Shown here one piece after another: positions 1-60,719 of a stretch of 60,719 bases of DNA. Source of the stretch: Bacteroidia bacterium (GTDB lineage: Bacteria > Bacteroidota > Bacteroidia > Flavobacteriales_D > Crocinitomicaceae). Where the stretch lies: positions 1 to 60,719 of the forward strand of contig JAUICI010000002.1 of the NCBI GenBank assembly GCA_030427935.1, written 5' to 3'. The notes below the pieces were generated by a model that searched no databases, was not told the DNA's origin, and saw nothing but the letters and a program-made list of their open reading frames with translations. Numbering within the stretch: the stretch's first letter is position 1; the number at the start of each line of letters is the position of its first letter. The position numbers and the translations under genes are program-made.

Positions 1-963
1 GACCTTTCTGAAAAATTCAAGTTCACTCCAGGTCAATACCTTACTTTAAGATCCTTGATCAATGGTGAGGATATTAGAAGGTCATACTCCATTTCATCAG
101 CAAAAAATGAAAATTTAAGAGTTGCGGTAAAGCAAATACAAAATGGAAAGTTTTCTACTTATGCGAATAAGGAACTTGTCGAAGGCGCTGAGATGGAGGT
201 TATGCCACCAGCTGGAAACTTCATTTTAAAAGGTCAAGAAGACGGAAAAATTTCGGTTTTTGTTGCTGCTGGTTCAGGAATTACACCGGTTCTATCTATG
301 CTAAAAGAGACGCTTTCCAATACAAATGAAACGGCTGTATTGATTTACGGGAATAAGAACATCGATAGTGTGATTTATAAAGGAGAAATTGAATCATTGA
401 TGGATATTTACGGTGATCGATTTAAAATGCATTATGTGATTTCTAGAGACGATTCTTATGAAGGTCTGAAAGGAAGAATTAATGCTGAAATCGTTCAGAC
501 GGTCACGGAAGAAATTGATCAAAACCTGATTTCTGGAGTCTATTTATGTGGACCAGAAGAAATGGTTAAAAATATTTCTGCGGAGTTCGAATTTATGGGG
601 GTAGCCAAAGAAAAGATTCACTTTGAATTGTTTTTTGTAGCAGAATCTGAGGAGTCAAAAGAAACGAATTTAGGAGAAGGAACTGCTCAGGTAACTTTAA
701 TTGTAGATGATGAAGAGTTTGAATTTGAGTTAGCTAAGAACGGTCCAAATCTATTAGAAGCAGGAGCCGAAGCAGGAGCGGATTTACCTTATGGATGTAA
801 AGGAGGTGTTTGTTGTACTTGTAAAGCGAAAGTGATGGAAGGAAAAGCGAAAATGGTACAAAACTATGCGCTTGAACCTGATGAGGTAGAACAAGGATTC
901 ATACTTACTTGTCAGGCGCATCCGGAATCAGAAAATATTGTGGTAAGCTTTGATGAATATTAA
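1..963 (+). CDS. PaaE-like ferredoxin-NAD(P) reductase with C-terminal [2Fe-2S] domain (5' end cut off)
   Basis: The reading frame is open from base 1, so the gene begins outside the window and about 320 codons are visible. A ferredoxin-NADP reductase module comes first: FAD motif RRSYSI near visible residue 27, NAD(P) loop AAGSGITP, then a CGPEEM segment. A plant-type ferredoxin domain follows, with C-x4-C-x2-C-x29-C (CKGGVCCTC then LTCQA). This order is that of PaaE, the reductase of phenylacetyl-CoA epoxidase, and of related oxygenase or desaturase reductases that pass electrons from NAD(P)H to a diiron enzyme. No oxygenase subunits are visible, so the partner is unknown. A paralogue follows after 2 bases. 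Confidence 0.85.
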   Translation, partial: DLSEKFKFTPGQYLTLRSLINGEDIRRSYSISSAKNENLRVAVKQIQNGKFSTYANKELVEGAEMEVMPPAGNFILKGQEDGKISVFVAAGSGITPVLSMLKETLSNTNETAVLIYGNKNIDSVIYKGEIESLMDIYGDRFKMHYVISRDDSYEGLKGRINAEIVQTVTEEIDQNLISGVYLCGPEEMVKNISAEFEFMGVAKEKIHFELFFVAESEESKETNLGEGTAQVTLIVDDEEFEFELAKNGPNLLEAGAEAGADLPYGCKGGVCCTCKAKVMEGKAKMVQNYALEPDEVEQGFILTCQAHPESENIVVSFDEY

Positions 964-965
964 TT

Positions 966-2027
966 ATGGCATTATTCAAAAAGATATTTGGAAAAAAGGA
1001 GGATAAGGTAAGCACAGGTTTTTACAATCTTCCAGTTCACACTGTAGAAAAGGATACGGATGAAACAACTGTGATTACACTTGATATTCCTCAAGACCTA
1101 AGAACGACTTTTCAGTTTAAAGCAGGACAATACCTCACAGGAAATTTCAAAACTAAACATGGTGATCTACACAGATCCTATTCGATCTGCAGTGATCCAG
1201 CTGATAATTCTCGGATTCAAATTGCTTGTAAGAAGATTGACGGTGGAAAAGTAAGTTCCTATATTAATGACGAACTCCAAGCTGGAATTGAAATTGAATT
1301 CATGAAACCAACAGGTAACTTTGTTTTGGATTCAAATGCGAAAAAGATTTCTGCGATTTGTGCAGGATCTGGAGTAACGCCGATCATGTCCATGATAAAG
1401 CAAATTGAAAGAGAAGGAAATATGACCATGGATTTGTTTTACGGATCAAGAAACGAATCTTCCAAAATATTTAAGTCCGCTATTGATTCCACTTCGGATA
1501 AGATTGTCAAGAACTACTTTCTTTCAGCTGAAACCAAAGATGGTTTTGAGGCGGGAAGAATCACGGCCAAAAATCTCGAAGGAAAGATAGATCTGAATTC
1601 GGATTATTATTATTTGTGTGGACCAGAAGGTTTGATTTTTTCTACAAAAGATTATTTAATGGAAAATGGTGTGTCAAAAGACAAGATCAAATTCGAACTT
1701 TTTACCACTCCAGTTTCTGTTGAAGAAAAGAAAATAAAATCAAGCGCAAATGCTTGTCAGGTTGAAATGACCTTAAATGGAGAAACAACTTCCTTGGAGG
1801 TGGATACATCCAAAATGCTTTTGGAGAGTTTTCATAAAAGTGGAATCGAAGCTCCTTTTTCTTGTAAGGGTGGGGTTTGTTGTACATGCAAGGCTAAAGT
1901 AATTGAAGGCTCGGCTGACATGAAATTAAATCTGGCTTTAACGGATGATGAAGTTGCGGAAGGATATATTTTGACTTGTCAGGCCATAGCCACTTCAGAT
2001 AATTTGAAAATCACTTTCGACGAATAA
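966..2027 (+). CDS. PaaE-like ferredoxin-NAD(P) reductase, second tandem copy
   Basis: A complete 353-residue paralogue of the preceding gene with the same architecture: HRSYSI FAD motif (residues 69-74), AGSGVTP (133-139), CGPEG (218-222), and ferredoxin cysteines C300, C305, C308 and C338 in C-x4-C-x2-C-x29-C spacing. The N-terminus MALFKKIFGK is soluble, with no signal peptide. It starts 2 bases after the upstream stop and its TAA overlaps the ATG of the SDR gene by one base, so all three are probably co-transcribed. The family moves electrons from NAD(P)H through FAD and a [2Fe-2S] centre to an oxygenase, hydroxylase or desaturase. Why there are two copies is not evident; different partners are an inference. 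Confidence 0.85.
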   Translation: MALFKKIFGKKEDKVSTGFYNLPVHTVEKDTDETTVITLDIPQDLRTTFQFKAGQYLTGNFKTKHGDLHRSYSICSDPADNSRIQIACKKIDGGKVSSYINDELQAGIEIEFMKPTGNFVLDSNAKKISAICAGSGVTPIMSMIKQIEREGNMTMDLFYGSRNESSKIFKSAIDSTSDKIVKNYFLSAETKDGFEAGRITAKNLEGKIDLNSDYYYLCGPEGLIFSTKDYLMENGVSKDKIKFELFTTPVSVEEKKIKSSANACQVEMTLNGETTSLEVDTSKMLLESFHKSGIEAPFSCKGGVCCTCKAKVIEGSADMKLNLALTDDEVAEGYILTCQAIATSDNLKITFDE

Positions 2028-2704
2028 TGAACATCATTGTAACTGGTGCAGGAAGAGGGATTGGCTTTGAGCTCGTTAAAAAGCTTTCATCCAACTTTGA
2101 CAATAAAATCTATGCGATTTCAAGAAATTTAGATCAAATAGAGGCATTGGGAGCAACGAATATTATGCAGTTTTCGATGGATTTCACTTCAGAAACTTTC
2201 AAGGAGAAGGTGGATATGTTGGTCGAAGAAATTGATTCTGTTGATATTATCATCAATAATGCAGGTTATCTAGTCAATAAACCATTTTCCGAAATTGATT
2301 TGAATGATCTCCAGAATAGTTATCAAGTAAATGTATTTGCACCATTTCTATTAATTCAGGCCGCTAAACCAAAGATGAAAGCCGGAAGTCATGTGGTAAA
2401 TATTTCTTCCATGGGAGGTTTTCAAGGTAGTGCGAAGTTTCCTGGCTTATCTGCTTATTCCTCCTCAAAAGCGGCAATTGCGAATCTGACAGAAATCTTA
2501 GCCGAAGAATTGAAAGAAGAGGGTATCAAAGTAAATTGCTTGGCTCTTGGAGCGGTTCAGACGGAAATGTTGGAAGAAGCATTTCCAGGATATCAAGCTC
2601 CAATTACTCCTGATGAAATGGCCAAGTTCATTACACAGTTTGCACTGAACGGAGGAGATTATTTCAATGGAAAGATATTACCCGTATCTTTGTCCACGCC
2701 CTAA
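2027..2704 (+). CDS. short-chain dehydrogenase/reductase (SDR)
   Basis: A 225-residue classical SDR: dinucleotide-binding TGAGRGIG at residues 6-13, NNAG at 77-80, the catalytic serine region NISSMGG (125-131) and catalytic Y144-SSS-K148. It is a single Rossmann domain without targeting signal, so a cytosolic NAD(P)-dependent oxidoreductase. The substrate cannot be read from sequence. The ATG overlaps the TAA of the upstream reductase by one base and trmD begins 10 bases downstream, so it sits inside a run of co-directional genes. Linkage to two ferredoxin reductases suggests, but does not show, a shared oxidative pathway. Confidence 0.85.
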   Translation: MNIIVTGAGRGIGFELVKKLSSNFDNKIYAISRNLDQIEALGATNIMQFSMDFTSETFKEKVDMLVEEIDSVDIIINNAGYLVNKPFSEIDLNDLQNSYQVNVFAPFLLIQAAKPKMKAGSHVVNISSMGGFQGSAKFPGLSAYSSSKAAIANLTEILAEELKEEGIKVNCLALGAVQTEMLEEAFPGYQAPITPDEMAKFITQFALNGGDYFNGKILPVSLSTP

Positions 2705-2714
2705 TTTTTAATCT

Positions 2715-3392
2715 ATGCGTATTGATATATTAACGGTTCTTCCTCAATTGTTGGAAGGTCCGCTTAAGGAATCCATTTTAAAGAGAGCCGCCGATAAAGG
2801 ATTGGTTGAAATTCATATTCACAATATTCGAGATTATTCGACGCATTCAAACAAAAATGTAGATGATTATCAATATGGAGGCGGTGCCGGGATGGTACTT
2901 TCCCCACAACCTCTTTCTGATTGCATTGAAAGTCTTCAGGAGTCCGTGAAATACGATGAAATTATTTACATGACACCAGATGGGAAAATTCTGGAACAGA
3001 AGGATTGCAATGAATTGTCTCTGAAAGGAAATCTGATGATTATTTGTGGGCATTATAAAGGCATCGATCATCGAATTCGAGAGATGTATGTCACAAGAGA
3101 AATTTCCATTGGTAGTTTTGTTTTAACGGGAGGAGAATTGGCAGCTGCTGTTACGGTAGATTCCATTGTTCGATTGATTCCTGGAGTTATTAATGATGAA
3201 ACTTCAGCCTTAACGGATTCTTTTCAAGATGGTTTGTTAGCACCACCAGTTTATACGCGACCGGCGGATTTTAAAGGCCATAAAGTCCCTGAAGTTTTGT
3301 TGAGTGGAGATCAAAAGAAAATTGATGCTTGGAGAGAAGAACAAGCTTTAAAAAATACACAGGAAAGAAGACCTGATTTATTGAAGGATTGA
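2715..3392 (+). CDS. trmD: tRNA (guanine37-N1)-methyltransferase TrmD
   Basis: A 225-residue SPOUT methyltransferase that uses S-adenosylmethionine to make m1G37 next to the anticodon, which guards against +1 frameshifting. Family hallmarks are visible: GGGAGM (55-60), CGHYKGID (111-118), [14 protein letters not shown] (131-144) in the trefoil knot, and a C-terminal domain ending near RRPDLL. The length is normal for TrmD. It lacks the common rpsP-rimM-trmD-rplS setting; here it follows an SDR and its TGA overlaps the TTG start of a glycosyltransferase, so it is translationally linked to a sugar-transfer cassette. Confidence 0.97.
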
Positions 3393-4078
3393 TCATTAGA
3401 GTCATCATACCGGCACACAATGAAGAACAATCAATAGGGAAGGTAATTCAGGATATCCCAAAAGATCTGGTTAAGGAAATCATCGTTTGCAATAATCGTT
3501 CATCTGATCAAACTAAATATGTAGCAAAAGAGAATGGTGCAACGGTTTTGAATGAGGATCAAATGGGGTATGGTTACGCTTGTTTGAATGGCATTGCTTA
3601 CGTGAATCAACATCATCCAAAAACTGATATTATTGTATTTTTAGATGGCGATTATTCGGATTATCCAGAACAGATGAAAGAAGTTGTTGCCCCGATTTTA
3701 AATGAGGATTACGACATGGTAATTGGTTCAAGAGCTTTGGGTAAGCAGGAAGAAGGCTCCATGACATTTCCTCAAAGGTTTGGAAATTGGTTATCCGGAA
3801 AGTTGCTCAAATTGCTTTACAATGCTGAATTCACCGATCTCGGACCGTTTAGAGCGATCAAGCTAGACGCTTTGAATAAGATTGAAATGCAAGACAAAAC
3901 TTACGGTTGGACGGTTGAAATGCAAATTAAGGCAGCTCAGCATAAATTGAAATTTTGCGAGGTTCCGGTCGACTATAAAGTAAGAATTGGGGAGTCAAAA
4001 GTTTCGGGTACAGTTAAAGGAGCCTTCATGGCAGGAGTGAAGATTTTATATACATTGTTAAAATACGCGCGCAAATGA
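3389..4078 (+). CDS. family 2 glycosyltransferase (dolichol-phosphate-mannose synthase-like)
   Basis: A 229-residue GT-A fold enzyme. [12 protein letters not shown] (about residues 5-16) opens the nucleotide-sugar domain, DGD at 86-88 is the metal-binding acidic motif, and an IGSRALG acceptor-loop segment lies near 115. There is no C-terminal membrane pair, so it is the short soluble or peripheral type. The family transfers sugar from a nucleotide donor to polyprenyl phosphate or a similar acceptor. The start is TTG, overlapping the trmD stop by four bases; the only alternative nearby would be a rare ATT. Its stop overlaps the next glycosyltransferase ATG (ATGA), pointing to a shared pathway. 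Confidence 0.85.
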
Positions 4079-5565
4079 TCGTTTTGATATGGCTTTATAT
4101 CCTGGCGCTTTTTGGTGCGCTGATTTATGCTTCTTATCAGTTCTATTTGGCGGTATTGTATCGATTTTCTAAAGATCAAAAAGTTGACTTGGAAACAGTT
4201 TCAGAATTGCCTTTTGTGACCATTCAACTCCCCATCTATAATGAAAAGTATGTCGTAGAAAGACTTTTGAATCAATTTACTCTGATGGATTATCCCAAGA
4301 ATAAATTTGAAGTTCAAATACTAGATGATTCGGACGATGAAACTGTTGAGATTATTGATACTTGGCTAAAGAATTATACAGGTGAAGTGAATTTTAATCT
4401 GATTCGAAGAGAAGATCGTCAGGGCTACAAAGCAGGAGCATTAAAAGAAGGTTTAAAATCAGCACAAGGCGATTTGATTGCCATTTTTGATGCGGATTTC
4501 TTACCGAATCCTGATTTCTTAAAAATAACAGTGCCTTATTTTCAAGATGAAAAATTGGGTGTTGTTCAGACAAGGTGGGGTTTCATCAATCGGGATTATT
4601 CCATCTTGACGAATCTACAAACCTTGGCATTGGATGCGCATTTTACTATCGAACAATCGGCTCGAAATCGATTTGGTCATTTTATCAATTTTAACGGCAC
4701 GGGCGGAGTTTGGAGGAAAGAATGCATCTTAGAAGGAGGTAATTGGAATCCGGATACTTTGACGGAAGATTTGGACCTCTCATATCGATCGCAATTTAAA
4801 GGTTGGAAATTCAAATACATTCAGGAACATGAAACTCCTTCTGAGTTACCAGTGAATATTTTCGCTTTAAAGAAGCAGCAGTTTCGATGGAATAAAGGAG
4901 GAGCGCAGAATTTAAGAAAACACTTTTTAAAAATCTGGTCGAATTCAACCATGAATTTTTCCGATCGAATACATGGCTTTTTACATCTCATGAATTCCTC
5001 TATTTATGTTTTTATTTTGTTTGCACTTGTAGCTTCTTTTCCGATTGCCATGATTACAAGAGAAAATTCTGATCTCCAAGCTTATTTTCATTTCAGCTGG
5101 ATCTTCCTTGCGGTGAATTTCTTGTTGTTGTATGTTTATTGGATTGGGTATTCGAGAACGCATCAAGTCAAATGGACTGCTTTTTTCAGTTTTCTGCCGA
5201 AATTTTTCATGTTTTTGTTTTTGTCATTTGGTCTAACCATCCACAATACATTGTCCGTTATAGAAGGCTGGTTTGGAATTCAATCGCCTTTCATTCGTAC
5301 CCCCAAGTTCGATATCCGTGGATCGGAAGGCGAGTGGGAAACAAATTCCTATGTAAAAGCCGAAGTTGGAATCGTGGAGTTTTTAGAATTCGTATTCGGG
5401 ATGTATTTTTTGGTGGCGACCTATTTTGATATTCTTCATGGCGATGTCATCATGACGATTTTTCATGCCGCTGTCGCTTCAGGATTCTTAATTATTTGGT
5501 CTTTTTCATTTAGTTTGTGGAGAAGATTAAATTTGAAAAACAAAAATGCAATTGCAACGAATTAA
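4075..5565 (+). CDS. processive-type family 2 glycosyltransferase, membrane (cellulose-synthase-like)
   Basis: A 496-residue protein with one N-terminal membrane segment (about 3-28), a large cytosolic GT2 domain and several C-terminal membrane segments (from about 305). All D,D,D,QxxRW motifs are present: DDSDD 84-88, DAD 139-141, TEDLD 230-234 and QQFRW 268-272. This is the layout of processive or glucomannan/ceramide-type membrane glycosyltransferases that use UDP- or GDP-sugars. The acceptor and sugar are not determinable. It shares ATGA with the preceding GT2 and lies 17 bases before a polytopic GT, so the three probably build one glycan or glycolipid. Confidence 0.87.
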   Translation: MIVLIWLYILALFGALIYASYQFYLAVLYRFSKDQKVDLETVSELPFVTIQLPIYNEKYVVERLLNQFTLMDYPKNKFEVQILDDSDDETVEIIDTWLKNYTGEVNFNLIRREDRQGYKAGALKEGLKSAQGDLIAIFDADFLPNPDFLKITVPYFQDEKLGVVQTRWGFINRDYSILTNLQTLALDAHFTIEQSARNRFGHFINFNGTGGVWRKECILEGGNWNPDTLTEDLDLSYRSQFKGWKFKYIQEHETPSELPVNIFALKKQQFRWNKGGAQNLRKHFLKIWSNSTMNFSDRIHGFLHLMNSSIYVFILFALVASFPIAMITRENSDLQAYFHFSWIFLAVNFLLLYVYWIGYSRTHQVKWTAFFSFLPKFFMFLFLSFGLTIHNTLSVIEGWFGIQSPFIRTPKFDIRGSEGEWETNSYVKAEVGIVEFLEFVFGMYFLVATYFDILHGDVIMTIFHAAVASGFLIIWSFSFSLWRRLNLKNKNAIATN

Positions 5566-5582
5566 CAAGGATTTGATTTGAA

Positions 5583-6926
5583 ATGAGAGATAAAATATTC
5601 GCATATACAGGATTACTTTTAGTTGCATTTTCGACTATTTACATCGTTTTTGAAGTGCCAAGAACTGATTTCTGGTCTTTGATTAGCTTCTATACCGTTG
5701 GTTTTGGCGGTATGGTCTTGTCCTGCAAATATGCCAGTGCAAAAGATCTCTTTGTTATGCTTTTTGGCGGTTTGATTGTGCGGTTTCTTTTAATCAATGT
5801 GACACCTGAATTAAGCAATGATTTTTATCGATTCATTTGGGATGGAGAGATGATGAAACTAGGTTTGCTACCCTATGTGAAAACACCGGATGAAATAATC
5901 AGCTCGAGCCCAGAAATCTTTCAAAATGCTGAGTTAAGAGCGCTCTATCATGGAATGGGTGAATTGAGTTCGGGAAACCATTCCAATTATCCACCAATCA
6001 ATGAATTTTTGTTTTTCATGGCGGCCAAATTAGGGTCGACTCTATCCGCGAAAGTCATGATACTTCGGATTTTTACCATTTTGGCAGATATCGGAATTGT
6101 CTTTGTAGGGTTGAGTTTGTTGAAGATGAAAGAAATGGATCTGAAGAAGATTTTATTCTTTGTCTTAAACCCATTTTTCATCCTTGAATTCACCGCCAAT
6201 CTTCATTTCGAAGGGGTGATGATGTGCTTCTTTTTAATCGCCTTTTGGTTGTATTTGAAGGAGCTCAAGTTGTTAAGTGGACTCTTCTTTGCCTTTTCGA
6301 TTTTAACTAAAATGATGACTATGATCTTCTTACCCTTTTTTCTCAGAAAAGGAAACTGGAAGAAAGGCTTGATTTATATAGGATCCGTGGCCTTGTTTAC
6401 CGTGATTTTCGCTTATCCTTTTTTCATGAATGCAGGTTGGGAAGGCTACAATTCAGCCAATTCATTATACTTCAAACAGTTTGAGTTCAACGCTGGCTTA
6501 TATTTTGCTTTTAACGGAATCGTTTCAGCCATTGCCGGTTTTAATGCCATCCAATATATCGGACCCTTATTTGCTTTCATGGCCCTTTGTGGGATTCTGG
6601 TTTGGTACTATAAAAAACAAGACAAACCCCTTTTAGAAGGCTTCGAGCTATGGACGATCGCCTTTTTCATTTATTTGTTGATGAGCACAACGGTGCATCC
6701 TTGGTATATTGGCGTATTGGTTTTAGTTGGTTTGTTCACCAATTATTTATTCCCTGTCGTCTGGTCTTTCCTGGCTTACCTTTCCTATTATTTCTATGCT
6801 GAAAACATGAGTGAAGGCTTGTTCTATACTTTTGTTGGGATTGAGTATTTGGTGGTGATTGGAGTAGCTATATATGAAGTAAAAAGTAAAAAGGAAAAGG
6901 TAAAAAGTGCGGGTGTTGATGTTTAG
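5583..6926 (+). CDS. polytopic GT-C type glycosyltransferase (GT87/mannosyltransferase-like)
   Basis: A 447-residue, very hydrophobic protein with about ten or more predicted membrane segments. An early loop carries SNDFYRFIWDGE (about residues 79-90), an acidic motif typical of GT-C enzymes that use polyprenyl-phosphate sugars, and another loop has the NYPPINEF segment. By family analogy it would use the lipid-linked sugar made by an enzyme such as the DPM-like GT2 two genes upstream; that pairing is inferred from context. The C-terminus is short and lysine-rich (KSKKEKVKS). It is the last gene of the 1-6926 run. Confidence 0.72.
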   Translation: MRDKIFAYTGLLLVAFSTIYIVFEVPRTDFWSLISFYTVGFGGMVLSCKYASAKDLFVMLFGGLIVRFLLINVTPELSNDFYRFIWDGEMMKLGLLPYVKTPDEIISSSPEIFQNAELRALYHGMGELSSGNHSNYPPINEFLFFMAAKLGSTLSAKVMILRIFTILADIGIVFVGLSLLKMKEMDLKKILFFVLNPFFILEFTANLHFEGVMMCFFLIAFWLYLKELKLLSGLFFAFSILTKMMTMIFLPFFLRKGNWKKGLIYIGSVALFTVIFAYPFFMNAGWEGYNSANSLYFKQFEFNAGLYFAFNGIVSAIAGFNAIQYIGPLFAFMALCGILVWYYKKQDKPLLEGFELWTIAFFIYLLMSTTVHPWYIGVLVLVGLFTNYLFPVVWSFLAYLSYYFYAENMSEGLFYTFVGIEYLVVIGVAIYEVKSKKEKVKSAGVDV

Positions 6927-7124
6927 GACCAATCATGATTTTATGCGTTATTAAATATTAGGCACGTTTCAGAATTCCTTATTTACTAAGGCAAAAGGAG
7001 TAGTTCTTCGCTTATGCCAAATTGATATCGCATTCGTGAGACTTCGAGATATTTCATCTTGTTTCTGTTAGTTGAAGTATAAGGTTAGACGAGAGTCTAT
7101 CTATGTTTCTTGTGTTTTCAAATG
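6927..7124. other. intergenic gap between convergent genes, no feature recognised
   Basis: About 200 bases between the GT-C gene (+) and a lipoprotein gene (-). I see no convincing gene, strong hairpin plus T-tract, or repeat. Confidence 0.5.
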
Positions 7125-7799
7125 CTAATCTTCCCAATAATTCAATCGATTAAAAAATCCAACTTGAATCATTTCAGGATATTCATTGAAATCGATTATA
7201 TATATTAATGAATCCTTTCTTTCATCTGAAAGAAATTGTCGATATGAGTTTAGTTTTAAGATTTGATCTTTTTGACTGAACTGAATAAATCGATCCACAT
7301 ATATATCGTCTAAAAGGCTCAAAAATAGAACTGGTTGATAATGAGTGTTAGTTATTAAAATATGCTTACTTCGAATGTAATCTTTTTCGAAAAAAGTATC
7401 ATAGAGTAAGAATAAATGGAATCCATCAATCGAAAATTTGTGATGTATATACATTGAATAATGTTCAATTGAGTCCAAATCGTCTAAAGGTCTGTAAAAG
7501 GCAACCGAACTGGAATCATTGAATCGTATCGCAATAGAGGGGATTTTTGTAAAATATTCGTTCCAATCCGAATTTGAAATTTTTAATCTATTGGTATCTA
7601 GTTCCCAAGTTTCTTTTGAAATATCACGATTGATTATGTTCGTGTCTAAAAAATAAAGGCTTGCTAAACTATCTACTTTAATCTTGAGTGTGTCGAAATA
7701 ATCTACTTTGAATTTTCTAGAAGTATGATCATGATGTCCTCCATGATCCTCTCCACACCCAAAAATCAGTAGCAATAAAAGGAAGGTTGTGTGACGCAT
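7125..7799 (-). CDS. hypothetical lipoprotein
   Basis: A 224-residue protein whose first 15 residues (MRHTTFLLLLLIFGC) form a type II signal peptide ending in a lipobox cysteine, so it is expected to be lipid-anchored in the periplasm or at the outer membrane. A short histidine-rich stretch (HGGHHDH) follows the cysteine and might bind metal. The rest is rich in aromatic and acidic residues and I recognise no domain. It is divergent from rsmE with 61 bases between the starts. Function unknown. Confidence 0.7.
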   Translation of the reverse strand: MRHTTFLLLLLIFGCGEDHGGHHDHTSRKFKVDYFDTLKIKVDSLASLYFLDTNIINRDISKETWELDTNRLKISNSDWNEYFTKIPSIAIRFNDSSSVAFYRPLDDLDSIEHYSMYIHHKFSIDGFHLFLLYDTFFEKDYIRSKHILITNTHYQPVLFLSLLDDIYVDRFIQFSQKDQILKLNSYRQFLSDERKDSLIYIIDFNEYPEMIQVGFFNRLNYWED

Positions 7800-7860
7800 A
7801 AAATTTTTAATTTTACATTATCAGAATTTGCTTCTAACTTTACAAATATAAGTCTTCCGT

Positions 7861-8559
7861 ATGAACTATTTTTTTCAAGATTTCGAGGCTGATGCGCAGA
7901 CCGTTGAACTCACAGAAGAGGAGTCGAAGCATATCCATAAAGTTTTGAGAAAAAGAGAAGGGGATCAAATTGGTCTGCTGAATGGCAAGGGAATAGAAGC
8001 CACTGGAAGGATAATTTCGTATTCGGGAAAGAAAATCACCGTTCAAATTGAAGATTCAAATCTGAAAGAAAATGACCCTTCTGGAAATTTGACCATTGCC
8101 ATTGCCCCAACCAAGAATATTGATCGTTTCGAATATTTTTTGGAAAAAGCAACGGAAATTGGATTGGGAAAAGTAGTTCCATTACTGACTTCCAATTCCG
8201 AGCGTAAAGTGATCAAGCAGGAGCGTTTGCAAAAGATTCTGGTTTCGGCCATGAAGCAATCGAAACGTTTGTATTTACCTGAACTGATGGACTTAACTTC
8301 TTTTAATGAGTTTTTGGAAAAGGACGATTCCGAGCAAAAATTCATCGCCCATTGTGAAGAAAATGAAAAGCGAATTTTTGTTAAGGAACTTGATTCAAGC
8401 AAAAAGACGACTATATTGATAGGACCAGAAGGTGATTTTTCAATAAATGAGATTAATTTAGCGTTAGATAAGGGCTATATTCCTGTAAGTTTAGGTGAGT
8501 CCAGATTACGGACTGAAACGGCAGGGATTTACGCTTCGGTAGCTTTTAATTTAAAATGA
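7861..8559 (+). CDS. rsmE: 16S rRNA (uracil1498-N3)-methyltransferase RsmE
   Basis: A 232-residue SPOUT-class enzyme that methylates U1498 of 16S rRNA with S-adenosylmethionine. An N-terminal PUA-like part (SKHIHKVLR near 22-30) is followed by EKATEIG (95-101), AMKQSKR (130-136), the SAM-pocket motif IGPEGDFS (187-194) and LGESRLRTETA (211-221). These are the family signatures and the length is normal. The stop overlaps the next ATG by four bases (ATGA), linking it to the DUF4159 gene. Confidence 0.96.
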   Translation: MNYFFQDFEADAQTVELTEEESKHIHKVLRKREGDQIGLLNGKGIEATGRIISYSGKKITVQIEDSNLKENDPSGNLTIAIAPTKNIDRFEYFLEKATEIGLGKVVPLLTSNSERKVIKQERLQKILVSAMKQSKRLYLPELMDLTSFNEFLEKDDSEQKFIAHCEENEKRIFVKELDSSKKTTILIGPEGDFSINEINLALDKGYIPVSLGESRLRTETAGIYASVAFNLK

Positions 8560-9203
8560 GAATAGTACTTGCATACATCATATTAGTTTCCACTTTATCA
8601 TTTGGACAATCCAATTTGAAAATCGCTTTTTTAAAGTACAGTGGGGGAGGTGACTATTATGCCAATCCAACTTCGCTTCCGAATTTAGCCACATTTTGCA
8701 ATAAAAATTTGAATACCAATATTGATAAAGAAACCCCTTATGTTGAGGTAGGTTCCCCTGAATTATACGATTATCCTTTTGTTCATATGACGGGTCATGG
8801 AAATGTGATTTTCTCTCCATCAGAGGCAGAGAATCTGCGTAACTATCTAAGAGGTGGAGGTTTCTTACACATTGACGATAATTACGGGATGGACAAATAC
8901 ATTCGAGATGAGATCAAAAAGGTTTTTCCAAATAATGAGTTCGTTGAATTGCCTCATGATCATCCTGTTTTTAATCAGAAGTATAAATTCAAAAGTGGTT
9001 TGCCCAAAATTCATGAACACGATGATAAAGACCCTCAAGCATTTGGAATAATTGAAAATGGGAGGTTACTTTGTCTTTATACTTTTGAAACGGATTTAGG
9101 AGATGGATGGGAAGACCCTGAAGTTCATAATGACCCGGAAGACAAAAGACTAGAAGCATTAAAAATGGGCGCAAATATTATTCAGTACGCATTTAACAGG
9201 TGA
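8556..9203 (+). CDS. DUF4159 domain secreted protein
   Basis: A 215-residue protein with an N-terminal signal peptide (MRIVLAYIILVSTLSFGQ) and a single DUF4159 domain: FLKYSGGGDYY, VHMTGHGN, LRGGGFLHIDDNYGMD and LPHDHPVF are characteristic. The domain resembles glutamine-amidotransferase-like folds, but no catalytic role is established that I can rely on. It overlaps rsmE by four bases and the following TPR-like gene by four bases (GTGA), so the three form one transcription unit. Probably periplasmic. Confidence 0.82.
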   Translation: MRIVLAYIILVSTLSFGQSNLKIAFLKYSGGGDYYANPTSLPNLATFCNKNLNTNIDKETPYVEVGSPELYDYPFVHMTGHGNVIFSPSEAENLRNYLRGGGFLHIDDNYGMDKYIRDEIKKVFPNNEFVELPHDHPVFNQKYKFKSGLPKIHEHDDKDPQAFGIIENGRLLCLYTFETDLGDGWEDPEVHNDPEDKRLEALKMGANIIQYAFNR

Positions 9204-10198
9204 GATTTTTACTTTACATATCCGTATTTTTCTTAGGCTTAAATTCCATAGCTCAAGGTGATCCAACGATTTATAAAAAAGAAAACTTGCATGGTTTTGA
9301 GTTTGAACCTTTTGAAAGAAGTTTCATGGGTGTGGATGAATCGATGGATACTCTGGTTGCCAAAAAAGGCGCAGATTGGAAGTACGAGGATTCACTTCAA
9401 TTCGCCATTAATATTGCCAAACTGGGTAATTATTCACAGGCCTATAATTTCCTTAAGAAGATTCCATTGAGATACATCGACAATAATTCAGCGGCTCATC
9501 TCGCCATGATTTATCAATTGAACCAACGTTATGATATTGCTGAAAAATGGTTGAACCGATTTGTAACAAATACACCTGAATTGATGAATGCCAAAAAGAT
9601 TTGGTTACACATGATTCAATTGAGAAAGGATATTCGTGACATGAAGGTGAATCTGAAGTATGAAACCGTTTTCAAGATTAATGATGCCGTAAATTATTCA
9701 GAAGAAGAGAAAAAGTCGGAAAAGTTCAAGAGAGAGGTTTTATACCCATTGGAAGGAGGAGAACTCGTGATGCGTTTTCATATTATGTATGTGGATAAAA
9801 GAGATCCGGTTCTTTCAAAGTTATCTTGGGAGATGGGGGATGTGATCAAACAACATTTGTCCTTGACTATGGCTTATGTAGCATATTCTCTAGCTAAACA
9901 TTATGATGGAACAGCTAATAATGCCAAGCGTGTAAAGCATATAAAAATGGAAATTCATGATGCCAAATATGAAGTTCTTCCTTTGAAAAACTTTTTCCCA
10001 AGAAAGAAAAAGAATCGATTCAATCTGGAAAACATAAAAGAATTACACAAAGAAGAAAAAGTACAAAAACACAAATTACCTCCTTTCGAAAAGAAAAAAG
10101 AAGAGCCACTCTGGTTGTCAAAAGGATTTATCATGTCTGCCGGTCTTGTACTTATTTTACTGTTTGTCATCTTATTTGTCAAAACAAGGAAAAAATAG
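9200..10198 (+). CDS. secreted/membrane TPR-like protein of unknown function
   Basis: A 332-residue protein starting at GTG, overlapping the upstream TGA by four bases. A signal peptide (MRFLLYISVFFLGLNSIAQ) precedes helical, TPR-like segments (about 70-150, with FAINIAKLGNYSQAYNFLKK). A lysine-rich linker (about 265-300) leads to one C-terminal membrane helix (about 305-328) and a KTRKK tail. The predicted topology is N-terminal domain outside the cytoplasm, basic tail inside. No enzyme motif is seen. It is coupled to the DUF4159 gene and may act with it. Confidence 0.7.
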   Translation: MRFLLYISVFFLGLNSIAQGDPTIYKKENLHGFEFEPFERSFMGVDESMDTLVAKKGADWKYEDSLQFAINIAKLGNYSQAYNFLKKIPLRYIDNNSAAHLAMIYQLNQRYDIAEKWLNRFVTNTPELMNAKKIWLHMIQLRKDIRDMKVNLKYETVFKINDAVNYSEEEKKSEKFKREVLYPLEGGELVMRFHIMYVDKRDPVLSKLSWEMGDVIKQHLSLTMAYVAYSLAKHYDGTANNAKRVKHIKMEIHDAKYEVLPLKNFFPRKKKNRFNLENIKELHKEEKVQKHKLPPFEKKKEEPLWLSKGFIMSAGLVLILLFVILFVKTRKK

Positions 10199-10264
10199 CC
10201 TTTCCATCATTTCTTCAACTATCTTCGTATTTCAGTTAAGTTTAATCTAAAGAACTGAATTACA

Positions 10265-11035
10265 ATGATCGAAGTAAAAAATGTTTCAAAAACTTTCAAG
10301 CTCAACAAGAAACAAAAGAAAGAGTTAGATACGACTGAGGATTTTTCTCATGCCGTTAAAGACGTTTCTTTTACTTGTCAGCCAGGAAGAGTTTTTTCCT
10401 TACTCGGACCAAATGGTGCTGGGAAAACAACGACTTTAAGAATGATTTCAACCATTTTCAAACCGACTCAAGGGAGTATCTCCGTTTGCGGTTTGGATAC
10501 TGTAAAAGAGGAACTTGAGATTCGCAAGAAAATTGGTTTTTTGACGGGTTCTACAGGTTTGTATCAAAGGTTGACAGCCAATGAGATTTTAAATTATTTT
10601 GGTAAACTCTATAAATTATCAGACTCTGAAATAGAATCAAGGAAGAAGGAGTTGTATGCGCTTCTGGACATGGATAGTTTTCAGAATAAAAGGATTGGGA
10701 AATTGTCAACCGGAATGAAACAAAAAGTTTCCATCGCCAGAACCATGATTCACGATCCTGAGGTAGTTATTTTTGATGAACCAACTTCAGGTTTGGATGT
10801 CATTACTTCCGAAAACATCATCAAATTAATCAAATCCTGTAAAGAGCAGGGAAAAACGGTTATTTTCTCATCTCACATCATGTCGGAGGTTGATTTACTT
10901 TGCGATGACATGGCGATTATCGATCAAGGAGAAATCTTGTTTTCAGGTTCCATGGATCAATTTAGAAGTGAAATGAAGGAATCGACGCTTACGGGTGAAT
11001 TCATTCGAATTGTTAACGAAAAACGAGCATCATGA
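10265..11035 (+). CDS. natA: ABC transporter ATP-binding protein, NatA-like
   Basis: A 256-residue ABC ATPase with every motif: Walker A GPNGAGKTT (48-56), signature LSTGMKQK (147-154), Walker B VVIFDEP (167-173), D-loop SGLD and H-loop His204 (SSHIM). The sequence type matches the NatA subunit of sodium or related exporters, a two-gene system in which the partner permease follows. Indeed the stop overlaps the ATG of a NatB-like permease (ATGA). The substrate is assigned by family only; symbols of this class are often over-assigned. Confidence 0.88.
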   Translation: MIEVKNVSKTFKLNKKQKKELDTTEDFSHAVKDVSFTCQPGRVFSLLGPNGAGKTTTLRMISTIFKPTQGSISVCGLDTVKEELEIRKKIGFLTGSTGLYQRLTANEILNYFGKLYKLSDSEIESRKKELYALLDMDSFQNKRIGKLSTGMKQKVSIARTMIHDPEVVIFDEPTSGLDVITSENIIKLIKSCKEQGKTVIFSSHIMSEVDLLCDDMAIIDQGEILFSGSMDQFRSEMKESTLTGEFIRIVNEKRAS

Positions 11036-12222
11036 TATTCAATATATTCAAAAAAGAACTTATAGATACGCTGCGAGACAAGCGAACATTAATGGCCATG
11101 GTGATCATTCCATTATTGGTTTTTCCATTAATCATGACTGTTTTTACCTCTATTTCAAAGTCCTATACAAAGGATTTAGCTGAGAAGACCTTAAAAGTTG
11201 GGGTTATCGAAGGAGTTGAAAATAATGAACTACTGATGTTCATGGATACACTTCAAATGTCCGGAAAGGTAGAGTTGTTCTACTACGCAGACACCAATGA
11301 GTTGAAAACTCAAATTAAAGAAGATAAGCTGCATTTTGGAATGTATTTTCCAGCTGATTTCAATTCGAAATTAAAAGGAAATTCGACTGGAGAAGTCAAG
11401 ATCTTTCACAACTCGACAAAACTAGGTTATAAAGAGCAGTTAAAGCTTATCCTGGAACTCAAGACCAAGTCCATAGAAGAAAATCGATTGGCTGCCCTAA
11501 AGGTGACTCCTGAAAACATTGAGCCAATCAAGTTGGATTTTCAAGATGTGGCTTCAGATAAGGAGAAGATTGGAAAGATTGCGGGAGGAATTTTACCTTA
11601 TTTCTTTATTATCTTTTGTTTTATCGGATGTATGTATCCTTCCATTGATTTGTTTACTGGAGAAAAAGAAAGAGGTACTATTGAAACGATATTAACGGTA
11701 CCGGTAACTCGTGTTCAATTGTTAATCGGAAAAATGGGCGTAGTAGTTTGTTCAGGATTATTGGCAGCTACTTTGTCTTTACTTGGACTATTCATCACAC
11801 TTCAGTTTGGAACTGTGATTGAGGATCCGAAGTTAATGGAAGTCATTACAGGAATATTATCAGCGAAGTTCATCTTGACTTTGTATTTATTATTAATACC
11901 ACTAACGATTTTCTTTGCTGGAATCATGATTCCGATTGCTGTTTATGCCAAATCATTTAAGGAAGCACAAAGTATTATTACACCGCTCAACATGATTGTG
12001 ATTTTACCAGCAATGGTCGGGTTTTTCCCAGGGATTGAATTAAACTTGACAACTTCTTTTATTCCGGTTGTAAATATCGTTTTATCTACTAAGGAAATTA
12101 TTGCAGGAACTACCAATTATGGCTATTTAGGCATTGTATTCATATCTTCTGTTTTACTTGCAGCGATCGCGATTTTCATCTCGCACAAACAGTATTCGAA
12201 AGAGACGAATGTGGTTATTTAA
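11032..12222 (+). CDS. natB: ABC transporter permease, NatB-like
   Basis: A 396-residue ABC-2 type permease: membrane helix at about 20-42, a large extracytoplasmic domain (about 45-175), then five or six membrane helices. The conserved cytosolic segment GEKERGTIETILTVPVTR, typical of NatB/ABC-2 permeases, lies before the second half. It is translationally coupled to the ATPase gene upstream, making a complete two-component exporter. Sodium export is the family precedent; the real substrate is not visible. Confidence 0.87.
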   Translation: MIFNIFKKELIDTLRDKRTLMAMVIIPLLVFPLIMTVFTSISKSYTKDLAEKTLKVGVIEGVENNELLMFMDTLQMSGKVELFYYADTNELKTQIKEDKLHFGMYFPADFNSKLKGNSTGEVKIFHNSTKLGYKEQLKLILELKTKSIEENRLAALKVTPENIEPIKLDFQDVASDKEKIGKIAGGILPYFFIIFCFIGCMYPSIDLFTGEKERGTIETILTVPVTRVQLLIGKMGVVVCSGLLAATLSLLGLFITLQFGTVIEDPKLMEVITGILSAKFILTLYLLLIPLTIFFAGIMIPIAVYAKSFKEAQSIITPLNMIVILPAMVGFFPGIELNLTTSFIPVVNIVLSTKEIIAGTTNYGYLGIVFISSVLLAAIAIFISHKQYSKETNVVI

Positions 12223-12223
12223 T

Positions 12224-12285
12224 TAAAAATTAAAAATGAAGGATGAAGGGTGTTTTAATGGGTGTTTTTCATTCATAATTCATTA
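12224..12285. repeat. low-complexity intergenic tract of the AATTAAAAATTAAAAATGAA type
   Basis: Directly after the natB-like gene the sequence runs through attaaaaattaaaaatgaa and ggatgaaggg to cattcataattcatt. The same kind of tract recurs at 50968-51054, 53218-53275 and (reversed) 53690-53720, always outside clear genes. It blurs the start of the next gene. Confidence 0.6.
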
Positions 12286-12816
12286 TTGAATTTGGGAGAA
12301 ATAACGGACATTTTAGAGCGTGATGGGAATCGGTCAAAGAGGCATTATTTGACCAATTTGGTTCGAACAAAAGAAGATTTGGATGAGTTGTATGCTTTTG
12401 TAAAAGCAAATGACAATGCCAGAGGGAGTTACGCTTCATGGGTGTTTACCAATGTTACCGATCAGAAAAAGGAGCGGATAGTTGATTATCACAATGACTT
12501 GATTGAATGGTTGCCAAATTGCAAAACAAATGGAATTTTAAGGTCCATGATACGGTCTGTTGCCCAATATAAGGCTCCAGAAGAATTGGAAACGGAATGG
12601 ATCGATCTCTGTTTTCAGTATTTGTTGAAGATAGATTACGAGATTGCCGTAAAAGCCCATGCCATGCAAGTGCTTCATTTATATTGCAAGAAGTATCCAG
12701 AGCTTGCTCCAGAATTAAAAATGGTGCTTGAAGAAGGAATGGAATTGTATTCAAGTGGCTTAAAAGCAAGGGGGCGAAATATTTTAAAGTCACTTGAGAA
12801 AATCTCGCAAAATTAG
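12262..12816 (+). CDS. hypothetical helical (HEAT-like) protein
   Basis: A protein of up to 184 residues, all-helical in appearance, with a central stretch (IDLCFQYLLKIDYEIAVKAHAMQVLHLYCKKYPEL) like HEAT/Armadillo-type repeats; no signal peptide, so cytosolic. The start is uncertain: GTG at 12262 lies inside a low-complexity tract shared with intergenic regions, and in-frame TTG codons at 12286 or 12292 are equally possible. No function recognised. Confidence 0.55.
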   Translation: MFFIHNSLLNLGEITDILERDGNRSKRHYLTNLVRTKEDLDELYAFVKANDNARGSYASWVFTNVTDQKKERIVDYHNDLIEWLPNCKTNGILRSMIRSVAQYKAPEELETEWIDLCFQYLLKIDYEIAVKAHAMQVLHLYCKKYPELAPELKMVLEEGMELYSSGLKARGRNILKSLEKISQN

Positions 12817-12864
12817 CTTAAATTCAATCCCACCTATTAATAATAATTTTAAAAAGCTACTCTA

Positions 12865-13308
12865 ATGGCATTATCAGAAAAAACAGATTACGTTGTTTAC
12901 GACAGCGGATTGATGATGAATTCAAAACAACCAATGAAACAAGTGGATGTTTGTTTGGTTTCAACAAAGGATTATGTGTTTTATGTTCCAAAGAAAACAG
13001 TTGGAATGTTCGTTGTACTGAATACCATCAAGACACATAAATTGTTTGAAGGTAAATCGATCGAGCAAGGGGTTCGAGATTTGATCGCTCAGGCTGAAAC
13101 GAAAGAAGATCTAGAGAAGTCCATGATTGCTTTATTGGAAGACGATGAAAAGTATGTGCATAAAATTGCAGATAAGAAATCGTTCAAATTCAAAGGGTTC
13201 CTAGGGAAACACACTGTAAGAATGAGTACAGGTGGTACAAACTGGTCTTCTGTAATGGCCAAAGGAAAAGGAAATTCGAAGGAGTTTAGAACTTTCCACG
13301 GTCAATAA
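12865..13308 (+). CDS. hypothetical protein
   Basis: A 147-residue soluble protein starting at ATG with no membrane segment. Notable features are a hydrophobic VDVCLVSTKDYVFYVPKK strand region and a basic C-terminal half containing FKGFLGKHTVRM and a glycine/serine-rich tail. I do not recognise the family. The next gene begins at the base right after its stop, so the two are probably co-expressed. Confidence 0.65.
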   Translation: MALSEKTDYVVYDSGLMMNSKQPMKQVDVCLVSTKDYVFYVPKKTVGMFVVLNTIKTHKLFEGKSIEQGVRDLIAQAETKEDLEKSMIALLEDDEKYVHKIADKKSFKFKGFLGKHTVRMSTGGTNWSSVMAKGKGNSKEFRTFHGQ

Positions 13309-13656
13309 ATGATCTCTTGGGGAACAAAATATGATCGCATTTCCGAAGTGGAAAGTGCGAGTGAAGCGGAGTGTAAAATCTGTTCAAAGAAAACAAAAGC
13401 GATTTACAGCTTTGACCAAGGTTATTTTCTATTGTACGGATTGCCTTTATTTCCTTCATCAAAAAAATACTACATCACATGTCCAGAGTGTGATGCCCAT
13501 TTGAAGGCAAAGAATTCAGATGCCAATTTTAAAAGAGCCAAGCAACAAATGCAGTCCAAATTCAAATTTAAGTATGTTTGGGGATGGATCATTTTTGCTC
13601 CGATTCTAGTCGGGATAGGCTATTTTTTCTATTGGGTTCAATCAATAAAATCATAA
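13309..13656 (+). CDS. small zinc-ribbon membrane protein
   Basis: A 115-residue protein with two CxxC pairs (CKIC near 22-25, CPEC near 58-61) that form a probable zinc ribbon, followed by one C-terminal membrane helix (about 92-111). It starts immediately after the stop of the 147-residue hypothetical gene. Proteins of this build often tether a zinc ribbon to the cytoplasmic face of the membrane. Function unknown. Confidence 0.68.
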   Translation: MISWGTKYDRISEVESASEAECKICSKKTKAIYSFDQGYFLLYGLPLFPSSKKYYITCPECDAHLKAKNSDANFKRAKQQMQSKFKFKYVWGWIIFAPILVGIGYFFYWVQSIKS

Positions 13657-13676
13657 GAAATAACCTATTGCTGATG

Positions 13677-13700
13677 TAACGATCCAAATAAGGGTCGTTA
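13677..13700 (+). promoter_or_regulatory. stem-loop directly upstream of a start codon
   Basis: TAACGATCC and GGGTCGTTA flank a 6-base loop, giving a 9-bp stem with one G-T pair. It ends 7 bases before the ATG of the next gene and lacks a following T-run, so it could be a weak terminator, an operator, or a structure masking the ribosome-binding site. Role unknown. Confidence 0.45.
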
Positions 13701-13707
13701 TATTAGC

Positions 13708-14088
13708 ATGTATTTTTTATCCCTCATTTTAGTCTTATTTCTTTCCGGAATATCTTTCGGCCAGGAAACGATTGCCATAGATTCATCCAAATATGATGTC
13801 ATCTGCTATCATCCTAAAAAGCAATATCTAGAAGCCTTTGGAAACTTGAAAGGCATAGTTCCGCACGGAGAATGGCTTTTGTTCAATGAGAAGGGGCAAT
13901 TAAAAGCGAATGGAAAATTCAAAAATGGCAAGCGCCATGGAAAATGGAAATATTATGACGAAGAGGGGACGTTAATGGAATCAGGTCGCTACCGAAATGG
14001 TAGAAAGCATGGGTTTTGGCGGGTATATGAGGATATGTATGTCCATTTTGATGATGGATTAGTCGTGGATCAAAACGTATTCAAATGA
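13708..14088 (+). CDS. secreted MORN-repeat (YwqK-like) protein
   Basis: A 126-residue protein with a signal peptide (MYFLSLILVLFLSGISFGQ) and at least two MORN-type repeats: GKFKNGKRHGKWKYYDEEG and SGRYRNGRKHGFWRVYED. Such repeats are annotated as the YwqK antitoxin family in databases, but in Bacteroidota they are mostly secreted repeat proteins without an evident toxin. Its stop overlaps the next ATG by four bases. A much larger MORN protein is encoded at 16374-17927. Confidence 0.78.
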   Translation: MYFLSLILVLFLSGISFGQETIAIDSSKYDVICYHPKKQYLEAFGNLKGIVPHGEWLLFNEKGQLKANGKFKNGKRHGKWKYYDEEGTLMESGRYRNGRKHGFWRVYEDMYVHFDDGLVVDQNVFK

Positions 14089-14591
14089 AACAAATATTGT
14101 TATTCATAGGGATTGTATTTGGTTCGGCAATATTTGCTCAAAAAGAGATTGCGTTCTCGGATCAGAAAAGAAAAGAAATCGACCATGCATCTGGATCGGC
14201 TTTCATGCAGTATTCGAATTTTCAGCCGAGAACATTTGAGGAAGTGTTTATGACTCTTGGTGGAAATAGCAAAATGGATTCAATCTTAAAAGCTGTGGAT
14301 ATTGATACTCTGCATCAAAGTGCAGTGCGTATTTTTAGTATGTACAAACGGAAGCAATTTGGTTTGGAATCAATTCATTCCCCAACGACTTCTCTTTTTT
14401 ATGAATATGGAATGTATGCACCTTCCGTGATCAAATCCTTTATGATTATTGCTTATGCTCGTTATCTGAAGAAGCTTCCAATCCAAATTTCGAAAGTCAG
14501 AAATAAAGCTCTAAAAGGAAAACACAAAGAGAATCACAAAGCAAAATTGCGTCTGAAAAAGGAAATGCGACATTATAGAAAATCCTACTGA
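14085..14591 (+). CDS. hypothetical secreted protein
   Basis: A 168-residue protein beginning with a signal peptide (MKQILLFIGIVFGSAIFAQ). The C-terminal 35 residues are very basic (KGKHKENHKAKLRLKKEMRHYRKS). No domain is recognised. It is coupled to the preceding MORN protein by an ATGA overlap, so the two may work together at the cell surface or in the periplasm. Confidence 0.62.
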   Translation: MKQILLFIGIVFGSAIFAQKEIAFSDQKRKEIDHASGSAFMQYSNFQPRTFEEVFMTLGGNSKMDSILKAVDIDTLHQSAVRIFSMYKRKQFGLESIHSPTTSLFYEYGMYAPSVIKSFMIIAYARYLKKLPIQISKVRNKALKGKHKENHKAKLRLKKEMRHYRKSY

Positions 14592-14599
14592 ATTCGAGA

Positions 14600-15667
14600 T
14601 TATTCTTTCAAGGCTCTCTTATAATAAAAACCTTTTCTTTTTTTGATTTTCTCGAGTAGTCGAGCGGCTTTATCTTTTTCGCCTAAAGCTTTTTTACACA
14701 AATAGAGATACCATTCCGTTTCTTCATCAAAAATGAAATAAGGTGCACTCAAAGCTTTTTCAAAATTCTCCCCAGCATGTTTGTAATCTTTCAAGTTGAA
14801 ATATGCGATTCCTTGATAAAAGCTGGAATTCAGATCATCCGGAAATGTTTGCTGAATCTTCTTCAGCATTTGGATAGCATCGGTGTGATTCTCTTGCTTT
14901 AGTTTAATCAAAGCTTCCTCCAAATAGTCTTCGTATTTGATTAGTTTAGGTTCGTTTTCAATGATTTGTTTTTCTTTTTCAAATCGAGCAGGCAAACCAT
15001 TTAAGTCGCCATCAGGTAAACCAGAATTGGTATAAATGTCGGAATAGTCAACTACTTTGAAATCTGCCAAGTAGAGATATTTAATCTTCTTTTTCTGAAT
15101 ACTTTTCTCCTTATTGTCGATCTCCAGAGTGAGCAAATTCTTCTTTTCTAATTTTTCAACAGGCAATTCCTCTTCATAATTCTTAATCTCTTTTTGCTCT
15201 ACGATAACTTTTTCAGGTGAAATGGGCTTTTCTTTTTCGATGATTCGAGCTTCTTCTGTAATAGGTGCACTAGCCGTATCCAATTCCAAAACAGGTTGTT
15301 CATTAACTTTTGGCTCTTCTTGCTTCTCTTGATTTGGTTCATTCGAAGCTAATGGTGTTTCTTGAGAATTTGAATTCCATTTGATTAGAAAAATAGTAGA
15401 AAGCACCACTAAAATTATTGCGGCTGAACTCAGAACGAGAATAGATTTACCAGACAAGCCTGTAGAAATATTATTTTGCTGATAAAACTTCTCTTTCAGG
15501 TCTCCCAATGCTTCTATTCCTTCAGGATGATCCATGTATCCATCAGTAGCGTCTGCGATAAAGTCATCATCGGTCGCCTTAGCTTCAAAATCATGAGCTT
15601 CCTGATCATTCATTTTACCTGAATAATAGTCTGAAAATTCTTTATCTGAAAGTCCTTTATCTTTCAC
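14600..15667 (-). CDS. anti-sigma-factor-like membrane protein with TPR domain
   Basis: A 355-residue protein placed just downstream of an ECF sigma gene (47 bases apart). The N-terminal cytosolic part (1-72) has the KEFSDYYSGKMNDQEAHDFE and FIADATDGY segments common in Bacteroidota anti-sigma-like proteins. One membrane helix follows (75-96), then an acidic/lysine-rich linker and a C-terminal TPR-like domain (about 255-350). The likely job is to sequester the sigma factor and respond to an envelope signal through the periplasmic TPR part; this is inferred from gene order and topology. Confidence 0.72.
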   Translation of the reverse strand: MKDKGLSDKEFSDYYSGKMNDQEAHDFEAKATDDDFIADATDGYMDHPEGIEALGDLKEKFYQQNNISTGLSGKSILVLSSAAIILVVLSTIFLIKWNSNSQETPLASNEPNQEKQEEPKVNEQPVLELDTASAPITEEARIIEKEKPISPEKVIVEQKEIKNYEEELPVEKLEKKNLLTLEIDNKEKSIQKKKIKYLYLADFKVVDYSDIYTNSGLPDGDLNGLPARFEKEKQIIENEPKLIKYEDYLEEALIKLKQENHTDAIQMLKKIQQTFPDDLNSSFYQGIAYFNLKDYKHAGENFEKALSAPYFIFDEETEWYLYLCKKALGEKDKAARLLEKIKKRKGFYYKRALKE

Positions 15668-15714
15668 TTTTCTATTCGTTAATTCATGATTCTGTGTACC
15701 TTAATCCTCACACA

Positions 15715-16284
15715 TCAACCATTTTCCATCATCATTTTCAAATTCCTTTTTCCATTCTGAATAAAGCTTTTCACTTGTTTCAGATTAAAGTCTGTTTTAT
15801 TTGCAATCTCATTATAAGACAATTCCTCCAGATAAAACATCTTAATGCAAATCTTCTGTTCTTCTTTCAAGGAATCGATTTTTTCTTCGAGATTGGTCAA
15901 TTTGACTTCCTGGGCCATTTTTTCATCTAATTCAGCTGAATTGGATTCCAACCTATACTCTAAAGTTTCGACTTCCGTCGTTTGCACTTTTTTATCCTTT
16001 CTCAACTTCATCAAGCATTCATTACAACTCATCCGATAAAGCCAAGACTTGAAGTTTCGCACTTCATTTTCTAGTAGCTTATCGAACAAGAGTTCAAATA
16101 CTCGCATGGTCATGTCCTCGGCCTCTGCTGTGCTCTTGAGATATTTCAAGCCCACACCAAACACCATGTGATAGTAGCGATTGAATAATTCACCCACGTA
16201 AGCTTTATCTTTCTTTTCTTGATAAAGAAGGATCAATTCTTCGTCGCTTGACTTTTTGAGATTATTTCGGTTGAATAGCTTCAT
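15715..16284 (-). CDS. ECF-family RNA polymerase sigma factor
   Basis: A 189-residue sigma-70 family protein. Region 2 runs from about 15 to 90 (FNRYYHMVFGVGLKYLKSTAEAEDMTMRVFELLF, FKSWLYRMSCNECL) and region 4 from about 125 to 185 (EEKIDSLKEEQKICIKMFYLEELSYNEIANKTDFNLKQVKSFIQNGKRNL), with no region 1 or 3, as in ECF sigmas. It is followed by a probable anti-sigma gene on the same strand. The regulon is unknown; the MORN gene upstream (16374-17927) is a possible neighbour target. Confidence 0.88.
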   Translation of the reverse strand: MKLFNRNNLKKSSDEELILLYQEKKDKAYVGELFNRYYHMVFGVGLKYLKSTAEAEDMTMRVFELLFDKLLENEVRNFKSWLYRMSCNECLMKLRKDKKVQTTEVETLEYRLESNSAELDEKMAQEVKLTNLEEKIDSLKEEQKICIKMFYLEELSYNEIANKTDFNLKQVKSFIQNGKRNLKMMMENG

Positions 16285-16373
16285 TAATACTTTCCTCGAT
16301 TAATCAAAAAGTCACAGTCTGTTCGTTCTTCAATTAGTATGATGCAAATGGAATATGGATTCCATAAAAAGAT

Positions 16374-17927
16374 TTAGTTTTTAACTCCATCTTTGAATTT
16401 CTCCACCTTTTCTTCCTGTCCGTTTTCAAGATAATACTCTTGTTTTCCGTTTCGGAGACCATCTTTAATTTTGAATTTGAATCTTGGGTTTCCATTGGCC
16501 CAATTTACTTCATAGGTTCCTTTCCAAGGTGATTTAATCGCTCGGTCAACAAATCTTTCAGATGCAACTTTGCCTCCTGAATAGTTAACTTCCCAGATTA
16601 CATCAGAATGGTAAAAGTAGTTCCATTTACCCTCTCTAACATCTTTTTCATAGTAACCTTCAAAGACTCTCTCTCCTTTAAGTGTAAGTTCGTAAATTCC
16701 ATTTTTCTTGATCATTTCTTTATTGGAATTATTCTTTTTATACACTTCATATAATTCCTCTGGTTTTTTGATCAGATCTACAGCAATTAGCATGTTCACG
16801 ATTTTGGAAGAATCTGTATAGTTCAAGATAGCTTCAACTTCTTGAAAGGTTCCGGTTACATCTTTTAGATAAAACTCAGCTGCTTCTTTCGTTGTTCCCG
16901 GCATATATTCTACTACTTCTCTAGCGCTTCCAGATTCGTATTTTACGACTCTTAACAGTTTGCCATCTTTGTAGTAATTCCAGTTACCAACAGGTTCGTC
17001 ATTTTTATAACTCTCTTCCTTTAATTTTTTTGAAGCGTTTTCCATGTAGGTCCAAGTAGCACTTTTCTTCCCGTTATCGTAAGAACCTGTGATTTTATCA
17101 ATTCCAGAATTGTCTTTAAAAGAAACCGGACCAGTAAGATTACCTTCAAAATAGTTTCCATAACGCGTAAGATCCAATTCTTTTATAAAAATCTGATGCT
17201 CTCCAGAAAGCTTTCCATCAGCATAGTTTCCTTTCTCAATAGTTTTACCATTCAATTTGATTTCAAAAGGACCATTTTTGATATTGTCTTTGTAGAAGAA
17301 CTCAGATCGTTTATCTACTTTGTTTCCTTGATCATCGTATTCAAAATAGGTAATTTCCTTGCCATCTTTTGCATCTCGTTTGTAGTAGGTTTTTTTCTGT
17401 AAAACAGGAGTGTCTCCACTTAGGTCGTAAAATTTCCAAGATCCGTTTTTCTTGTCTTGGTCAAAACCACCTTCGCTTTCTAAAACACCCTTTTTATATT
17501 CCTTGAAAAAGGAGGACTTCATTCCGTCTTCATAACTTCCTTCTTCTACCAAAAGGTAAGTGGTATCTGTTCCAGTAATCACAACATCTTCGATGACAAT
17601 CATCCCTTGATAATGCCCATTTACATACAATCCTGAAATTCTTCTGTCCCCACTAAATTTCAGAAAAGGCCCATTTAGCGTATCATTTCTGTAAGTGAAA
17701 TATTGGTATTCATTCGCTTCTCCTTTCGGTGCATCGGTATAAAAAGACCAACGTCCTTGTTTCCCCTCATCGGTTTCTTTTCCTTTGGAGTGAATATTAT
17801 CAGAAGCGTAATAATTATAGACTGTGCCACCCTTTTTCTCTGTTCTGCTAATCTGAGCATTTGAAGTAGTAGAAAATAGGAAACAAAAAACTATATTTAG
17901 AATCAGAAGTAATCCTTTAAATTTCAT
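16374..17927 (-). CDS. large secreted MORN-repeat (YwqK-like) protein
   Basis: A 517-residue protein with a signal peptide (about 1-24, ending SNAQ). More than ten MORN-like units of the form G-x-Y-x-x-G-x-x-x-G-x-W run through the sequence, e.g. GSYDNGKKSATWTYMEN, DEPVGNWNYYKDGKL and GYYEKDVREGKWNYFYHSD. These fold as beta-hairpin arrays and presumably bind protein, lipid or cell-wall material outside the cytoplasm. It lies 89 bases upstream of the ECF sigma gene on the same strand, and shares its repeat type with the 126-residue protein at 13708-14088. Confidence 0.8.
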   Translation of the reverse strand: MKFKGLLLILNIVFCFLFSTTSNAQISRTEKKGGTVYNYYASDNIHSKGKETDEGKQGRWSFYTDAPKGEANEYQYFTYRNDTLNGPFLKFSGDRRISGLYVNGHYQGMIVIEDVVITGTDTTYLLVEEGSYEDGMKSSFFKEYKKGVLESEGGFDQDKKNGSWKFYDLSGDTPVLQKKTYYKRDAKDGKEITYFEYDDQGNKVDKRSEFFYKDNIKNGPFEIKLNGKTIEKGNYADGKLSGEHQIFIKELDLTRYGNYFEGNLTGPVSFKDNSGIDKITGSYDNGKKSATWTYMENASKKLKEESYKNDEPVGNWNYYKDGKLLRVVKYESGSAREVVEYMPGTTKEAAEFYLKDVTGTFQEVEAILNYTDSSKIVNMLIAVDLIKKPEELYEVYKKNNSNKEMIKKNGIYELTLKGERVFEGYYEKDVREGKWNYFYHSDVIWEVNYSGGKVASERFVDRAIKSPWKGTYEVNWANGNPRFKFKIKDGLRNGKQEYYLENGQEEKVEKFKDGVKN

Positions 17928-17983
17928 GAGTAAATCTCGTTTTTGGGTTTCGTTTACAATATTATAAAAATTATAAGCAAATA

Positions 17984-18964
17984 ATGTGCAAATCTATTTC
18001 TAATATAGGAGTTCTGACTTCCGGAGGGGATTCTCCAGGGATGAATGCCGCTGTGAGAGCAGTTGTTCGAACGGCCTTATATCACAATAAAAGAGCCTTT
18101 GGTATTTATGATGGCTATCAAGGAATGATTGAAGGTCGGATTGAAGAATTGAAATATTATGACGTATCAAATATCATCCAAAGAGGTGGTACCATGCTAG
18201 GAACAGCCAGATGTGCTGAATTTAAAACGAAGGAAGGAAGACAAAAAGCTTACGATAATTTAAAGCGAAACGGAATCGATGCATTAGTTGTCATTGGAGG
18301 AGACGGTTCCTTCACGGGGGCACATTATTTTAGTAAGGAATTTGATTTGCCAATTATTGGATTACCAGGAACGATAGATAATGATTTGTTCGGTACACAA
18401 TTCACCATTGGTTTCGATTCTGCGGTAAATACGGTGGTTAATGCCATAGATAAAATTAGAGACACTGCCGGAAGTCACCATAGACTATTTTTTGTCGAAG
18501 TAATGGGGCGTGATGCCGGTTTTATTGCTTTACACAGTGGGATTGGAGTAGGTGCGGAAGATATATTGATTCCAGAAGATGTCACCGACATGCCGAAGCT
18601 GATCAATAAAATAAAAAAGGATGCACACACTCGAAAATCTCAAATTGTGGTCGTCGCCGAAGGAGATGATTTTGGAGGAGCTCAAGATGTAGCAGATGAG
18701 GTCAAAAAACAACTACCTGAATTCGATATAAAAGTAACCGTCCTGGGACATGTCCAAAGAGGAGGTAGTCCAACAGCCTTCGATCGAGTATTAGCAAGTC
18801 GATTAGGAGTTCAAGCAGTAAAATCCTTATTGGAAGGCAAAAGTCAAATCATGATCGGCTTTGAAAACCGAGACACGGTCGAAATCGAAATTGAAAAAGC
18901 CATCAAGCACCACACAAAACCAAATATGAAGTTGTTGGAGTTAGTTGATGTTTTGAGTCAGTAG
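17984..18964 (+). CDS. pfkA: ATP-dependent 6-phosphofructokinase
   Basis: A 326-residue group A phosphofructokinase catalysing fructose-6-phosphate + ATP to fructose-1,6-bisphosphate. Motifs: GGDSPGMN (14-21), GGDGS (105-109; the Gly after GGD favours ATP over pyrophosphate), catalytic PGTIDND (128-134), MGRDAG (174-179) and GHVQRGGSPTAFDR near the C-terminal substrate site. Length and order match bacterial PfkA. The 56-base upstream region is AT-rich. A glycolytic partner, a class I aldolase, is encoded 14 kb away. Confidence 0.97.
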   Translation: MCKSISNIGVLTSGGDSPGMNAAVRAVVRTALYHNKRAFGIYDGYQGMIEGRIEELKYYDVSNIIQRGGTMLGTARCAEFKTKEGRQKAYDNLKRNGIDALVVIGGDGSFTGAHYFSKEFDLPIIGLPGTIDNDLFGTQFTIGFDSAVNTVVNAIDKIRDTAGSHHRLFFVEVMGRDAGFIALHSGIGVGAEDILIPEDVTDMPKLINKIKKDAHTRKSQIVVVAEGDDFGGAQDVADEVKKQLPEFDIKVTVLGHVQRGGSPTAFDRVLASRLGVQAVKSLLEGKSQIMIGFENRDTVEIEIEKAIKHHTKPNMKLLELVDVLSQ

Positions 18965-19034
18965 AGGAAAGTGCCTAGTGCTAGGTTCTATGTTCTAAGT
19001 TTTTATTGTGTTTAACCCAAACGGATATTAGGTC

Positions 19035-19051
19035 TTCGAGCGCGAGCCGAG
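19035..19051. repeat. 17-bp dispersed motif, inverted copy elsewhere
   Basis: TTCGAGCGCGAGCCGAG here is the exact reverse complement of 39116-39132, and resembles the flank of the 82-bp core repeats (attctcg...cgctcgaat). It sits between pfkA and a convergent lipoprotein gene. Confidence 0.6.
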
Positions 19052-19059
19052 GAAATCTT

Positions 19060-19662
19060 TTATTTATGCAAACAATAGCTCATAAATTTTGGAGAAATGG
19101 AGTCTTGAGCATCTACTTTTAGCCATCCTAATTTCCCATCAAATGTATAAGCGATGTAGGCTGTTTTTCTAGTGTAAAACCAAGGTCCATAGCTCAAGTA
19201 AGTCGTTGGGTTTGTTTGGAAAAATGCTTGTTGATACCAATGTCTCCATTCAAAAGAGTGATCAATTGTTTCAGCAGAATCGACGATCGATAAATAATAT
19301 GTAGCTGTAGAATTGGATCCACAACAGTAATCTACAACATAGGAGTAACCGATTTCTGTCCCATAAAAGTAAAAATAAGGATATACTGGACCTGAAGGTT
19401 CATTGTGAATAGCTTGAACACTATCCATATTCCAATTAAAATGGGTAAGTTTTGTTTCGTAGATTCCATCAAAATTAAGGTCTAGAGAATCATTCCCAAT
19501 AATATATTTTCCGGATGAGTCTTGTTGCATATTGAGTTCCAAAGGTTGAGAGAATTCAAAATAATAATCTCCAACATCACATTGACCAGCGATAATTCGG
19601 TTTGCTTCATTTTTTTGACATGAAAGGAGAAAAATAAACGAAATTAGATAAAGGTTTTTCAT
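19060..19662 (-). CDS. hypothetical lipoprotein
   Basis: A 200-residue protein with a type II signal peptide and lipobox (FIFLLSC, Cys15). The mature part is rich in Tyr, Phe and Trp, with a DYCCGSNST segment and a FEWRHWYQQ stretch, and probably forms a beta-rich domain. No family is recognised. Expected to be lipid-anchored in the periplasm or at the outer membrane. Convergent with pfkA; function unknown. Confidence 0.65.
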   Translation of the reverse strand: MKNLYLISFIFLLSCQKNEANRIIAGQCDVGDYYFEFSQPLELNMQQDSSGKYIIGNDSLDLNFDGIYETKLTHFNWNMDSVQAIHNEPSGPVYPYFYFYGTEIGYSYVVDYCCGSNSTATYYLSIVDSAETIDHSFEWRHWYQQAFFQTNPTTYLSYGPWFYTRKTAYIAYTFDGKLGWLKVDAQDSISPKFMSYCLHK

Positions 19663-19889
19663 GTAAAAGGTTTGCCTTTAGTAACGAAGATAAAATGATA
19701 AAGGTTTGCGAAAATTCGCTCAAAATGGTTTGGCTTTATTGATTTATTAAATCTTCACCAAAAATGGGATTAAAGATCCCTGAGGAGGGTGTCCTTCAAA
19801 ACAAATCAAAAGGACTTTTCTGCGAAAAGTTGCCTTTTTTTGTTCCCAATCCATCCGATAAAGCAAGCTTTCTCTCCTGAATTGAAAAC

Positions 19890-19919
19890 AAAAAAAGGCA
19901 GCCATTCGGCTACCTTTTT
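19890..19919 (-). terminator. Rho-independent terminator of tRNA-His
   Basis: On the minus strand, AAAAAGGTAGCC-GAAT-GGCTGCCTTTTTTT forms a GC-containing stem with a T-tract, 9 bases after the encoded CCA of the tRNA. Confidence 0.8.
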
Positions 19920-19930
19920 ATTTGTTTTGG

Positions 19931-20005
19931 GGTGGAAGATGGGATTCGAACCCACGACCTCCTGAACCACAATCAGGCGTTCTAACCAACTGAACTACAA
20001 CCACC
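19931..20005 (-). tRNA. tRNA-His (anticodon GTG)
   Basis: On the minus strand the cloverleaf reads: D-arm GTTC...GAAC, anticodon stem CCTGA/TCAGG around loop TTGTGGT (anticodon GTG), T-arm GTGGG-TTCGAAT-CCCAT, and an encoded CCA (19930-19928). G-1 at 20005 opposite discriminator C at 19931 fits histidine tRNA. The acceptor stem GTGGTTG/CTTCCAC has two adjacent T-T mismatches (positions 5-68 and 6-67), unusual for a functional tRNA. The 5' 13 bases also occur in each unit of the adjacent tandem repeat. Confidence 0.88.
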
Positions 20006-20223
20006 ATGTTTTGAGTTTTTCTCAAGTCTCCACTTGTAGTGAAGTTGCCTGTGCCGATCTAGCCGAATAGAGCTTGCTCGTTATGAGACTTCATCGGTAA
20101 ACTACAACCACCATGTTTTGAGTTTTTCTCAAGTCTCCACTTGTAGTGAAGTTGCTTGTGCCGATCTAGCCGAATAGAGCTTGCTCGTTATTAGACTTCA
20201 TCGGTAAACTACAACCACCATGT
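19993..20223. repeat. 107-bp tandem repeat containing the 5' end of tRNA-His
   Basis: Units run 19993-20099 and 20100-20206, with a partial third unit from 20207 (about 17 bases). The two full units differ at only a couple of positions after the tRNA part (gcctgtg/gcttgtg, atgagac/attagac). Each starts with aactacaaccacc, the complement of the tRNA-His 5' end. Internal dyads include TTGAG-TTTTT-CTCAA and GAAGT...ACTTC. The rest of 19663-20399 holds the tRNA, its terminator, a second hairpin near 19830-19862, and no gene. Confidence 0.85.
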
Positions 20224-20399
20224 TCTGAAAATTTGACGCTCCAAATTTTGCGGTTGCAAATATACATAAATTGTAATTTTTAGAAAACTCTTTATTGAAA
20301 AAAATAATCTTCATTTTGGAAATGACTTCATATTCAACTGAATCCTATGGAATTTTGATTCGATTTTCGTATTTTAGATAGATTAATAAAAATTGACTG

Positions 20400-20894
20400 A
20401 TGGAGTTGGATAAGGAACTAATTGAACAATTCAAAGTCCGTGTGTTTGAAGAGTCCTATGCTCGTATATACAAATGCTTGTCACTAATTACGGACGACCA
20501 ACTCTGGTTTTCTCCGAATTTAAATGTGCCGCCTATAGGAAATCAAATTCTTCATTTGTGTGGCAATGCAAGGCAGTGGGTGGTCTCAGGACTGGGTGAT
20601 AAAGAGGATGTTAGACAGAGAGATTCCGAGTTTGAAAATCAAGCGGGCATTCGAAAGTCCGAATTGGTTTTTGTTCTCGAGAACCTGAAACAGAATATCA
20701 ATGAGACCTTTGAGCAATTGAAGCCCGAAGATTTCGATAAACGTCATACGATTCAAGGTTTTGATAATTCTACCGCCGGTGTTCTGATTCATGTGATCGA
20801 ACATTTTTCTTATCATACGGGTCAAATTTCTATGCTAACAAAAATTTTAGTGAACAAACCTCTTGGGTTTTATTCCGAATTTGAATTGAATTAA
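20400..20894 (+). CDS. DinB-like metal-binding four-helix-bundle protein
   Basis: A 164-residue all-helical protein with the DinB metal triad: His52 (QILHLCGNARQW) and the HxxxH pair His135/His139 (EHFSYHTGQI). The DinB/YfiT-like superfamily includes thiol S-transferases and many uncharacterised members; the substrate cannot be assigned. Cytosolic, without signal peptide. The next gene starts 3 bases after its stop, so co-expression is likely. A second, divergent DinB-like protein is encoded at 46351-46935. Confidence 0.8.
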   Translation: MELDKELIEQFKVRVFEESYARIYKCLSLITDDQLWFSPNLNVPPIGNQILHLCGNARQWVVSGLGDKEDVRQRDSEFENQAGIRKSELVFVLENLKQNINETFEQLKPEDFDKRHTIQGFDNSTAGVLIHVIEHFSYHTGQISMLTKILVNKPLGFYSEFELN

Positions 20895-20897
20895 TTT

Positions 20898-21389
20898 ATG
20901 CGATTTTTCGTCAGTATTTCTTTTCTTTTGATGGGGTACAGTTTGTATTCGCAGTGCAATTGTTGTTCAGAAAGACACAATGAGTTTGATTTTTGGTTGG
21001 GAGAGTGGGAAGTTTTTGATACCACAGGAACAAAAGTCGGCGATAATTCAATTATCGAACTAGAAGGAGGTTGTATTCTTTCTGAACATTGGAGGTCCGT
21101 GAAAGGCGGTTCTGGAAGAAGTTATAATTTCTATAATTCATCGGATTCAACTTGGAATCAAACCTGGGTGGATTCTCAAGGCGGAAGTCTCATTCTGAAA
21201 GGACACTGTGAAGAAAACAAAATGATTTTATCCTCAGTACCTTTTGATCGAAATGGTGTGCAACTTCATCATCGAATTACTTGGACCCAACAAAAAGATG
21301 GCTCTGTGCAACAGCGCTGGGATGTGCTAGACGCGAGTGATGTTTTGAAAAACACTTTGTTTTTGGGGATCTACAAGAAAAAGAAATAA
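20898..21389 (+). CDS. hypothetical secreted protein (DUF1579-like)
   Basis: A 163-residue protein with a signal peptide (MRFFVSISFLLMGYSLYS) and a mature N-terminus rich in cysteine (QCNCCSE). The motif FDFWLGEWEVFD followed by beta-strand-rich sequence resembles the DUF1579/lipocalin-like group. No catalytic motif. It lies directly after the DinB-like gene and is convergent with the (p)ppGpp synthetase gene, with 9 bases between stops. Confidence 0.68.
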   Translation: MRFFVSISFLLMGYSLYSQCNCCSERHNEFDFWLGEWEVFDTTGTKVGDNSIIELEGGCILSEHWRSVKGGSGRSYNFYNSSDSTWNQTWVDSQGGSLILKGHCEENKMILSSVPFDRNGVQLHHRITWTQQKDGSVQQRWDVLDASDVLKNTLFLGIYKKKK

Positions 21390-21398
21390 GACTACTTT

Positions 21399-23645
21399 TT
21401 ATTCCGACTTTTCGGCGGTTTCATCAAATCGTCTTTCAATGGTTTTGACTCCCTCTATCTGCGTAAATTTCTCAATTAAGGCTTCCAAATGCTTATTGTC
21501 GTAAACGAATAAGGTGATGTTCCCTTCAAACATGCCATCTTCTGAATTAAAAAAGATGGATTTCATGTTCACATTGTGCTGGTTTGAAATGATTTCTGTT
21601 ATCTGATTTACAATTCCAATATCATCCACACCAATCAATCTCAGCTGCACCATTCGCTCTTCGAGTTTCTGGCTTTCCCATCTCGCTTTGATGACTCGAT
21701 AAGCGTATTTGGACATCATTTGGACGGCATTTGGACATTCTGTTCGATGAATTTTGATGCCCTCATGTGCCGAAATGAATCCGAATACTTCATCACCTGG
21801 AATTGGGTTACAACATTTGGCGAGCTTGTAGGGTAAATCTTTAAAGTCTTCACCAATGACAATGGTATCTTTCTTGACGTCGACGGCCTTGAGCAATTCT
21901 TTGGTTAGTTCATCTTGCTTTAGATCTGCATCAGAAGGAACTTGAACCACACCATTTTTTAATTTGAAATCCTTGAGGTTTTTGAAATCAATTTTTCCCT
22001 TCGCACTTTGGTAGTACAATTCAGCGATATCCGAAACATTGAAAAGTTTCGTGAGAGAATTCAAGTTCTCATCATTAAACGGGATTTTGGCTCCACTCAT
22101 TTTTCTTTGCAGCACGTCTTTCCCATCTTTTGTGATTTTTCTTCTTTCCTCTTTTAAAGCGGATTTAATTTTAGCTTTTGCTCTTGCTGTAGAAACAAAC
22201 TTTAACCAATCATGCTTCGGAGTTTGCTTACTTGAAGTAATAATCTCAACTTGATCACCACTTGTTAATTCATGACTCAAAGGAACCAGTTTATTGTTCA
22301 CCTTCGCGCCAATGCATTTACATCCAATATCTGTATGAATATCGAAAGCAAAGTCCAGCGTACATGATCCTTTGGGAAGTACTTTAAGATCTCCTTTTGG
22401 TGTGAAAATATAGATTTCGTCAGAGAATAAATTCAGCTTGAAATCATCTATAAAATCAATGGCATTCGATTCTGGATTTTCCAATAAATCTTTAATCTCA
22501 CCTAACCACCGATCAAATTTAGAAGCTTGCACGCTATTGTCTTTGTATTTATAGTGCGCAGCAAATCCTTTTTCAGCAATCTCATCCATTCTAAGCGATC
22601 GAATCTGAACTTCTACCCATTTACCGGTTGGACTCATGACCGTAGTATGCAAAGACTCATAACCATTGGCTTTGGGAGTCGAAATCCAATCTCGAAGTCG
22701 ATCCGGGTTTGGTTGGTAAAAGTCTGTTACCAAAGAATAGATTCTCCAACAATCAGGTTTTTCCAATTCCTGAGGTGTATCCACAATTATCCGAATAGCA
22801 AAAATGTCATAGATTTCTTCGAATGGAATATTCTTTTGATACATTTTCCTCCAGATCGAATAGACAGATTTGGTGCGTGCTTTAATTGTGTAAACATAGC
22901 CTTCATGGTCCAAGGCACGTTTGATCGGATTTGTAAACGATCGAACAAATCTTTGTCGCACGTCTTTGGTCTTTTCCAACTTTCTTTCGATTTCTTCATA
23001 AACCTCCGGAAGTTTGTACTTAAAAGACAAGTTTTCCAATTCAGTTTTAATCGAATTCAGTCCTAATCGATGCGCCAAAGGAGCGTAAATATATTGCGTT
23101 TCAGAGGCGATTTTCAATTGTTTGTCTTTTCGCATGGATTCCAGCGTTCGCATGTTGTGCAAACGGTCGGCAATTTTGATCAAGATCACTCTTAAGTCAT
23201 CCGAAATCGTCAAAATCATTTTTCTGAAATTCTCTGCTTGCAAGGAAACATTTTCATCAAATACTTCAGGGATTTTTGTCAAACCTGCAATAATCAACCT
23301 GATTTTCGGACCAAACATCTCTTCAATATCGTCCAAAGTCAGATGCGTGTCTTCAACTGTGTCATGAAGTAAGGCCGCAATAATGGAGGTGGTATCTAAA
23401 TCCATTTCTTCGGCGCATATTCGGGCTACGGCAATTGGATGATAGATGTACGGCTCGCCAGACTTTCTTCTGTCTCCAGAATGCGCATCTAGAGCCACAT
23501 TAAAGGCTTTCTTGATTAGTTTTGTTTCCTCTTTATTCCTTTGATCTTTACTGGCTCTGAGTAAACCTCGGTATGCATTAATGATTTCTCTTTGCTCCTG
23601 CTCTAAATCGATGCCTTGAATATCAGTATCTTCCTTTCCGCTCAT
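21399..23645 (-). CDS. rel: bifunctional (p)ppGpp synthetase/hydrolase (Rel/SpoT)
   Basis: A 748-residue Rel-type protein. Order: HD hydrolase domain with H69, HDTVEDT (94-100) intact; synthetase domain (about 245-375) with YESLHTTV and EVQIRS; TGS domain (about 405-465, IFTPKGDLKVLPKGSCTLDFAF); zinc-finger/helical region with CCNPIPGDEV; and a C-terminal ACT domain (about 668-740). Both catalytic halves look active, so it should make and break the stringent alarmone. It is transcribed alone and is divergent from the propeller/SpoIIE sensor gene with 88 bases between starts. Confidence 0.95.
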   Translation of the reverse strand: MSGKEDTDIQGIDLEQEQREIINAYRGLLRASKDQRNKEETKLIKKAFNVALDAHSGDRRKSGEPYIYHPIAVARICAEEMDLDTTSIIAALLHDTVEDTHLTLDDIEEMFGPKIRLIIAGLTKIPEVFDENVSLQAENFRKMILTISDDLRVILIKIADRLHNMRTLESMRKDKQLKIASETQYIYAPLAHRLGLNSIKTELENLSFKYKLPEVYEEIERKLEKTKDVRQRFVRSFTNPIKRALDHEGYVYTIKARTKSVYSIWRKMYQKNIPFEEIYDIFAIRIIVDTPQELEKPDCWRIYSLVTDFYQPNPDRLRDWISTPKANGYESLHTTVMSPTGKWVEVQIRSLRMDEIAEKGFAAHYKYKDNSVQASKFDRWLGEIKDLLENPESNAIDFIDDFKLNLFSDEIYIFTPKGDLKVLPKGSCTLDFAFDIHTDIGCKCIGAKVNNKLVPLSHELTSGDQVEIITSSKQTPKHDWLKFVSTARAKAKIKSALKEERRKITKDGKDVLQRKMSGAKIPFNDENLNSLTKLFNVSDIAELYYQSAKGKIDFKNLKDFKLKNGVVQVPSDADLKQDELTKELLKAVDVKKDTIVIGEDFKDLPYKLAKCCNPIPGDEVFGFISAHEGIKIHRTECPNAVQMMSKYAYRVIKARWESQKLEERMVQLRLIGVDDIGIVNQITEIISNQHNVNMKSIFFNSEDGMFEGNITLFVYDNKHLEALIEKFTQIEGVKTIERRFDETAEKSE

Positions 23646-23733
23646 GCTTTTGTCAAAAATCTCTGTGTTTTATCAAAAATAATTCATTTCTTATAAAAGA
23701 GGCTCAATTTTTGAATACATTTGAATCATAAGG

Positions 23734-26700
23734 ATGTTAATGAGGCAATTACTTCTCACATATACTGCAATCATTAGTTGTTTTGGACTTTTTGCTCAGC
23801 AACTCGATTTTGAAAATTATTCTGTTGAAGACGGACTTGCACGATCAGGTGTTTACAATTTAATTCAGGATGATAATGGATTGCTCGTTATCGGAACTGA
23901 AGGGGGAGGTGTCTGCTTTTTTGATGGGGTTAGATTCAGAACCTTCAATAAAAATAATGGCTTAATAGATAATAATGTCCGACGCGTTTTTCAGGACTCT
24001 GAAGGCGGTTATTGGTTCGGAACGCCAAGTGGGGTCACTTATTTGGGAGCTTCTGGTCTGCAAAATTATACACAAGAGGATGGTCTAGAAGACAATTTTG
24101 TTCGATACATCGAAGAGGATAATGATAAAAATGTCTGGATATCCACTAACAATGGTGTATCGGTGATCAATTTGGATCAATTCAAACTAGAAAAGAAATC
24201 AAAATTTAATTTTAGTCTGCCGCACAGAAGAGTTCGAACTTTATTGTTTGATGGAAACAATATGTGGTTTGGGACGGATGCTGGTCTTTGTAAGTTGGAA
24301 GATGATGGCAAGCTGAGACTTTTTACAACCATTGATGGATTGTCCGATAACCGAATTCTCTGCTTGAATAAAGGGCAGAATGGGGAAATTTTGGTCGGAA
24401 CCAATTCTGGTTTAGTCATCATGAAAAATGGAAAAGTAGTGGAGACTTATACCACAGAAGATGGGCTCCAAAGTGACCGTGTTAGGGCTATTGCAGTAAA
24501 TCAAAAGGGAGCTATTTATTTGGGGACAAGACACGGTTTTTCCATAATTAATAGAGGTCAAAGAAAGATTATCACACTTACAGAAGGAAATGGTTTGTCC
24601 AACGATCGAATTCGAAACATACTGATTGATGACCACGAGAATGTTTGGATTGGGACCTATTTTGGAGGGATAATGAAATATACTCCCGGTGATTTTTGCG
24701 GGATTGCGAAATCGGAAGGACTTGTATCCAACATGATTTTAAATTTATTCGAAGATGAAAATGGACACATCATTATTGGAACTATCGATGGGGTGAACAA
24801 ACTTCATTTTGAGAATAATTTAATTAGCGAGATAAGAACAATTTCTGAAAAAGACGGGCTAATCTTTCCTGAAGTCAACTATCTCTGCAAAGACAAAAAA
24901 GGATTTTATTGGTACGGAACATCTTCTGGAATATCTGTTTTTAATGGGAATGAGCATGTAAGAAACATCACAACAGAGGATGATTTGATAGATACAGATG
25001 TGAATCTAATCAAAGAAGTAAACCCTGATGAATTATGGATTGGAACTGTGGATGGTTTGTCCATTATAGAAGTTGTCAATAGAGAACCCTTCCAGTTTAA
25101 AATTAAGTCATTTACAAATACCACAGGACTTAGTGGTCGCATGATTTCTTTTATCGAAGAAGATAAAGAAGGAAATGTATTGGTTGGGTATAAAAAAGGC
25201 CGAATTGATGTGTTTACGGATCAAAGAATCATGAAGCCAAAGCAGGTGGAGGCACTGAATGAAATCAATACAGGTTATGTAGATTCGAAAAACAATATTT
25301 GGGTCGGCACAGAGGGAGAAGGGCTCTTTAAACTCAAGTATTTGAAGGAGTCGGTTGAAATTCAATCCAGACGATATAATACTGATCAAGGATTGGTTTC
25401 CAATTATATCTATTCCATTGTAGAATCTAAAAAGGGAAATCTTTGGATTGGAACTGAGAAAGGGGTTTCTAAATTAGTTTTGGATGCCAGTAAAGAAATA
25501 GCTTACGTCAGGAATTATGGACCTCAGGATGGGTTTAAAGGGATGGAATGTAATATGAATTCTATTCTCTGTTCAAAAGATGGAAATATTTGGTTTGGTA
25601 CCGTAAGAGGAATCCAATACCTGATGGCTGAAGAGGAAGATGGGGTTAAGAAAGAAGCGGTGATTCATATTACAGGAATTCAAACAAACGAATTGTCCTT
25701 CGATTGGTTCACGAGTGCAGCCGAAAATGGGATTTTTAAAGCGCCTAATAATATTGAAATGAAGTATCATGATAATTTTATCGAGATAAACTTCAAAGCA
25801 CTTTATCTTTCAAGTCCGTCCAAAATTAAGTATTCGTGGAAGTTTAAAAACCAGGAGGAATGGACCGAATTTTCCAATAAAGATTACATACATTTCACCA
25901 ATTTAGATCCAGGAACCTACACGATTCAGATTCGATCGAAGACCCCTGAAAATGTGATTTCAGAAGAACCCGTTGAGTTCACTTTTACCGTCATCGAACC
26001 TTTTTACATGAATATTTGGTTTAGGGTTTTAATGGTTCTGGTAGTTATTGGGATTGGATATATGTTGTATGTTCTTAGAGTTCGCAACCTGAAGAAACAA
26101 AAATTGGCACTTGAACAAATTGTAGAGGAAAGGACAGAAGAAATTTCAGCTCAGAATGAACAATTATCTGCCAAGAATAAAGAAATTACAGACTCAATCA
26201 ATTATGCGAAACGGATTCAAGATACAATTATCCCTACCGAGGAAACTTTGAAATCTTTTCTTGGAACAGAAGCATTTGTGCTATTTAAGCCTAAGGATAT
26301 TGTTTCTGGAGATTTCTACTGGATAAGACAAATTGACGAAAACACAACAATTTTCTGTGTTGCCGATTGTACAGGTCATGGTGTCCCAGGAGCGATGGTC
26401 TCTCTTGTGGGGGTTGAAGCATTGAATAAGGCAGTAGGTGAGTTTCAGATTTACAAGCCTTCAGAGATTTTGGATAAAGTAAATATTTTATTGAATGAGG
26501 CTTTTTCAAGTGAAGGGAAGTCTGTGGCTGATGGAATGGATATCGCGCTCTGTAAATTAACTAAGAAGGGATCTGAAATCGAGTTGGAGTACAGTGGCGG
26601 AAATAATCCACTTTGGGTTTTTAACCCGGAAAGAGAAGTGATCCCGCAAGATTCCAGAGCGATTCACAATGAAGATGATGATACGATAGGATTTGAAATC

Positions 26701-27009
26701 AAACCAAATAAGTTTGGCTTAGGTAAAGATTATGCTGAAGAAAACTTCACAAATCATGTCATGCAATTAGAAAAAGGAGATGAAATTATCATATTTACGG
26801 ATGGATATGCAGATCAATTCGGAGGTAAATCCATTTCCGATAAACCAATGGGCAAAAAATTCAAATACTCAAGACTGAAGCAACTAATTTTTCAAGTCTA
26901 CGCAAATCCTGCCGACGAGCAAAGAGAAACGCTAGACGGAACAATCGAAGCATGGAGAGGAGAACTCGAGCAAATTGATGATATCTGTTTGATGGGTGTG
27001 AAAGTTTAA
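23734..27009 (+). CDS. beta-propeller/Y_Y_Y sensor with SpoIIE-type PP2C phosphatase output
   Basis: A 1091-residue membrane sensor. Signal peptide (about 1-23), then about fourteen two-component-regulator propeller repeats (e.g. NLIQDDNGLLVIGTEGGGV, IWIGTYFGGIMKY) to about residue 640, a Y_Y_Y domain (about 685-755), one membrane helix (about 764-785), a coiled coil (about 788-825) and a SpoIIE/PP2C phosphatase domain (about 840-1091) with VADCTGHGVPGAMVS, DGMDIALC, FTDGYADQFGG and QIDDICLMG. It would sense an external ligand and dephosphorylate a serine/threonine-phosphorylated partner. The same output module ends the protein at 55207-57843. ATG 23740 is an alternative start. Confidence 0.88.
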   Translation: MLMRQLLLTYTAIISCFGLFAQQLDFENYSVEDGLARSGVYNLIQDDNGLLVIGTEGGGVCFFDGVRFRTFNKNNGLIDNNVRRVFQDSEGGYWFGTPSGVTYLGASGLQNYTQEDGLEDNFVRYIEEDNDKNVWISTNNGVSVINLDQFKLEKKSKFNFSLPHRRVRTLLFDGNNMWFGTDAGLCKLEDDGKLRLFTTIDGLSDNRILCLNKGQNGEILVGTNSGLVIMKNGKVVETYTTEDGLQSDRVRAIAVNQKGAIYLGTRHGFSIINRGQRKIITLTEGNGLSNDRIRNILIDDHENVWIGTYFGGIMKYTPGDFCGIAKSEGLVSNMILNLFEDENGHIIIGTIDGVNKLHFENNLISEIRTISEKDGLIFPEVNYLCKDKKGFYWYGTSSGISVFNGNEHVRNITTEDDLIDTDVNLIKEVNPDELWIGTVDGLSIIEVVNREPFQFKIKSFTNTTGLSGRMISFIEEDKEGNVLVGYKKGRIDVFTDQRIMKPKQVEALNEINTGYVDSKNNIWVGTEGEGLFKLKYLKESVEIQSRRYNTDQGLVSNYIYSIVESKKGNLWIGTEKGVSKLVLDASKEIAYVRNYGPQDGFKGMECNMNSILCSKDGNIWFGTVRGIQYLMAEEEDGVKKEAVIHITGIQTNELSFDWFTSAAENGIFKAPNNIEMKYHDNFIEINFKALYLSSPSKIKYSWKFKNQEEWTEFSNKDYIHFTNLDPGTYTIQIRSKTPENVISEEPVEFTFTVIEPFYMNIWFRVLMVLVVIGIGYMLYVLRVRNLKKQKLALEQIVEERTEEISAQNEQLSAKNKEITDSINYAKRIQDTIIPTEETLKSFLGTEAFVLFKPKDIVSGDFYWIRQIDENTTIFCVADCTGHGVPGAMVSLVGVEALNKAVGEFQIYKPSEILDKVNILLNEAFSSEGKSVADGMDIALCKLTKKGSEIELEYSGGNNPLWVFNPEREVIPQDSRAIHNEDDDTIGFEIKPNKFGLGKDYAEENFTNHVMQLEKGDEIIIFTDGYADQFGGKSISDKPMGKKFKYSRLKQLIFQVYANPADEQRETLDGTIEAWRGELEQIDDICLMGVKV

Positions 27010-27032
27010 AGAGGGATAAATGAAAAATGAAC

Positions 27033-27055
27033 CCTTCGACATGCTCAGGGACCGA
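27033..27055. repeat. dispersed CCCTTCGACATGCTCAGGG-type motif
   Basis: A 19-base imperfect palindrome beginning CCCTTCGAC, followed by GACCG, lies just after the propeller/SpoIIE gene. The core repeats at 50101, 53441 and 58161 contain related cgcccttcgact and ggaccgt pieces, so this looks like a fragment of the same family. Confidence 0.45.
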
Positions 27056-27140
27056 ATTTAAGATGGTTGAATGTAGGGTTGGTTTTTGTGAATAGTATTT
27101 TTGTGAATCGTGTATTTGTGTATTGTGATTTTGTATTTTT

Positions 27141-27189
27141 CCTAATTCCTAATTCCTAATTCCTAATTCCTAATTCCTAATTCCTAATT
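27141..27189. repeat. heptanucleotide tandem array (CCTAATT)7
   Basis: Seven perfect CCTAATT units lie between two convergent genes. The last unit extends into the 3' end of the minus-strand transglycosylase gene: its TAG stop and most of its last Asn codon come from the array. Confidence 0.95.
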
Positions 27190-28140
27190 CCCACTAATAT
27201 CATTTCCGCAGTCCACAATAGTGTGGCATTTATCGAAAATCATACGGTCTAGTTTGATTAAGGATGCTAGTGTTACCTGAGAATAGTTTTGGGAAGCATT
27301 TTTGAATCCTTTGGCTTGTGAGAACCACATTTTACTGATGAGTTCTTTTCCTCCTTTTTTGGGTTTAATCACATCAACTACCGCTTCCACATTTAAGGCT
27401 CCGGCATGGTATATATGCATGGTAAACAAGCGAAACCATAATTCGGACTCGTCTGCCTTTATCTTGTATTTTGCTAGAATTCTTTTGGCTTGCGGAATGC
27501 AAACTTCTTTAATCAATCTACTTGCGGCTTTAGCTGATTTAGCGAAGTCTTTTCTCTCATCTTTGTAGCGATTGATCACTAAACCATATCTTCTAGCTAC
27601 AGCCTTCATCAACTGAAAAGAACCATAGGCTCCAACATTCGATTTTCTTATTTTTCCTGGGGATTCGATCAACAGAATAGCTTGTGCATACCATGGATCA
27701 ACACCGTAACTGTGAAATAGCTCAATTCCCTTTGAAATACTTGGGATGGCATGTTCAAATTGATAGTAGTCATTTTTACCTTGTGTAACGAAAATTCTTT
27801 CTAAACTATCCAGACCTCTGGCTTTTCGAATCGAATCTCTAAAAGCATCTTTTCGTTTGTCAGTCCAGGTTTTGTATGATCCCATTTTATCGTAAAACAG
27901 GATTTCTCTTGTTCTAGGGAGATTAACAATCATTGAATCCGGTGGCAGTTCCATGACTTTAACCCAAAACTGCGGATTTAAAAGGGTGTCCCATCTTTCT
28001 GTAAAAATTTCTGAACTTCTGTAAAAGGTTCTGTAGGTCGTGTCCTTTTCAAAATAAACTTGATAATATTTTGAATCCTCTTGCCCATAGGAATTGCACA
28101 ATGGGATCAAAAAAATGAAAAAGATCAGAATTCTATTCAT
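27184..28140 (-). CDS. lytic transglycosylase-like (SLT domain) secreted protein
   Basis: A 318-residue protein with a signal peptide (MNRILIFFIFLIPLCNSYGQ). The C-terminal half is SLT-like: AILLIESPGK with candidate catalytic Glu159, GSFQLM (173-178) and YHAGALN (244-250), the usual ES, GLMQ and AYNAG positions with substitutions. The N-terminal ~120 residues contain no known domain. The family cleaves the glycan strand of peptidoglycan without water. The stop codon lies in a heptanucleotide repeat array, so the C-terminus (NDISGN) could vary between strains. Confidence 0.78.
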   Translation of the reverse strand: MNRILIFFIFLIPLCNSYGQEDSKYYQVYFEKDTTYRTFYRSSEIFTERWDTLLNPQFWVKVMELPPDSMIVNLPRTREILFYDKMGSYKTWTDKRKDAFRDSIRKARGLDSLERIFVTQGKNDYYQFEHAIPSISKGIELFHSYGVDPWYAQAILLIESPGKIRKSNVGAYGSFQLMKAVARRYGLVINRYKDERKDFAKSAKAASRLIKEVCIPQAKRILAKYKIKADESELWFRLFTMHIYHAGALNVEAVVDVIKPKKGGKELISKMWFSQAKGFKNASQNYSQVTLASLIKLDRMIFDKCHTIVDCGNDISGN

Positions 28141-28273
28141 AAACTACTGGTTTCAAAAATCACTACTTGTATAATCATAACGCCAACACACAGCGAATTG
28201 TTACACTTCCACTAAATATCTGGATTAATTTTCGGATTCTCTAAAATTTTGGCAGTATCTTTCCCCGAAACTT

Positions 28274-29788
28274 ATGAATAGAAGGTCGTTCATAAAACTA
28301 GGGAGCCTTGCCTCTGTTCCTCTGATTCTCCAAAGTTGTCATTCAAAAACTTCGGCAGGTGAACAGGATTTTGAGATAAAGGTGGAGTCGCTTCATACCA
28401 TTGGTCACAAATTGACTTCCGGCTTTGATTTTAGCAAATACCCCAAGAAACAGCTGAAAACAGAATTTCTGATTGTTGGCGGTGGTGTTGCAGGCTTTTC
28501 AGCGCTAACAAAACTAAAGGGAAGGGAAGCTATTCTGGTTGAAGCTTCAGATAAGCCCGGAGGAACATCTTCTTATGCCACTTATAAGGATATTATTTTC
28601 TCTCAAGGGGCACATTATGATATTGAATATCCCAACTATTATGGCGAAGAAGTTTTAATGCTTTTAGAGGAATTGAAAGTTGTTCAGTTTGATGACATTC
28701 TAAATAAATGGGAGTTTGTTGAGAAAGAATATATCATTCCAACTGAAAAAGAGTCTATCACTTATTTTAAAGATCAGATTGTAGAAGACCCGCTCAATAT
28801 TTCGGAAAGGGAAAAAGCTTTTGTGGATGTCATTCGGCCCTACTTAGGGAAATTACCCTTACCGACGAGATTAATATCGAAAGACTTACATCATTTAAAC
28901 TCCATAAACTTCAGAGACTTTCTAGCTTCTACAAAACTCAATGATGATTTGTTAGATCGATCTTTGGATTATCAATTTATAGATGATTATGGGGCTGGAA
29001 TGAATGAAGTGTCTGCATTGGCGGGCTTGCATTATTTTGCCTGTAGGCCTTATTTTTCAGAAAATCCGCTAACTTTTTCTCCTCCCGAAGGCAATTATTA
29101 TTTCATAAGAAAGATGCTGCAACACAATCATGAGAAAGAAGTTTTATTGAATTCTTTTGTTTTTCAGATTAAGAAGAATGATGACGAATATGTGACATCA
29201 GTGTGGAATGAAGAAGAACAACAGGTCTATGAAATTAAATCCAAAAAAATCATTTATTCAGGGAAGAAACATGCACTGAAGTTTATCTATCCCGACTTAA
29301 AATTTGAAAACGACATTGCATACGCTCCATGGTTGGTCATGAATTTTATTCTACCAAACATCGGATTCAAGTTTGGGGATAAACACTGGCAAAATGATGT
29401 CATTGGAGAGAAAGATTTCATGGGGTTTGTGGATTCGAGAGTTCAATTTGATGTGGATTCCAACTATCGAAATCTGACTGCCTACTATTGTTTCAAACCG
29501 GAAGAAAGAGCTTATTTGTTGGATGTGTTTAAGGATCCTTCAAACTTGGTTCAAAATGCAAAATCCATCATTGAGAAATATGTCAATATAAGACTGGATC
29601 CTATTCAAGAAGTTCGAATTAAGCTCATGGGACACGCCATGCCTATTCCAAAAAAGAACTACCTTTTGAAAGACATGAATGCGACCTCTTCTGATCCTGA
29701 TTTTTTATTCGCAGGAGTGGATAATCATCGTTTACCTTTATTGTTTGATGCGATGGATTCGGGCTTAAATTGTCTTACCGATTCATAG
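28274..29788 (+). CDS. FAD-dependent oxidoreductase with Tat/lipoprotein-type leader
   Basis: A 504-residue flavoprotein. The leader MNRRSFIKLGS has a twin-arginine motif and LILQSC gives a lipobox-like Cys22, suggesting export in folded form and lipid anchoring. The dinucleotide-binding GGGVAG (69-74) with a downstream acidic end (LVEASDKPGG) identifies an amine-oxidase/phytoene-desaturase-like FAD fold. Substrate unknown. Its 3' end overlaps the convergent TrmH-type gene by 14 bases, so the two messages share an antisense overlap. Confidence 0.8.
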   Translation: MNRRSFIKLGSLASVPLILQSCHSKTSAGEQDFEIKVESLHTIGHKLTSGFDFSKYPKKQLKTEFLIVGGGVAGFSALTKLKGREAILVEASDKPGGTSSYATYKDIIFSQGAHYDIEYPNYYGEEVLMLLEELKVVQFDDILNKWEFVEKEYIIPTEKESITYFKDQIVEDPLNISEREKAFVDVIRPYLGKLPLPTRLISKDLHHLNSINFRDFLASTKLNDDLLDRSLDYQFIDDYGAGMNEVSALAGLHYFACRPYFSENPLTFSPPEGNYYFIRKMLQHNHEKEVLLNSFVFQIKKNDDEYVTSVWNEEEQQVYEIKSKKIIYSGKKHALKFIYPDLKFENDIAYAPWLVMNFILPNIGFKFGDKHWQNDVIGEKDFMGFVDSRVQFDVDSNYRNLTAYYCFKPEERAYLLDVFKDPSNLVQNAKSIIEKYVNIRLDPIQEVRIKLMGHAMPIPKKNYLLKDMNATSSDPDFLFAGVDNHRLPLLFDAMDSGLNCLTDS

Positions 29789-30482
29789 CAAAAAGAACAA
29801 TTCCAGCAGCTACGGAAGCGTTTAAAGATTCTGCTTTTCCCTTTCCCGGAATGAATATCTTTCTTGTCAATAATTCAGCAGTATTCTCCTGGATGCCTTT
29901 AGATTCATTTCCAATAACCAAACAAACTTCATCCGGAAATTCGATTGTATGAATTGATTCTCCATCTAGTGTTGCACCATAAAGAGGAATGCTTTGTGAA
30001 GCCAATTCAGTTGCCGTAGTTTCCTCAAAATTCACTCTAAAAAAAGAACCCATTGTGGCTTGGATAACCTTTGGATTGTATAAGTCCACGCATTCAGAAC
30101 TTACATAGATTTTTTCAATACCAAACCAATCTGCCGAACGAATAATGGTTCCCATATTTCCTGGATCTTTAATGTCTTCAAGAAATAGTGATCTGTTAGA
30201 GTTTGTTAGGTTCAATGGACTCATTTTCAAAAGGACTAAAAATGGCGATGGATTTTTTAAAGCCGATATCCGACTCATTTCTTTTTCCGAAATCAGTTCC
30301 GAGTTTTTCTGATTTTCAGGTTGGTCCTCTGACTTAGTGTAATAGACGCTTTCAATCAAATCAGGACAATTCTTAAGAGCTTCCTCATATAACTTTCGAC
30401 CTTCAACAAAATATTTTTGTTCTTCCTTTCGGTACTTTTTTTGATGAAGCTTCTTTATGAATTTAATTTCTGCAGCGGTCAT
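29775..30482 (-). CDS. TrmH/SpoU-family RNA 2'-O-methyltransferase
   Basis: A 235-residue SPOUT enzyme with the three SpoU motifs: DPGNMGTIIRSADW (106-119), LVIGNESKGI (188-197) and the knot segment IPGKGKAESLNASVAAGI (211-228). An N-terminal substrate-binding part contains KKYRKEEQKYFVEGRK. The RNA target (tRNA or 23S rRNA) cannot be chosen from sequence alone. Divergent from tamL with 52 bases between starts, an arrangement I recall from other Bacteroidota. Confidence 0.9.
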   Translation of the reverse strand: MTAAEIKFIKKLHQKKYRKEEQKYFVEGRKLYEEALKNCPDLIESVYYTKSEDQPENQKNSELISEKEMSRISALKNPSPFLVLLKMSPLNLTNSNRSLFLEDIKDPGNMGTIIRSADWFGIEKIYVSSECVDLYNPKVIQATMGSFFRVNFEETTATELASQSIPLYGATLDGESIHTIEFPDEVCLVIGNESKGIQENTAELLTRKIFIPGKGKAESLNASVAAGIVLFAMNR

Positions 30483-30534
30483 ATTGACACTTAAAATTAT
30501 ATTTTTGTAAAATTACTAAAAGTATTGACTCCAT

Positions 30535-33225
30535 TTGGATTTGAGATTTTTCAAATATTCAGTTTTCCTGATTTTTATCGTGTTTTTAGCTTCCTGTAAG
30601 CAGACGAAATACGTTCCGAAAGGGAAATACTTGCTTACCGGAAACGAGCTTGTTATTCACGGCAATACCCATCTATCCGAAACTGAGATGAGCGACGTGA
30701 TCAAGCAGCAACCCAACTCAAGATTCATTTTCAAGTTCAAACTCGCGTTTTTCAATATGGTCGATTCTTCAAAAGTAGCGAGGAAAAGAGCCAAGAAAAA
30801 CGCCAAATTGCATAGGATCAATCTCAAACGATTAGACAAACAGGATAAGATTAACCGAAAGCGTCGAGCAAAAGCCTTGAAAAAAGGAAAAGAGTATTAC
30901 AAATACAAGCAAGTGACTTTGAAGGACACCGTCAACCCCAAGAAGATCTTTTCGGAGTGGATTAAATATACGCTTGGTGAGCCACCGGTCATTTTGGATT
31001 CCGCCTTAGCCCATAAAACCGATAAACAACTCAATTTATATCTTCAGAAAAAAGGTTATTTCAATGGCCGGATAACGGATACAATCATGTACGATTCCCT
31101 CAAACAAAAAGCCAAAGTGAGGTATGATGTTTACCCCGGAGATCCTTATGTGATTGATACGGTTTACGTTCATTCTGAATCTGCGAAAAATACCCAATGG
31201 GGACTTCGTGCATGGCTGGGAGGGAAGTCGACTAGCGATCATAAAACAACGAATTTAAAACCAGGTGAGTTATTGGATTCAGACGTTTTAAATAAAGAGC
31301 GTAATGCCATGACCAAATTCATGCGGGAACAAGGCTTTTTCGGATTTTATCCAGAGCATATTTATTACGAGATCGATACTTTTGAAACCTCTTTAACAGC
31401 AAGCATTGCCATTAAAGTGAAACCCAGATTGGTCAAAAATGAAGAGCACGTAGATTCCATCGATGCAAAAGACCATGTGGTTTATAGTATGCGGAATATT
31501 CACTTTCATTTGTATGAATCACCAAAATTGGGAGATGAATTAGTTGTAGATACGATTATTTATACAGTGAAAGAAAAGCGAAAAGATCCCTATGATGTCT
31601 ACTTTTATTATGAGAGAGAGAAAGATAAAAATGGAAATTATCTTCCTAAGCCAAAAAAGATAAAACCCTATATAAAACCCAAGATTATTGCTTATCAAAC
31701 TTTCTTAGAGCCCAGGAAATACTACAAATCCTACTACACGGAAAGGACCTACAGAAGATTGCAAGCACTTGGAGTTTTTCGATCCATCAACCTGCAATTG
31801 GATGAATATGGAAAGGATAGTTTGGATGCCAATTTCTACCTGTTGAAAGCAAAAAAACAATCTTTTCGAGTAGAGCCAAGAGGGACTTACTCCAACGGGT
31901 TTATTGGATTGACGGCGACCATGGGTTATACCAATAAAAACTTGTTCAAAGGTGCAGAAAAGTTCACCGTCAGTATCACAGGAGGTTTTGAATCTCAACC
32001 GACCATTCTTGTAGATGAAAACGGAGAGAAAAATGGTCAACTTTTTAATACCTGGGAAATTGGAGCAGCAGCTACTTTAGAGGTGCCCGGCTTACTTCCC
32101 ATTCCTTATCTGACTTTTGGAAAACGAACCTATCCAATAACCATTTATTCCTTAGCCTACAACCATCAGGATCGACCCGATTTTAAGCGAGACCTTTTTC
32201 AGATATCTTATTTATATAGATGGAGTCCTTCTGATCCAAGACAGGTATTTAATTCAGGATTTCCATTGATTAACAATATCAAGTATGTTCAGATCGAAAA
32301 AGATAGTTTGTTTCAGAAAAGACTTGAAGACTTGAACGATTTATTCCTGTTGTCTTCCTATAGTGATCAATTTATTTGGGAGGATTTTAGATTAGGATGG
32401 ACCTTCAATAATGCTCAACAAACAAGATCAAAAGTGATTACATATTACAATGTGAGTTTTGTAACTGCGGGATACTTTTTAGAGGGTGCCACTTTATTAG
32501 ATTCGAAGATTAAAGGGAAAGCTCAAGATTCGATTCCAACCGTATTCGGTGTTCCTTATTCGAAATTCTTGCGGATTGATAATGAGTTTCGACTGTACCA
32601 CAACTTCAAAAAAGGAATGTCCATGAACTATCGTTTTATGGGAGGTGTAGGATGGCCAGATCCAGGAGGTAATGTTCAGAAAGCATTGCCTTATGATTAT
32701 TCCTTCTATGCAGGAGGGGCTTCCGATAATAGGGGGTGGTTATCCCGAACACTTGGTCCCGGTTCGTATCAATATTATACGGATACTTCAAGAACCGAAA
32801 CCCAGATTGGCGATGTTCGACTCTTGCTAACAGCAGAGTTTCGATTTGATATCTTCAGTTTCTTTAAAGGTGCCTTATTTGCAGATGCGAGTAATGTTTG
32901 GACTTTTTATGACGATCCCAACCGACAAGGCGGTAAGTTTAGTGGTAATTTCTGGAAAGAGTTTGCCATCAATGTGGGGGCAGGAATCCGTCTGGATTTT
33001 GACTTTTTCCAAATTCGTTTGGATGTTGGTTTCCCAATTTATGATCCTTCATTACCTCCGGGAGAGCGCTGGGCAAGTAAACCCGGACCACAGTACATTC
33101 AGTCTATTGAAGATGCTTGGGCCCCCATCTATGGAGATGAGAGTTATGACGTGATTTTGAGAAACCAAAACATGCGTAAACCCTTCCAACCAAGATTCAA
33201 TTTAGGTATTGGATATCCCTTCTAA
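30535..33225 (+). CDS. tamL: outer-membrane assembly lipoprotein TamL (TamA/BamA superfamily)
   Basis: An 896-residue Omp85 protein. The leader ends at lipobox FLASC (Cys21), the feature that separates Bacteroidota TamL from TamA. POTRA-like segments follow, interrupted by an extremely basic stretch (80-125, 22 Lys/Arg in 46 residues) and a second lysine/proline-rich insert near 365-385. The C-terminal half is the 16-strand barrel (from about 440), with a final strand ending YPF, i.e. a terminal aromatic. The family helps insert or export outer-membrane proteins, normally with TamB, which is not in this window. The start is TTG; no better in-frame start precedes the leader. Confidence 0.85.
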   Translation: MDLRFFKYSVFLIFIVFLASCKQTKYVPKGKYLLTGNELVIHGNTHLSETEMSDVIKQQPNSRFIFKFKLAFFNMVDSSKVARKRAKKNAKLHRINLKRLDKQDKINRKRRAKALKKGKEYYKYKQVTLKDTVNPKKIFSEWIKYTLGEPPVILDSALAHKTDKQLNLYLQKKGYFNGRITDTIMYDSLKQKAKVRYDVYPGDPYVIDTVYVHSESAKNTQWGLRAWLGGKSTSDHKTTNLKPGELLDSDVLNKERNAMTKFMREQGFFGFYPEHIYYEIDTFETSLTASIAIKVKPRLVKNEEHVDSIDAKDHVVYSMRNIHFHLYESPKLGDELVVDTIIYTVKEKRKDPYDVYFYYEREKDKNGNYLPKPKKIKPYIKPKIIAYQTFLEPRKYYKSYYTERTYRRLQALGVFRSINLQLDEYGKDSLDANFYLLKAKKQSFRVEPRGTYSNGFIGLTATMGYTNKNLFKGAEKFTVSITGGFESQPTILVDENGEKNGQLFNTWEIGAAATLEVPGLLPIPYLTFGKRTYPITIYSLAYNHQDRPDFKRDLFQISYLYRWSPSDPRQVFNSGFPLINNIKYVQIEKDSLFQKRLEDLNDLFLLSSYSDQFIWEDFRLGWTFNNAQQTRSKVITYYNVSFVTAGYFLEGATLLDSKIKGKAQDSIPTVFGVPYSKFLRIDNEFRLYHNFKKGMSMNYRFMGGVGWPDPGGNVQKALPYDYSFYAGGASDNRGWLSRTLGPGSYQYYTDTSRTETQIGDVRLLLTAEFRFDIFSFFKGALFADASNVWTFYDDPNRQGGKFSGNFWKEFAINVGAGIRLDFDFFQIRLDVGFPIYDPSLPPGERWASKPGPQYIQSIEDAWAPIYGDESYDVILRNQNMRKPFQPRFNLGIGYPF

Positions 33226-33227
33226 TC

Positions 33228-33248
33228 AAAGGCTTAGAAAAAGCCTTT
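33228..33248 (+). terminator. hairpin after tamL
   Basis: AAAGGCTT-agaaa-AAGCCTTT is a perfect 8-bp stem 3 bases after the stop codon. It is not followed by a long T-run, so termination is likely but not certain. Confidence 0.55.
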
Positions 33249-33314
33249 ATTTACAAATGGAGTCTAAGCTTTTTTTCTTAGTTTTGCGGATTATTTATTA
33301 AAATATTCTCACGA

Positions 33315-34376
33315 ATGGCTAACAAGATTTACGACATTATCGGAAAAGAAGGTGAAGAGTTATTGAACCACAAATGTGAAACGATTTCTAAAGACATGAT
33401 CCACTTGCCAGGATCTGATTTTGTAGATAGATGTTTCGGTAATACGAATAGATCTCCTCAAGTTTTAAGAAGTCTTCAAGCACTTTATGGAACAGGAAGA
33501 TTGGCGAACACTGGATATGTTTCTATTTTACCAGTTGACCAAGGTATCGAGCACTCTGCTGGAGCGTCTTTTGCACCGAACCCGATTTATTTCGACCCAG
33601 AAAATATCGTAAAATTAGCTATTGAAGGAGGATGTAATGGAGTAGCTTCAACTTTTGGAGTTTTAGCTTCTTGTTCTAGAAAATATGCACACAAAATTCC
33701 TTTCATTGTAAAATTAAATCACAATGAATTCTTGTCTTATCCAAATACCTTTAATCAAATTGAATTTGGATCAGTTGATGAAGCTTGGAATATTGGTGCC
33801 ACTGCAGTAGGAGCAACAATCTATTTTGGTTCTCCTGAATCGGAAAGACAAATAATTGAAATTGCTCAGGCTTTTGAAAGAGCACATGAATTGGGAATGG
33901 CGACAATCCTTTGGTGCTATTTGAGAAATTCAGATTTCAAAAAAGATGGAGTAGATTATCATACAGCTACAGATATTACTGCTCAGGCAAACCATTTAGG
34001 AGTTACGATTCAAGCAGATATCATCAAGCAGAAGTTGCCAACTTTAAATGGAGGTTATAAAGCCATTAATTTTGGTAAAACTCATGACAAAGTTTACTCC
34101 GAATTGTCTTCTGATAATCCAATTGATCTTTGTAGATACCAAGTAGCAAACTGCTATATGGGAAGAAATGGATTGATCAATTCTGGAGGAGCATCAACTG
34201 GTTCGGGAACTTCAGACATGAAAGAAGCTTTATTGACTGCAGTAATCAATAAGAGAGCTGGTGGACATGGTTTGATTTCAGGAAGAAAAGCTTTCCAGAA
34301 AGACATGAAAGAAGGAGTTGAGTTATTGAACAATATTCAAGATGTTTATCTTGATGAATCCATATCGATTGCATAA
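33315..34376 (+). CDS. fbaB: class I fructose-bisphosphate aldolase (DhnA/FbaB type)
   Basis: A 353-residue class I aldolase of the bacterial/archaeal DhnA family, close to the length of E. coli FbaB. Typical segments are [13 protein letters not shown] (phosphate and substrate site), [28 protein letters not shown] and [12 protein letters not shown]; Schiff-base chemistry uses a conserved lysine, which I do not assign to a residue. It splits fructose-1,6-bisphosphate in glycolysis and runs in reverse in gluconeogenesis. A TAGTTTTG (33279-33286) matches the Bacteroidota -7 element, though no good TTG is spaced upstream. Confidence 0.93.
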
Positions 34377-34441
34377 AACTTTAAGATCAATTTAAACAGT
34401 TGTCATTGATAGCAGTTAATTGATAATTGATAATTGAAAGT

Positions 34442-35287
34442 ATGGCTTGGTTTAAAAGAAAAAAAGGAGGAGTTACAACTCCAACAAAAGAGAAGAAGGA
34501 AACGCCAGAAGGACTTTGGTATAAATGTCCGGATTGCAAGCATGTGATGACTTCAGAGGATCATACAGCAAATTTGAATGTATGTGAAAACTGTGGAAAG
34601 CATGATCGAATTGGAGCGGATGTCTATTTCAGACTTCTTTTTGATGACGGGAAATTCAAAAAATTCGATGAGAATTTGGTTTCTGCCGATCCATTGAATT
34701 TTGAGGATACGAAGAAATATACAGATCGATTGAAGCAGTCGTACCAAAAGACTGGTTTGACTGATGCCATTCAAAATGCACACGGAAAAATTAACGGTGA
34801 GAATTTGGTGATTTCTGCCATGGACTTCGCTTTTATTGGTGGTTCAATGGGTTCAGTTGTCGGTGAGAAGATCGCTAGAGGAGTTGATATGGCCATCAAA
34901 TTGAAATGTCCATTCATGATCATTTCTAAATCCGGTGGTGCACGAATGATGGAAGCTGGTATTTCTTTGATGCAGTTAGCAAAGACATCAGGAAAATTAG
35001 GAGTACTTGCTGAACATAAATTACCTTACATCTCTTTCTTAACAGATCCAACAACAGGTGGAGTTACCGCTTCTTACGCGATGCTTGGAGATATCAATAT
35101 CGCTGAGCCAGGAGCCTTGATTGGTTTTGCTGGACCAAGAGTTGTTAAAGAGACAATCGGTAAGGATCTTCCAGAAGGTTTCCAAACTTCCGAGTTTGTT
35201 TTGGAGCATGGTTTCTTGGATTTTATCGTTGAAAGAAAAGACCTAAAAGAGAAATTAAGTCAGGCAATTAAAATGTTTAAGAACTAG
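34442..35287 (+). CDS. accD: acetyl-CoA carboxylase carboxyltransferase subunit beta
   Basis: A 281-residue AccD. The N-terminal zinc ribbon has C29, C32, C48 and C51 (CPDC, CENC), followed by the crotonase-fold carboxyltransferase domain with [23 protein letters not shown] and [13 protein letters not shown]. With AccA it moves the carboxyl group from biotin to acetyl-CoA for fatty-acid synthesis; accA is not in the window. The frame is open from a TTG at 34427, but ATG 34442 gives the usual MAWF(K) start of the family, so it is chosen. Confidence 0.95.
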
Positions 35288-35313
35288 GATTTTTTTATTC
35301 CTAATAATTGACA

Positions 35314-35321
35314 TATCTTTG
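35314..35321 (+). promoter_or_regulatory. candidate -7 element of the rpsO promoter
   Basis: TATCTTTG matches the TAnnTTTG -7 consensus of Bacteroidota, 67 bases before rpsO. A good TTG at the -33 position is not present, so confidence is moderate. Confidence 0.45.
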
Positions 35322-35387
35322 CCGACGAAATAGACAAAACCAAAGTGGTAGAGTCGAAGCATAACAATCATTAACATTAATATTGAA

Positions 35388-35657
35388 ATGTATTTAACTA
35401 AAGAGAAAAAAGAGGAGATCTTCGCAAAGCACGGTAGTGGTAAGACGGATACGGGATCTGCTGAAGGACAAATTGCTTTGTTTACGCACAGAATTGCGCA
35501 TTTAACTGAGCACTTGAAAAGAAACAAGAAAGATTACAATACTCAGAGAGCTGTTCAGCTTTTAGTTGGTAAAAGAAGATCTTTATTGGATTATTTGAAA
35601 CACAAAGATATCGCAAGATATAGAGCAATTGTTAAAGAATTAGGATTAAGAAGATAA
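35388..35657 (+). CDS. rpsO: 30S ribosomal protein S15
   Basis: An 89-residue S15, the standard length, with the conserved HGSGKTDTGSAEGQIALFTHRI segment early and the LVGKRRSLLDYLKHKDI rRNA-binding stretch. S15 is a primary binder of the 16S rRNA central domain. It precedes pnp, the usual rpsO-pnp order, with a hairpin between them. Confidence 0.97.
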   Translation: MYLTKEKKEEIFAKHGSGKTDTGSAEGQIALFTHRIAHLTEHLKRNKKDYNTQRAVQLLVGKRRSLLDYLKHKDIARYRAIVKELGLRR

Positions 35658-35696
35658 TCCAAGGTCTTTTAGACAATTATAAATTTATTAAGGGGG

Positions 35697-35730
35697 GGCA
35701 ATTGACGTTAAGTTGATTGCCTTTTCTTTT
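35697..35730 (+). terminator. rpsO-pnp intergenic hairpin with T-rich tract
   Basis: GGCAAT...ATTGCC encloses a 13-base loop and is followed by TTTTCTTTT; a run of seven G precedes it. It could attenuate read-through into pnp or mark an RNase processing site, as known for rpsO-pnp in other bacteria. Confidence 0.6.
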
Positions 35731-35755
35731 GTTAAAAATGAACATTTAAAGAAAA

Positions 35756-37906
35756 ATGAACTTAGGAATTACAAAAACAATTGACCTGGGTGACGGAAGA
35801 GAAATCTCCGTGGAAACAGGAAAATTAGCAAAACAAGCCGATGGTTCAGTTGTAGTTAGACAAGGAGATACTATGATCCTTGCAACAATTGTATCATCAA
35901 AAGAAGCCATGGAAGGTGTAGATTTTCTTCCATTGACAGTTGATTACAGAGAAAAATATGCAGCCGCTGGGAAATTTCCAGGAGGTTATTTGAAAAGAGA
36001 AGCAAGACCTACAGATCACGAGGTTTTGAATATGAGATTGGTTGATAGAGCATTGAGACCGTTATTCCCAGATGATTACCATGCTGGAACTCAGGTAATG
36101 CTACAATTGATGTCTTATGATGGAGTAAATACTCCAGATGCCTTATTAGGATTTGCAGCTTCATGTGCGATTTCGGTTTCAGATATTCCATTCAATGGAC
36201 CAATGTCTGAAGCTAGAGTGGGTCGAGTAAATGGTGAGATCATCATTAACCCAACGGCAGCGCAATTAGAAGAATCAGATTATGATATCATGATTGCAGG
36301 TACTGAGAAGGATGTAGTAATGCTAGAAGGAGAGATGAAAGAAATCTCTGAAGCAGAAATGATCGAAGCTTTCAAAGCGGGTCACGAAGCAATTAAAAAG
36401 CAGTGTGCATTCCAGATTGAATTAGCTGCTCAGATTCCTTCAGCGAATCCAAAAAGAGAATATTCTCACGAAACGCATGATGAAGACTTGAAAGCACGAA
36501 TCCATGATTTTGCTTACGATAAATGTAGAGAAGTTGCCAAACAAGGTTTAGCCTCAAAAGAAAAAAGAGGAGAGCTTTTCAAAGCAATCAAAGAAGAATT
36601 GGAAGCGACTTTCTCTGAAGAAGAATTGGAAGAAAAAGGTGGAATGATCTCACAGTACTTTGGTAAAACAAAGAAAGAAGCTGTAAGAAGAGTGATGCTT
36701 GATGATTCCATTAGATTGGATGGTAGAGCATTCGATGAGATCAGACCAATTTGGTGTGAGGTTGACTATTTACCAAGAACTCACGGTTCTGCTGTGTTTA
36801 CAAGAGGAGAAACTCAATCATTGACAACACTTACTTTAGGTGGTAAATTGAATGAGCAAACGATCGACGGAGTTACTTATGAAGGATCAGAAAAATTCTT
36901 ATTACACTATAACTTCCCTCCATTCTCTACTGGTGAAGAAAGACCAATTAGAGGGGTAAGTAGAAGAGAAGTTGGTCATGGTAACCTAGCTTTAAGAGCG
37001 TTGAAAGGAATGCTTCCAGAGGGTGAAGATAATCCCTATACAATCAGATTGGTGTCTGAGATCTTGGAATCAAATGGTTCTTCATCGATGGCAACAGTTT
37101 GTGCAGGTACATTAGCATTGATGGACGGTGGAATCAAAATGAAGAAGCCAGTTTCAGGAATCGCAATGGGACTTGTAACGGATGATCAAGGAAAATACAA
37201 AGTACTTTCAGATATCTTAGGAGATGAAGATCACTTAGGTGACATGGATTTCAAAGTAACAGGTACGAAAGATGGAATCACTGCTTGTCAGATGGATATT
37301 AAGATCGATGGTCTTTCATTCCAAGTATTGACTGAAGCTTTAGAGCAGGCAAAAGCTGGTAGATTACACATCTTAGATAAATTGGTTGAAACAATCGCTG
37401 AGCCAAGAGCAGAATTGAAACCACATTCTCCAAGAATTGTTGGATTCGACGTACCAGAAGATACAATTGGTGCAATCATTGGTCCTGGTGGAAAAATCAT
37501 TCAAGAAATTCAAAAGGAAACTGGAACTACAGTTACAATTGAAGAAGTATTGGTTAATGGTAAGCCATTTGGTAGAGTTCAAATTTTAGCTACTGAACAA
37601 GCTGGTTCGGATGCAGCTGAAAAGAGAATCAGAATGATTGCTTTCCCTCCAGTAGTTGAAGAAGGAGAAGAATACGAAGGACCGGTTAAATCTGTTCAGA
37701 AATACGGTGTCTTTGTAGAAATCCTTCCTGGTTCTGATGGACTGATTCACGTTTCTGAATTCGCTCATGAGAGAATCCAAAACATGGAAGATCATGCGAA
37801 AGAAGGAGATCTATTGAAGTTTAAAGTGGTAGGTAAAGATCCGAAAACGAAAAAATGGAAACTTTCAAGAAAGGTTCTTTTGCCAAAACCAGAAAAACAG
37901 AATTAA
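35756..37906 (+). CDS. pnp: polyribonucleotide nucleotidyltransferase (PNPase)
   Basis: A 716-residue PNPase that degrades RNA 3' to 5' with phosphate. Two RNase PH domains (about 10-230 and 320-545) flank an all-alpha region; the second carries the catalytic-side segments FTRGETQSL and [12 protein letters not shown] domain with GXXG loop GPGG (about residue 578) and an S1 domain ([17 protein letters not shown]) follow. Downstream of rpsO and closed by a strong terminator. In other bacteria PNPase regulates its own leader; the hairpin before it may serve that. Confidence 0.97.
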
Positions 37907-37930
37907 TAAGCTTTAAAAAGTTTAATCATA

Positions 37931-37962
37931 AAAAAAAAGCTCCGATTTCCGGAGCTTTTTTT
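37931..37962 (+). terminator. Rho-independent terminator of pnp
   Basis: A-rich tract, then GCTCCG-ATTTC-CGGAGC and a run of seven T. The A-run on the other side makes it able to act bidirectionally. Confidence 0.88.
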
Positions 37963-38063
37963 GTTTTGTACTTATCGATACTATAGACCATCTTATCGAT
38001 TAATTTCTTCAAATAATCTTGAAATATGCATATCTAAGAGACTCAGTTTCAATATAATTTTCT

Positions 38064-38100
38064 GTAACCAGAAAAAAAAATTACGTTTTTTTGGTAACCA
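38064..38100 (+). promoter_or_regulatory. inverted and direct repeat in the rpoD leader
   Basis: ACCAGAAAAAAA and TTTTTTTGGT pair across a short loop (38067-38095), and GTAACCA occurs directly repeated at 38064-38070 and 38094-38100. It lies about 65 bases before the sigma gene and may be an operator or RNA structure. Role unknown. Confidence 0.4.
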
Positions 38101-38166
38101 TTTAGGTAAAAAACGCGTCTTACTATACACGACTTTTATAAAATGAATTAAAATACATTCGGTTTA

Positions 38167-39036
38167 ATGAGACAATTAAAGATTACAAAGCAGGTAACGA
38201 ATAGGGAAACAGCTTCCTTGGATAAGTATCTACAAGAGATTGGTAGAGTTGACCTTATTACAGCAGAGGAAGAGGTAGAACTAGCGAGAAGGATTAGAGA
38301 AGGAGATCAGATCGCTTTGGAAAGATTAACTAAAGCCAACTTGAGATTCGTGGTTTCGGTATCAAAACAGTACCAAAATCAGGGATTGTCATTGCCGGAT
38401 CTTATCAACGAAGGAAACCTTGGATTGATCAAAGCTGCAAAAAGATTTGATGAAACAAGAGGATTTAAATTCATTTCCTACGCTGTATGGTGGATCAGAC
38501 AGTCGATCTTGCAAGCACTAGCTGAGCAGGCGAGAATTGTTAGATTACCTTTGAATAAGATCGGTTCGATCAATAAGATCAATAAGGCTTATTCACACCT
38601 AGAACAAGAATACGAAAGACCTCCATCGCCAGATGAATTGGCCGAGTGTCTTGAAGTATCTGTTGATGAGGTGAAGCAATCTCTTTCCAGCACAGGTAGA
38701 CACGTATCCATGGATGCACCTTTGAAAGAAGGGGACGAGTCGTCGTCATCCATGTATGAAGTAATGTCTTCAAAAGATAGTCCATCTCCTGAAAAGGAAT
38801 TGTTGATGGATTCTTTGAGAAGAGAAATTGAAAGAAGTTTAATGACGCTTACTCCAAGAGAAGCGGACGTAATAAGATTTTATTTTGGTTTAAACGGGCA
38901 ACAAGCCATGACTTTGGAAGAGATCGGTTTGAAATTTGATCTAACTCGTGAAAGAGTAAGACAAATTAAAGAGAAAGCGATCAGAAGGTTAAAACATACT
39001 TCCAGATCAAAATTGCTTAAAGCCTATTTAGGGTAA
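38167..39036 (+). CDS. rpoD: primary (housekeeping) sigma-70 factor RpoD, short Bacteroidota type
   Basis: A 289-residue group 1 sigma factor. Region 1.2 ([26 protein letters not shown]) is followed by region 2 ([37 protein letters not shown], with the -7-reading helix [13 protein letters not shown]), region 3 and region 4 ([33 protein letters not shown]). Region 1.1 and the long non-conserved region are absent, as is normal for this phylum, whose promoters read TTG-N19-TAnnTTTG. It directs transcription of most genes here. Confidence 0.95.
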
Positions 39037-39057
39037 TCATTTTTTGTTAACTGATAG

Positions 39058-39091
39058 AAAAAAAGGGCCTGCTTTGCAGAGCCCTTTTTTT
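39058..39091 (+). terminator. Rho-independent terminator of rpoD
   Basis: AAAAAGGGC-CTGC-TTT-GCAG-A-GCCC followed by seven T, 22 bases after the stop. Confidence 0.9.
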
Positions 39092-39109
39092 AATTCGTAA
39101 TTCTAATCC

Positions 39110-39300
39110 GGTATTCTCGGCTCGCGCTCGAACACTTAGTACCCTTTTTAGCTTTTAATCGAATTCCTCACCTCGCTGGTGCGAGCGTCACGCTCGTATC
39201 GAACTAAACGAAATGCTTTCGATGAACATAAACGAACCCCTCGCTCCTGAGCGAATCCCTTCGCTTGCCAGAACGACTAAAAAGAAAAAGTCGATATTCC
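39110..39300. repeat. GC-rich intergenic palindrome cluster
   Basis: Between rpoD and the convergent flavoprotein gene lie several short dyads: the 17-mer at 39116-39132 (inverted copy at 19035), GAGCGT-c-ACGCTC near 39183, TCGCTC-ct-GAGCGA near 39241 and CGACT...AGTCG near 39271. No gene is seen. The style is that of degraded REP-like elements. Confidence 0.5.
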
Positions 39301-39327
39301 AAACTCTACACTCTAAATTCGTAATTC

Positions 39328-40818
39328 CTAAAGTCTCTGCAGCGGCGTCTTCACTCCCTCAATCAAACTATAACAGTTCAGTTTGTCTTTGAAAACAGAT
39401 GACTTAAATACCGATTTATTCAGTAGCATTCGCACACATTCTTGAATACCTTCAACAATGGATGGATGTGGATGTACAAGTTCGGCAATTTCTTCAACGC
39501 CCATGCCCATTTTCATGAGTAAGGCCACTCCTTGAATAGCGGAAGAAGCATGCTCACCTACGGCACGCATTCCCAGGATTTTCATTTCCTCGTCATTGGT
39601 GACCACGATTTTAAAGAAACCTTGAGTGTTTCGCATGGCAATGGCTCTCGCGATAACCGAGTAGTCGATCTTGACTACTTTGCAAGGGATGTTCTTTTCC
39701 TGACATTGACCTTCATGCATACCAACTGCAGCAACCTCTGGATTTAAGAACATGATCGTACTCACGTTATCATAAGAGATGGGTTCAATTTTCGGGTCGT
39801 AGATTTTCTCTACAGCATGTCTTGCTTCGATTTCACCCATATTTACTAGGGCAATTCGACCTGAAACATCTCCAACGGCGTAAATATGTGGGACATTCGT
39901 TTGCGTATCATTATCACCAATGTGTACACCTCTTTTACTCATGGCAACACCTGCATTTTCGATGCACAAGGGTGCAATATTCGGCACACGTCCAATCGAT
40001 AAAAGTGCTTTTTCTACTCGTATGATTTCTGTTTTTCCGTCTGGATAGGACAATTCGTATTCCACTTCGTCTCCGATTCTCTCCATTCTGACCAAATTGG
40101 CATTGTGGTGAATCGTTACCCCATTTTTATCAAAATTTGATGCGATCAATTTCGAAATATCATCATCCTCAAAAGGCAAGATTTTATTTTGACGGTCGAT
40201 GATATAAACCTTTGTTTTTCCAAAATTTGAGAAGATTGTAGCGTATTCACAACCAATAACTCCGGCTCCGACAATTACCATACTTTTCGGAAAGTCTTCA
40301 ATGTCATCAATACCGTCAGAGGTTAAGATTACTTCTTCATCGGCCTCAATATGTGGTAATTTTCTTGGAGTAGATCCTGTGGCTAAAATGATGTTTTCAC
40401 CATAGATTACTTTCTTTTCTCCGTCATTACAGGTTACCTCGATTTCATGATCATTGATAAATTTACCTAGACCTCTTTCGTAAGTAAACTTTTTTGAAAT
40501 GGTTTCTTCTTGCAATAATTTAATATGGCAAGAATACTGGAATTTTCTTTCGAAAACAGCCTCTTCCAAGGTTTGCTTAACTTCCGCCCATGTGATGTCG
40601 AATTTACTGGCTTTTGTGGTTAGGCTTTCGTTTACGTTTCTGACTTTCTGAGAGATTTCCCAAAGTGTTTTAGAGGATAAGGCTCCGTGATAAACTCCTG
40701 CACCTCCAACTCGTTCTTTCTCGATCAAACAAACTTTCATATCGTAATCAACGGCTCTCATTGCGGCTGCATAACCTGCAGGACCACCACCAATAACGAT
40801 TACATCAAATTTTTCCAT
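39328..40818 (-). CDS. dihydrolipoamide-dehydrogenase-like flavoprotein lacking the redox disulfide
   Basis: A 496-residue class I pyridine-nucleotide disulfide oxidoreductase fold: FAD site GGGPAG (about 10-15), NAD site VGAGVIGCEYA (about 196-206), central FAD motif YAVGDVSG and a dimerisation domain with HPHPSIVE (449-456), the His-Glu motif of lipoamide dehydrogenase. At the active-site helix, where family members read GGTCxxxGCxPSK, this protein reads GGAGVYHGALSSK (38-50): both cysteines are replaced (Gly41, Ala46). It therefore cannot use the normal disulfide. SthA-like transhydrogenases also lack the full pair. Function: NAD(P)/FAD oxidoreductase of unknown substrate. Transcribed alone. 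Confidence 0.85.
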   Translation of the reverse strand: MEKFDVIVIGGGPAGYAAAMRAVDYDMKVCLIEKERVGGAGVYHGALSSKTLWEISQKVRNVNESLTTKASKFDITWAEVKQTLEEAVFERKFQYSCHIKLLQEETISKKFTYERGLGKFINDHEIEVTCNDGEKKVIYGENIILATGSTPRKLPHIEADEEVILTSDGIDDIEDFPKSMVIVGAGVIGCEYATIFSNFGKTKVYIIDRQNKILPFEDDDISKLIASNFDKNGVTIHHNANLVRMERIGDEVEYELSYPDGKTEIIRVEKALLSIGRVPNIAPLCIENAGVAMSKRGVHIGDNDTQTNVPHIYAVGDVSGRIALVNMGEIEARHAVEKIYDPKIEPISYDNVSTIMFLNPEVAAVGMHEGQCQEKNIPCKVVKIDYSVIARAIAMRNTQGFFKIVVTNDEEMKILGMRAVGEHASSAIQGVALLMKMGMGVEEIAELVHPHPSIVEGIQECVRMLLNKSVFKSSVFKDKLNCYSLIEGVKTPLQRL

Positions 40819-40878
40819 GGTTGAAATCTTCTGTTTTTTGTAAATATATTAATTTGTTTCAATTCATATCCATCTGAT

Positions 40879-41574
40879 TTAAGGGACTTTAAAATATGTT
40901 TTCAAATCCGTTAAACAAGAGATGTGGTTTTCATGATTTTCTTCATTGTGATGGGGATTGAAGTAGATCGCTTTCATGTTTACTTTTTCTGCCCCAATTA
41001 TATCGGCATGGTAGTCATCACCAATCATAACTGATTCATCCGACTTTGCTTGGAATTTCTCCATCGCGTGATGAAAGATTTTTGGATCAGGCTTTTTTGC
41101 ATCTACTTCTTCCGAACAGGTGACGGTATCAAAAAAAGGAATCAAGTCATTTTCTTTCATTTTGATGGCTTGAACTTCTTCAAATCCATTTGTGATGATA
41201 TGTAAACTATAATGTGGGCGAAGATAATTCAGCATATCCATGGTTCCGTAAATCAAATTTTTCTTTTTCGGACTGATGGAAACATATTTTTCTCCGATTA
41301 GTTCTCCCAATCCATTGTCATAGATTTCAAAATAATGAAGTGTATCTTGAAAACGGATGTATCGCAATTTAGCTTTTTCTATTTTGCCCTCGCGATATAG
41401 TGCCCAATAATGTTCGTTGATCTCCTTATATTTCTTGATGAAATCGTCTGCCTTTAACTGATTGGAAAGCAAATCCAAATCACTTAAAATTTCGCTTAAG
41501 GCTTCATGGGAATTCTTTTCGAAATCCCAGAGTGTTCGGTCAAGATCGAAAAATATATGTTTGACTTCTTTCAT
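40879..41574 (-). CDS. HAD-family phosphatase, YjjG-like pyrimidine nucleotidase
   Basis: A 231-residue HAD hydrolase: motif I DLDRTLWD (Asp10, Asp12), motif II IITNG, motif III KKPDPKIF and motif IV MIGDDYHADI. The sequence type is YjjG, which removes phosphate from non-canonical and normal pyrimidine nucleotides. The frame is open further upstream, but ATG 41574 overlaps the preceding TGA as ATGA and starts right at the HAD core, so it is chosen. It ends an operon containing upp, which supports a role in pyrimidine salvage or clean-up. Confidence 0.83.
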   Translation of the reverse strand: MKEVKHIFFDLDRTLWDFEKNSHEALSEILSDLDLLSNQLKADDFIKKYKEINEHYWALYREGKIEKAKLRYIRFQDTLHYFEIYDNGLGELIGEKYVSISPKKKNLIYGTMDMLNYLRPHYSLHIITNGFEEVQAIKMKENDLIPFFDTVTCSEEVDAKKPDPKIFHHAMEKFQAKSDESVMIGDDYHADIIGAEKVNMKAIYFNPHHNEENHENHISCLTDLKTYFKVP

Positions 41575-42035
41575 CCTAAAATGAAATAGCTGATGGTTGT
41601 AATGATAAATCCATTCATTAAAATACCAATAACAATCAAGGGAAAAGTGAATAGTCGTTTTCCATAGAATTTTGCCACGATAATTGAACCTATCGGAATG
41701 GATAAAAATAAAGGAACCCAAAAACTAATCGGATACCAGCCTACATTTTTCTTTACCATTACGATGAGTTTATTCATTCTGGTAAACTGTTTTTTTCGTT
41801 TTGGTACCGTCCCAGCATCCAAAGCTTCCTTGTATAACTTCGCTCTTTTTTTTGCTGCTCGAATCATGAAAAAATCAGCTGTATAAAAGAAGATAAAAGA
41901 ACTAAAGATCGCTCCTCCACAACTTAAAACCCATGCTTCCAAAAAATTGAAGCCTAAACCAAAAGCTAAGGCAGGGGTAAACATGAATTTCCATGTTCCA
42001 GTGAGTAAAACAGTAATAATGAGTCCGAAATTCAT
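41571..42035 (-). CDS. small polytopic membrane protein
   Basis: A 154-residue protein with about four hydrophobic segments (near 4-22, 28-50, 98-118, 128-152) and a very basic cytosolic loop between the second and third (AAKKRAKLYKEALDAGTVPKRKKQF). Start ATG 42035 lies one base past the upp stop; an upstream in-frame start would overlap upp heavily. It overlaps the HAD gene by four bases. I do not recognise the family. Possibly a transporter accessory or membrane anchor in the same operon. Confidence 0.68.
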   Translation of the reverse strand: MNFGLIITVLLTGTWKFMFTPALAFGLGFNFLEAWVLSCGGAIFSSFIFFYTADFFMIRAAKKRAKLYKEALDAGTVPKRKKQFTRMNKLIVMVKKNVGWYPISFWVPLFLSIPIGSIIVAKFYGKRLFTFPLIVIGILMNGFIITTISYFILG

Positions 42036-42036
42036 A

Positions 42037-42687
42037 CTAGAGTTTTTCTCCGTAAGCCAAGTCTCCAGCGTCTCCAAGTCCTGGAACGATATAGGATTGC
42101 GCTGTTAATTCTTCATCAATGGCAGCCACCCAAACATGGGCATGATCGGGAAGTTTTGATTCTAAAAACTCGAGTGAGTCCTTGCTTGCGATAACCGCTG
42201 CGAAATTGATACTTCTTGGTGTTCCATTTTCTAATAAAGCTCTGTAAACTTCATGCATACTTGCACCAGTGGCTAGCATGGGATCACACAAAATTAAATC
42301 TCTATGATCCAGATTTGGAGAAGTTTTATACTCGACCATAATTTCAAATTCTTCTGAATTATAGTGTTTTCTCCATGCACTTACAAAAGAGCATTCCGAA
42401 CGGTCAAAAAAGTTTAAAAACCCTTGATGAAAAGGAAGACCAGCTCTTAAAATTGTGGAAAGTACAGGGTACTGCTTGAGTGTATTCGTTACACAGGTTC
42501 CTAGTGGAGTTGTAACTGATTTTGACTCAAATGGCAAATTCTTACTGATCTCATAAGCCATGATTTCTCCTACACGTTCCATATTCCTTCTGAATCGTAA
42601 AGGGTCTGTTTGAATTTCTTTATTTCGAATCTCAGAGATGAAATTGTTTAGAATGGAATTTGTATTGGATAAATTGTGGATCGTCAT
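42037..42687 (-). CDS. upp: uracil phosphoribosyltransferase
   Basis: A 216-residue UPRTase converting uracil and PRPP to UMP. The PRPP loop LILCDPMLATGASM and the C-terminal uracil-binding IVPGLGDAGDLAYG are intact, and the RAGLPFHQG segment is typical. Its ATG overlaps the TAA of the upstream FemAB-like gene by one base. Together with the YjjG-like phosphatase two genes on, it forms a pyrimidine salvage unit. Confidence 0.95.
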   Translation of the reverse strand: MTIHNLSNTNSILNNFISEIRNKEIQTDPLRFRRNMERVGEIMAYEISKNLPFESKSVTTPLGTCVTNTLKQYPVLSTILRAGLPFHQGFLNFFDRSECSFVSAWRKHYNSEEFEIMVEYKTSPNLDHRDLILCDPMLATGASMHEVYRALLENGTPRSINFAAVIASKDSLEFLESKLPDHAHVWVAAIDEELTAQSYIVPGLGDAGDLAYGEKL

Positions 42688-43598
42688 TAGAATAGTTTTT
42701 TAATGATTTTGTATTGAATTGGAATCTTTGGTGAATTGCTATTTTCAAAATAAGTATAGTTTTTGCCCCCTAATCGTTTGTAAAATTCAGCTACAGAAGC
42801 AATATTGGAGCCGTCAAAATCGATGGTTTTTATTTTTCCGTCGAACTGTTTGAAGGTTTCGTTCATCATCGCGTACATGGCGCCTTTTTTCATTTCTTCT
42901 TCTTTGGCTGCACCTTTCAGAAAGATAAGATTTTCTTTCTTTTTAATGAAGAAACCTGTAGCTCTAATTTCAGGATTATTGCAAAGATTGATTACGAATC
43001 CACCATTCAGTTTTCGAGCCTTTTTAACGAGCTGATCCAGGATTCTAAACTGATCATCTTTCAATTCTGGAATCTTTGCGCCCAACTCTCTTTTCATTAA
43101 ATCAACACTATCAGAAATATTCGAGTTGACCAACACTTCAACCTCTTCCAAAGGGTATTTTTTAATCTGTCTTTTCGCATTTGTGGAATAACCTTTTTCA
43201 ATATTTTCGAAATCTTGAACCCCTTCTATTTTTTGATAAACGCGTTCCTTCGAATCGGAATTCATCGCAAAATCCGAGTGAAAAATATAATGTTTGAAAT
43301 CAATCGGTATTTGTTTTCTTAGTGCTTGAACGAATTCATGCGTATCTATTCCAGGTTGTGATAGAATGCTTAATACTCTTGAAAATATAGGCTGATAAAG
43401 CATTTTGTTTTTCATTCCCTTCAAGTAAGGGAGAGGAAAGTAAAGCTCTTGGTCTTCGGCTTTATAAGCGGCCCACTTTTCAGAAATGGTATCAAGAAAC
43501 CAGGAGAAATTCGAAACAGAGACAGATGGATTGTTTTCCACAAGTTCATCCCATTTTTTTGTGTCGATTTGCTCTCTTTTGAGATAAATGAGTTTCAT
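42687..43598 (-). CDS. FemAB/GNAT-like acyltransferase-fold protein
   Basis: A 303-residue cytosolic protein. The C-terminal half resembles the FemAB/GNAT fold: GGFVINLCNNPEIRATGFFIKKKENLIFLKGAA, then FDGSNIASVAEFYKRLGG near the end. FemAB proteins add amino acids to peptidoglycan precursors, but many Bacteroidota relatives are uncharacterised. The frame is open to 43718, yet ATG 43598 (MKLIYLKRE) is the natural domain start. First gene of an operon with upp, a membrane protein and a nucleotidase. Confidence 0.68.
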   Translation of the reverse strand: MKLIYLKREQIDTKKWDELVENNPSVSVSNFSWFLDTISEKWAAYKAEDQELYFPLPYLKGMKNKMLYQPIFSRVLSILSQPGIDTHEFVQALRKQIPIDFKHYIFHSDFAMNSDSKERVYQKIEGVQDFENIEKGYSTNAKRQIKKYPLEEVEVLVNSNISDSVDLMKRELGAKIPELKDDQFRILDQLVKKARKLNGGFVINLCNNPEIRATGFFIKKKENLIFLKGAAKEEEMKKGAMYAMMNETFKQFDGKIKTIDFDGSNIASVAEFYKRLGGKNYTYFENSNSPKIPIQYKIIKKLF

Positions 43599-43758
43599 AG
43601 TTTCTCTCGCCTCGGTTATTCTTGCGAATATCCAAAATTTTATTGGAAATCCCTTCTGTTTGCTGAGATTTAGACAGATTCTAGATTGTGAGCGGAATCC
43701 TTCAATAATCCCCAACAATTTTGTAAATTCGCAGTCCTTTTAGAAAAAGTTTTTACAG

Positions 43759-45108
43759 ATGTTCGAGAATCTATCAGAAAAGTTTGACAGAGCCTTTAAA
43801 GTCCTCAAAGGAAGAGGGCAGATTACAGAAATTAATGTTGCGGAATCCTTAAAAGAAGTTCGTAGAGCCCTTTTGGATGCCGATGTGAACTACAAGACAG
43901 CTAAAGATTTTACTCAAAGAGTAAAGGAAAAAGCACTTGGTAGAGACGTGTTGACTTCTGTGTCTCCAGGCCAATTAATGGTTAAGATCTGTCATGAAGA
44001 ATTAATCAATTTGATGGGTGGTGAAATGGTTGACTTGAATTACCAAGGGTCACCAGGAATCATTTTGATGTCGGGTCTTCAGGGTTCTGGTAAGACGACT
44101 TTTTCAGGGAAATTAGCTAACTACCTTAAAAACAAAAAAGGAAAGAATCCTCTATTGGTGGCCTGTGACGTTTACCGACCCGCTGCGATTGATCAATTGC
44201 ATGTTTTAGGTGAGCAATTAGGTGTTGAGGTATATTCAAATAAAGAAGAAAAAGATCCCGTAAAGATTGCCCAAGCAGCGATTCAGCATGCTAAAAGCAA
44301 TTCCCATAATGTGGTCATCGTCGATACCGCGGGTCGATTAGCAGTGGATGAAGAGATGATGGTTGAGATCGAAAACGTAAAGAAATCAATCAATCCAACT
44401 GAAACTTTATTTGTTGTGGATTCCATGACGGGTCAAGATGCAGTGAATACGGCAAAGACCTTCAATGATCGTATCGATTTTGATGGGGTAATCCTTACGA
44501 AATTAGATGGTGATACAAGAGGTGGTGCGGCCTTAACGATCAAAACGGTAGTAGATAAACCAATTAAGTTTGTTGGTACCGGAGAGAAAATGGACGCCTT
44601 GGATGTATTCTATCCAGAAAGGATGGCAGACAGAATCCTTGGGATGGGAGACGTTGTTTCCTTGGTTGAAAAAGCACAAGAGCAATTTGACGAAGAAAAA
44701 GCAAGAAAGCTTCAGAAAAAGATTCAAAAGAATCAGTTCAACTTCAATGATTTCATGGAGCAATTGCAACAGATCAAAAAGATGGGTAATATCAAAGATC
44801 TGATGGGAATGATCCCAGGAATGGGGAAAGCCATGAAAGGTGTTGAAATTGAAGACGACGCTTTTAAACATATCGAAGCTATTATTCAGTCGATGACACC
44901 GGCTGAAAGAGAGAATCCATCTTTGTTGAATGGATCAAGAAAAAAACGAATCGCCAAAGGTTCCGGTCAAAGTATTCAGGAAGTGAATAAACTTATCAAG
45001 CAGTTTGATGATACCCGAAAGATGATGAAGATGATGGGTAACAAAAAGAACATGATGAAAATGATGAGTCAATTCAAAGGAATGGGTGGCGGAATGCCAG
45101 GTATGTAA
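43759..45108 (+). CDS. ffh: signal recognition particle GTPase Ffh (SRP54)
   Basis: A 449-residue SRP54 protein. N domain (1-95), G domain with GLQGSGKTT (106-114), DVYRPAA (137-143), DTAGR (189-193) and TKLDGD (247-252), then the methionine-rich M domain (about 300-449) ending GMGGGMPGM, which binds signal peptides and SRP RNA. Standard length. It delivers nascent membrane proteins to FtsY and the Sec translocon. The next gene, an MFS transporter, starts 10 bases after it. Confidence 0.97.
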   Translation: MFENLSEKFDRAFKVLKGRGQITEINVAESLKEVRRALLDADVNYKTAKDFTQRVKEKALGRDVLTSVSPGQLMVKICHEELINLMGGEMVDLNYQGSPGIILMSGLQGSGKTTFSGKLANYLKNKKGKNPLLVACDVYRPAAIDQLHVLGEQLGVEVYSNKEEKDPVKIAQAAIQHAKSNSHNVVIVDTAGRLAVDEEMMVEIENVKKSINPTETLFVVDSMTGQDAVNTAKTFNDRIDFDGVILTKLDGDTRGGAALTIKTVVDKPIKFVGTGEKMDALDVFYPERMADRILGMGDVVSLVEKAQEQFDEEKARKLQKKIQKNQFNFNDFMEQLQQIKKMGNIKDLMGMIPGMGKAMKGVEIEDDAFKHIEAIIQSMTPAERENPSLLNGSRKKRIAKGSGQSIQEVNKLIKQFDDTRKMMKMMGNKKNMMKMMSQFKGMGGGMPGM

Positions 45109-45118
45109 TTCCTTTATC

Positions 45119-46300
45119 TTGTTTTTAGGCTATTCCCGAGATTTTTGGTTCCTATGTCTGAACATGTTATTGTTCATGACCTCATTCAACCTGATTCTTC
45201 CGGAATTGAATGATTTTCTCACCGATCTTGGGGGAGAAGATTATAAGGGCTACATTTTTATTTATTGGGTTATTTCAGCGGCTATTTCACGACCATTTTC
45301 TGGAAAATTATGCGATGAAATCGGACGAAAACCTATCGTGTATTTTGGTTTGATTATTTCTGCAATCATGTTATTGATCTATCCCTTCAGTACTGGAATT
45401 CTCATGTTTTTCATCATCCGGTTTTTACATGGATTTTCTACAGGTTTTCAGCCTACTGGGGTTACCACTTGGATCTCTGATATTGTGCCAGCACATAAAA
45501 GGGGAGAGGCCATGGGAGTATTTGGAATAACGATTTCGATAGGAATTGGATTGGGTCAATTTTTGGGTTCAATCGTCGCAAATTCGATTGGAGTTGAAGG
45601 TCTTTTTTATGCTGCAAGTATTTTAGGTTTTGCTTCCATTTTATTGATTCCTTCCGTAAAAGAACCCTTAGAGGAAAAATCAAGAATGCGTTTGTCTCAT
45701 TTGTATGTGAAACCGCATGAAATATTTGATCCCTTAGTTTTTACACCGGCAATCTTAATGTTGATTACCGCTACTTGTTCGGGTATTGTTTTTGTTACGG
45801 CACCAGATCACGCCAAATTTCTGGGAATTGAAAACAAAGGTTGGTTTTTGGCTTTTTACACATTGTCGACCATGATTGTTAGAGTCCTTGCAGGAAAGTT
45901 TTCGGATAAATATGGACGAAGAAATAACTTGATTGTTGGTTTGATTATTCTGGCTTTCTCCATGTATATCACGAGTATAGCAGAAGATTCTTTAACCTAT
46001 ACATTGTCCGCTTTTGCTTATGGTGTGGCAACTGGAATTAATAGTCCTGCCTTATTTGCATGGACTTCCGATTTGAGTAATCCAAGATTCAAAGGAAGAG
46101 GATTGGCGACCTTGTTTATTTGTCTGGAAATTGGGATTGGTTTAGGTGCATTTGCAACCAATTATTTTTACGACAATACATTCGTTAATTTACAGTATAT
46201 GTATTTCTTTGGTGCGATGATTGCACTGGTTGGTTTTGTATTTGTTTGGTTTGCCAACCCCATCAATACTTTTTTTCAAAATAGGGCGGTCGAGGAATAG
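45119..46300 (+). CDS. MFS transporter
   Basis: A major facilitator with 12 predicted membrane segments. The A-motif region SGKLCDEIGRKPIVYFG after helix 2 and AGKFSDKYGRRNNLIVG between helices 8 and 9 (its second-half counterpart) are clear. The frame extends back to a GTG at 45086 inside ffh, but relatives start just before YSRxFWxLCL, so TTG 45119 is preferred (393 residues). Substrate unknown; drug or metabolite efflux is the usual role of such 12-helix MFS proteins. Confidence 0.82.
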   Translation: MFLGYSRDFWFLCLNMLLFMTSFNLILPELNDFLTDLGGEDYKGYIFIYWVISAAISRPFSGKLCDEIGRKPIVYFGLIISAIMLLIYPFSTGILMFFIIRFLHGFSTGFQPTGVTTWISDIVPAHKRGEAMGVFGITISIGIGLGQFLGSIVANSIGVEGLFYAASILGFASILLIPSVKEPLEEKSRMRLSHLYVKPHEIFDPLVFTPAILMLITATCSGIVFVTAPDHAKFLGIENKGWFLAFYTLSTMIVRVLAGKFSDKYGRRNNLIVGLIILAFSMYITSIAEDSLTYTLSAFAYGVATGINSPALFAWTSDLSNPRFKGRGLATLFICLEIGIGLGAFATNYFYDNTFVNLQYMYFFGAMIALVGFVFVWFANPINTFFQNRAVEE

Positions 46301-46350
46301 AAAATAAATACATATATTTAAGTTTAAATAATTATTAAGAAGTTCTGTAG

Positions 46351-46935
46351 ATGAGGATACGTTCGGGAGAGCATTTGATCAGTGAAGTAAGAAGAGTAGC
46401 CGAAATGGCTCTGCAATTCGGTGAAACCGAGCTGAAAAACTTGAGTCCTGAACAGTTAAATTTCAAACCGAATGGTGGTGCCTGGAGCATTCAGCAAGTG
46501 GTTGCACATCTAAATTCCTTTTCAAGCTATTACAATAAAGCCTTCAAGGAAAGAATCGAAAGTACACGACATGATCACCCAAAGGAAAAATATGTTTCCA
46601 GTCCACTTGGAATGGCGCAGATTAAGTCGATGAAATTGGGGAAACTAAACAATGTCAAAAGAAAGCTAAAATCTCCTCGAATGCACAATCCCGCTATTCA
46701 TCCAGTTTTGGAAGAAGGTGATCAGATTCAAAAGTTCATGGATTATCAGCAGGAAATGTTGGAAATCGCAGAAGGAGCCTCGGAAGTGCATTTAAGAAGA
46801 ACGAAAGTGCCATTAGCGATCTCAAACCGAATCAAATTGAGATTGGGGGATGCGCTTTTGTTTGTTTCCTATCATGCGGAAAGACATCTACAACAAATTC
46901 GAAATATCAAAGTTGACCCGAAATATCCGGCATGA
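46351..46935 (+). CDS. DinB-like metal-binding protein
   Basis: A 194-residue DinB_2-type four-helix bundle with the metal triad His53 (VVAHLNSF) and His175/His179 (SYHAERHLQQI). WSIQQVVAHL is the typical first-ligand helix. An insert rich in Lys and Arg (about 70-112) is longer than in the DinB protein at 20400. Its stop overlaps the ATG of the NlpC/P60 gene by four bases. No catalytic activity can be assigned. Confidence 0.82.
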   Translation: MRIRSGEHLISEVRRVAEMALQFGETELKNLSPEQLNFKPNGGAWSIQQVVAHLNSFSSYYNKAFKERIESTRHDHPKEKYVSSPLGMAQIKSMKLGKLNNVKRKLKSPRMHNPAIHPVLEEGDQIQKFMDYQQEMLEIAEGASEVHLRRTKVPLAISNRIKLRLGDALLFVSYHAERHLQQIRNIKVDPKYPA

Positions 46936-47681
46936 TCAAAAAAGAATTGTTTTACTGTCACCTAGCAGTTATACCGGTTAGAGCTGAACCACGAGACCCA
47001 GCAGAGATCGTTACCCAATTGCTTTTTGGAGAATTACTCGAAGTTTTAGAAGAAAAAGAACAATGGAGGAAAATTCGTTGTTTGCATGATGGTTATGAAG
47101 GTTGGACCGACGAGAAGTTGTTTTTGCCATTCAAGGGAAATCACAAGAAAAATGAAAGATTGTATGCAAATACGCTCACGATTAACACCAAGACAGGACC
47201 TCAAACGATTGTCAAGGGAGCCAATCTGCATAAAGTCAAGGGTAATGAAATTCAAGTTGGGGAGGATGTTTATCAGATTTTAGGAACCCATACGCAAAAC
47301 TGGAAAGAAAATCTGGAAACCATAGCCATGTCTTATTTGAATGCTCCTTATTTATGGGGAGGACGAAGTATTTTTGGTGTGGATTGTTCGGGTTTTACAC
47401 AAACAGTTTTTGCCTTTAAGAATATTCATTTGCCTCGGGATGCCTATCAGCAAGCAGAAGAAGGAAAAAAGATTGAATTAGGTAAACAAAAACCAATGGA
47501 TTTAGCCTTTTTTGTCAACTCCAAAGGTCGAGTAATTCATGTGGGCATTTGTTTAGAAGACAATAAGATTATTCATGCTTATGGTAAAATTCGAATCGAT
47601 AAACTAGACGAGAAAGGAATCTGGGTGGCCGACATGAATAAATATTCCCATACTTTTTCACACATTCGAAGAATTTCATAA
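46932..47681 (+). CDS. NlpC/P60 (C40) cell-wall peptidase with SH3 domain
   Basis: A 249-residue cysteine peptidase. An N-terminal bacterial SH3 part (about 1-120, VLEEKEQWRKIRCLHDGYEGW) targets cell wall, and the C-terminal NlpC/P60 domain has catalytic Cys152 (GVDCSGFTQ), His203 (RVIHVGI) and a third polar residue at His215 (KIIHAYG). The family cuts gamma-D-Glu to diamino acid bonds in peptidoglycan stem peptides. No signal peptide is seen, so the protein may act on recycled fragments in the cytosol or lack a recognisable leader. Coupled to the DinB-like gene by ATGA. Confidence 0.9.
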   Translation: MIKKELFYCHLAVIPVRAEPRDPAEIVTQLLFGELLEVLEEKEQWRKIRCLHDGYEGWTDEKLFLPFKGNHKKNERLYANTLTINTKTGPQTIVKGANLHKVKGNEIQVGEDVYQILGTHTQNWKENLETIAMSYLNAPYLWGGRSIFGVDCSGFTQTVFAFKNIHLPRDAYQQAEEGKKIELGKQKPMDLAFFVNSKGRVIHVGICLEDNKIIHAYGKIRIDKLDEKGIWVADMNKYSHTFSHIRRIS

Positions 47682-47689
47682 GATTTTTC

Positions 47690-47719
47690 TTGCTTTCACT
47701 TTCATGCTGATTATATTTG
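47690..47719 (+). promoter_or_regulatory. promoter of folD
   Basis: TTG (47690-47692), a 19-base spacer and TATATTTG (47712-47719) match the Bacteroidota consensus exactly. The predicted start of transcription is about 47725-47727, leaving a very short leader and supporting ATG 47735. Confidence 0.8.
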
Positions 47720-47734
47720 AGAAAAACTCGAATT

Positions 47735-48613
47735 ATGCAGCTACTAGATGGGAAAAAGACCTCCGGGGATATCAAAGAAGAACTAAGGCAAGAAGTTGAA
47801 CAAAGAAAAGCTGAAGGGAAGAAAGTTCCGCATTTAGCAGCAATTTTGGTCGGCGATGATGGCGCAAGTAGAACCTATGTTAATGCAAAAGTAAAAGCTT
47901 GTGAAGCTGTTGGTTTTGAATCAACTTTAATCAAAAAAGAGGCGGATATTTCGGAAGAAGATCTTTTGAAACTAGTAGAGGATTTAAATAATGATCCCGA
48001 AATTGATGGGTTTATTGTTCAATTACCTCTTCCTAAGCATATCGACGAAGATAAAGTGACATTAGCCGTTGCACCTGGAAAAGATGTAGATGGGTTTCAT
48101 CCTGAAAACTTAGGGAGACTGGTACTAGGTTTACCAACTTTCGTTTCCGCAACACCAAACGGAATTATGGAGCTTTTGGATCGATATCAAATTGATACAG
48201 AAGGAAAAGATTGCGTAGTTATCGGAAGATCGAATATTGTTGGTACTCCAATGAGTATTTTACTTTCAAGAAATTCCAAACCTGGAAACTGCACGGTGAC
48301 TTTAACACACTCGAGAACAAAAAACTTAGCCGAGATCACAAGGAAAGCAGATATCGTAGTAGCAGCTATTGGAAAAGCTGAATTTGTTACAGCTGACATG
48401 ATTAAAGAAGGTGCTGTAGTTGTAGATGTAGGAATTCATAGAATTGAAGATTCTTCCAAAAAATCAGGTTTTAGATTACTTGGTGATTGCAAATTTGATG
48501 AAGTAAGTCAAAAAGCATCTGCCATGACTCCAGTGCCTGGTGGCGTTGGTCCAATGACGATTGCATCTTTAATGGCCAATACCATGAAGGCGGTAAAAAT
48601 GAGAGAGGCATAA
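47735..48613 (+). CDS. folD: methylenetetrahydrofolate dehydrogenase/cyclohydrolase FolD
   Basis: A 292-residue bifunctional enzyme interconverting 5,10-methylene-, methenyl- and 10-formyl-tetrahydrofolate. Motifs: [17 protein letters not shown] with the catalytic Tyr and Lys, [25 protein letters not shown] in the NADP site and [11 protein letters not shown] near the end. The frame is open from TTG 47717, but that codon falls inside the promoter -7 element, so ATG 47735 is the start. Cytosolic, single transcription unit by promoter evidence. Confidence 0.95.
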
Positions 48614-48658
48614 AATAAACTTCTCTTTTTTAACGTCTTAATAGAAACCAGAAAATTT

Positions 48659-49339
48659 ATGATGCAAAGGAAATTAATTGCGGGATTACTCGCCTTTGTC
48701 CTGCTATTCGCAAGTCAGACCTTAGGTCAAGAGATCGAAAAACCCAAAGATTTCAGAACAACTGACGGTGGAACATTCTCCTTGGGAATGCGGACCACGG
48801 GTTCATTCTTTGGTGTAGACGGAAATCCGGGATTTGGATTTGGTGGTCAGTTTAGAATTCAACTACTAAGATGGTTAAACACCGAATGGTTTGCCGATTA
48901 TATCACAACGAGTATCGGAGACCTTGGGAAACGGGAGGATTATCATATCGGTTGGTCGGTCATGTTTTACCCTTTTAAATTCAAACAGAAATGGTTTCAA
49001 CCTTATTTATTGGCTGGTCATTGTTTTGATTATACCAAAGTAACGCCGTACAGTACAGCGACTCAGGATAATTCAGATAAAATTCAGGATCGATGGAGTG
49101 CTGCAGCACAAATTGGTTTGGGTACTCATTTTCATATTGGTAATCGCTTTGATATTGGAATCAGTGGGCAATACATGTTTCATTTAGGGAAAGAAATTCA
49201 CGCCGATATTATTGATAATAGCGGGGTTCGTGAACTGCATGTGGAAACGCACAAAGGAAATATTTTGGAGGGACATTTATTGGTCACAGTCAACTTTAAC
49301 GTAAAAATTGCCGACTTATGGAAATCAAAAAAGCAGTAA
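48659..49339 (+). CDS. outer-membrane beta-barrel protein
   Basis: A 226-residue protein with a signal peptide (about 1-24, ending TLGQ) and alternating beta-strand segments with frequent glycines and aromatics (FGVDGNPGFGFGGQFRIQLLRW, WQFQPYLLAGHCFDYTK), as in small porin-like barrels. The last strand includes VTVNFNVKIADLW. The final 22 bases overlap the start of a second barrel gene, so the two are coupled. Function unknown; likely an outer-membrane porin or adhesin of the Bacteroidota type. Confidence 0.72.
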   Translation: MMQRKLIAGLLAFVLLFASQTLGQEIEKPKDFRTTDGGTFSLGMRTTGSFFGVDGNPGFGFGGQFRIQLLRWLNTEWFADYITTSIGDLGKREDYHIGWSVMFYPFKFKQKWFQPYLLAGHCFDYTKVTPYSTATQDNSDKIQDRWSAAAQIGLGTHFHIGNRFDIGISGQYMFHLGKEIHADIIDNSGVRELHVETHKGNILEGHLLVTVNFNVKIADLWKSKKQ

Positions 49340-49932
49340 TTATTTTGCTGATGTTTCCATTATTTGTGATGGGGCAGGACAGTACTAAAAACAAATATCC
49401 GAAGCGTGTTTTGGATAATGGAATGTTGAGCGGTGGACTCACGTTTGCCGTAGGATTTGGGAATTCCAAAACTCAGAATATCTATGTGCAAGGATATGCC
49501 GAATACATGTTTCAGAAAAACATTTCGGTAAGAGGTGACATCTTTGTTTTTATCAATAGTTTAGGTGAGAATGCACGACTGAAAATGAACCATCAACTAT
49601 TGGTTTTTTCAGCATATCATATTCCAACCAATTCCCCGATTGATCCTTATGTGGGATTAGGACCAGGATTGGCACTTACCAGATTGACTGATGGTGGTGG
49701 ATTGGATTCCGTATCTGGAAATCTCGAACAGAAAATCGGTGTAAATCCTTTTCTAAGCTTCAATTTTGGCTTACGATATTACGCTCCCAAATGGTTTCAC
49801 ATGTATATTGAGGGAGCTTATGTTTTGGGACGACATTTATCCAATTCTGAGACTTTTGATATGTCTGAATTGCGTTTAAGTTTTGGGCTTGGATTTAATA
49901 TTGATGTTTTGGCAAAGAGGAAGAGGAAGTAG
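49318..49932 (+). CDS. outer-membrane beta-barrel protein, paired with the preceding gene
   Basis: A 204-residue protein: signal peptide (MEIKKAVIILLMFPLFVMGQ) and barrel-like strands (GGLTFAVGFGNSKTQNIYVQGYAEY, YVGLGPGLALTRL). It begins inside the last 22 bases of the upstream barrel gene, in another frame, so translation is probably coupled. The two share organisation and may form one surface complex. No activity is known. Confidence 0.72.
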   Translation: MEIKKAVIILLMFPLFVMGQDSTKNKYPKRVLDNGMLSGGLTFAVGFGNSKTQNIYVQGYAEYMFQKNISVRGDIFVFINSLGENARLKMNHQLLVFSAYHIPTNSPIDPYVGLGPGLALTRLTDGGGLDSVSGNLEQKIGVNPFLSFNFGLRYYAPKWFHMYIEGAYVLGRHLSNSETFDMSELRLSFGLGFNIDVLAKRKRK

Positions 49933-49995
49933 GTATTGGAGGTCAGATGTTAGACTCTAGACTTTAGATGATAGATAATAGACTTGTTTTTGTGC

Positions 49996-50306
49996 AATTC
50001 TCCGAGATTCTCCGTGTAACAGCTTCTGCGCCCTCTGCGAAAACTCTGCGTTTTACTCGACGAAGCTTAGCGAAGTAGAGACTCTGCGTTTAGAAAAGAA
50101 AACGTTTGTAGAATGACCGCCCTTCGACTGATTCTCGACTTCACTTCGTTGCGCTCGAATTGGCTCCATCGGCCGCCATGCGCCTACGCTGAAGCTTCAG
50201 CGCAAGAGTAAGGCTTGCCGACGGCACGGCAGGAACCGTAAATAAAGGGGTTTAGTAAGGTCACAAATCCCAATTTGAGATAACAAATAAGAATTCAATT
50301 GTGACC
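49996..50306. repeat. dispersed composite repeat, copy A (82-bp core 50152-50233)
   Basis: The first copy of a three-member family. CTCTGCG-rich flank, then the invariant 82-bp GC-rich core with a 16-bp palindrome (50187-50202, CGCTGAAGCTTCAGCG), then a 48-nt tail (50259-50306) bounded by GGTCACAA and TTGTGACC. It fills most of 49933-50332, between convergent genes; nothing else is recognised there except an AT-rich tract. Confidence 0.85.
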
Positions 50307-50332
50307 TCTTATATTCTTCGAAAACTATGCGT

Positions 50333-50569
50333 TTAACCCTTTGCTTCTGTTTTTCTCGTTCGGAAATAAATTACCGCACTAATGATCAAATAAACCCACG
50401 GTAAACCGTGCAGGAAGAGATCAAACCAATCCATTGGTTTCATGCCTACGGCACCGCCCATGAGCCATTGAACTTTTCCAACTATATGTGGGGGAGTGAA
50501 GGGCGCCAACCCAATTGTTAGCGCCATCATCAATCCAATTTTTACATCAAATATTTTAGTTTTCTCCAT
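50333..50569 (-). CDS. small two-helix membrane protein
   Basis: A 78-residue protein with two hydrophobic segments (about 9-30 and 52-70) separated by a loop with PPHIVGKVQWLMGGAVGMKPMDWFD, and a basic tail. The GLAPF...PHIVGK...GGAVGMKPMDWFD pattern is one I recall as a conserved small protein in Bacteroidota, sometimes misnamed an RND transporter. It starts 1 base after the rhodanese stop, so both are co-expressed. Function unknown. Confidence 0.7.
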   Translation of the reverse strand: MEKTKIFDVKIGLMMALTIGLAPFTPPHIVGKVQWLMGGAVGMKPMDWFDLFLHGLPWVYLIISAVIYFRTRKTEAKG

Positions 50570-50570
50570 A

Positions 50571-50873
50571 TTAGATCTTAGATTCTAGGGCTCTCCATCC
50601 ACCTCCGTTATAAACTTCGATTCCGTGTTGAGACAACATGGATTTTGCAGACCCACTTCTCATTCCACTTGCACAACAAGTGATGATCACCTTATTTTCT
50701 TTTTTCAATTTATCTACATGACCAGAAATTGTATCTAAAGGAATGTTTTTTGATCCTTTAATATGTCCTGAAGCATATTCACCTTTTGATCTTACATCGA
50801 TGATCATCGCTCCGTTTTTTACTAATTCTGCATAATCTGCACTTGGTCCAAACATTGATTTTAATGAAAACAT
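50571..50873 (-). CDS. single-domain rhodanese-like sulfurtransferase
   Basis: A 100-residue rhodanese: IIDVRSKGEYASGHIKGSKNIPL (24-46) and active-site loop CASGMRS with Cys67. The six-residue loop is that of small sulfurtransferases of the PspE/GlpE type that move sulfane sulfur. No signal peptide, so cytosolic or membrane-associated through its partner, the small membrane protein one base downstream. Confidence 0.88.
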   Translation of the reverse strand: MFSLKSMFGPSADYAELVKNGAMIIDVRSKGEYASGHIKGSKNIPLDTISGHVDKLKKENKVIITCCASGMRSGSAKSMLSQHGIEVYNGGGWRALESKI

Positions 50874-50967
50874 AATTCTTGTATTTAAGTTTGTAAATTT
50901 AATTTCTTCTGCAAATTTCAGGATAAAGAAAGGACTTGGAAGTAACTAAAGTCACGGAGAGGGGGAT

Positions 50968-51054
50968 TGAAAATTAAAAATTAAAAATTAAAAATGAAAG
51001 ATTGAGGATTAAGGGTTAAGGATTAAGAATGAAGGATTAAGGATGAAGGATGAA
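50968..51054. repeat. low-complexity AT- and purine-rich tract
   Basis: Part of the 357-base gap between the rhodanese and the ECF sigma gene. Repeated ttaaaaa units are followed by ggattaagg and ggatgaagg units. Related tracts occur at 12224 and 53218. No gene seen in the gap. Confidence 0.6.
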
Positions 51055-51175
51055 GTCCCGATAGCTATCTGGAGAAGGGTGGTACTTGGTGTTTTGTAAA
51101 TGGTGAATGGTGGAGAGGTGTTTTTCCTAGAGATCTTTGCGCCTTCTTTACGTTTAAAATTACACATTACGAATT

Positions 51176-51207
51176 AAAAAAAGCCTTCATTTCTGAAAGC
51201 TTTTTTT
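51176..51207 (-). terminator. Rho-independent terminator after the ECF sigma gene
   Basis: Read on the minus strand, an A-tract, GCTTTC-AGAAAT-GAAGGC (one bulge) and a T-run lie about 24 bases past the sigma stop. The symmetric A/T runs allow use in either direction. Confidence 0.75.
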
Positions 51208-51230
51208 GAGTATGTGTTTGTTTGTGTGTG

Positions 51231-51839
51231 CTAAATCGTGTGTCTTTGGCCTTCCATTAAGTTTGCCAGAAACTCTCTAGCTCTGAATAATTGAGCTTTT
51301 ACTGTTCCGAGGGGAAGTTTCATGTCTTCTGCGATTTCGTCGTAAGACAGTTCCTCGAAATATCTTTTGATGATGAGGTCTCTGTAGCGTGGTTTTAGTT
51401 GTTCCACTACTTTTCTCATCGTTTTGTTTTTCTGTTCTTTTATTGCCGCTTCTTCCGGGTCCAGTTCCGAGCATTTCGCGTCAATGGAAATCGTTTCGCC
51501 ATCTTTATTGGAGAAAGCGCTGTCCATAGAGGTTAGTTTCACTCTTTTCTTTCTGATGAAATCGATACTATTGTTGGAGGCGATTTTGAAAAGCCAAGTA
51601 CTAAAAGCGTAATTAGGCGAATATTGCTTCAATCTATTGAAAGCTTTTCCAAATGCTTCCATTGTAAGATCTTCCGCATCATCCGGATTTTTGACCATTT
51701 TCAACATCATGAAATAGATCGACTCGCGATACTTTTCCATGAGTTTGGCATACGCTACTTGATCACCGTTTTTAGCTGCTTCAACTAAAACCAGATCTCT
51801 TTTACCTTTTTCAGACAAATTATTGTCCACTGCTCCCAT
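51231..51839 (-). CDS. ECF-family RNA polymerase sigma factor
   Basis: A 202-residue sigma: region 2 (AYAKLMEKYRESIYFMMLKMVKNPDDAEDLTMEAFGKAF, FSTWLFKIASNNSIDFIRKKR) and region 4 (LKPRYRDLIIKRYFEELSYDEIAEDMKLPLGTVKAQLFRAREFL). Between them is a linker with two short acidic patches. The frame is open from a GTG at 51902; ATG 51839 is preferred since the extra residues (HWIPIFFIAKN) look non-native. No anti-sigma gene is adjacent. A strong terminator follows. Confidence 0.88.
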   Translation of the reverse strand: MGAVDNNLSEKGKRDLVLVEAAKNGDQVAYAKLMEKYRESIYFMMLKMVKNPDDAEDLTMEAFGKAFNRLKQYSPNYAFSTWLFKIASNNSIDFIRKKRVKLTSMDSAFSNKDGETISIDAKCSELDPEEAAIKEQKNKTMRKVVEQLKPRYRDLIIKRYFEELSYDEIAEDMKLPLGTVKAQLFRAREFLANLMEGQRHTI

Positions 51840-52054
51840 TATAGTAGTGTTTTTAGCAATAAAAAATATAGGAATCCAATGGGTAATAGCTTTACGGATC
51901 ACTTATTAACGCCATCAAATTCTACCTAATTGCATGCAAGAAACTAAAGAAATCGCTACAAAATCGACCACATATTTGAATGTTTCACACAATGAGTTTT
52001 TAATAACTCTCAAAAATTGTTGAAAACTTTTTGGCTTTTAGGAGTGTTTTTGAT

Positions 52055-53173
52055 CTACCATTTTGGACGTTTTTTTACGTCGTTTGTGTAGTAAATACTG
52101 GGGATGATGATTAAATGTAAGATTTCTAAAAAGGGAATAAATGGAATTAGATCTTCACTTTTAAATTTAGAAAATAACATTCCGTTAATAATCCAATGAA
52201 TGAGATAGCGAAAGGCTAAAATGCATAAAATGAACATCCAAAATGGACTTGTAATCATCAAATAAGTGAATGTGATCAGAAAAATTAACAGCGCCAAAGG
52301 TTGCAATCCAATTAATCTGCGATGTCCAGATTTGTATTCGGGAGCTGTTGTAAAATGTCTTCTTTTTTGGTTGATCCAATCAATCCAAGTCTTTTTAGGT
52401 TCTGAGAAAACAAAGGCATCTGGATTTAATTCGACATCAAAGTTTTTCTTTTTTGCCGCTTCTTGAACAAATAGATCATCATCACCAGAAGCCAAATGAT
52501 AGTGATTTTTAAAACCACCAACCTCAAAAAATAAGTCTTTCGTATAGCCCATGTTTCTACCCACCGCCATATAAGCAACACCAGCTTTTGCAAAGCCCAA
52601 ATAATTGATGGCCGCACTTACAGCATCAAAACGAATCAGTCGATTTAGAAATCCTTTTTCCTTTTTATATGGACTAAAGCCGATGACGATATCCTTTCTA
52701 TTGAAATTCCGAGCCATGAGCTTCAACCAATGTTCTGAATTCGGAACACAATCGGCATCTGTGAAAATGAGGTTTTCATATTTAGCCCCTTTCACACCGA
52801 CCGTCAAAGGCAATTTTTTACCTACCTTCAAATGCGGACTCCTTTCAATCGTTATCATGCGCAGATTGGAATGCTTTTTCTCCAATTCACCAATGATCAT
52901 TTTTGTATAATCCACGGATTGGTGATTCACCACGATAACTTCAAACTCCGGATATTTTTGATTCAGAATTTTAGGAAGATTTTGATCCAAGTTTTCATCT
53001 TCATTTCGAGCAGCAATGATAACTGAAATCGGAGGGTAATTGTTGGACATCTTCTTATTTGAAAACAAACGAAGACTAAAGAATAGATTGTAAAAAACCA
53101 AAATCAGGGTACAGATCATAAAGATCAGAATGATTAGATTTTCGATACTGTATTCCAGATTTGGGATGTCCAT
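52055..53173 (-). CDS. membrane family 2 glycosyltransferase
   Basis: A 372-residue GT2 enzyme: N-terminal membrane helix (about 12-35), GT-A domain with SVIIAARNEDENL, VVNHQSVD, TDADCVP (the metal-binding DxD) and GDDDLFVQEAA near the acceptor-base position, QKRRHF as the QxxRW-like motif, and two C-terminal membrane helices (about 290-330). This layout fits sphingolipid- or hopanoid-type or polysaccharide GT2 enzymes. ATG 53173 (MDIPNLEY) is chosen over TTG 53194. Substrate unknown. Confidence 0.85.
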   Translation of the reverse strand: MDIPNLEYSIENLIILIFMICTLILVFYNLFFSLRLFSNKKMSNNYPPISVIIAARNEDENLDQNLPKILNQKYPEFEVIVVNHQSVDYTKMIIGELEKKHSNLRMITIERSPHLKVGKKLPLTVGVKGAKYENLIFTDADCVPNSEHWLKLMARNFNRKDIVIGFSPYKKEKGFLNRLIRFDAVSAAINYLGFAKAGVAYMAVGRNMGYTKDLFFEVGGFKNHYHLASGDDDLFVQEAAKKKNFDVELNPDAFVFSEPKKTWIDWINQKRRHFTTAPEYKSGHRRLIGLQPLALLIFLITFTYLMITSPFWMFILCILAFRYLIHWIINGMLFSKFKSEDLIPFIPFLEILHLIIIPSIYYTNDVKKRPKW

Positions 53174-53217
53174 TTGGTTTCTTGTCTTGGGCAAAAGTAG
53201 TGAAAGATGGGGTGTTA

Positions 53218-53646
53218 ATTAAATTAAAAATTAAAAATTAAGAATGAAAAATTTTGGATGAAGGATGGATTTGGTGAATGGTTGAATGGTGAATGGTCCT
53301 ACTTCGCTAAGCTTCGTAGGATAAATGGAGAGGTGGAGAGGAAATAGGTGATAGGTAATATGTAATAGGTAATAGGTGGATTTTATCACTTGGCTGTCCG
53401 AACTCTGCGAAAACTCTGCTTCTCTGCGTTTAAAAAAGAAAACGTTTTTAGAATTTCCGCCCTTCGACTTATTCTCGGCTCCACTGCGTTGCGCTCGAAT
53501 TGGCTCCATCGGCCGCCATGCGCCTACGCTGAAGCTTCAGCGCAAGAGTAAGGCTTGCCGACGGCACGGCAGGGACCGTAGGTTTGAGGTTCTCTTGAGG
53601 TCGCAAATTCCAATCAGAGTACACAAACAAGATATCAATTGCGGCC
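53218..53646. repeat. dispersed composite repeat, copy B (82-bp core 53492-53573)
   Basis: Most of the 534-base gap between two minus-strand genes. A low-complexity tract and a GGTAATA-type stretch (53340-53380) precede a CTCTGCG-rich flank, the invariant 82-bp core, and a 48-nt tail (53599-53646) with ends GGTCGCAA and TTGCGGCC. The upstream part also holds cctacttcgctaagcttcgtagg, shared with copy C and, inverted in part, with copy A. Confidence 0.85.
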
Positions 53647-53728
53647 AAAAGTGGAAAACCGGTATCATTTATCGAAAAACCAGCCTTCAATTTTTCATTT
53701 TTAATCTTTCATTTTTCATTAAAAACCC

Positions 53729-54976
53729 CTACTCACTAATAATTATCTTATCCCCGATTTCGATTTTATTGTAGAGCACAACGAGGTCTGGATTGTTAAT
53801 TGAGATACACCCCCAAGTTATGTTTCGGTGTCCTTTAGGGTCCCATTCGCCTGACCAGCCGTGGATTCCAATTCCTCCGCCTAAATTTGTGTCCTTTGGT
53901 GGTTTTTGATCTGCTAGAATGGCATTTTGAATGCGGTCTTTTGCTTTTTGATCGATGATTTTGTTTTTGAAACCATTTTCAGCGTCGTACCAGTTGGGGT
54001 AATTAATACGAATCCATCGTTCTCCAAAATAAGGGCCTATGTCTCCAGGAAATGGTCCCGGGGCTTTTTGAGTGATCTTATATTCTCCCTCTGGAGTCCG
54101 GTTATCTCCTTGTCTGATTTTGTGGTAATTGGGATTTTGTCCTAATGCCATTTCCAGTGTGTCCACCAGTTTCCCGTCTCGAATCAAATAGAATTTGTAG
54201 GTTTTTTTAATAGCAATCATTAGTTTTTTTGCTGTTGCGGGATGGGTGACTTTTCTCCGGAATGTGATGAAGTCAGAAACTTCCATGAAATGTTCTTTCT
54301 TGTATTTCTCAGATAGTGTGTCTGTTTTGAAATAAATTGATTTATATGCAATACTTGAACGACGCAATTCAATATGTAAATACATGGGGATTTGCTCTTT
54401 GAAATTCCCGATACTACCGATAGATTGACCACGGTTTATGGTGTCACCAATTTTTAAATCTGTACCAACGTTTTGTGGATTCAAGTGTTTATAGACCGAA
54501 TAGATGGTGTCGAAATGACCATTTTCCAGATAAACATGTCTAAGCATAATGCCTAGCCCCATTTTGTTTTCTCCAATTTCTATTTTGTGCACAATACCTT
54601 TTGCGATGGCAAATACATGTTCATTAAGGTCTGAAGTATTTGATTCTATCGCATCCCAAACCTCTCCTGTGTGAATGCCATATTTCTCTTTTCCACAATG
54701 TCCGCAGGTGATGGTCCAACCTTGTCTATCAAGACCATATCGACCTTTATAAGGACCATTGTCGTTTTTATTTCCAACTGGGAAGTCAAAGCCATTAGCT
54801 AAAAGGGGCGACATGTATTTTTCGATCCTTGAACTGGCTTTTATTTTGGTTTTCTTAATTGCAGGAAGTTCTTGCTTTCCTGCAGATGCATAACTTACTG
54901 GTAACGAGTCTGAAGAACAGCTCGCTAGCAAAAGAATCAAAATAATCGCCCCCTGAAAATGCATCTTTTGAATCAT
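53729..54976 (-). CDS. M23-type peptidase/YkuD L,D-transpeptidase fusion lipoprotein
   Basis: A 415-residue lipoprotein (lipobox LASC, Cys20). An M23/LytM-like domain covers about 60-206: IHTGEVWDA (His102, Asp108), EHVFAIAKGIV, VYKHLNP (His164) and MYLHIELR (His201). The last normally reads HLHFE, so the first His is replaced by Tyr199, and the first motif has an atypical His-Asp spacing; it may be inactive. The C-terminal YkuD domain (about 250-413) has His372 (GIHGW) and Cys390 (ITWGCIS), the L,D-transpeptidase catalytic pair. The fusion joins a crosslink-cutting fold to a crosslink-making one in the periplasm. Downstream of copy B. Confidence 0.85.
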   Translation of the reverse strand: MIQKMHFQGAIILILLLASCSSDSLPVSYASAGKQELPAIKKTKIKASSRIEKYMSPLLANGFDFPVGNKNDNGPYKGRYGLDRQGWTITCGHCGKEKYGIHTGEVWDAIESNTSDLNEHVFAIAKGIVHKIEIGENKMGLGIMLRHVYLENGHFDTIYSVYKHLNPQNVGTDLKIGDTINRGQSIGSIGNFKEQIPMYLHIELRRSSIAYKSIYFKTDTLSEKYKKEHFMEVSDFITFRRKVTHPATAKKLMIAIKKTYKFYLIRDGKLVDTLEMALGQNPNYHKIRQGDNRTPEGEYKITQKAPGPFPGDIGPYFGERWIRINYPNWYDAENGFKNKIIDQKAKDRIQNAILADQKPPKDTNLGGGIGIHGWSGEWDPKGHRNITWGCISINNPDLVVLYNKIEIGDKIIISE

Positions 54977-55161
54977 AAATGACGTTTTATCTAGAAAGTA
55001 ACAAAAAGATTGACTTTGTCGGTAAATTTAATTAAATTGAAACCTTTGGAACTTGATTTTAGTCAAATTTTAACATGATTGATTTCCAGAGGAATTGAAG
55101 TGAGATACACCGAGCTAAACTTGAGTTTGGTCGAAAATACATTATGAAAACCTAATAATTA

Positions 55162-55193
55162 TTGAAGACTTGACTTGATTAAACATATATTTG
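55162..55193 (+). promoter_or_regulatory. promoter of the TPR/SpoIIE sensor gene
   Basis: TTG (55162-55164), a 21-base spacer and TATATTTG (55186-55193) fit the Bacteroidota consensus, ending 13 bases before the ATG. A second TTG at 55170 gives a shorter spacer. Confidence 0.7.
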
Positions 55194-55206
55194 CCTGCCG
55201 ACAACT

Positions 55207-57843
55207 ATGAAAAAGACAACCTTTATACTACTCTTTATATTCTATTCACTGAATAGTATTTTGGCTACACCGTCATTCAAAATTTCCAATGAAAATATTG
55301 TTGGGATTTATTATGGAAAGATACGTGCAGGAGGATCAATCAGTGGACAGGATCTTGCTCTGAGATTTTACCCGGACGGAGAAGTTATTGCCGTCGTTAT
55401 TCCCAGGAGACCGACTTATATGGAAAATTTTGCTCGTAGTTTTGATCGAGCCAAATCTGGAAGGTATTCATCTGGAAAGTACAAGCTTAAAGATGGGAAT
55501 ATCACCTTTGAGTTGGATTTGATTGTTGAGAAAAAGAAGTTCAAATACAGATTCAACGGGAAGTTATCTTTTACGAAGACGATTAAAGTGATGTTGTTCA
55601 CTGTTTACAATACCTCAAATAGCATGGGGTATCGTTTGTATTCGGAGCGTGTTTGGACTCCGACGGAAGGCGCAGTCGGGGATGATCATAAGCCTGAAAT
55701 TGTTATTGAAGAAAAGGACGATGCCCCTTCCATTATTCAAAATAAGATCAAGATAAATGAGGAAATCAAATCCTTGGATGAAAATCTGAAAAAGGATGAT
55801 ATCAAGGCTGCTACCAATAACATGAACAATATTGGTTTGTCCCATTTCAGCAATAAAGATTATGAAGAGGCGATCAATAGCTTTAATGATGCTTTGGTTC
55901 TGAGTGAAATGAATGGGGATAAAAAGGCTGCAGCCGATATTCGGAATAACTTAGGGGTTTCACATGAGCGGATGAATCAGAAAAAAGCAGCCTTGGAGAA
56001 CTTTAAACAGGCTGTTAGAGATTATCAGGAGTTGGGCGACAATGCAAGTGCGGCAAAGGTGATGTTTCAGATATCCTTATTGGAAAAGAACCATTTGGAT
56101 AAAGAAGCTGAACAGAAAGCATTAGAAGATCTGGCTTTGCTGGAAGAAGAGATTAAAAATCAGAAAGAATTAAGTGCGACTTATAATAATCTGGCCATCA
56201 ATCTGATGAAACAAAGTAAACCGGAAGATGCAAAAATGATTCTTGAGAAGGCGAGAAAAATTGATCAATCTAAAAACCTAAAAGCATTTGAAGCGATTAC
56301 AATTAATAACCAAGGAAATATTCAGCTGGAACAAGGGAATGTAAAGGAGGCAATTACTTCCTATCAAAAAGCCTTGGAGATCAAGAAAGAGCTGAATGAT
56401 AAAGGGTCTCAGGCCATCACCTTTCACAATTTAGGGAATGCTTTATATGCTCTAGGAGAATTAAAAAAGGCTGAAGAAAATTTAAGAAAATCCTTATTGT
56501 TGGCAAAAGAATCGAAAGAGGCCAAAACCATGAATGCGAATTACCGGGCTTTAGCTAATTTACTTGCTGATGCCAATTCTTGTATGGATCCCTTAGAGAA
56601 TTATAAGAACTATATCTCCATGCGATTTGCAGTAATTGAATCCGAGGTGATCAAACCTTTATATGAGGAGAAAGCCAAGTATATCGAATCCGATTTTTCG
56701 GCAGATGGTTCACTTACCGATGGGATTGGAAAAATTGGAATTGGAAATGAGGATTTGATTTCAATAAACATGCTTCAAGAAGATCTTCGTCAAGCCCAAA
56801 AAGCCGCACAGCAAGAAATTAAGGAAGCGCAGAATCAGATTATGATTCAAAATAAGGATATTGCTTTATTGGAAAGTCAGAAAACAGCTGAACAAGAAAA
56901 GACTAAGACCTTAACCTGGATGGTTATTGGAGCAGCAGTTTCAGGATTGCTTGTTTTGTCCTTATTAGGAATGGCAGTAAGATCCCGAAATCGAACCAAG
57001 AAGGATAAACAAAAGATTGAAGAGCAGAAGGAAGTTATTGAGGAAAAGAATAAAGAATTTACGGATTCGGTGACTTATGCCAGTAGACTACAAACTGCCA
57101 TTTTACCTCCGATAAGTGTACTAAACACCCAGTTGAAAGAGTATTTCGTGATCTACAAACCAAAAGACATTGTTGCTGGAGACTTTTATTGGACTGAAAC
57201 CGTTGGCGACTATACCTATGTAGCCGCAGCAGACTGCACCGGACATGGAGTGCCCGGAGCCATGGTGTCTGTAGTTTGTTCGAACTCCTTATTTAGAGCG
57301 GTGAACGAATTTGGATTAAGAGATACTGGAGCCATTCTGGACAAAACGCGAGAACTCGTCATCCAGACCTTCGAAAAATCAGTAGAGGAAGTAAAAGACG
57401 GAATGGACATCGCGCTAATTCGATTGGAAAAAGGAACAAATAAAATTCAGTTTACCGGAGCGCATAATTCACTTCTGATTGCCAGAGAAAAGAATGGTCA
57501 AACCCTCAGTGAAAACGTAATTTTCAACGAAGAAAAATTTCTAGAAGAATTCAAAGCGGACAAGCAACCAGTTGGACAATACGCTTACGCTAAAGACTTT
57601 ACTACAAATAATATCGACGTTCGAGAAGGAGATCAACTCTTCCTTTTCTCCGACGGTTATGCCGACCAATTTGGAGGCGAAAAAGGGAAGAAAATGAAAG
57701 TCCGCTACCTCAAAGAATTATTCCTAGAAGTATCCACTTTACCTGCAGATCAGCAGAAAGATAAACTCGAACAATACTTCCTCAAATGGAAAGGCGACCA
57801 CGAGCAGGTAGATGACGTCTGTGTGATTGGACTGCGGGTTTAG
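55207..57843 (+). CDS. secreted/membrane TPR sensor with SpoIIE-type PP2C phosphatase
   Basis: An 878-residue sensor. Signal peptide (about 1-21), a beta-rich N-terminal domain (about 25-155), a TPR array of about seven or eight units (about 200-480), coiled coils, one membrane helix (about 572-594), a second coiled coil and a SpoIIE/PP2C phosphatase (about 615-878) with AADCTGHGVPGAMVSV, DGMDIALIRL, FSDGYADQFGG and QVDDVCVIGLRV. It is the second protein in the window with this output; the helix before the phosphatase (KNKEFTDSVTYASRLQTAILP) closely matches the one at 23734 (KNKEITDSINYAKRIQDTIIP). It should sense a periplasmic signal and dephosphorylate a regulator. Confidence 0.87.
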   Translation: MKKTTFILLFIFYSLNSILATPSFKISNENIVGIYYGKIRAGGSISGQDLALRFYPDGEVIAVVIPRRPTYMENFARSFDRAKSGRYSSGKYKLKDGNITFELDLIVEKKKFKYRFNGKLSFTKTIKVMLFTVYNTSNSMGYRLYSERVWTPTEGAVGDDHKPEIVIEEKDDAPSIIQNKIKINEEIKSLDENLKKDDIKAATNNMNNIGLSHFSNKDYEEAINSFNDALVLSEMNGDKKAAADIRNNLGVSHERMNQKKAALENFKQAVRDYQELGDNASAAKVMFQISLLEKNHLDKEAEQKALEDLALLEEEIKNQKELSATYNNLAINLMKQSKPEDAKMILEKARKIDQSKNLKAFEAITINNQGNIQLEQGNVKEAITSYQKALEIKKELNDKGSQAITFHNLGNALYALGELKKAEENLRKSLLLAKESKEAKTMNANYRALANLLADANSCMDPLENYKNYISMRFAVIESEVIKPLYEEKAKYIESDFSADGSLTDGIGKIGIGNEDLISINMLQEDLRQAQKAAQQEIKEAQNQIMIQNKDIALLESQKTAEQEKTKTLTWMVIGAAVSGLLVLSLLGMAVRSRNRTKKDKQKIEEQKEVIEEKNKEFTDSVTYASRLQTAILPPISVLNTQLKEYFVIYKPKDIVAGDFYWTETVGDYTYVAAADCTGHGVPGAMVSVVCSNSLFRAVNEFGLRDTGAILDKTRELVIQTFEKSVEEVKDGMDIALIRLEKGTNKIQFTGAHNSLLIAREKNGQTLSENVIFNEEKFLEEFKADKQPVGQYAYAKDFTTNNIDVREGDQLFLFSDGYADQFGGEKGKKMKVRYLKELFLEVSTLPADQQKDKLEQYFLKWKGDHEQVDDVCVIGLRV

Positions 57844-57919
57844 CGTTTCCAAGGACACTAGAAAGTTTAAATCCCAACATTCATCGTTGGGGTCACTATC
57901 CTGACATTTATCGTCCGCG

Positions 57920-57955
57920 GTAGATGATGTTTGTGTGATTGGGTTGCGCGTCTAG
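57920..57955 (+). pseudogene. remnant copy of the 3' end of the SpoIIE gene
   Basis: Seventy-seven bases after the true stop, the codons for VDDVCVIGLRV and a TAG stop recur. The 36 bases differ from the real 3' end (57808-57843) at six positions, all silent, and similarity stops just before and a few bases after. It looks like the tail of a vanished paralogue. No start or body remains. Confidence 0.75.
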
Positions 57956-57963
57956 TGTTTGCC

Positions 57964-58364
57964 GTGAATGGTTGAATGGTCCTACTTCGCTAAGCTTCGT
58001 AGGATAAATGGAGGGGTGGAGGAAATAGGAAATAGGTAATAGGTAATAGGTAATAGGAATTAGGTGATAGGTGAGTTCTCCGTGAATCTCTGTGCATCCT
58101 CCGTGTAACAGCCTCTGCGCTCTCTGCGAAACCTCTGCATCTCTGCGTTTAAAAAATAAAACGTTTTTAGAAAGACCGCCCTTCGACTTATTCTCGACTC
58201 CACTTCGTTTCGCTCGAATTGGCTCCATCGGCCGCCATGCGCCTACGCTGAAGCTTCAGCGCAAGAGTAAGGCTTGCCGACGGCACGGCAGGGACCGTTT
58301 AATGGGAGGTGCTATAGGCCGCAAAATCCAATCAGAAATAACAAACGAGAATTTTATTGCGGCC
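57964..58364. repeat. dispersed composite repeat, copy C (82-bp core 58211-58292)
   Basis: Fills most of the 556-base gap between two convergent genes. From left: a segment shared with copy B (cctacttcgctaagcttcgtagg), GGTAATA-type microsatellite (58035-58057), CTCTGCG-rich flank, the invariant core, and a 48-nt tail (58317-58364) with perfect ends GGCCGCAA and TTGCGGCC. Confidence 0.85.
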
Positions 58365-58399
58365 ATTCCTTTTAATCTCATCCCAATTTTGAATTAACC

Positions 58400-59374
58400 T
58401 CACTCTTCCCAAATCAACTTTTCATACTTTTTGGGTTGGATATTCTTTACATTATTCTGTCCCAAAGCGCGGATTTCTCGGAAGAGTTCAACGAAGGGGT
58501 GGACGGTTAATTCTACTTTGACGTAACCGTTCTTTTCTTCGCTTAGTTTTTGAGAATGATGAATGGGCATGGTTCTGAGGTAGTCAATGTTTTTTATGGT
58601 TGTGCCGTCTTTGACTTCGAAACTAAAGTTTACGGGTTCCTCTTGAGAGAAGATAATTCCGACTGAGTGTTTCCAGAAAGTTTGTGGATCAAATTCCTCT
58701 CTTTTCAGAAAGCTGTCTTCCTCTTTTTCTTCCACGACTTTGAGTCTGTCTAATGCATAGGTTCTCCAGGCTTCCAAATCTTTATTCCAAGTAAACAAAT
58801 ACCATCGATGTCCATATTCTTTTAAATAATGTGGGTGAACTGTCGTATGAATAGGTTCTCCTCCAAATTGCTGGTATTCGATTTCCAATTCTCTGTTTTG
58901 GTGAATACTCCAGAAAAGATCTTCAAAATGCTCGATGCCTCCATATTGAACAGGTGCGCCTTCGAAACCAATGATTTCTTTCTTTTTGTGATGAGGCTTT
59001 ATCTTTTTGATCAATAATTCCAATTCACTGAAAAATGGAAGGTCTCTGTATTTACCCGCCGCAGAGGATAAATTCTCCAAAATTTCCATGTCCTGATCCA
59101 TCAGGCCTTGTTTCGGTAATAATGAAAATTTCTCTTTGTAATAATAGAGTCCTTGAGGGGTAGACATCAACGGCGCATCTAGGATTTCCCTCAAGAATTT
59201 TTTGTCCTCATTAAAGTTGCGAATTGAATAATTCCCATTATTGCTTCCATCACTTTCTTCAACACATCTTCTGATTTCGATATGCGTGTATTTCCCCCCT
59301 CGACGAAGTAAATTATGGATTTCTAAAACTCGAATTCCTTGTTTGGATAGAAAGGGTTTGAAATATTCAATCAT
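58400..59374 (-). CDS. WYL-domain transcriptional regulator
   Basis: A 324-residue cytosolic protein. The N-terminal ~95 residues resemble a winged-helix region (KQGIRVLEIHNLLRRGGKYTHIEIRRCVEE, NEDKKFLREI). A WYL domain occupies about 150-235, with the signature HRWYLFTWN and LDRLKVV, followed by a WCX-like C-terminal extension. WYL proteins bind nucleic-acid or nucleotide ligands and often control defence or DNA-repair genes. Its ATG overlaps the upstream LRR-like gene stop by four bases, making it the last gene of a three-gene operon. Confidence 0.85.
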   Translation of the reverse strand: MIEYFKPFLSKQGIRVLEIHNLLRRGGKYTHIEIRRCVEESDGSNNGNYSIRNFNEDKKFLREILDAPLMSTPQGLYYYKEKFSLLPKQGLMDQDMEILENLSSAAGKYRDLPFFSELELLIKKIKPHHKKKEIIGFEGAPVQYGGIEHFEDLFWSIHQNRELEIEYQQFGGEPIHTTVHPHYLKEYGHRWYLFTWNKDLEAWRTYALDRLKVVEEKEEDSFLKREEFDPQTFWKHSVGIIFSQEEPVNFSFEVKDGTTIKNIDYLRTMPIHHSQKLSEEKNGYVKVELTVHPFVELFREIRALGQNNVKNIQPKKYEKLIWEE

Positions 59375-59928
59375 AAGATTCCTGTGTTTGTTCCTGCGGC
59401 GCGACCTCTAGTGGGGCTAACTGCACTCCTATATTCCTCCAAAATATACCAATCTTCTTTGAATATTTCAGGGAATTCATGGCAAGCAAAGTCTAGATTT
59501 TCTTTTGTAGTCTTTTCTGAATTCCAGATTCCGTGTTGGTTGGCATATTGATAAAAGCAAACTTCTTCAGGATTGATTTTGGTTTTTAAAAGGTCACCTT
59601 TGAATGTTGAATAGCAAGGAGCAAAATCAAGAGTTTGGAGATTTGGGTTATCCGTGCAGATCAAAGTTTCCACATGTTTTAAATGCCCATTGAATGATTC
59701 AAAGGAATTATGGGAGCAGTCAAATGTTTTGGTGACAATTTTCGGAAGGTAGTCTAAAGTCGTGAGTGCATTATGACTAATGTTTAAACTACCAAAAACA
59801 GCAAAAAGATTTGCAAAAAGATCTGTAGCGTTGAGTTTTCCCTCAAGATTGATATTTCCATTTACAATTACACCGAATTCACATGCATGGATTTTTTCAG
59901 GGGAAATACCAAGGGTGATTAGTTTCAT
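59371..59928 (-). CDS. small leucine-rich-repeat-like protein
   Basis: A 185-residue cytosolic protein with about three LRR-like units in the middle (LNISHNALTTLDYLP, FDCSHNSFESFNGHL, CTDNPNLQTLDFAP). The C-terminal third has FACHEFPEIFKEDWYILEEY and ends in an unusual GC-rich stretch (SPTRGRAAGTNTG). ATG 59928 lies one base after the GIY-YIG stop; ATG 59958 would overlap it by 29 bases. Such small bacterial LRR proteins mediate protein binding. Operon partner of a WYL regulator and a GIY-YIG protein; role unknown. Confidence 0.65.
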   Translation of the reverse strand: MKLITLGISPEKIHACEFGVIVNGNINLEGKLNATDLFANLFAVFGSLNISHNALTTLDYLPKIVTKTFDCSHNSFESFNGHLKHVETLICTDNPNLQTLDFAPCYSTFKGDLLKTKINPEEVCFYQYANQHGIWNSEKTTKENLDFACHEFPEIFKEDWYILEEYRSAVSPTRGRAAGTNTGIL

Positions 59929-59929
59929 T

Positions 59930-60679
59930 CTAGTATCCGAATTCTTCTCTTTCATCATGGTAATTAAGATTATTTGAGTTTAAGTTTTTGTCAAATAAAT
60001 TTGGTTCCTCAGAAGAACGTACATCGATGGTTTCACCGGGGAAATAATGCTTCAATCCTCCATTCATTTTTTCAATTGAAATACTGCTTCCGTAGGTTTT
60101 TCCTTTCAAGCTGAATTTGACCAAGGTTTCCAATAATTCAAGAAATTCTGAAGCTGTTTTGTCCAATTTGGAATCGAATAATTCATTGTATTTCTTCAAA
60201 AATTCTTCATCAAGCTGGTAATACAAAACTCTGAAATTACCATCCTCCAGATATTTTTTTGTGCCATTTCTACCACCAGTTTTAATGTCTAAAAATGTTT
60301 GTCCGTTTACCTTCGATTTGCCACTGAATGCGTGAATTTTATAGCAAAAGAGGTCTGGATTATTTTTAAACCATTGCGTGTCGTTTTTATAATTGTATCT
60401 ATTTGAAAATGATTCTTTGTAATCAATATATGCCGGAAGTTCTGACGACTTGTAAAACTCCTTCATGAAATCCAATTCAAGTTTTTTGTAAGTCGATTTA
60501 TCGTCATTGAGGTGTTGAAAATGAGAATTCAGCCTGGATTGAAGGTTTCCAGTTTGTCCGACATAATGCGGAATAAAATATCCATCTGTCAAAAAGCCCC
60601 AAATGTAGATGCCTGGAGCTTTTGGAAGCTTATCAAAATTACTTTCATCAATCAGTTTTTCTTTGAAGTCAATGGTCAT
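59930..60679 (-). CDS. GIY-YIG domain protein (candidate nuclease)
   Basis: A 249-residue protein with a GIY-YIG core in the N-terminal third: PGIYIWGF, YVGQTGNLQSRLNSHFQHL with the catalytic-type Arg, then a long family-specific C-terminal part (KNDTQWFKNNPDLFCYKIHAFSG, NGQTFLDIKTGG) not known to me. GIY-YIG domains cut DNA in repair, homing and restriction enzymes. The frame is open from GTG 60706, but ATG 60679 begins the natural MTIDFKEKL. First gene of the operon; the 40 bases to the window end hold no clear promoter. Confidence 0.72.
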   Translation of the reverse strand: MTIDFKEKLIDESNFDKLPKAPGIYIWGFLTDGYFIPHYVGQTGNLQSRLNSHFQHLNDDKSTYKKLELDFMKEFYKSSELPAYIDYKESFSNRYNYKNDTQWFKNNPDLFCYKIHAFSGKSKVNGQTFLDIKTGGRNGTKKYLEDGNFRVLYYQLDEEFLKKYNELFDSKLDKTASEFLELLETLVKFSLKGKTYGSSISIEKMNGGLKHYFPGETIDVRSSEEPNLFDKNLNSNNLNYHDEREEFGY

Positions 60680-60719
60680 GGAATGAGTTTTTAATAAGTA
60701 TAACACAAAATCACTTTCT

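Follow-up and report, generated by a model that had tools for sequence, protein, structure and literature searches.

A repeated SpoIIE gene end in a Crocinitomicaceae genome is probably a former end displaced by a short inserted unit

In the tyrT/rtT repeats of Escherichia coli, fragments of a tRNA gene end are repeated beside the tRNA gene. In integrons, the newest cassette lies next to a fixed gene, and attC sites provide a distal hairpin with conserved arms and a variable loop. Insertion into the end of a gene is known from SCC elements, which occupy the end of rlmH. A comparable case is prophage e14 of E. coli: according to excerpts of the published account, it inserts in the 3' part of icd, supplies a gene end of 163 bp and leaves the old end displaced beyond itself (PMC6379469). 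For Bacteroidetes, excerpts of another study describe a subclass 2.6 of Y1 transposases with atypical hairpins (PMC6006769).

The window, that is, the whole stretch of 60,719 nucleotides analysed here, is contig C267 of a draft genome of 3.9 Mb in 289 contigs (G000). It carries on the forward strand an open reading frame for 878 amino acids (55207..57843) with a C-terminal SpoIIE domain; PF07228 matches at 57208–57840 with 59.3 bits against a cut-off of 25, which places the product among the SpoIIE phosphatases. The middle part of the protein looks TPR-like from its sequence. The three named database matches of the gene (38–43%) come from MAGs labelled Cytophagaceae, Flavobacteriales, and Chlorobiota. 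The current gene end (57808..57843, forward strand) reads VDDVCVIGLRV-stop. As reported in a preliminary description of this DNA, these last 12 codons occur again at 57920..57955 on the same strand, with 76 bases between the copies, the first base of the second being the 77th beyond the stop. The direct repeat as a whole (57807–57848 and 57919–57960) spans 42 nt with 83% identity and a spacing of 112. The six nucleotide differences between the two ends fall in six codons and change no residue, so that codon comparison bears out the earlier statement that all of them are silent; the chance of this is about 1e-4 (peptide intact in 1.15e-4 of 200,000 trials with six substitutions placed at random in 36 bases). 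The second tail reached a position-specific score of 20.9, the highest among 2160 shuffles being 18.8.

Between the two ends lies a 3' spacer (57844..57919, forward strand). It resembles the sequence that flanks another SpoIIE gene, the paralogue on G000 contig C240, on its 3' side: bases 57840–57915 are 84% identical to that flank (E 1.5e-17). The spacer contains a hairpin, CCCAAC-ATTCATC-GTTGGG (57873..57891, forward strand), recognizable in the sequence and in the predicted fold, and a truncated copy of a palindrome termed X, TCCTGACATTTATCGTC followed by CGC (57899..57918, forward strand). The truncated stem adjoining the second tail is unexceptional, 26% of control positions being equally good, and the complementarity of the spacer to its own tail is not significant (p 0.34). 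Over 23 displaced tails from five genomes, described below, the adjoining stem ranks within the best 5% of control positions in 10, the median being 6%. We consider it likely that the 36 bases at 57920..57955 are a former SpoIIE 3' end, displaced by a short unit that inserted into the last codons; most simply, they are this gene's own former end. The current end would then have been brought in with the unit.

About ten bases beyond the second tail begins a dispersed intergenic repeat, 'copy C' (57965..58330). Similar stretches occur elsewhere in G000, namely at window positions 53283–53612 (81%), on contig C144 (83%), and, for a part, at window positions 50082–50239 (95%); the family is assembled from several shorter dispersed pieces, with stretches 81–95% alike. 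No tail stands at the left flank of the copies at 53283 or on C144, the two flanks examined. The idea that the tail copy is part of this repeat was rejected for these reasons, and the deletion junction formerly placed near copy C finds no footing here either.

The SpoIIE gene ends of G000, which has 43 PF07228 matches corresponding to about 40 genes, are strongly conserved (xDDVCVIGxRV). The tail pattern with up to two mismatches matched 32 places in the whole draft; of the 30 loci read, all but the window copy were ends of SpoIIE frames. For scoring, we used 54 ends: 29 of these 32 matches in G000 (two matches without a locus and the window's displaced copy excluded), where SpoIIE ends outnumber those scored given the 43 domain matches, and 25 of 28 in one congener, G001 (two displaced copies and one non-gene end excluded). 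A displaced tail was present within 300 nt at 10 of the 54 ends (3/29 in G000 and 7/25 in G001), with scores of 20.6–32.6 compared with maxima of 18.8 for shuffles and 7.7 for the reverse strand.

Elsewhere the arrangement comprises the gene end, a 3' spacer that usually terminates in a hairpin, and a second copy of the last 7–12 codons. The first displaced tail lies 47–97 nt from the gene stop, and stacks reach up to 189 nt. On contig C220 of G000, gene end and spacer are followed by intact palindrome X (TCCTGACATTTATCGTCAGG) and then VCVIGVRV-stop, while the gene on C69 is followed by two additional tails, each preceded by the identical string TTTATCCTGAGCCCTGTCGAAGGG. The second tails on C273 and C240 are decayed and individually non-significant (p 0.04 and 0.11). 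Some of the seven SpoIIE ends with a second tail in G001 have two stacked copies. Across 240 genomes of the family, the two-tail pattern (zero mismatches, gaps of 41–101 nt) matched 18 places in five genomes of 3 of the 24 genera, and the reversed pattern matched none; the matches outside G000 and G001 belong to three genomes of two other genera. The count is a lower bound, because the pattern permits no mismatch and no other gap lengths.

A repeat-pair scan of 845 kb, a non-random sample made up of the window and 40 stretches picked from G000 and G001, returned 58 pairs counting both strands. The plus-strand pairs listed at ends of open reading frames belonged to two SpoIIE genes of G001 and one Fic-like gene, and the window pair was recovered too. 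On the basis of this non-random sample, tail repeats were rejected as a general feature of gene ends. The gene that we take from its sequence to be Fic-like, on G001 contig C115 (L182 7760–7960), ends in ...YILKGLAKGS-stop, and its tail DNA, AAGGGCTCACTAAGGGCTCA, is present three times more after the stop.

Comparison of 23 displaced tails from five genomes (197 codons) with their gene ends revealed 110 nucleotide differences, which alter the amino acid in 22 codons, for the most part exchanging V, I, and L for one another; simulation gave 69.6 changed codons on average and a minimum of 56 in 5000 runs. This summed figure is biased, because 9 of the 23 tails come from loci detected with a pattern favouring coding motifs; the window pair was chosen otherwise. 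Left out of the set were tails that were decayed or found later: C240, C273, L111, the last remnant at C115b, G108 C78, a third tail at G108 C58, and those of the second unit type (L231, L233, L235, and L238). The stop codon is lost in the second tail at C159b, and as many as nine bases distinguish the two tails of a single locus. The earlier claim that the window copy was coding while it diverged is thus supported, and each displaced tail was evidently, to judge by its codons, a working gene end before displacement.

The units fall into families. Type 1 is represented by nine copies in G001, with a spacer ...GATACGCAAAGTTTACCCTGAGTC, a variable loop, and GACCTCAGGG, followed by the displaced tail at a constant codon base. 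The first 36 nt of the spacer are 90% alike (7 of 9 copies) and the last 14 nt, the right arm, 92% (9/9), while the loop is only 42% alike; in the copy at C105, both sides of one stem pair are changed. The right junction is CTCAGGG^[C/T]G in 9/9 copies (CTCAGGG^CGT or TGT). Gene-side tails of type 1 are 76% alike, displaced tails 62%, and tails within a locus 76%, a weaker contrast than in unit B.

Unit B, of 77 nt, consists of replacement end, spacer, and hairpin. Six near full-length copies, 92–100% alike, are present in genome G108: five at the ends of SpoIIE frames and one within an array behind another unit. The first part of the unit occurs at three further places. Unit B was found neither in the congeners G110, G109, and G004 nor in G104 and G105, of another genus. 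Its right junction, GCGGGG^TCTG, is constant in 6/6 copies within a base or two, and right junctions differ from one unit family to another. At the unit B loci, gene-side tails are 96% alike, displaced tails 81%, and the two tails of one locus 66%, which indicates that the gene-side tail travels with spacer and hairpin; the contrast between gene-side and displaced tails was reached by 1 of 64 label swaps. The displaced tails of unit B were also examined for a conversion gradient, with a comparison set from another genus: their first half is so uniform that 1 of 5000 random native sets equalled it, and the drop from first to second half is unremarkable, 1373 of 5000 such sets reaching it. A second unit type in G108 (CGCCTAAGAACACCACCAAGC...AGCATG; L231, L233, L235, and L238) is joined to displaced SpoIIE tails at GTCTG.

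Two pairs of loci in G001 and G000 appear as filled and unfilled states. The SpoIIE genes on G001 C170 (filled) and G000 C24 (unfilled) are reciprocal best matches in their bodies and have the downstream gene in common. The gene of the second array on G001 C115 (filled) has its best body match on G000 C245 (unfilled), and the common downstream gene is 86.8% identical over 417 amino acids. The reciprocal best match of the window gene lies on G001 C126 (68.6% over 510 amino acids; one congener compared). No second tail was found downstream of this orthologue (L114), and none of the matches listed was a downstream gene common to the two loci. In seven comparisons with the orthologue's tail, the displaced tail was closer in three and the current tail in three; the window gave a tie, both ends matching at 24 of 33 positions. 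Beyond the displaced tails, the sequences are, by eye, too diverged for alignment between species.

We infer that the unit moved, rather than that the tail was duplicated in place, and the manner of movement may be pictured as follows. A unit of replacement gene end, 3' spacer, and hairpin would be joined to the old end on its right side, where the hairpin stands or close to it; newer units would be stacked ahead of older ones behind SpoIIE paralogues, and spread among the paralogues would proceed through their conserved 3' ends. As the route, we prefer ectopic gene conversion by short homology, to which we give about an even chance. A unit between two direct tail copies could use these copies as homology arms to any paralogue with one tail, and conversion would carry tail, spacer, and hairpin while leaving the displaced ends diverse. 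Such arms would also hold the right junction constant for each unit family and spare the reading frame. No special enzyme would be necessary on this route, and the founding event would be a separate matter; since some spacers are inverted tail copies, that event was probably linked to hairpins or template switching.

Both short-homology gene conversion and a hairpin-directed recombinase fit as the agent. A dedicated, site-specific recombinase would use the hairpin as a single-strand recognition structure, as with integron attC sites or IS200/IS605-type ends, and the conserved tail as its target. We regard this as somewhat unlikely, although the constancy of the right junction within a family and the conserved arms around a hypervariable loop in type 1 agree with it, and bases outside the type-1 stem are predicted to pair with the target site. 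The variation of junctions between unit families speaks against a recombinase, as it does against our preferred reading. Also consistent with a recombinase is the sharing of hairpin X by SpoIIE ends and tRNA fragments. Of the 16 places with palindrome X, 10 adjoin SpoIIE or tRNA genes, and intact copies are known from SpoIIE ends other than the window's as well as from tRNA loci. Two copies resemble ordinary terminators followed by a T run, and no constant short target duplication of the kind that marks MITEs was seen. In G000, the palindrome adjoins the genes for tRNA-Arg(tcg), tRNA-Arg(acg), and tRNA-Gly(gcc), and in G001 that for tRNA-Arg(acg); fragments of tRNA 5' ends are repeated directly beside it, as tandem units at two loci.

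A broader reading, which we put forward tentatively, is that hairpin-tipped micro-cassettes of about 70–125 nt, a class not yet described, land on conserved gene ends, replacing them so that insertion is silent, and move by hairpin-directed single-strand recombination. On this tentative reading, they would enter protein genes of one large paralogous family in the final codons and tRNA genes at the 5' end.

In the units preceding tRNA-Arg and tRNA-Gly genes (L087, L089, L083, and L079 on G000 contigs C92, C127, and C11; L100 on G001 C109), a fragment of the tRNA 5' end is combined with the palindrome CCCTGACGATRAATGTCAGGG and an AT-rich hairpin. The AT-rich hairpin is inserted at a single place within the fragment's D-arm portion. 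At L081 (G000 C225:1640), the palindrome lies within an apparent broken tRNA-Arg remnant, with ATCCTGC before it and GCCGAGGTC after it.

Genes for Y1 transposases, a candidate source of such a recombinase, were detected in 8 of 10 genomes, including 5/5 of the unit-bearing ones, but also in three of five genomes that lack a match to the two-tail pattern (G004, G010, and G105). The hairpins beside these genes are unlike the unit hairpins. A scan of 13 Y1 stretches from seven genomes, which covered X-like palindromes, tails, and type-1 arms but not the unit B hairpin, found one X-like palindrome (L252, both strands). The Y1 transposase as agent was therefore rejected: it is present with and without units, its neighbouring hairpins are different, and no link was found. 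Most of the Y1 genes at L241, L244, L245, and L247–L251 encode YIH[MQN]NP and NH[VIL]H motifs and have flanking inverted repeats of their own (e.g., CCGCGCGAATCCTTCGCGTGG); by these motifs they resemble Bacteroidetes subclass 2.6, as excerpts of its description present it (PMC6006769). At L196 18930–19250 (G001 C126), repeats of about 85 nt with GCGCAGGATTTGGGAATCC form an array that resembles hairpins next to the L245 Y1 gene.

Template switching at a hairpin (direct-inverted-direct copying) could have duplicated the tail in place, without movement between paralogues. Several observations agree with this: 7 of 20 unit genes, versus 1 of 42 others, have a spacer that is an inverted tail copy at p<0.05; the order tail, inverted copy, hairpin, tail is found on G000 C220 and C273, with an inverted copy in G110 as well; and at C220 and in G110, tail and spacer form one long hairpin in the predicted fold. 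In-place duplication leaves unexplained, however, the near-identical units at six G108 loci and the spacer common to the window gene and C240, and both the up to nine differences between tails of one locus and the low within-locus likeness in unit B, set against that of its gene-side tails, speak against it. We therefore judge it improbable as the full explanation.

More doubtful still is a functional 3'-UTR element, e.g., a switch in which the spacer pairs with either the coding tail or the second tail. Purely silent differences would suit such an element, and spacers that are inverted tails permit alternative pairings, but only a minority of the paralogues (10/54) have a second tail, which is decayed at C240, C273, and, as the last remnant, at C115b, and has lost its stop at C159b. 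The preliminary description had named a conserved RNA element as an alternative; no Rfam family matched 57500–58450, even at E<=1.

The least probable explanation, and a very improbable one, is that of the preliminary description, a tandem SpoIIE paralogue downstream whose body was deleted except for the last 12 codons: tandem SpoIIE genes do occur in these genomes (e.g., G000 C52, C262, and C240) and the tail copy was clearly coding in the past, but five genomes have lone tails following SpoIIE genes, the longest of the 23 examined measuring 12 codons, so that deletions would have to stop at the same codons, the uniform length of 7–12 codons argues against independent deletions, which would leave remnants of all lengths, and the window's orthologue in the one congener compared shows no second tail.

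Among known systems, a displaced gene end invites comparison with several. REP/REPIN elements with TnpA-REP (RAYT) are likewise short hairpin elements at gene ends, and the compared genomes possess Y1 genes with motifs of subclass 2.6 as excerpts of its description give them. The differences are that no GT[AG]G foot was read by eye 5' of hairpins X, type 1, or unit B, and that the hairpins flanking the Y1 genes are of another kind; moreover, we know of no REPs that carry gene ends. The tyrT/rtT repeats resemble the units at the tRNA-Arg and tRNA-Gly loci in that tandem units start with a piece of the neighbouring gene; here, however, tRNA 5' ends are involved, and the same hairpin stands at protein-gene ends too. 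With integron cassettes, the SpoIIE units share the order with the newest next to the gene, the distal hairpin, the conserved arms, and the variable loop, but a SpoIIE unit carries no gene and its target is a coding end. A GTTRRRY core was not found at type-1 or unit-B junctions, and one tRNA fragment, GTTGAGC, fits it by chance.

The anatomy is that of e14 in icd, since the SpoIIE units also supply a gene end and leave the displaced old end on the far side. They differ from e14 in measuring roughly 70–125 nt, in occurring at many paralogues, and in being sometimes stacked, and they carry no integrase, for the distances from stop to tail and the length of the stacks leave no room for its gene. 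A literature search returned no description of the two-tail arrangement or of gene-less units of such size serving a paralogue family. That the arrangement recurs after sister genes of related bacteria points to a mode of gene-end exchange that has drawn little notice. Every replacement would leave a readable, coding-conserved fossil, and lone tail copies that would otherwise pass as pseudogenes would find an explanation. The loci may also serve as a natural test bed for short homology and hairpins as drivers of bacterial gene conversion. Within about 40 paralogues, gene ends would have been swapped repeatedly by units of a size far below that of the integrating elements that they resemble.
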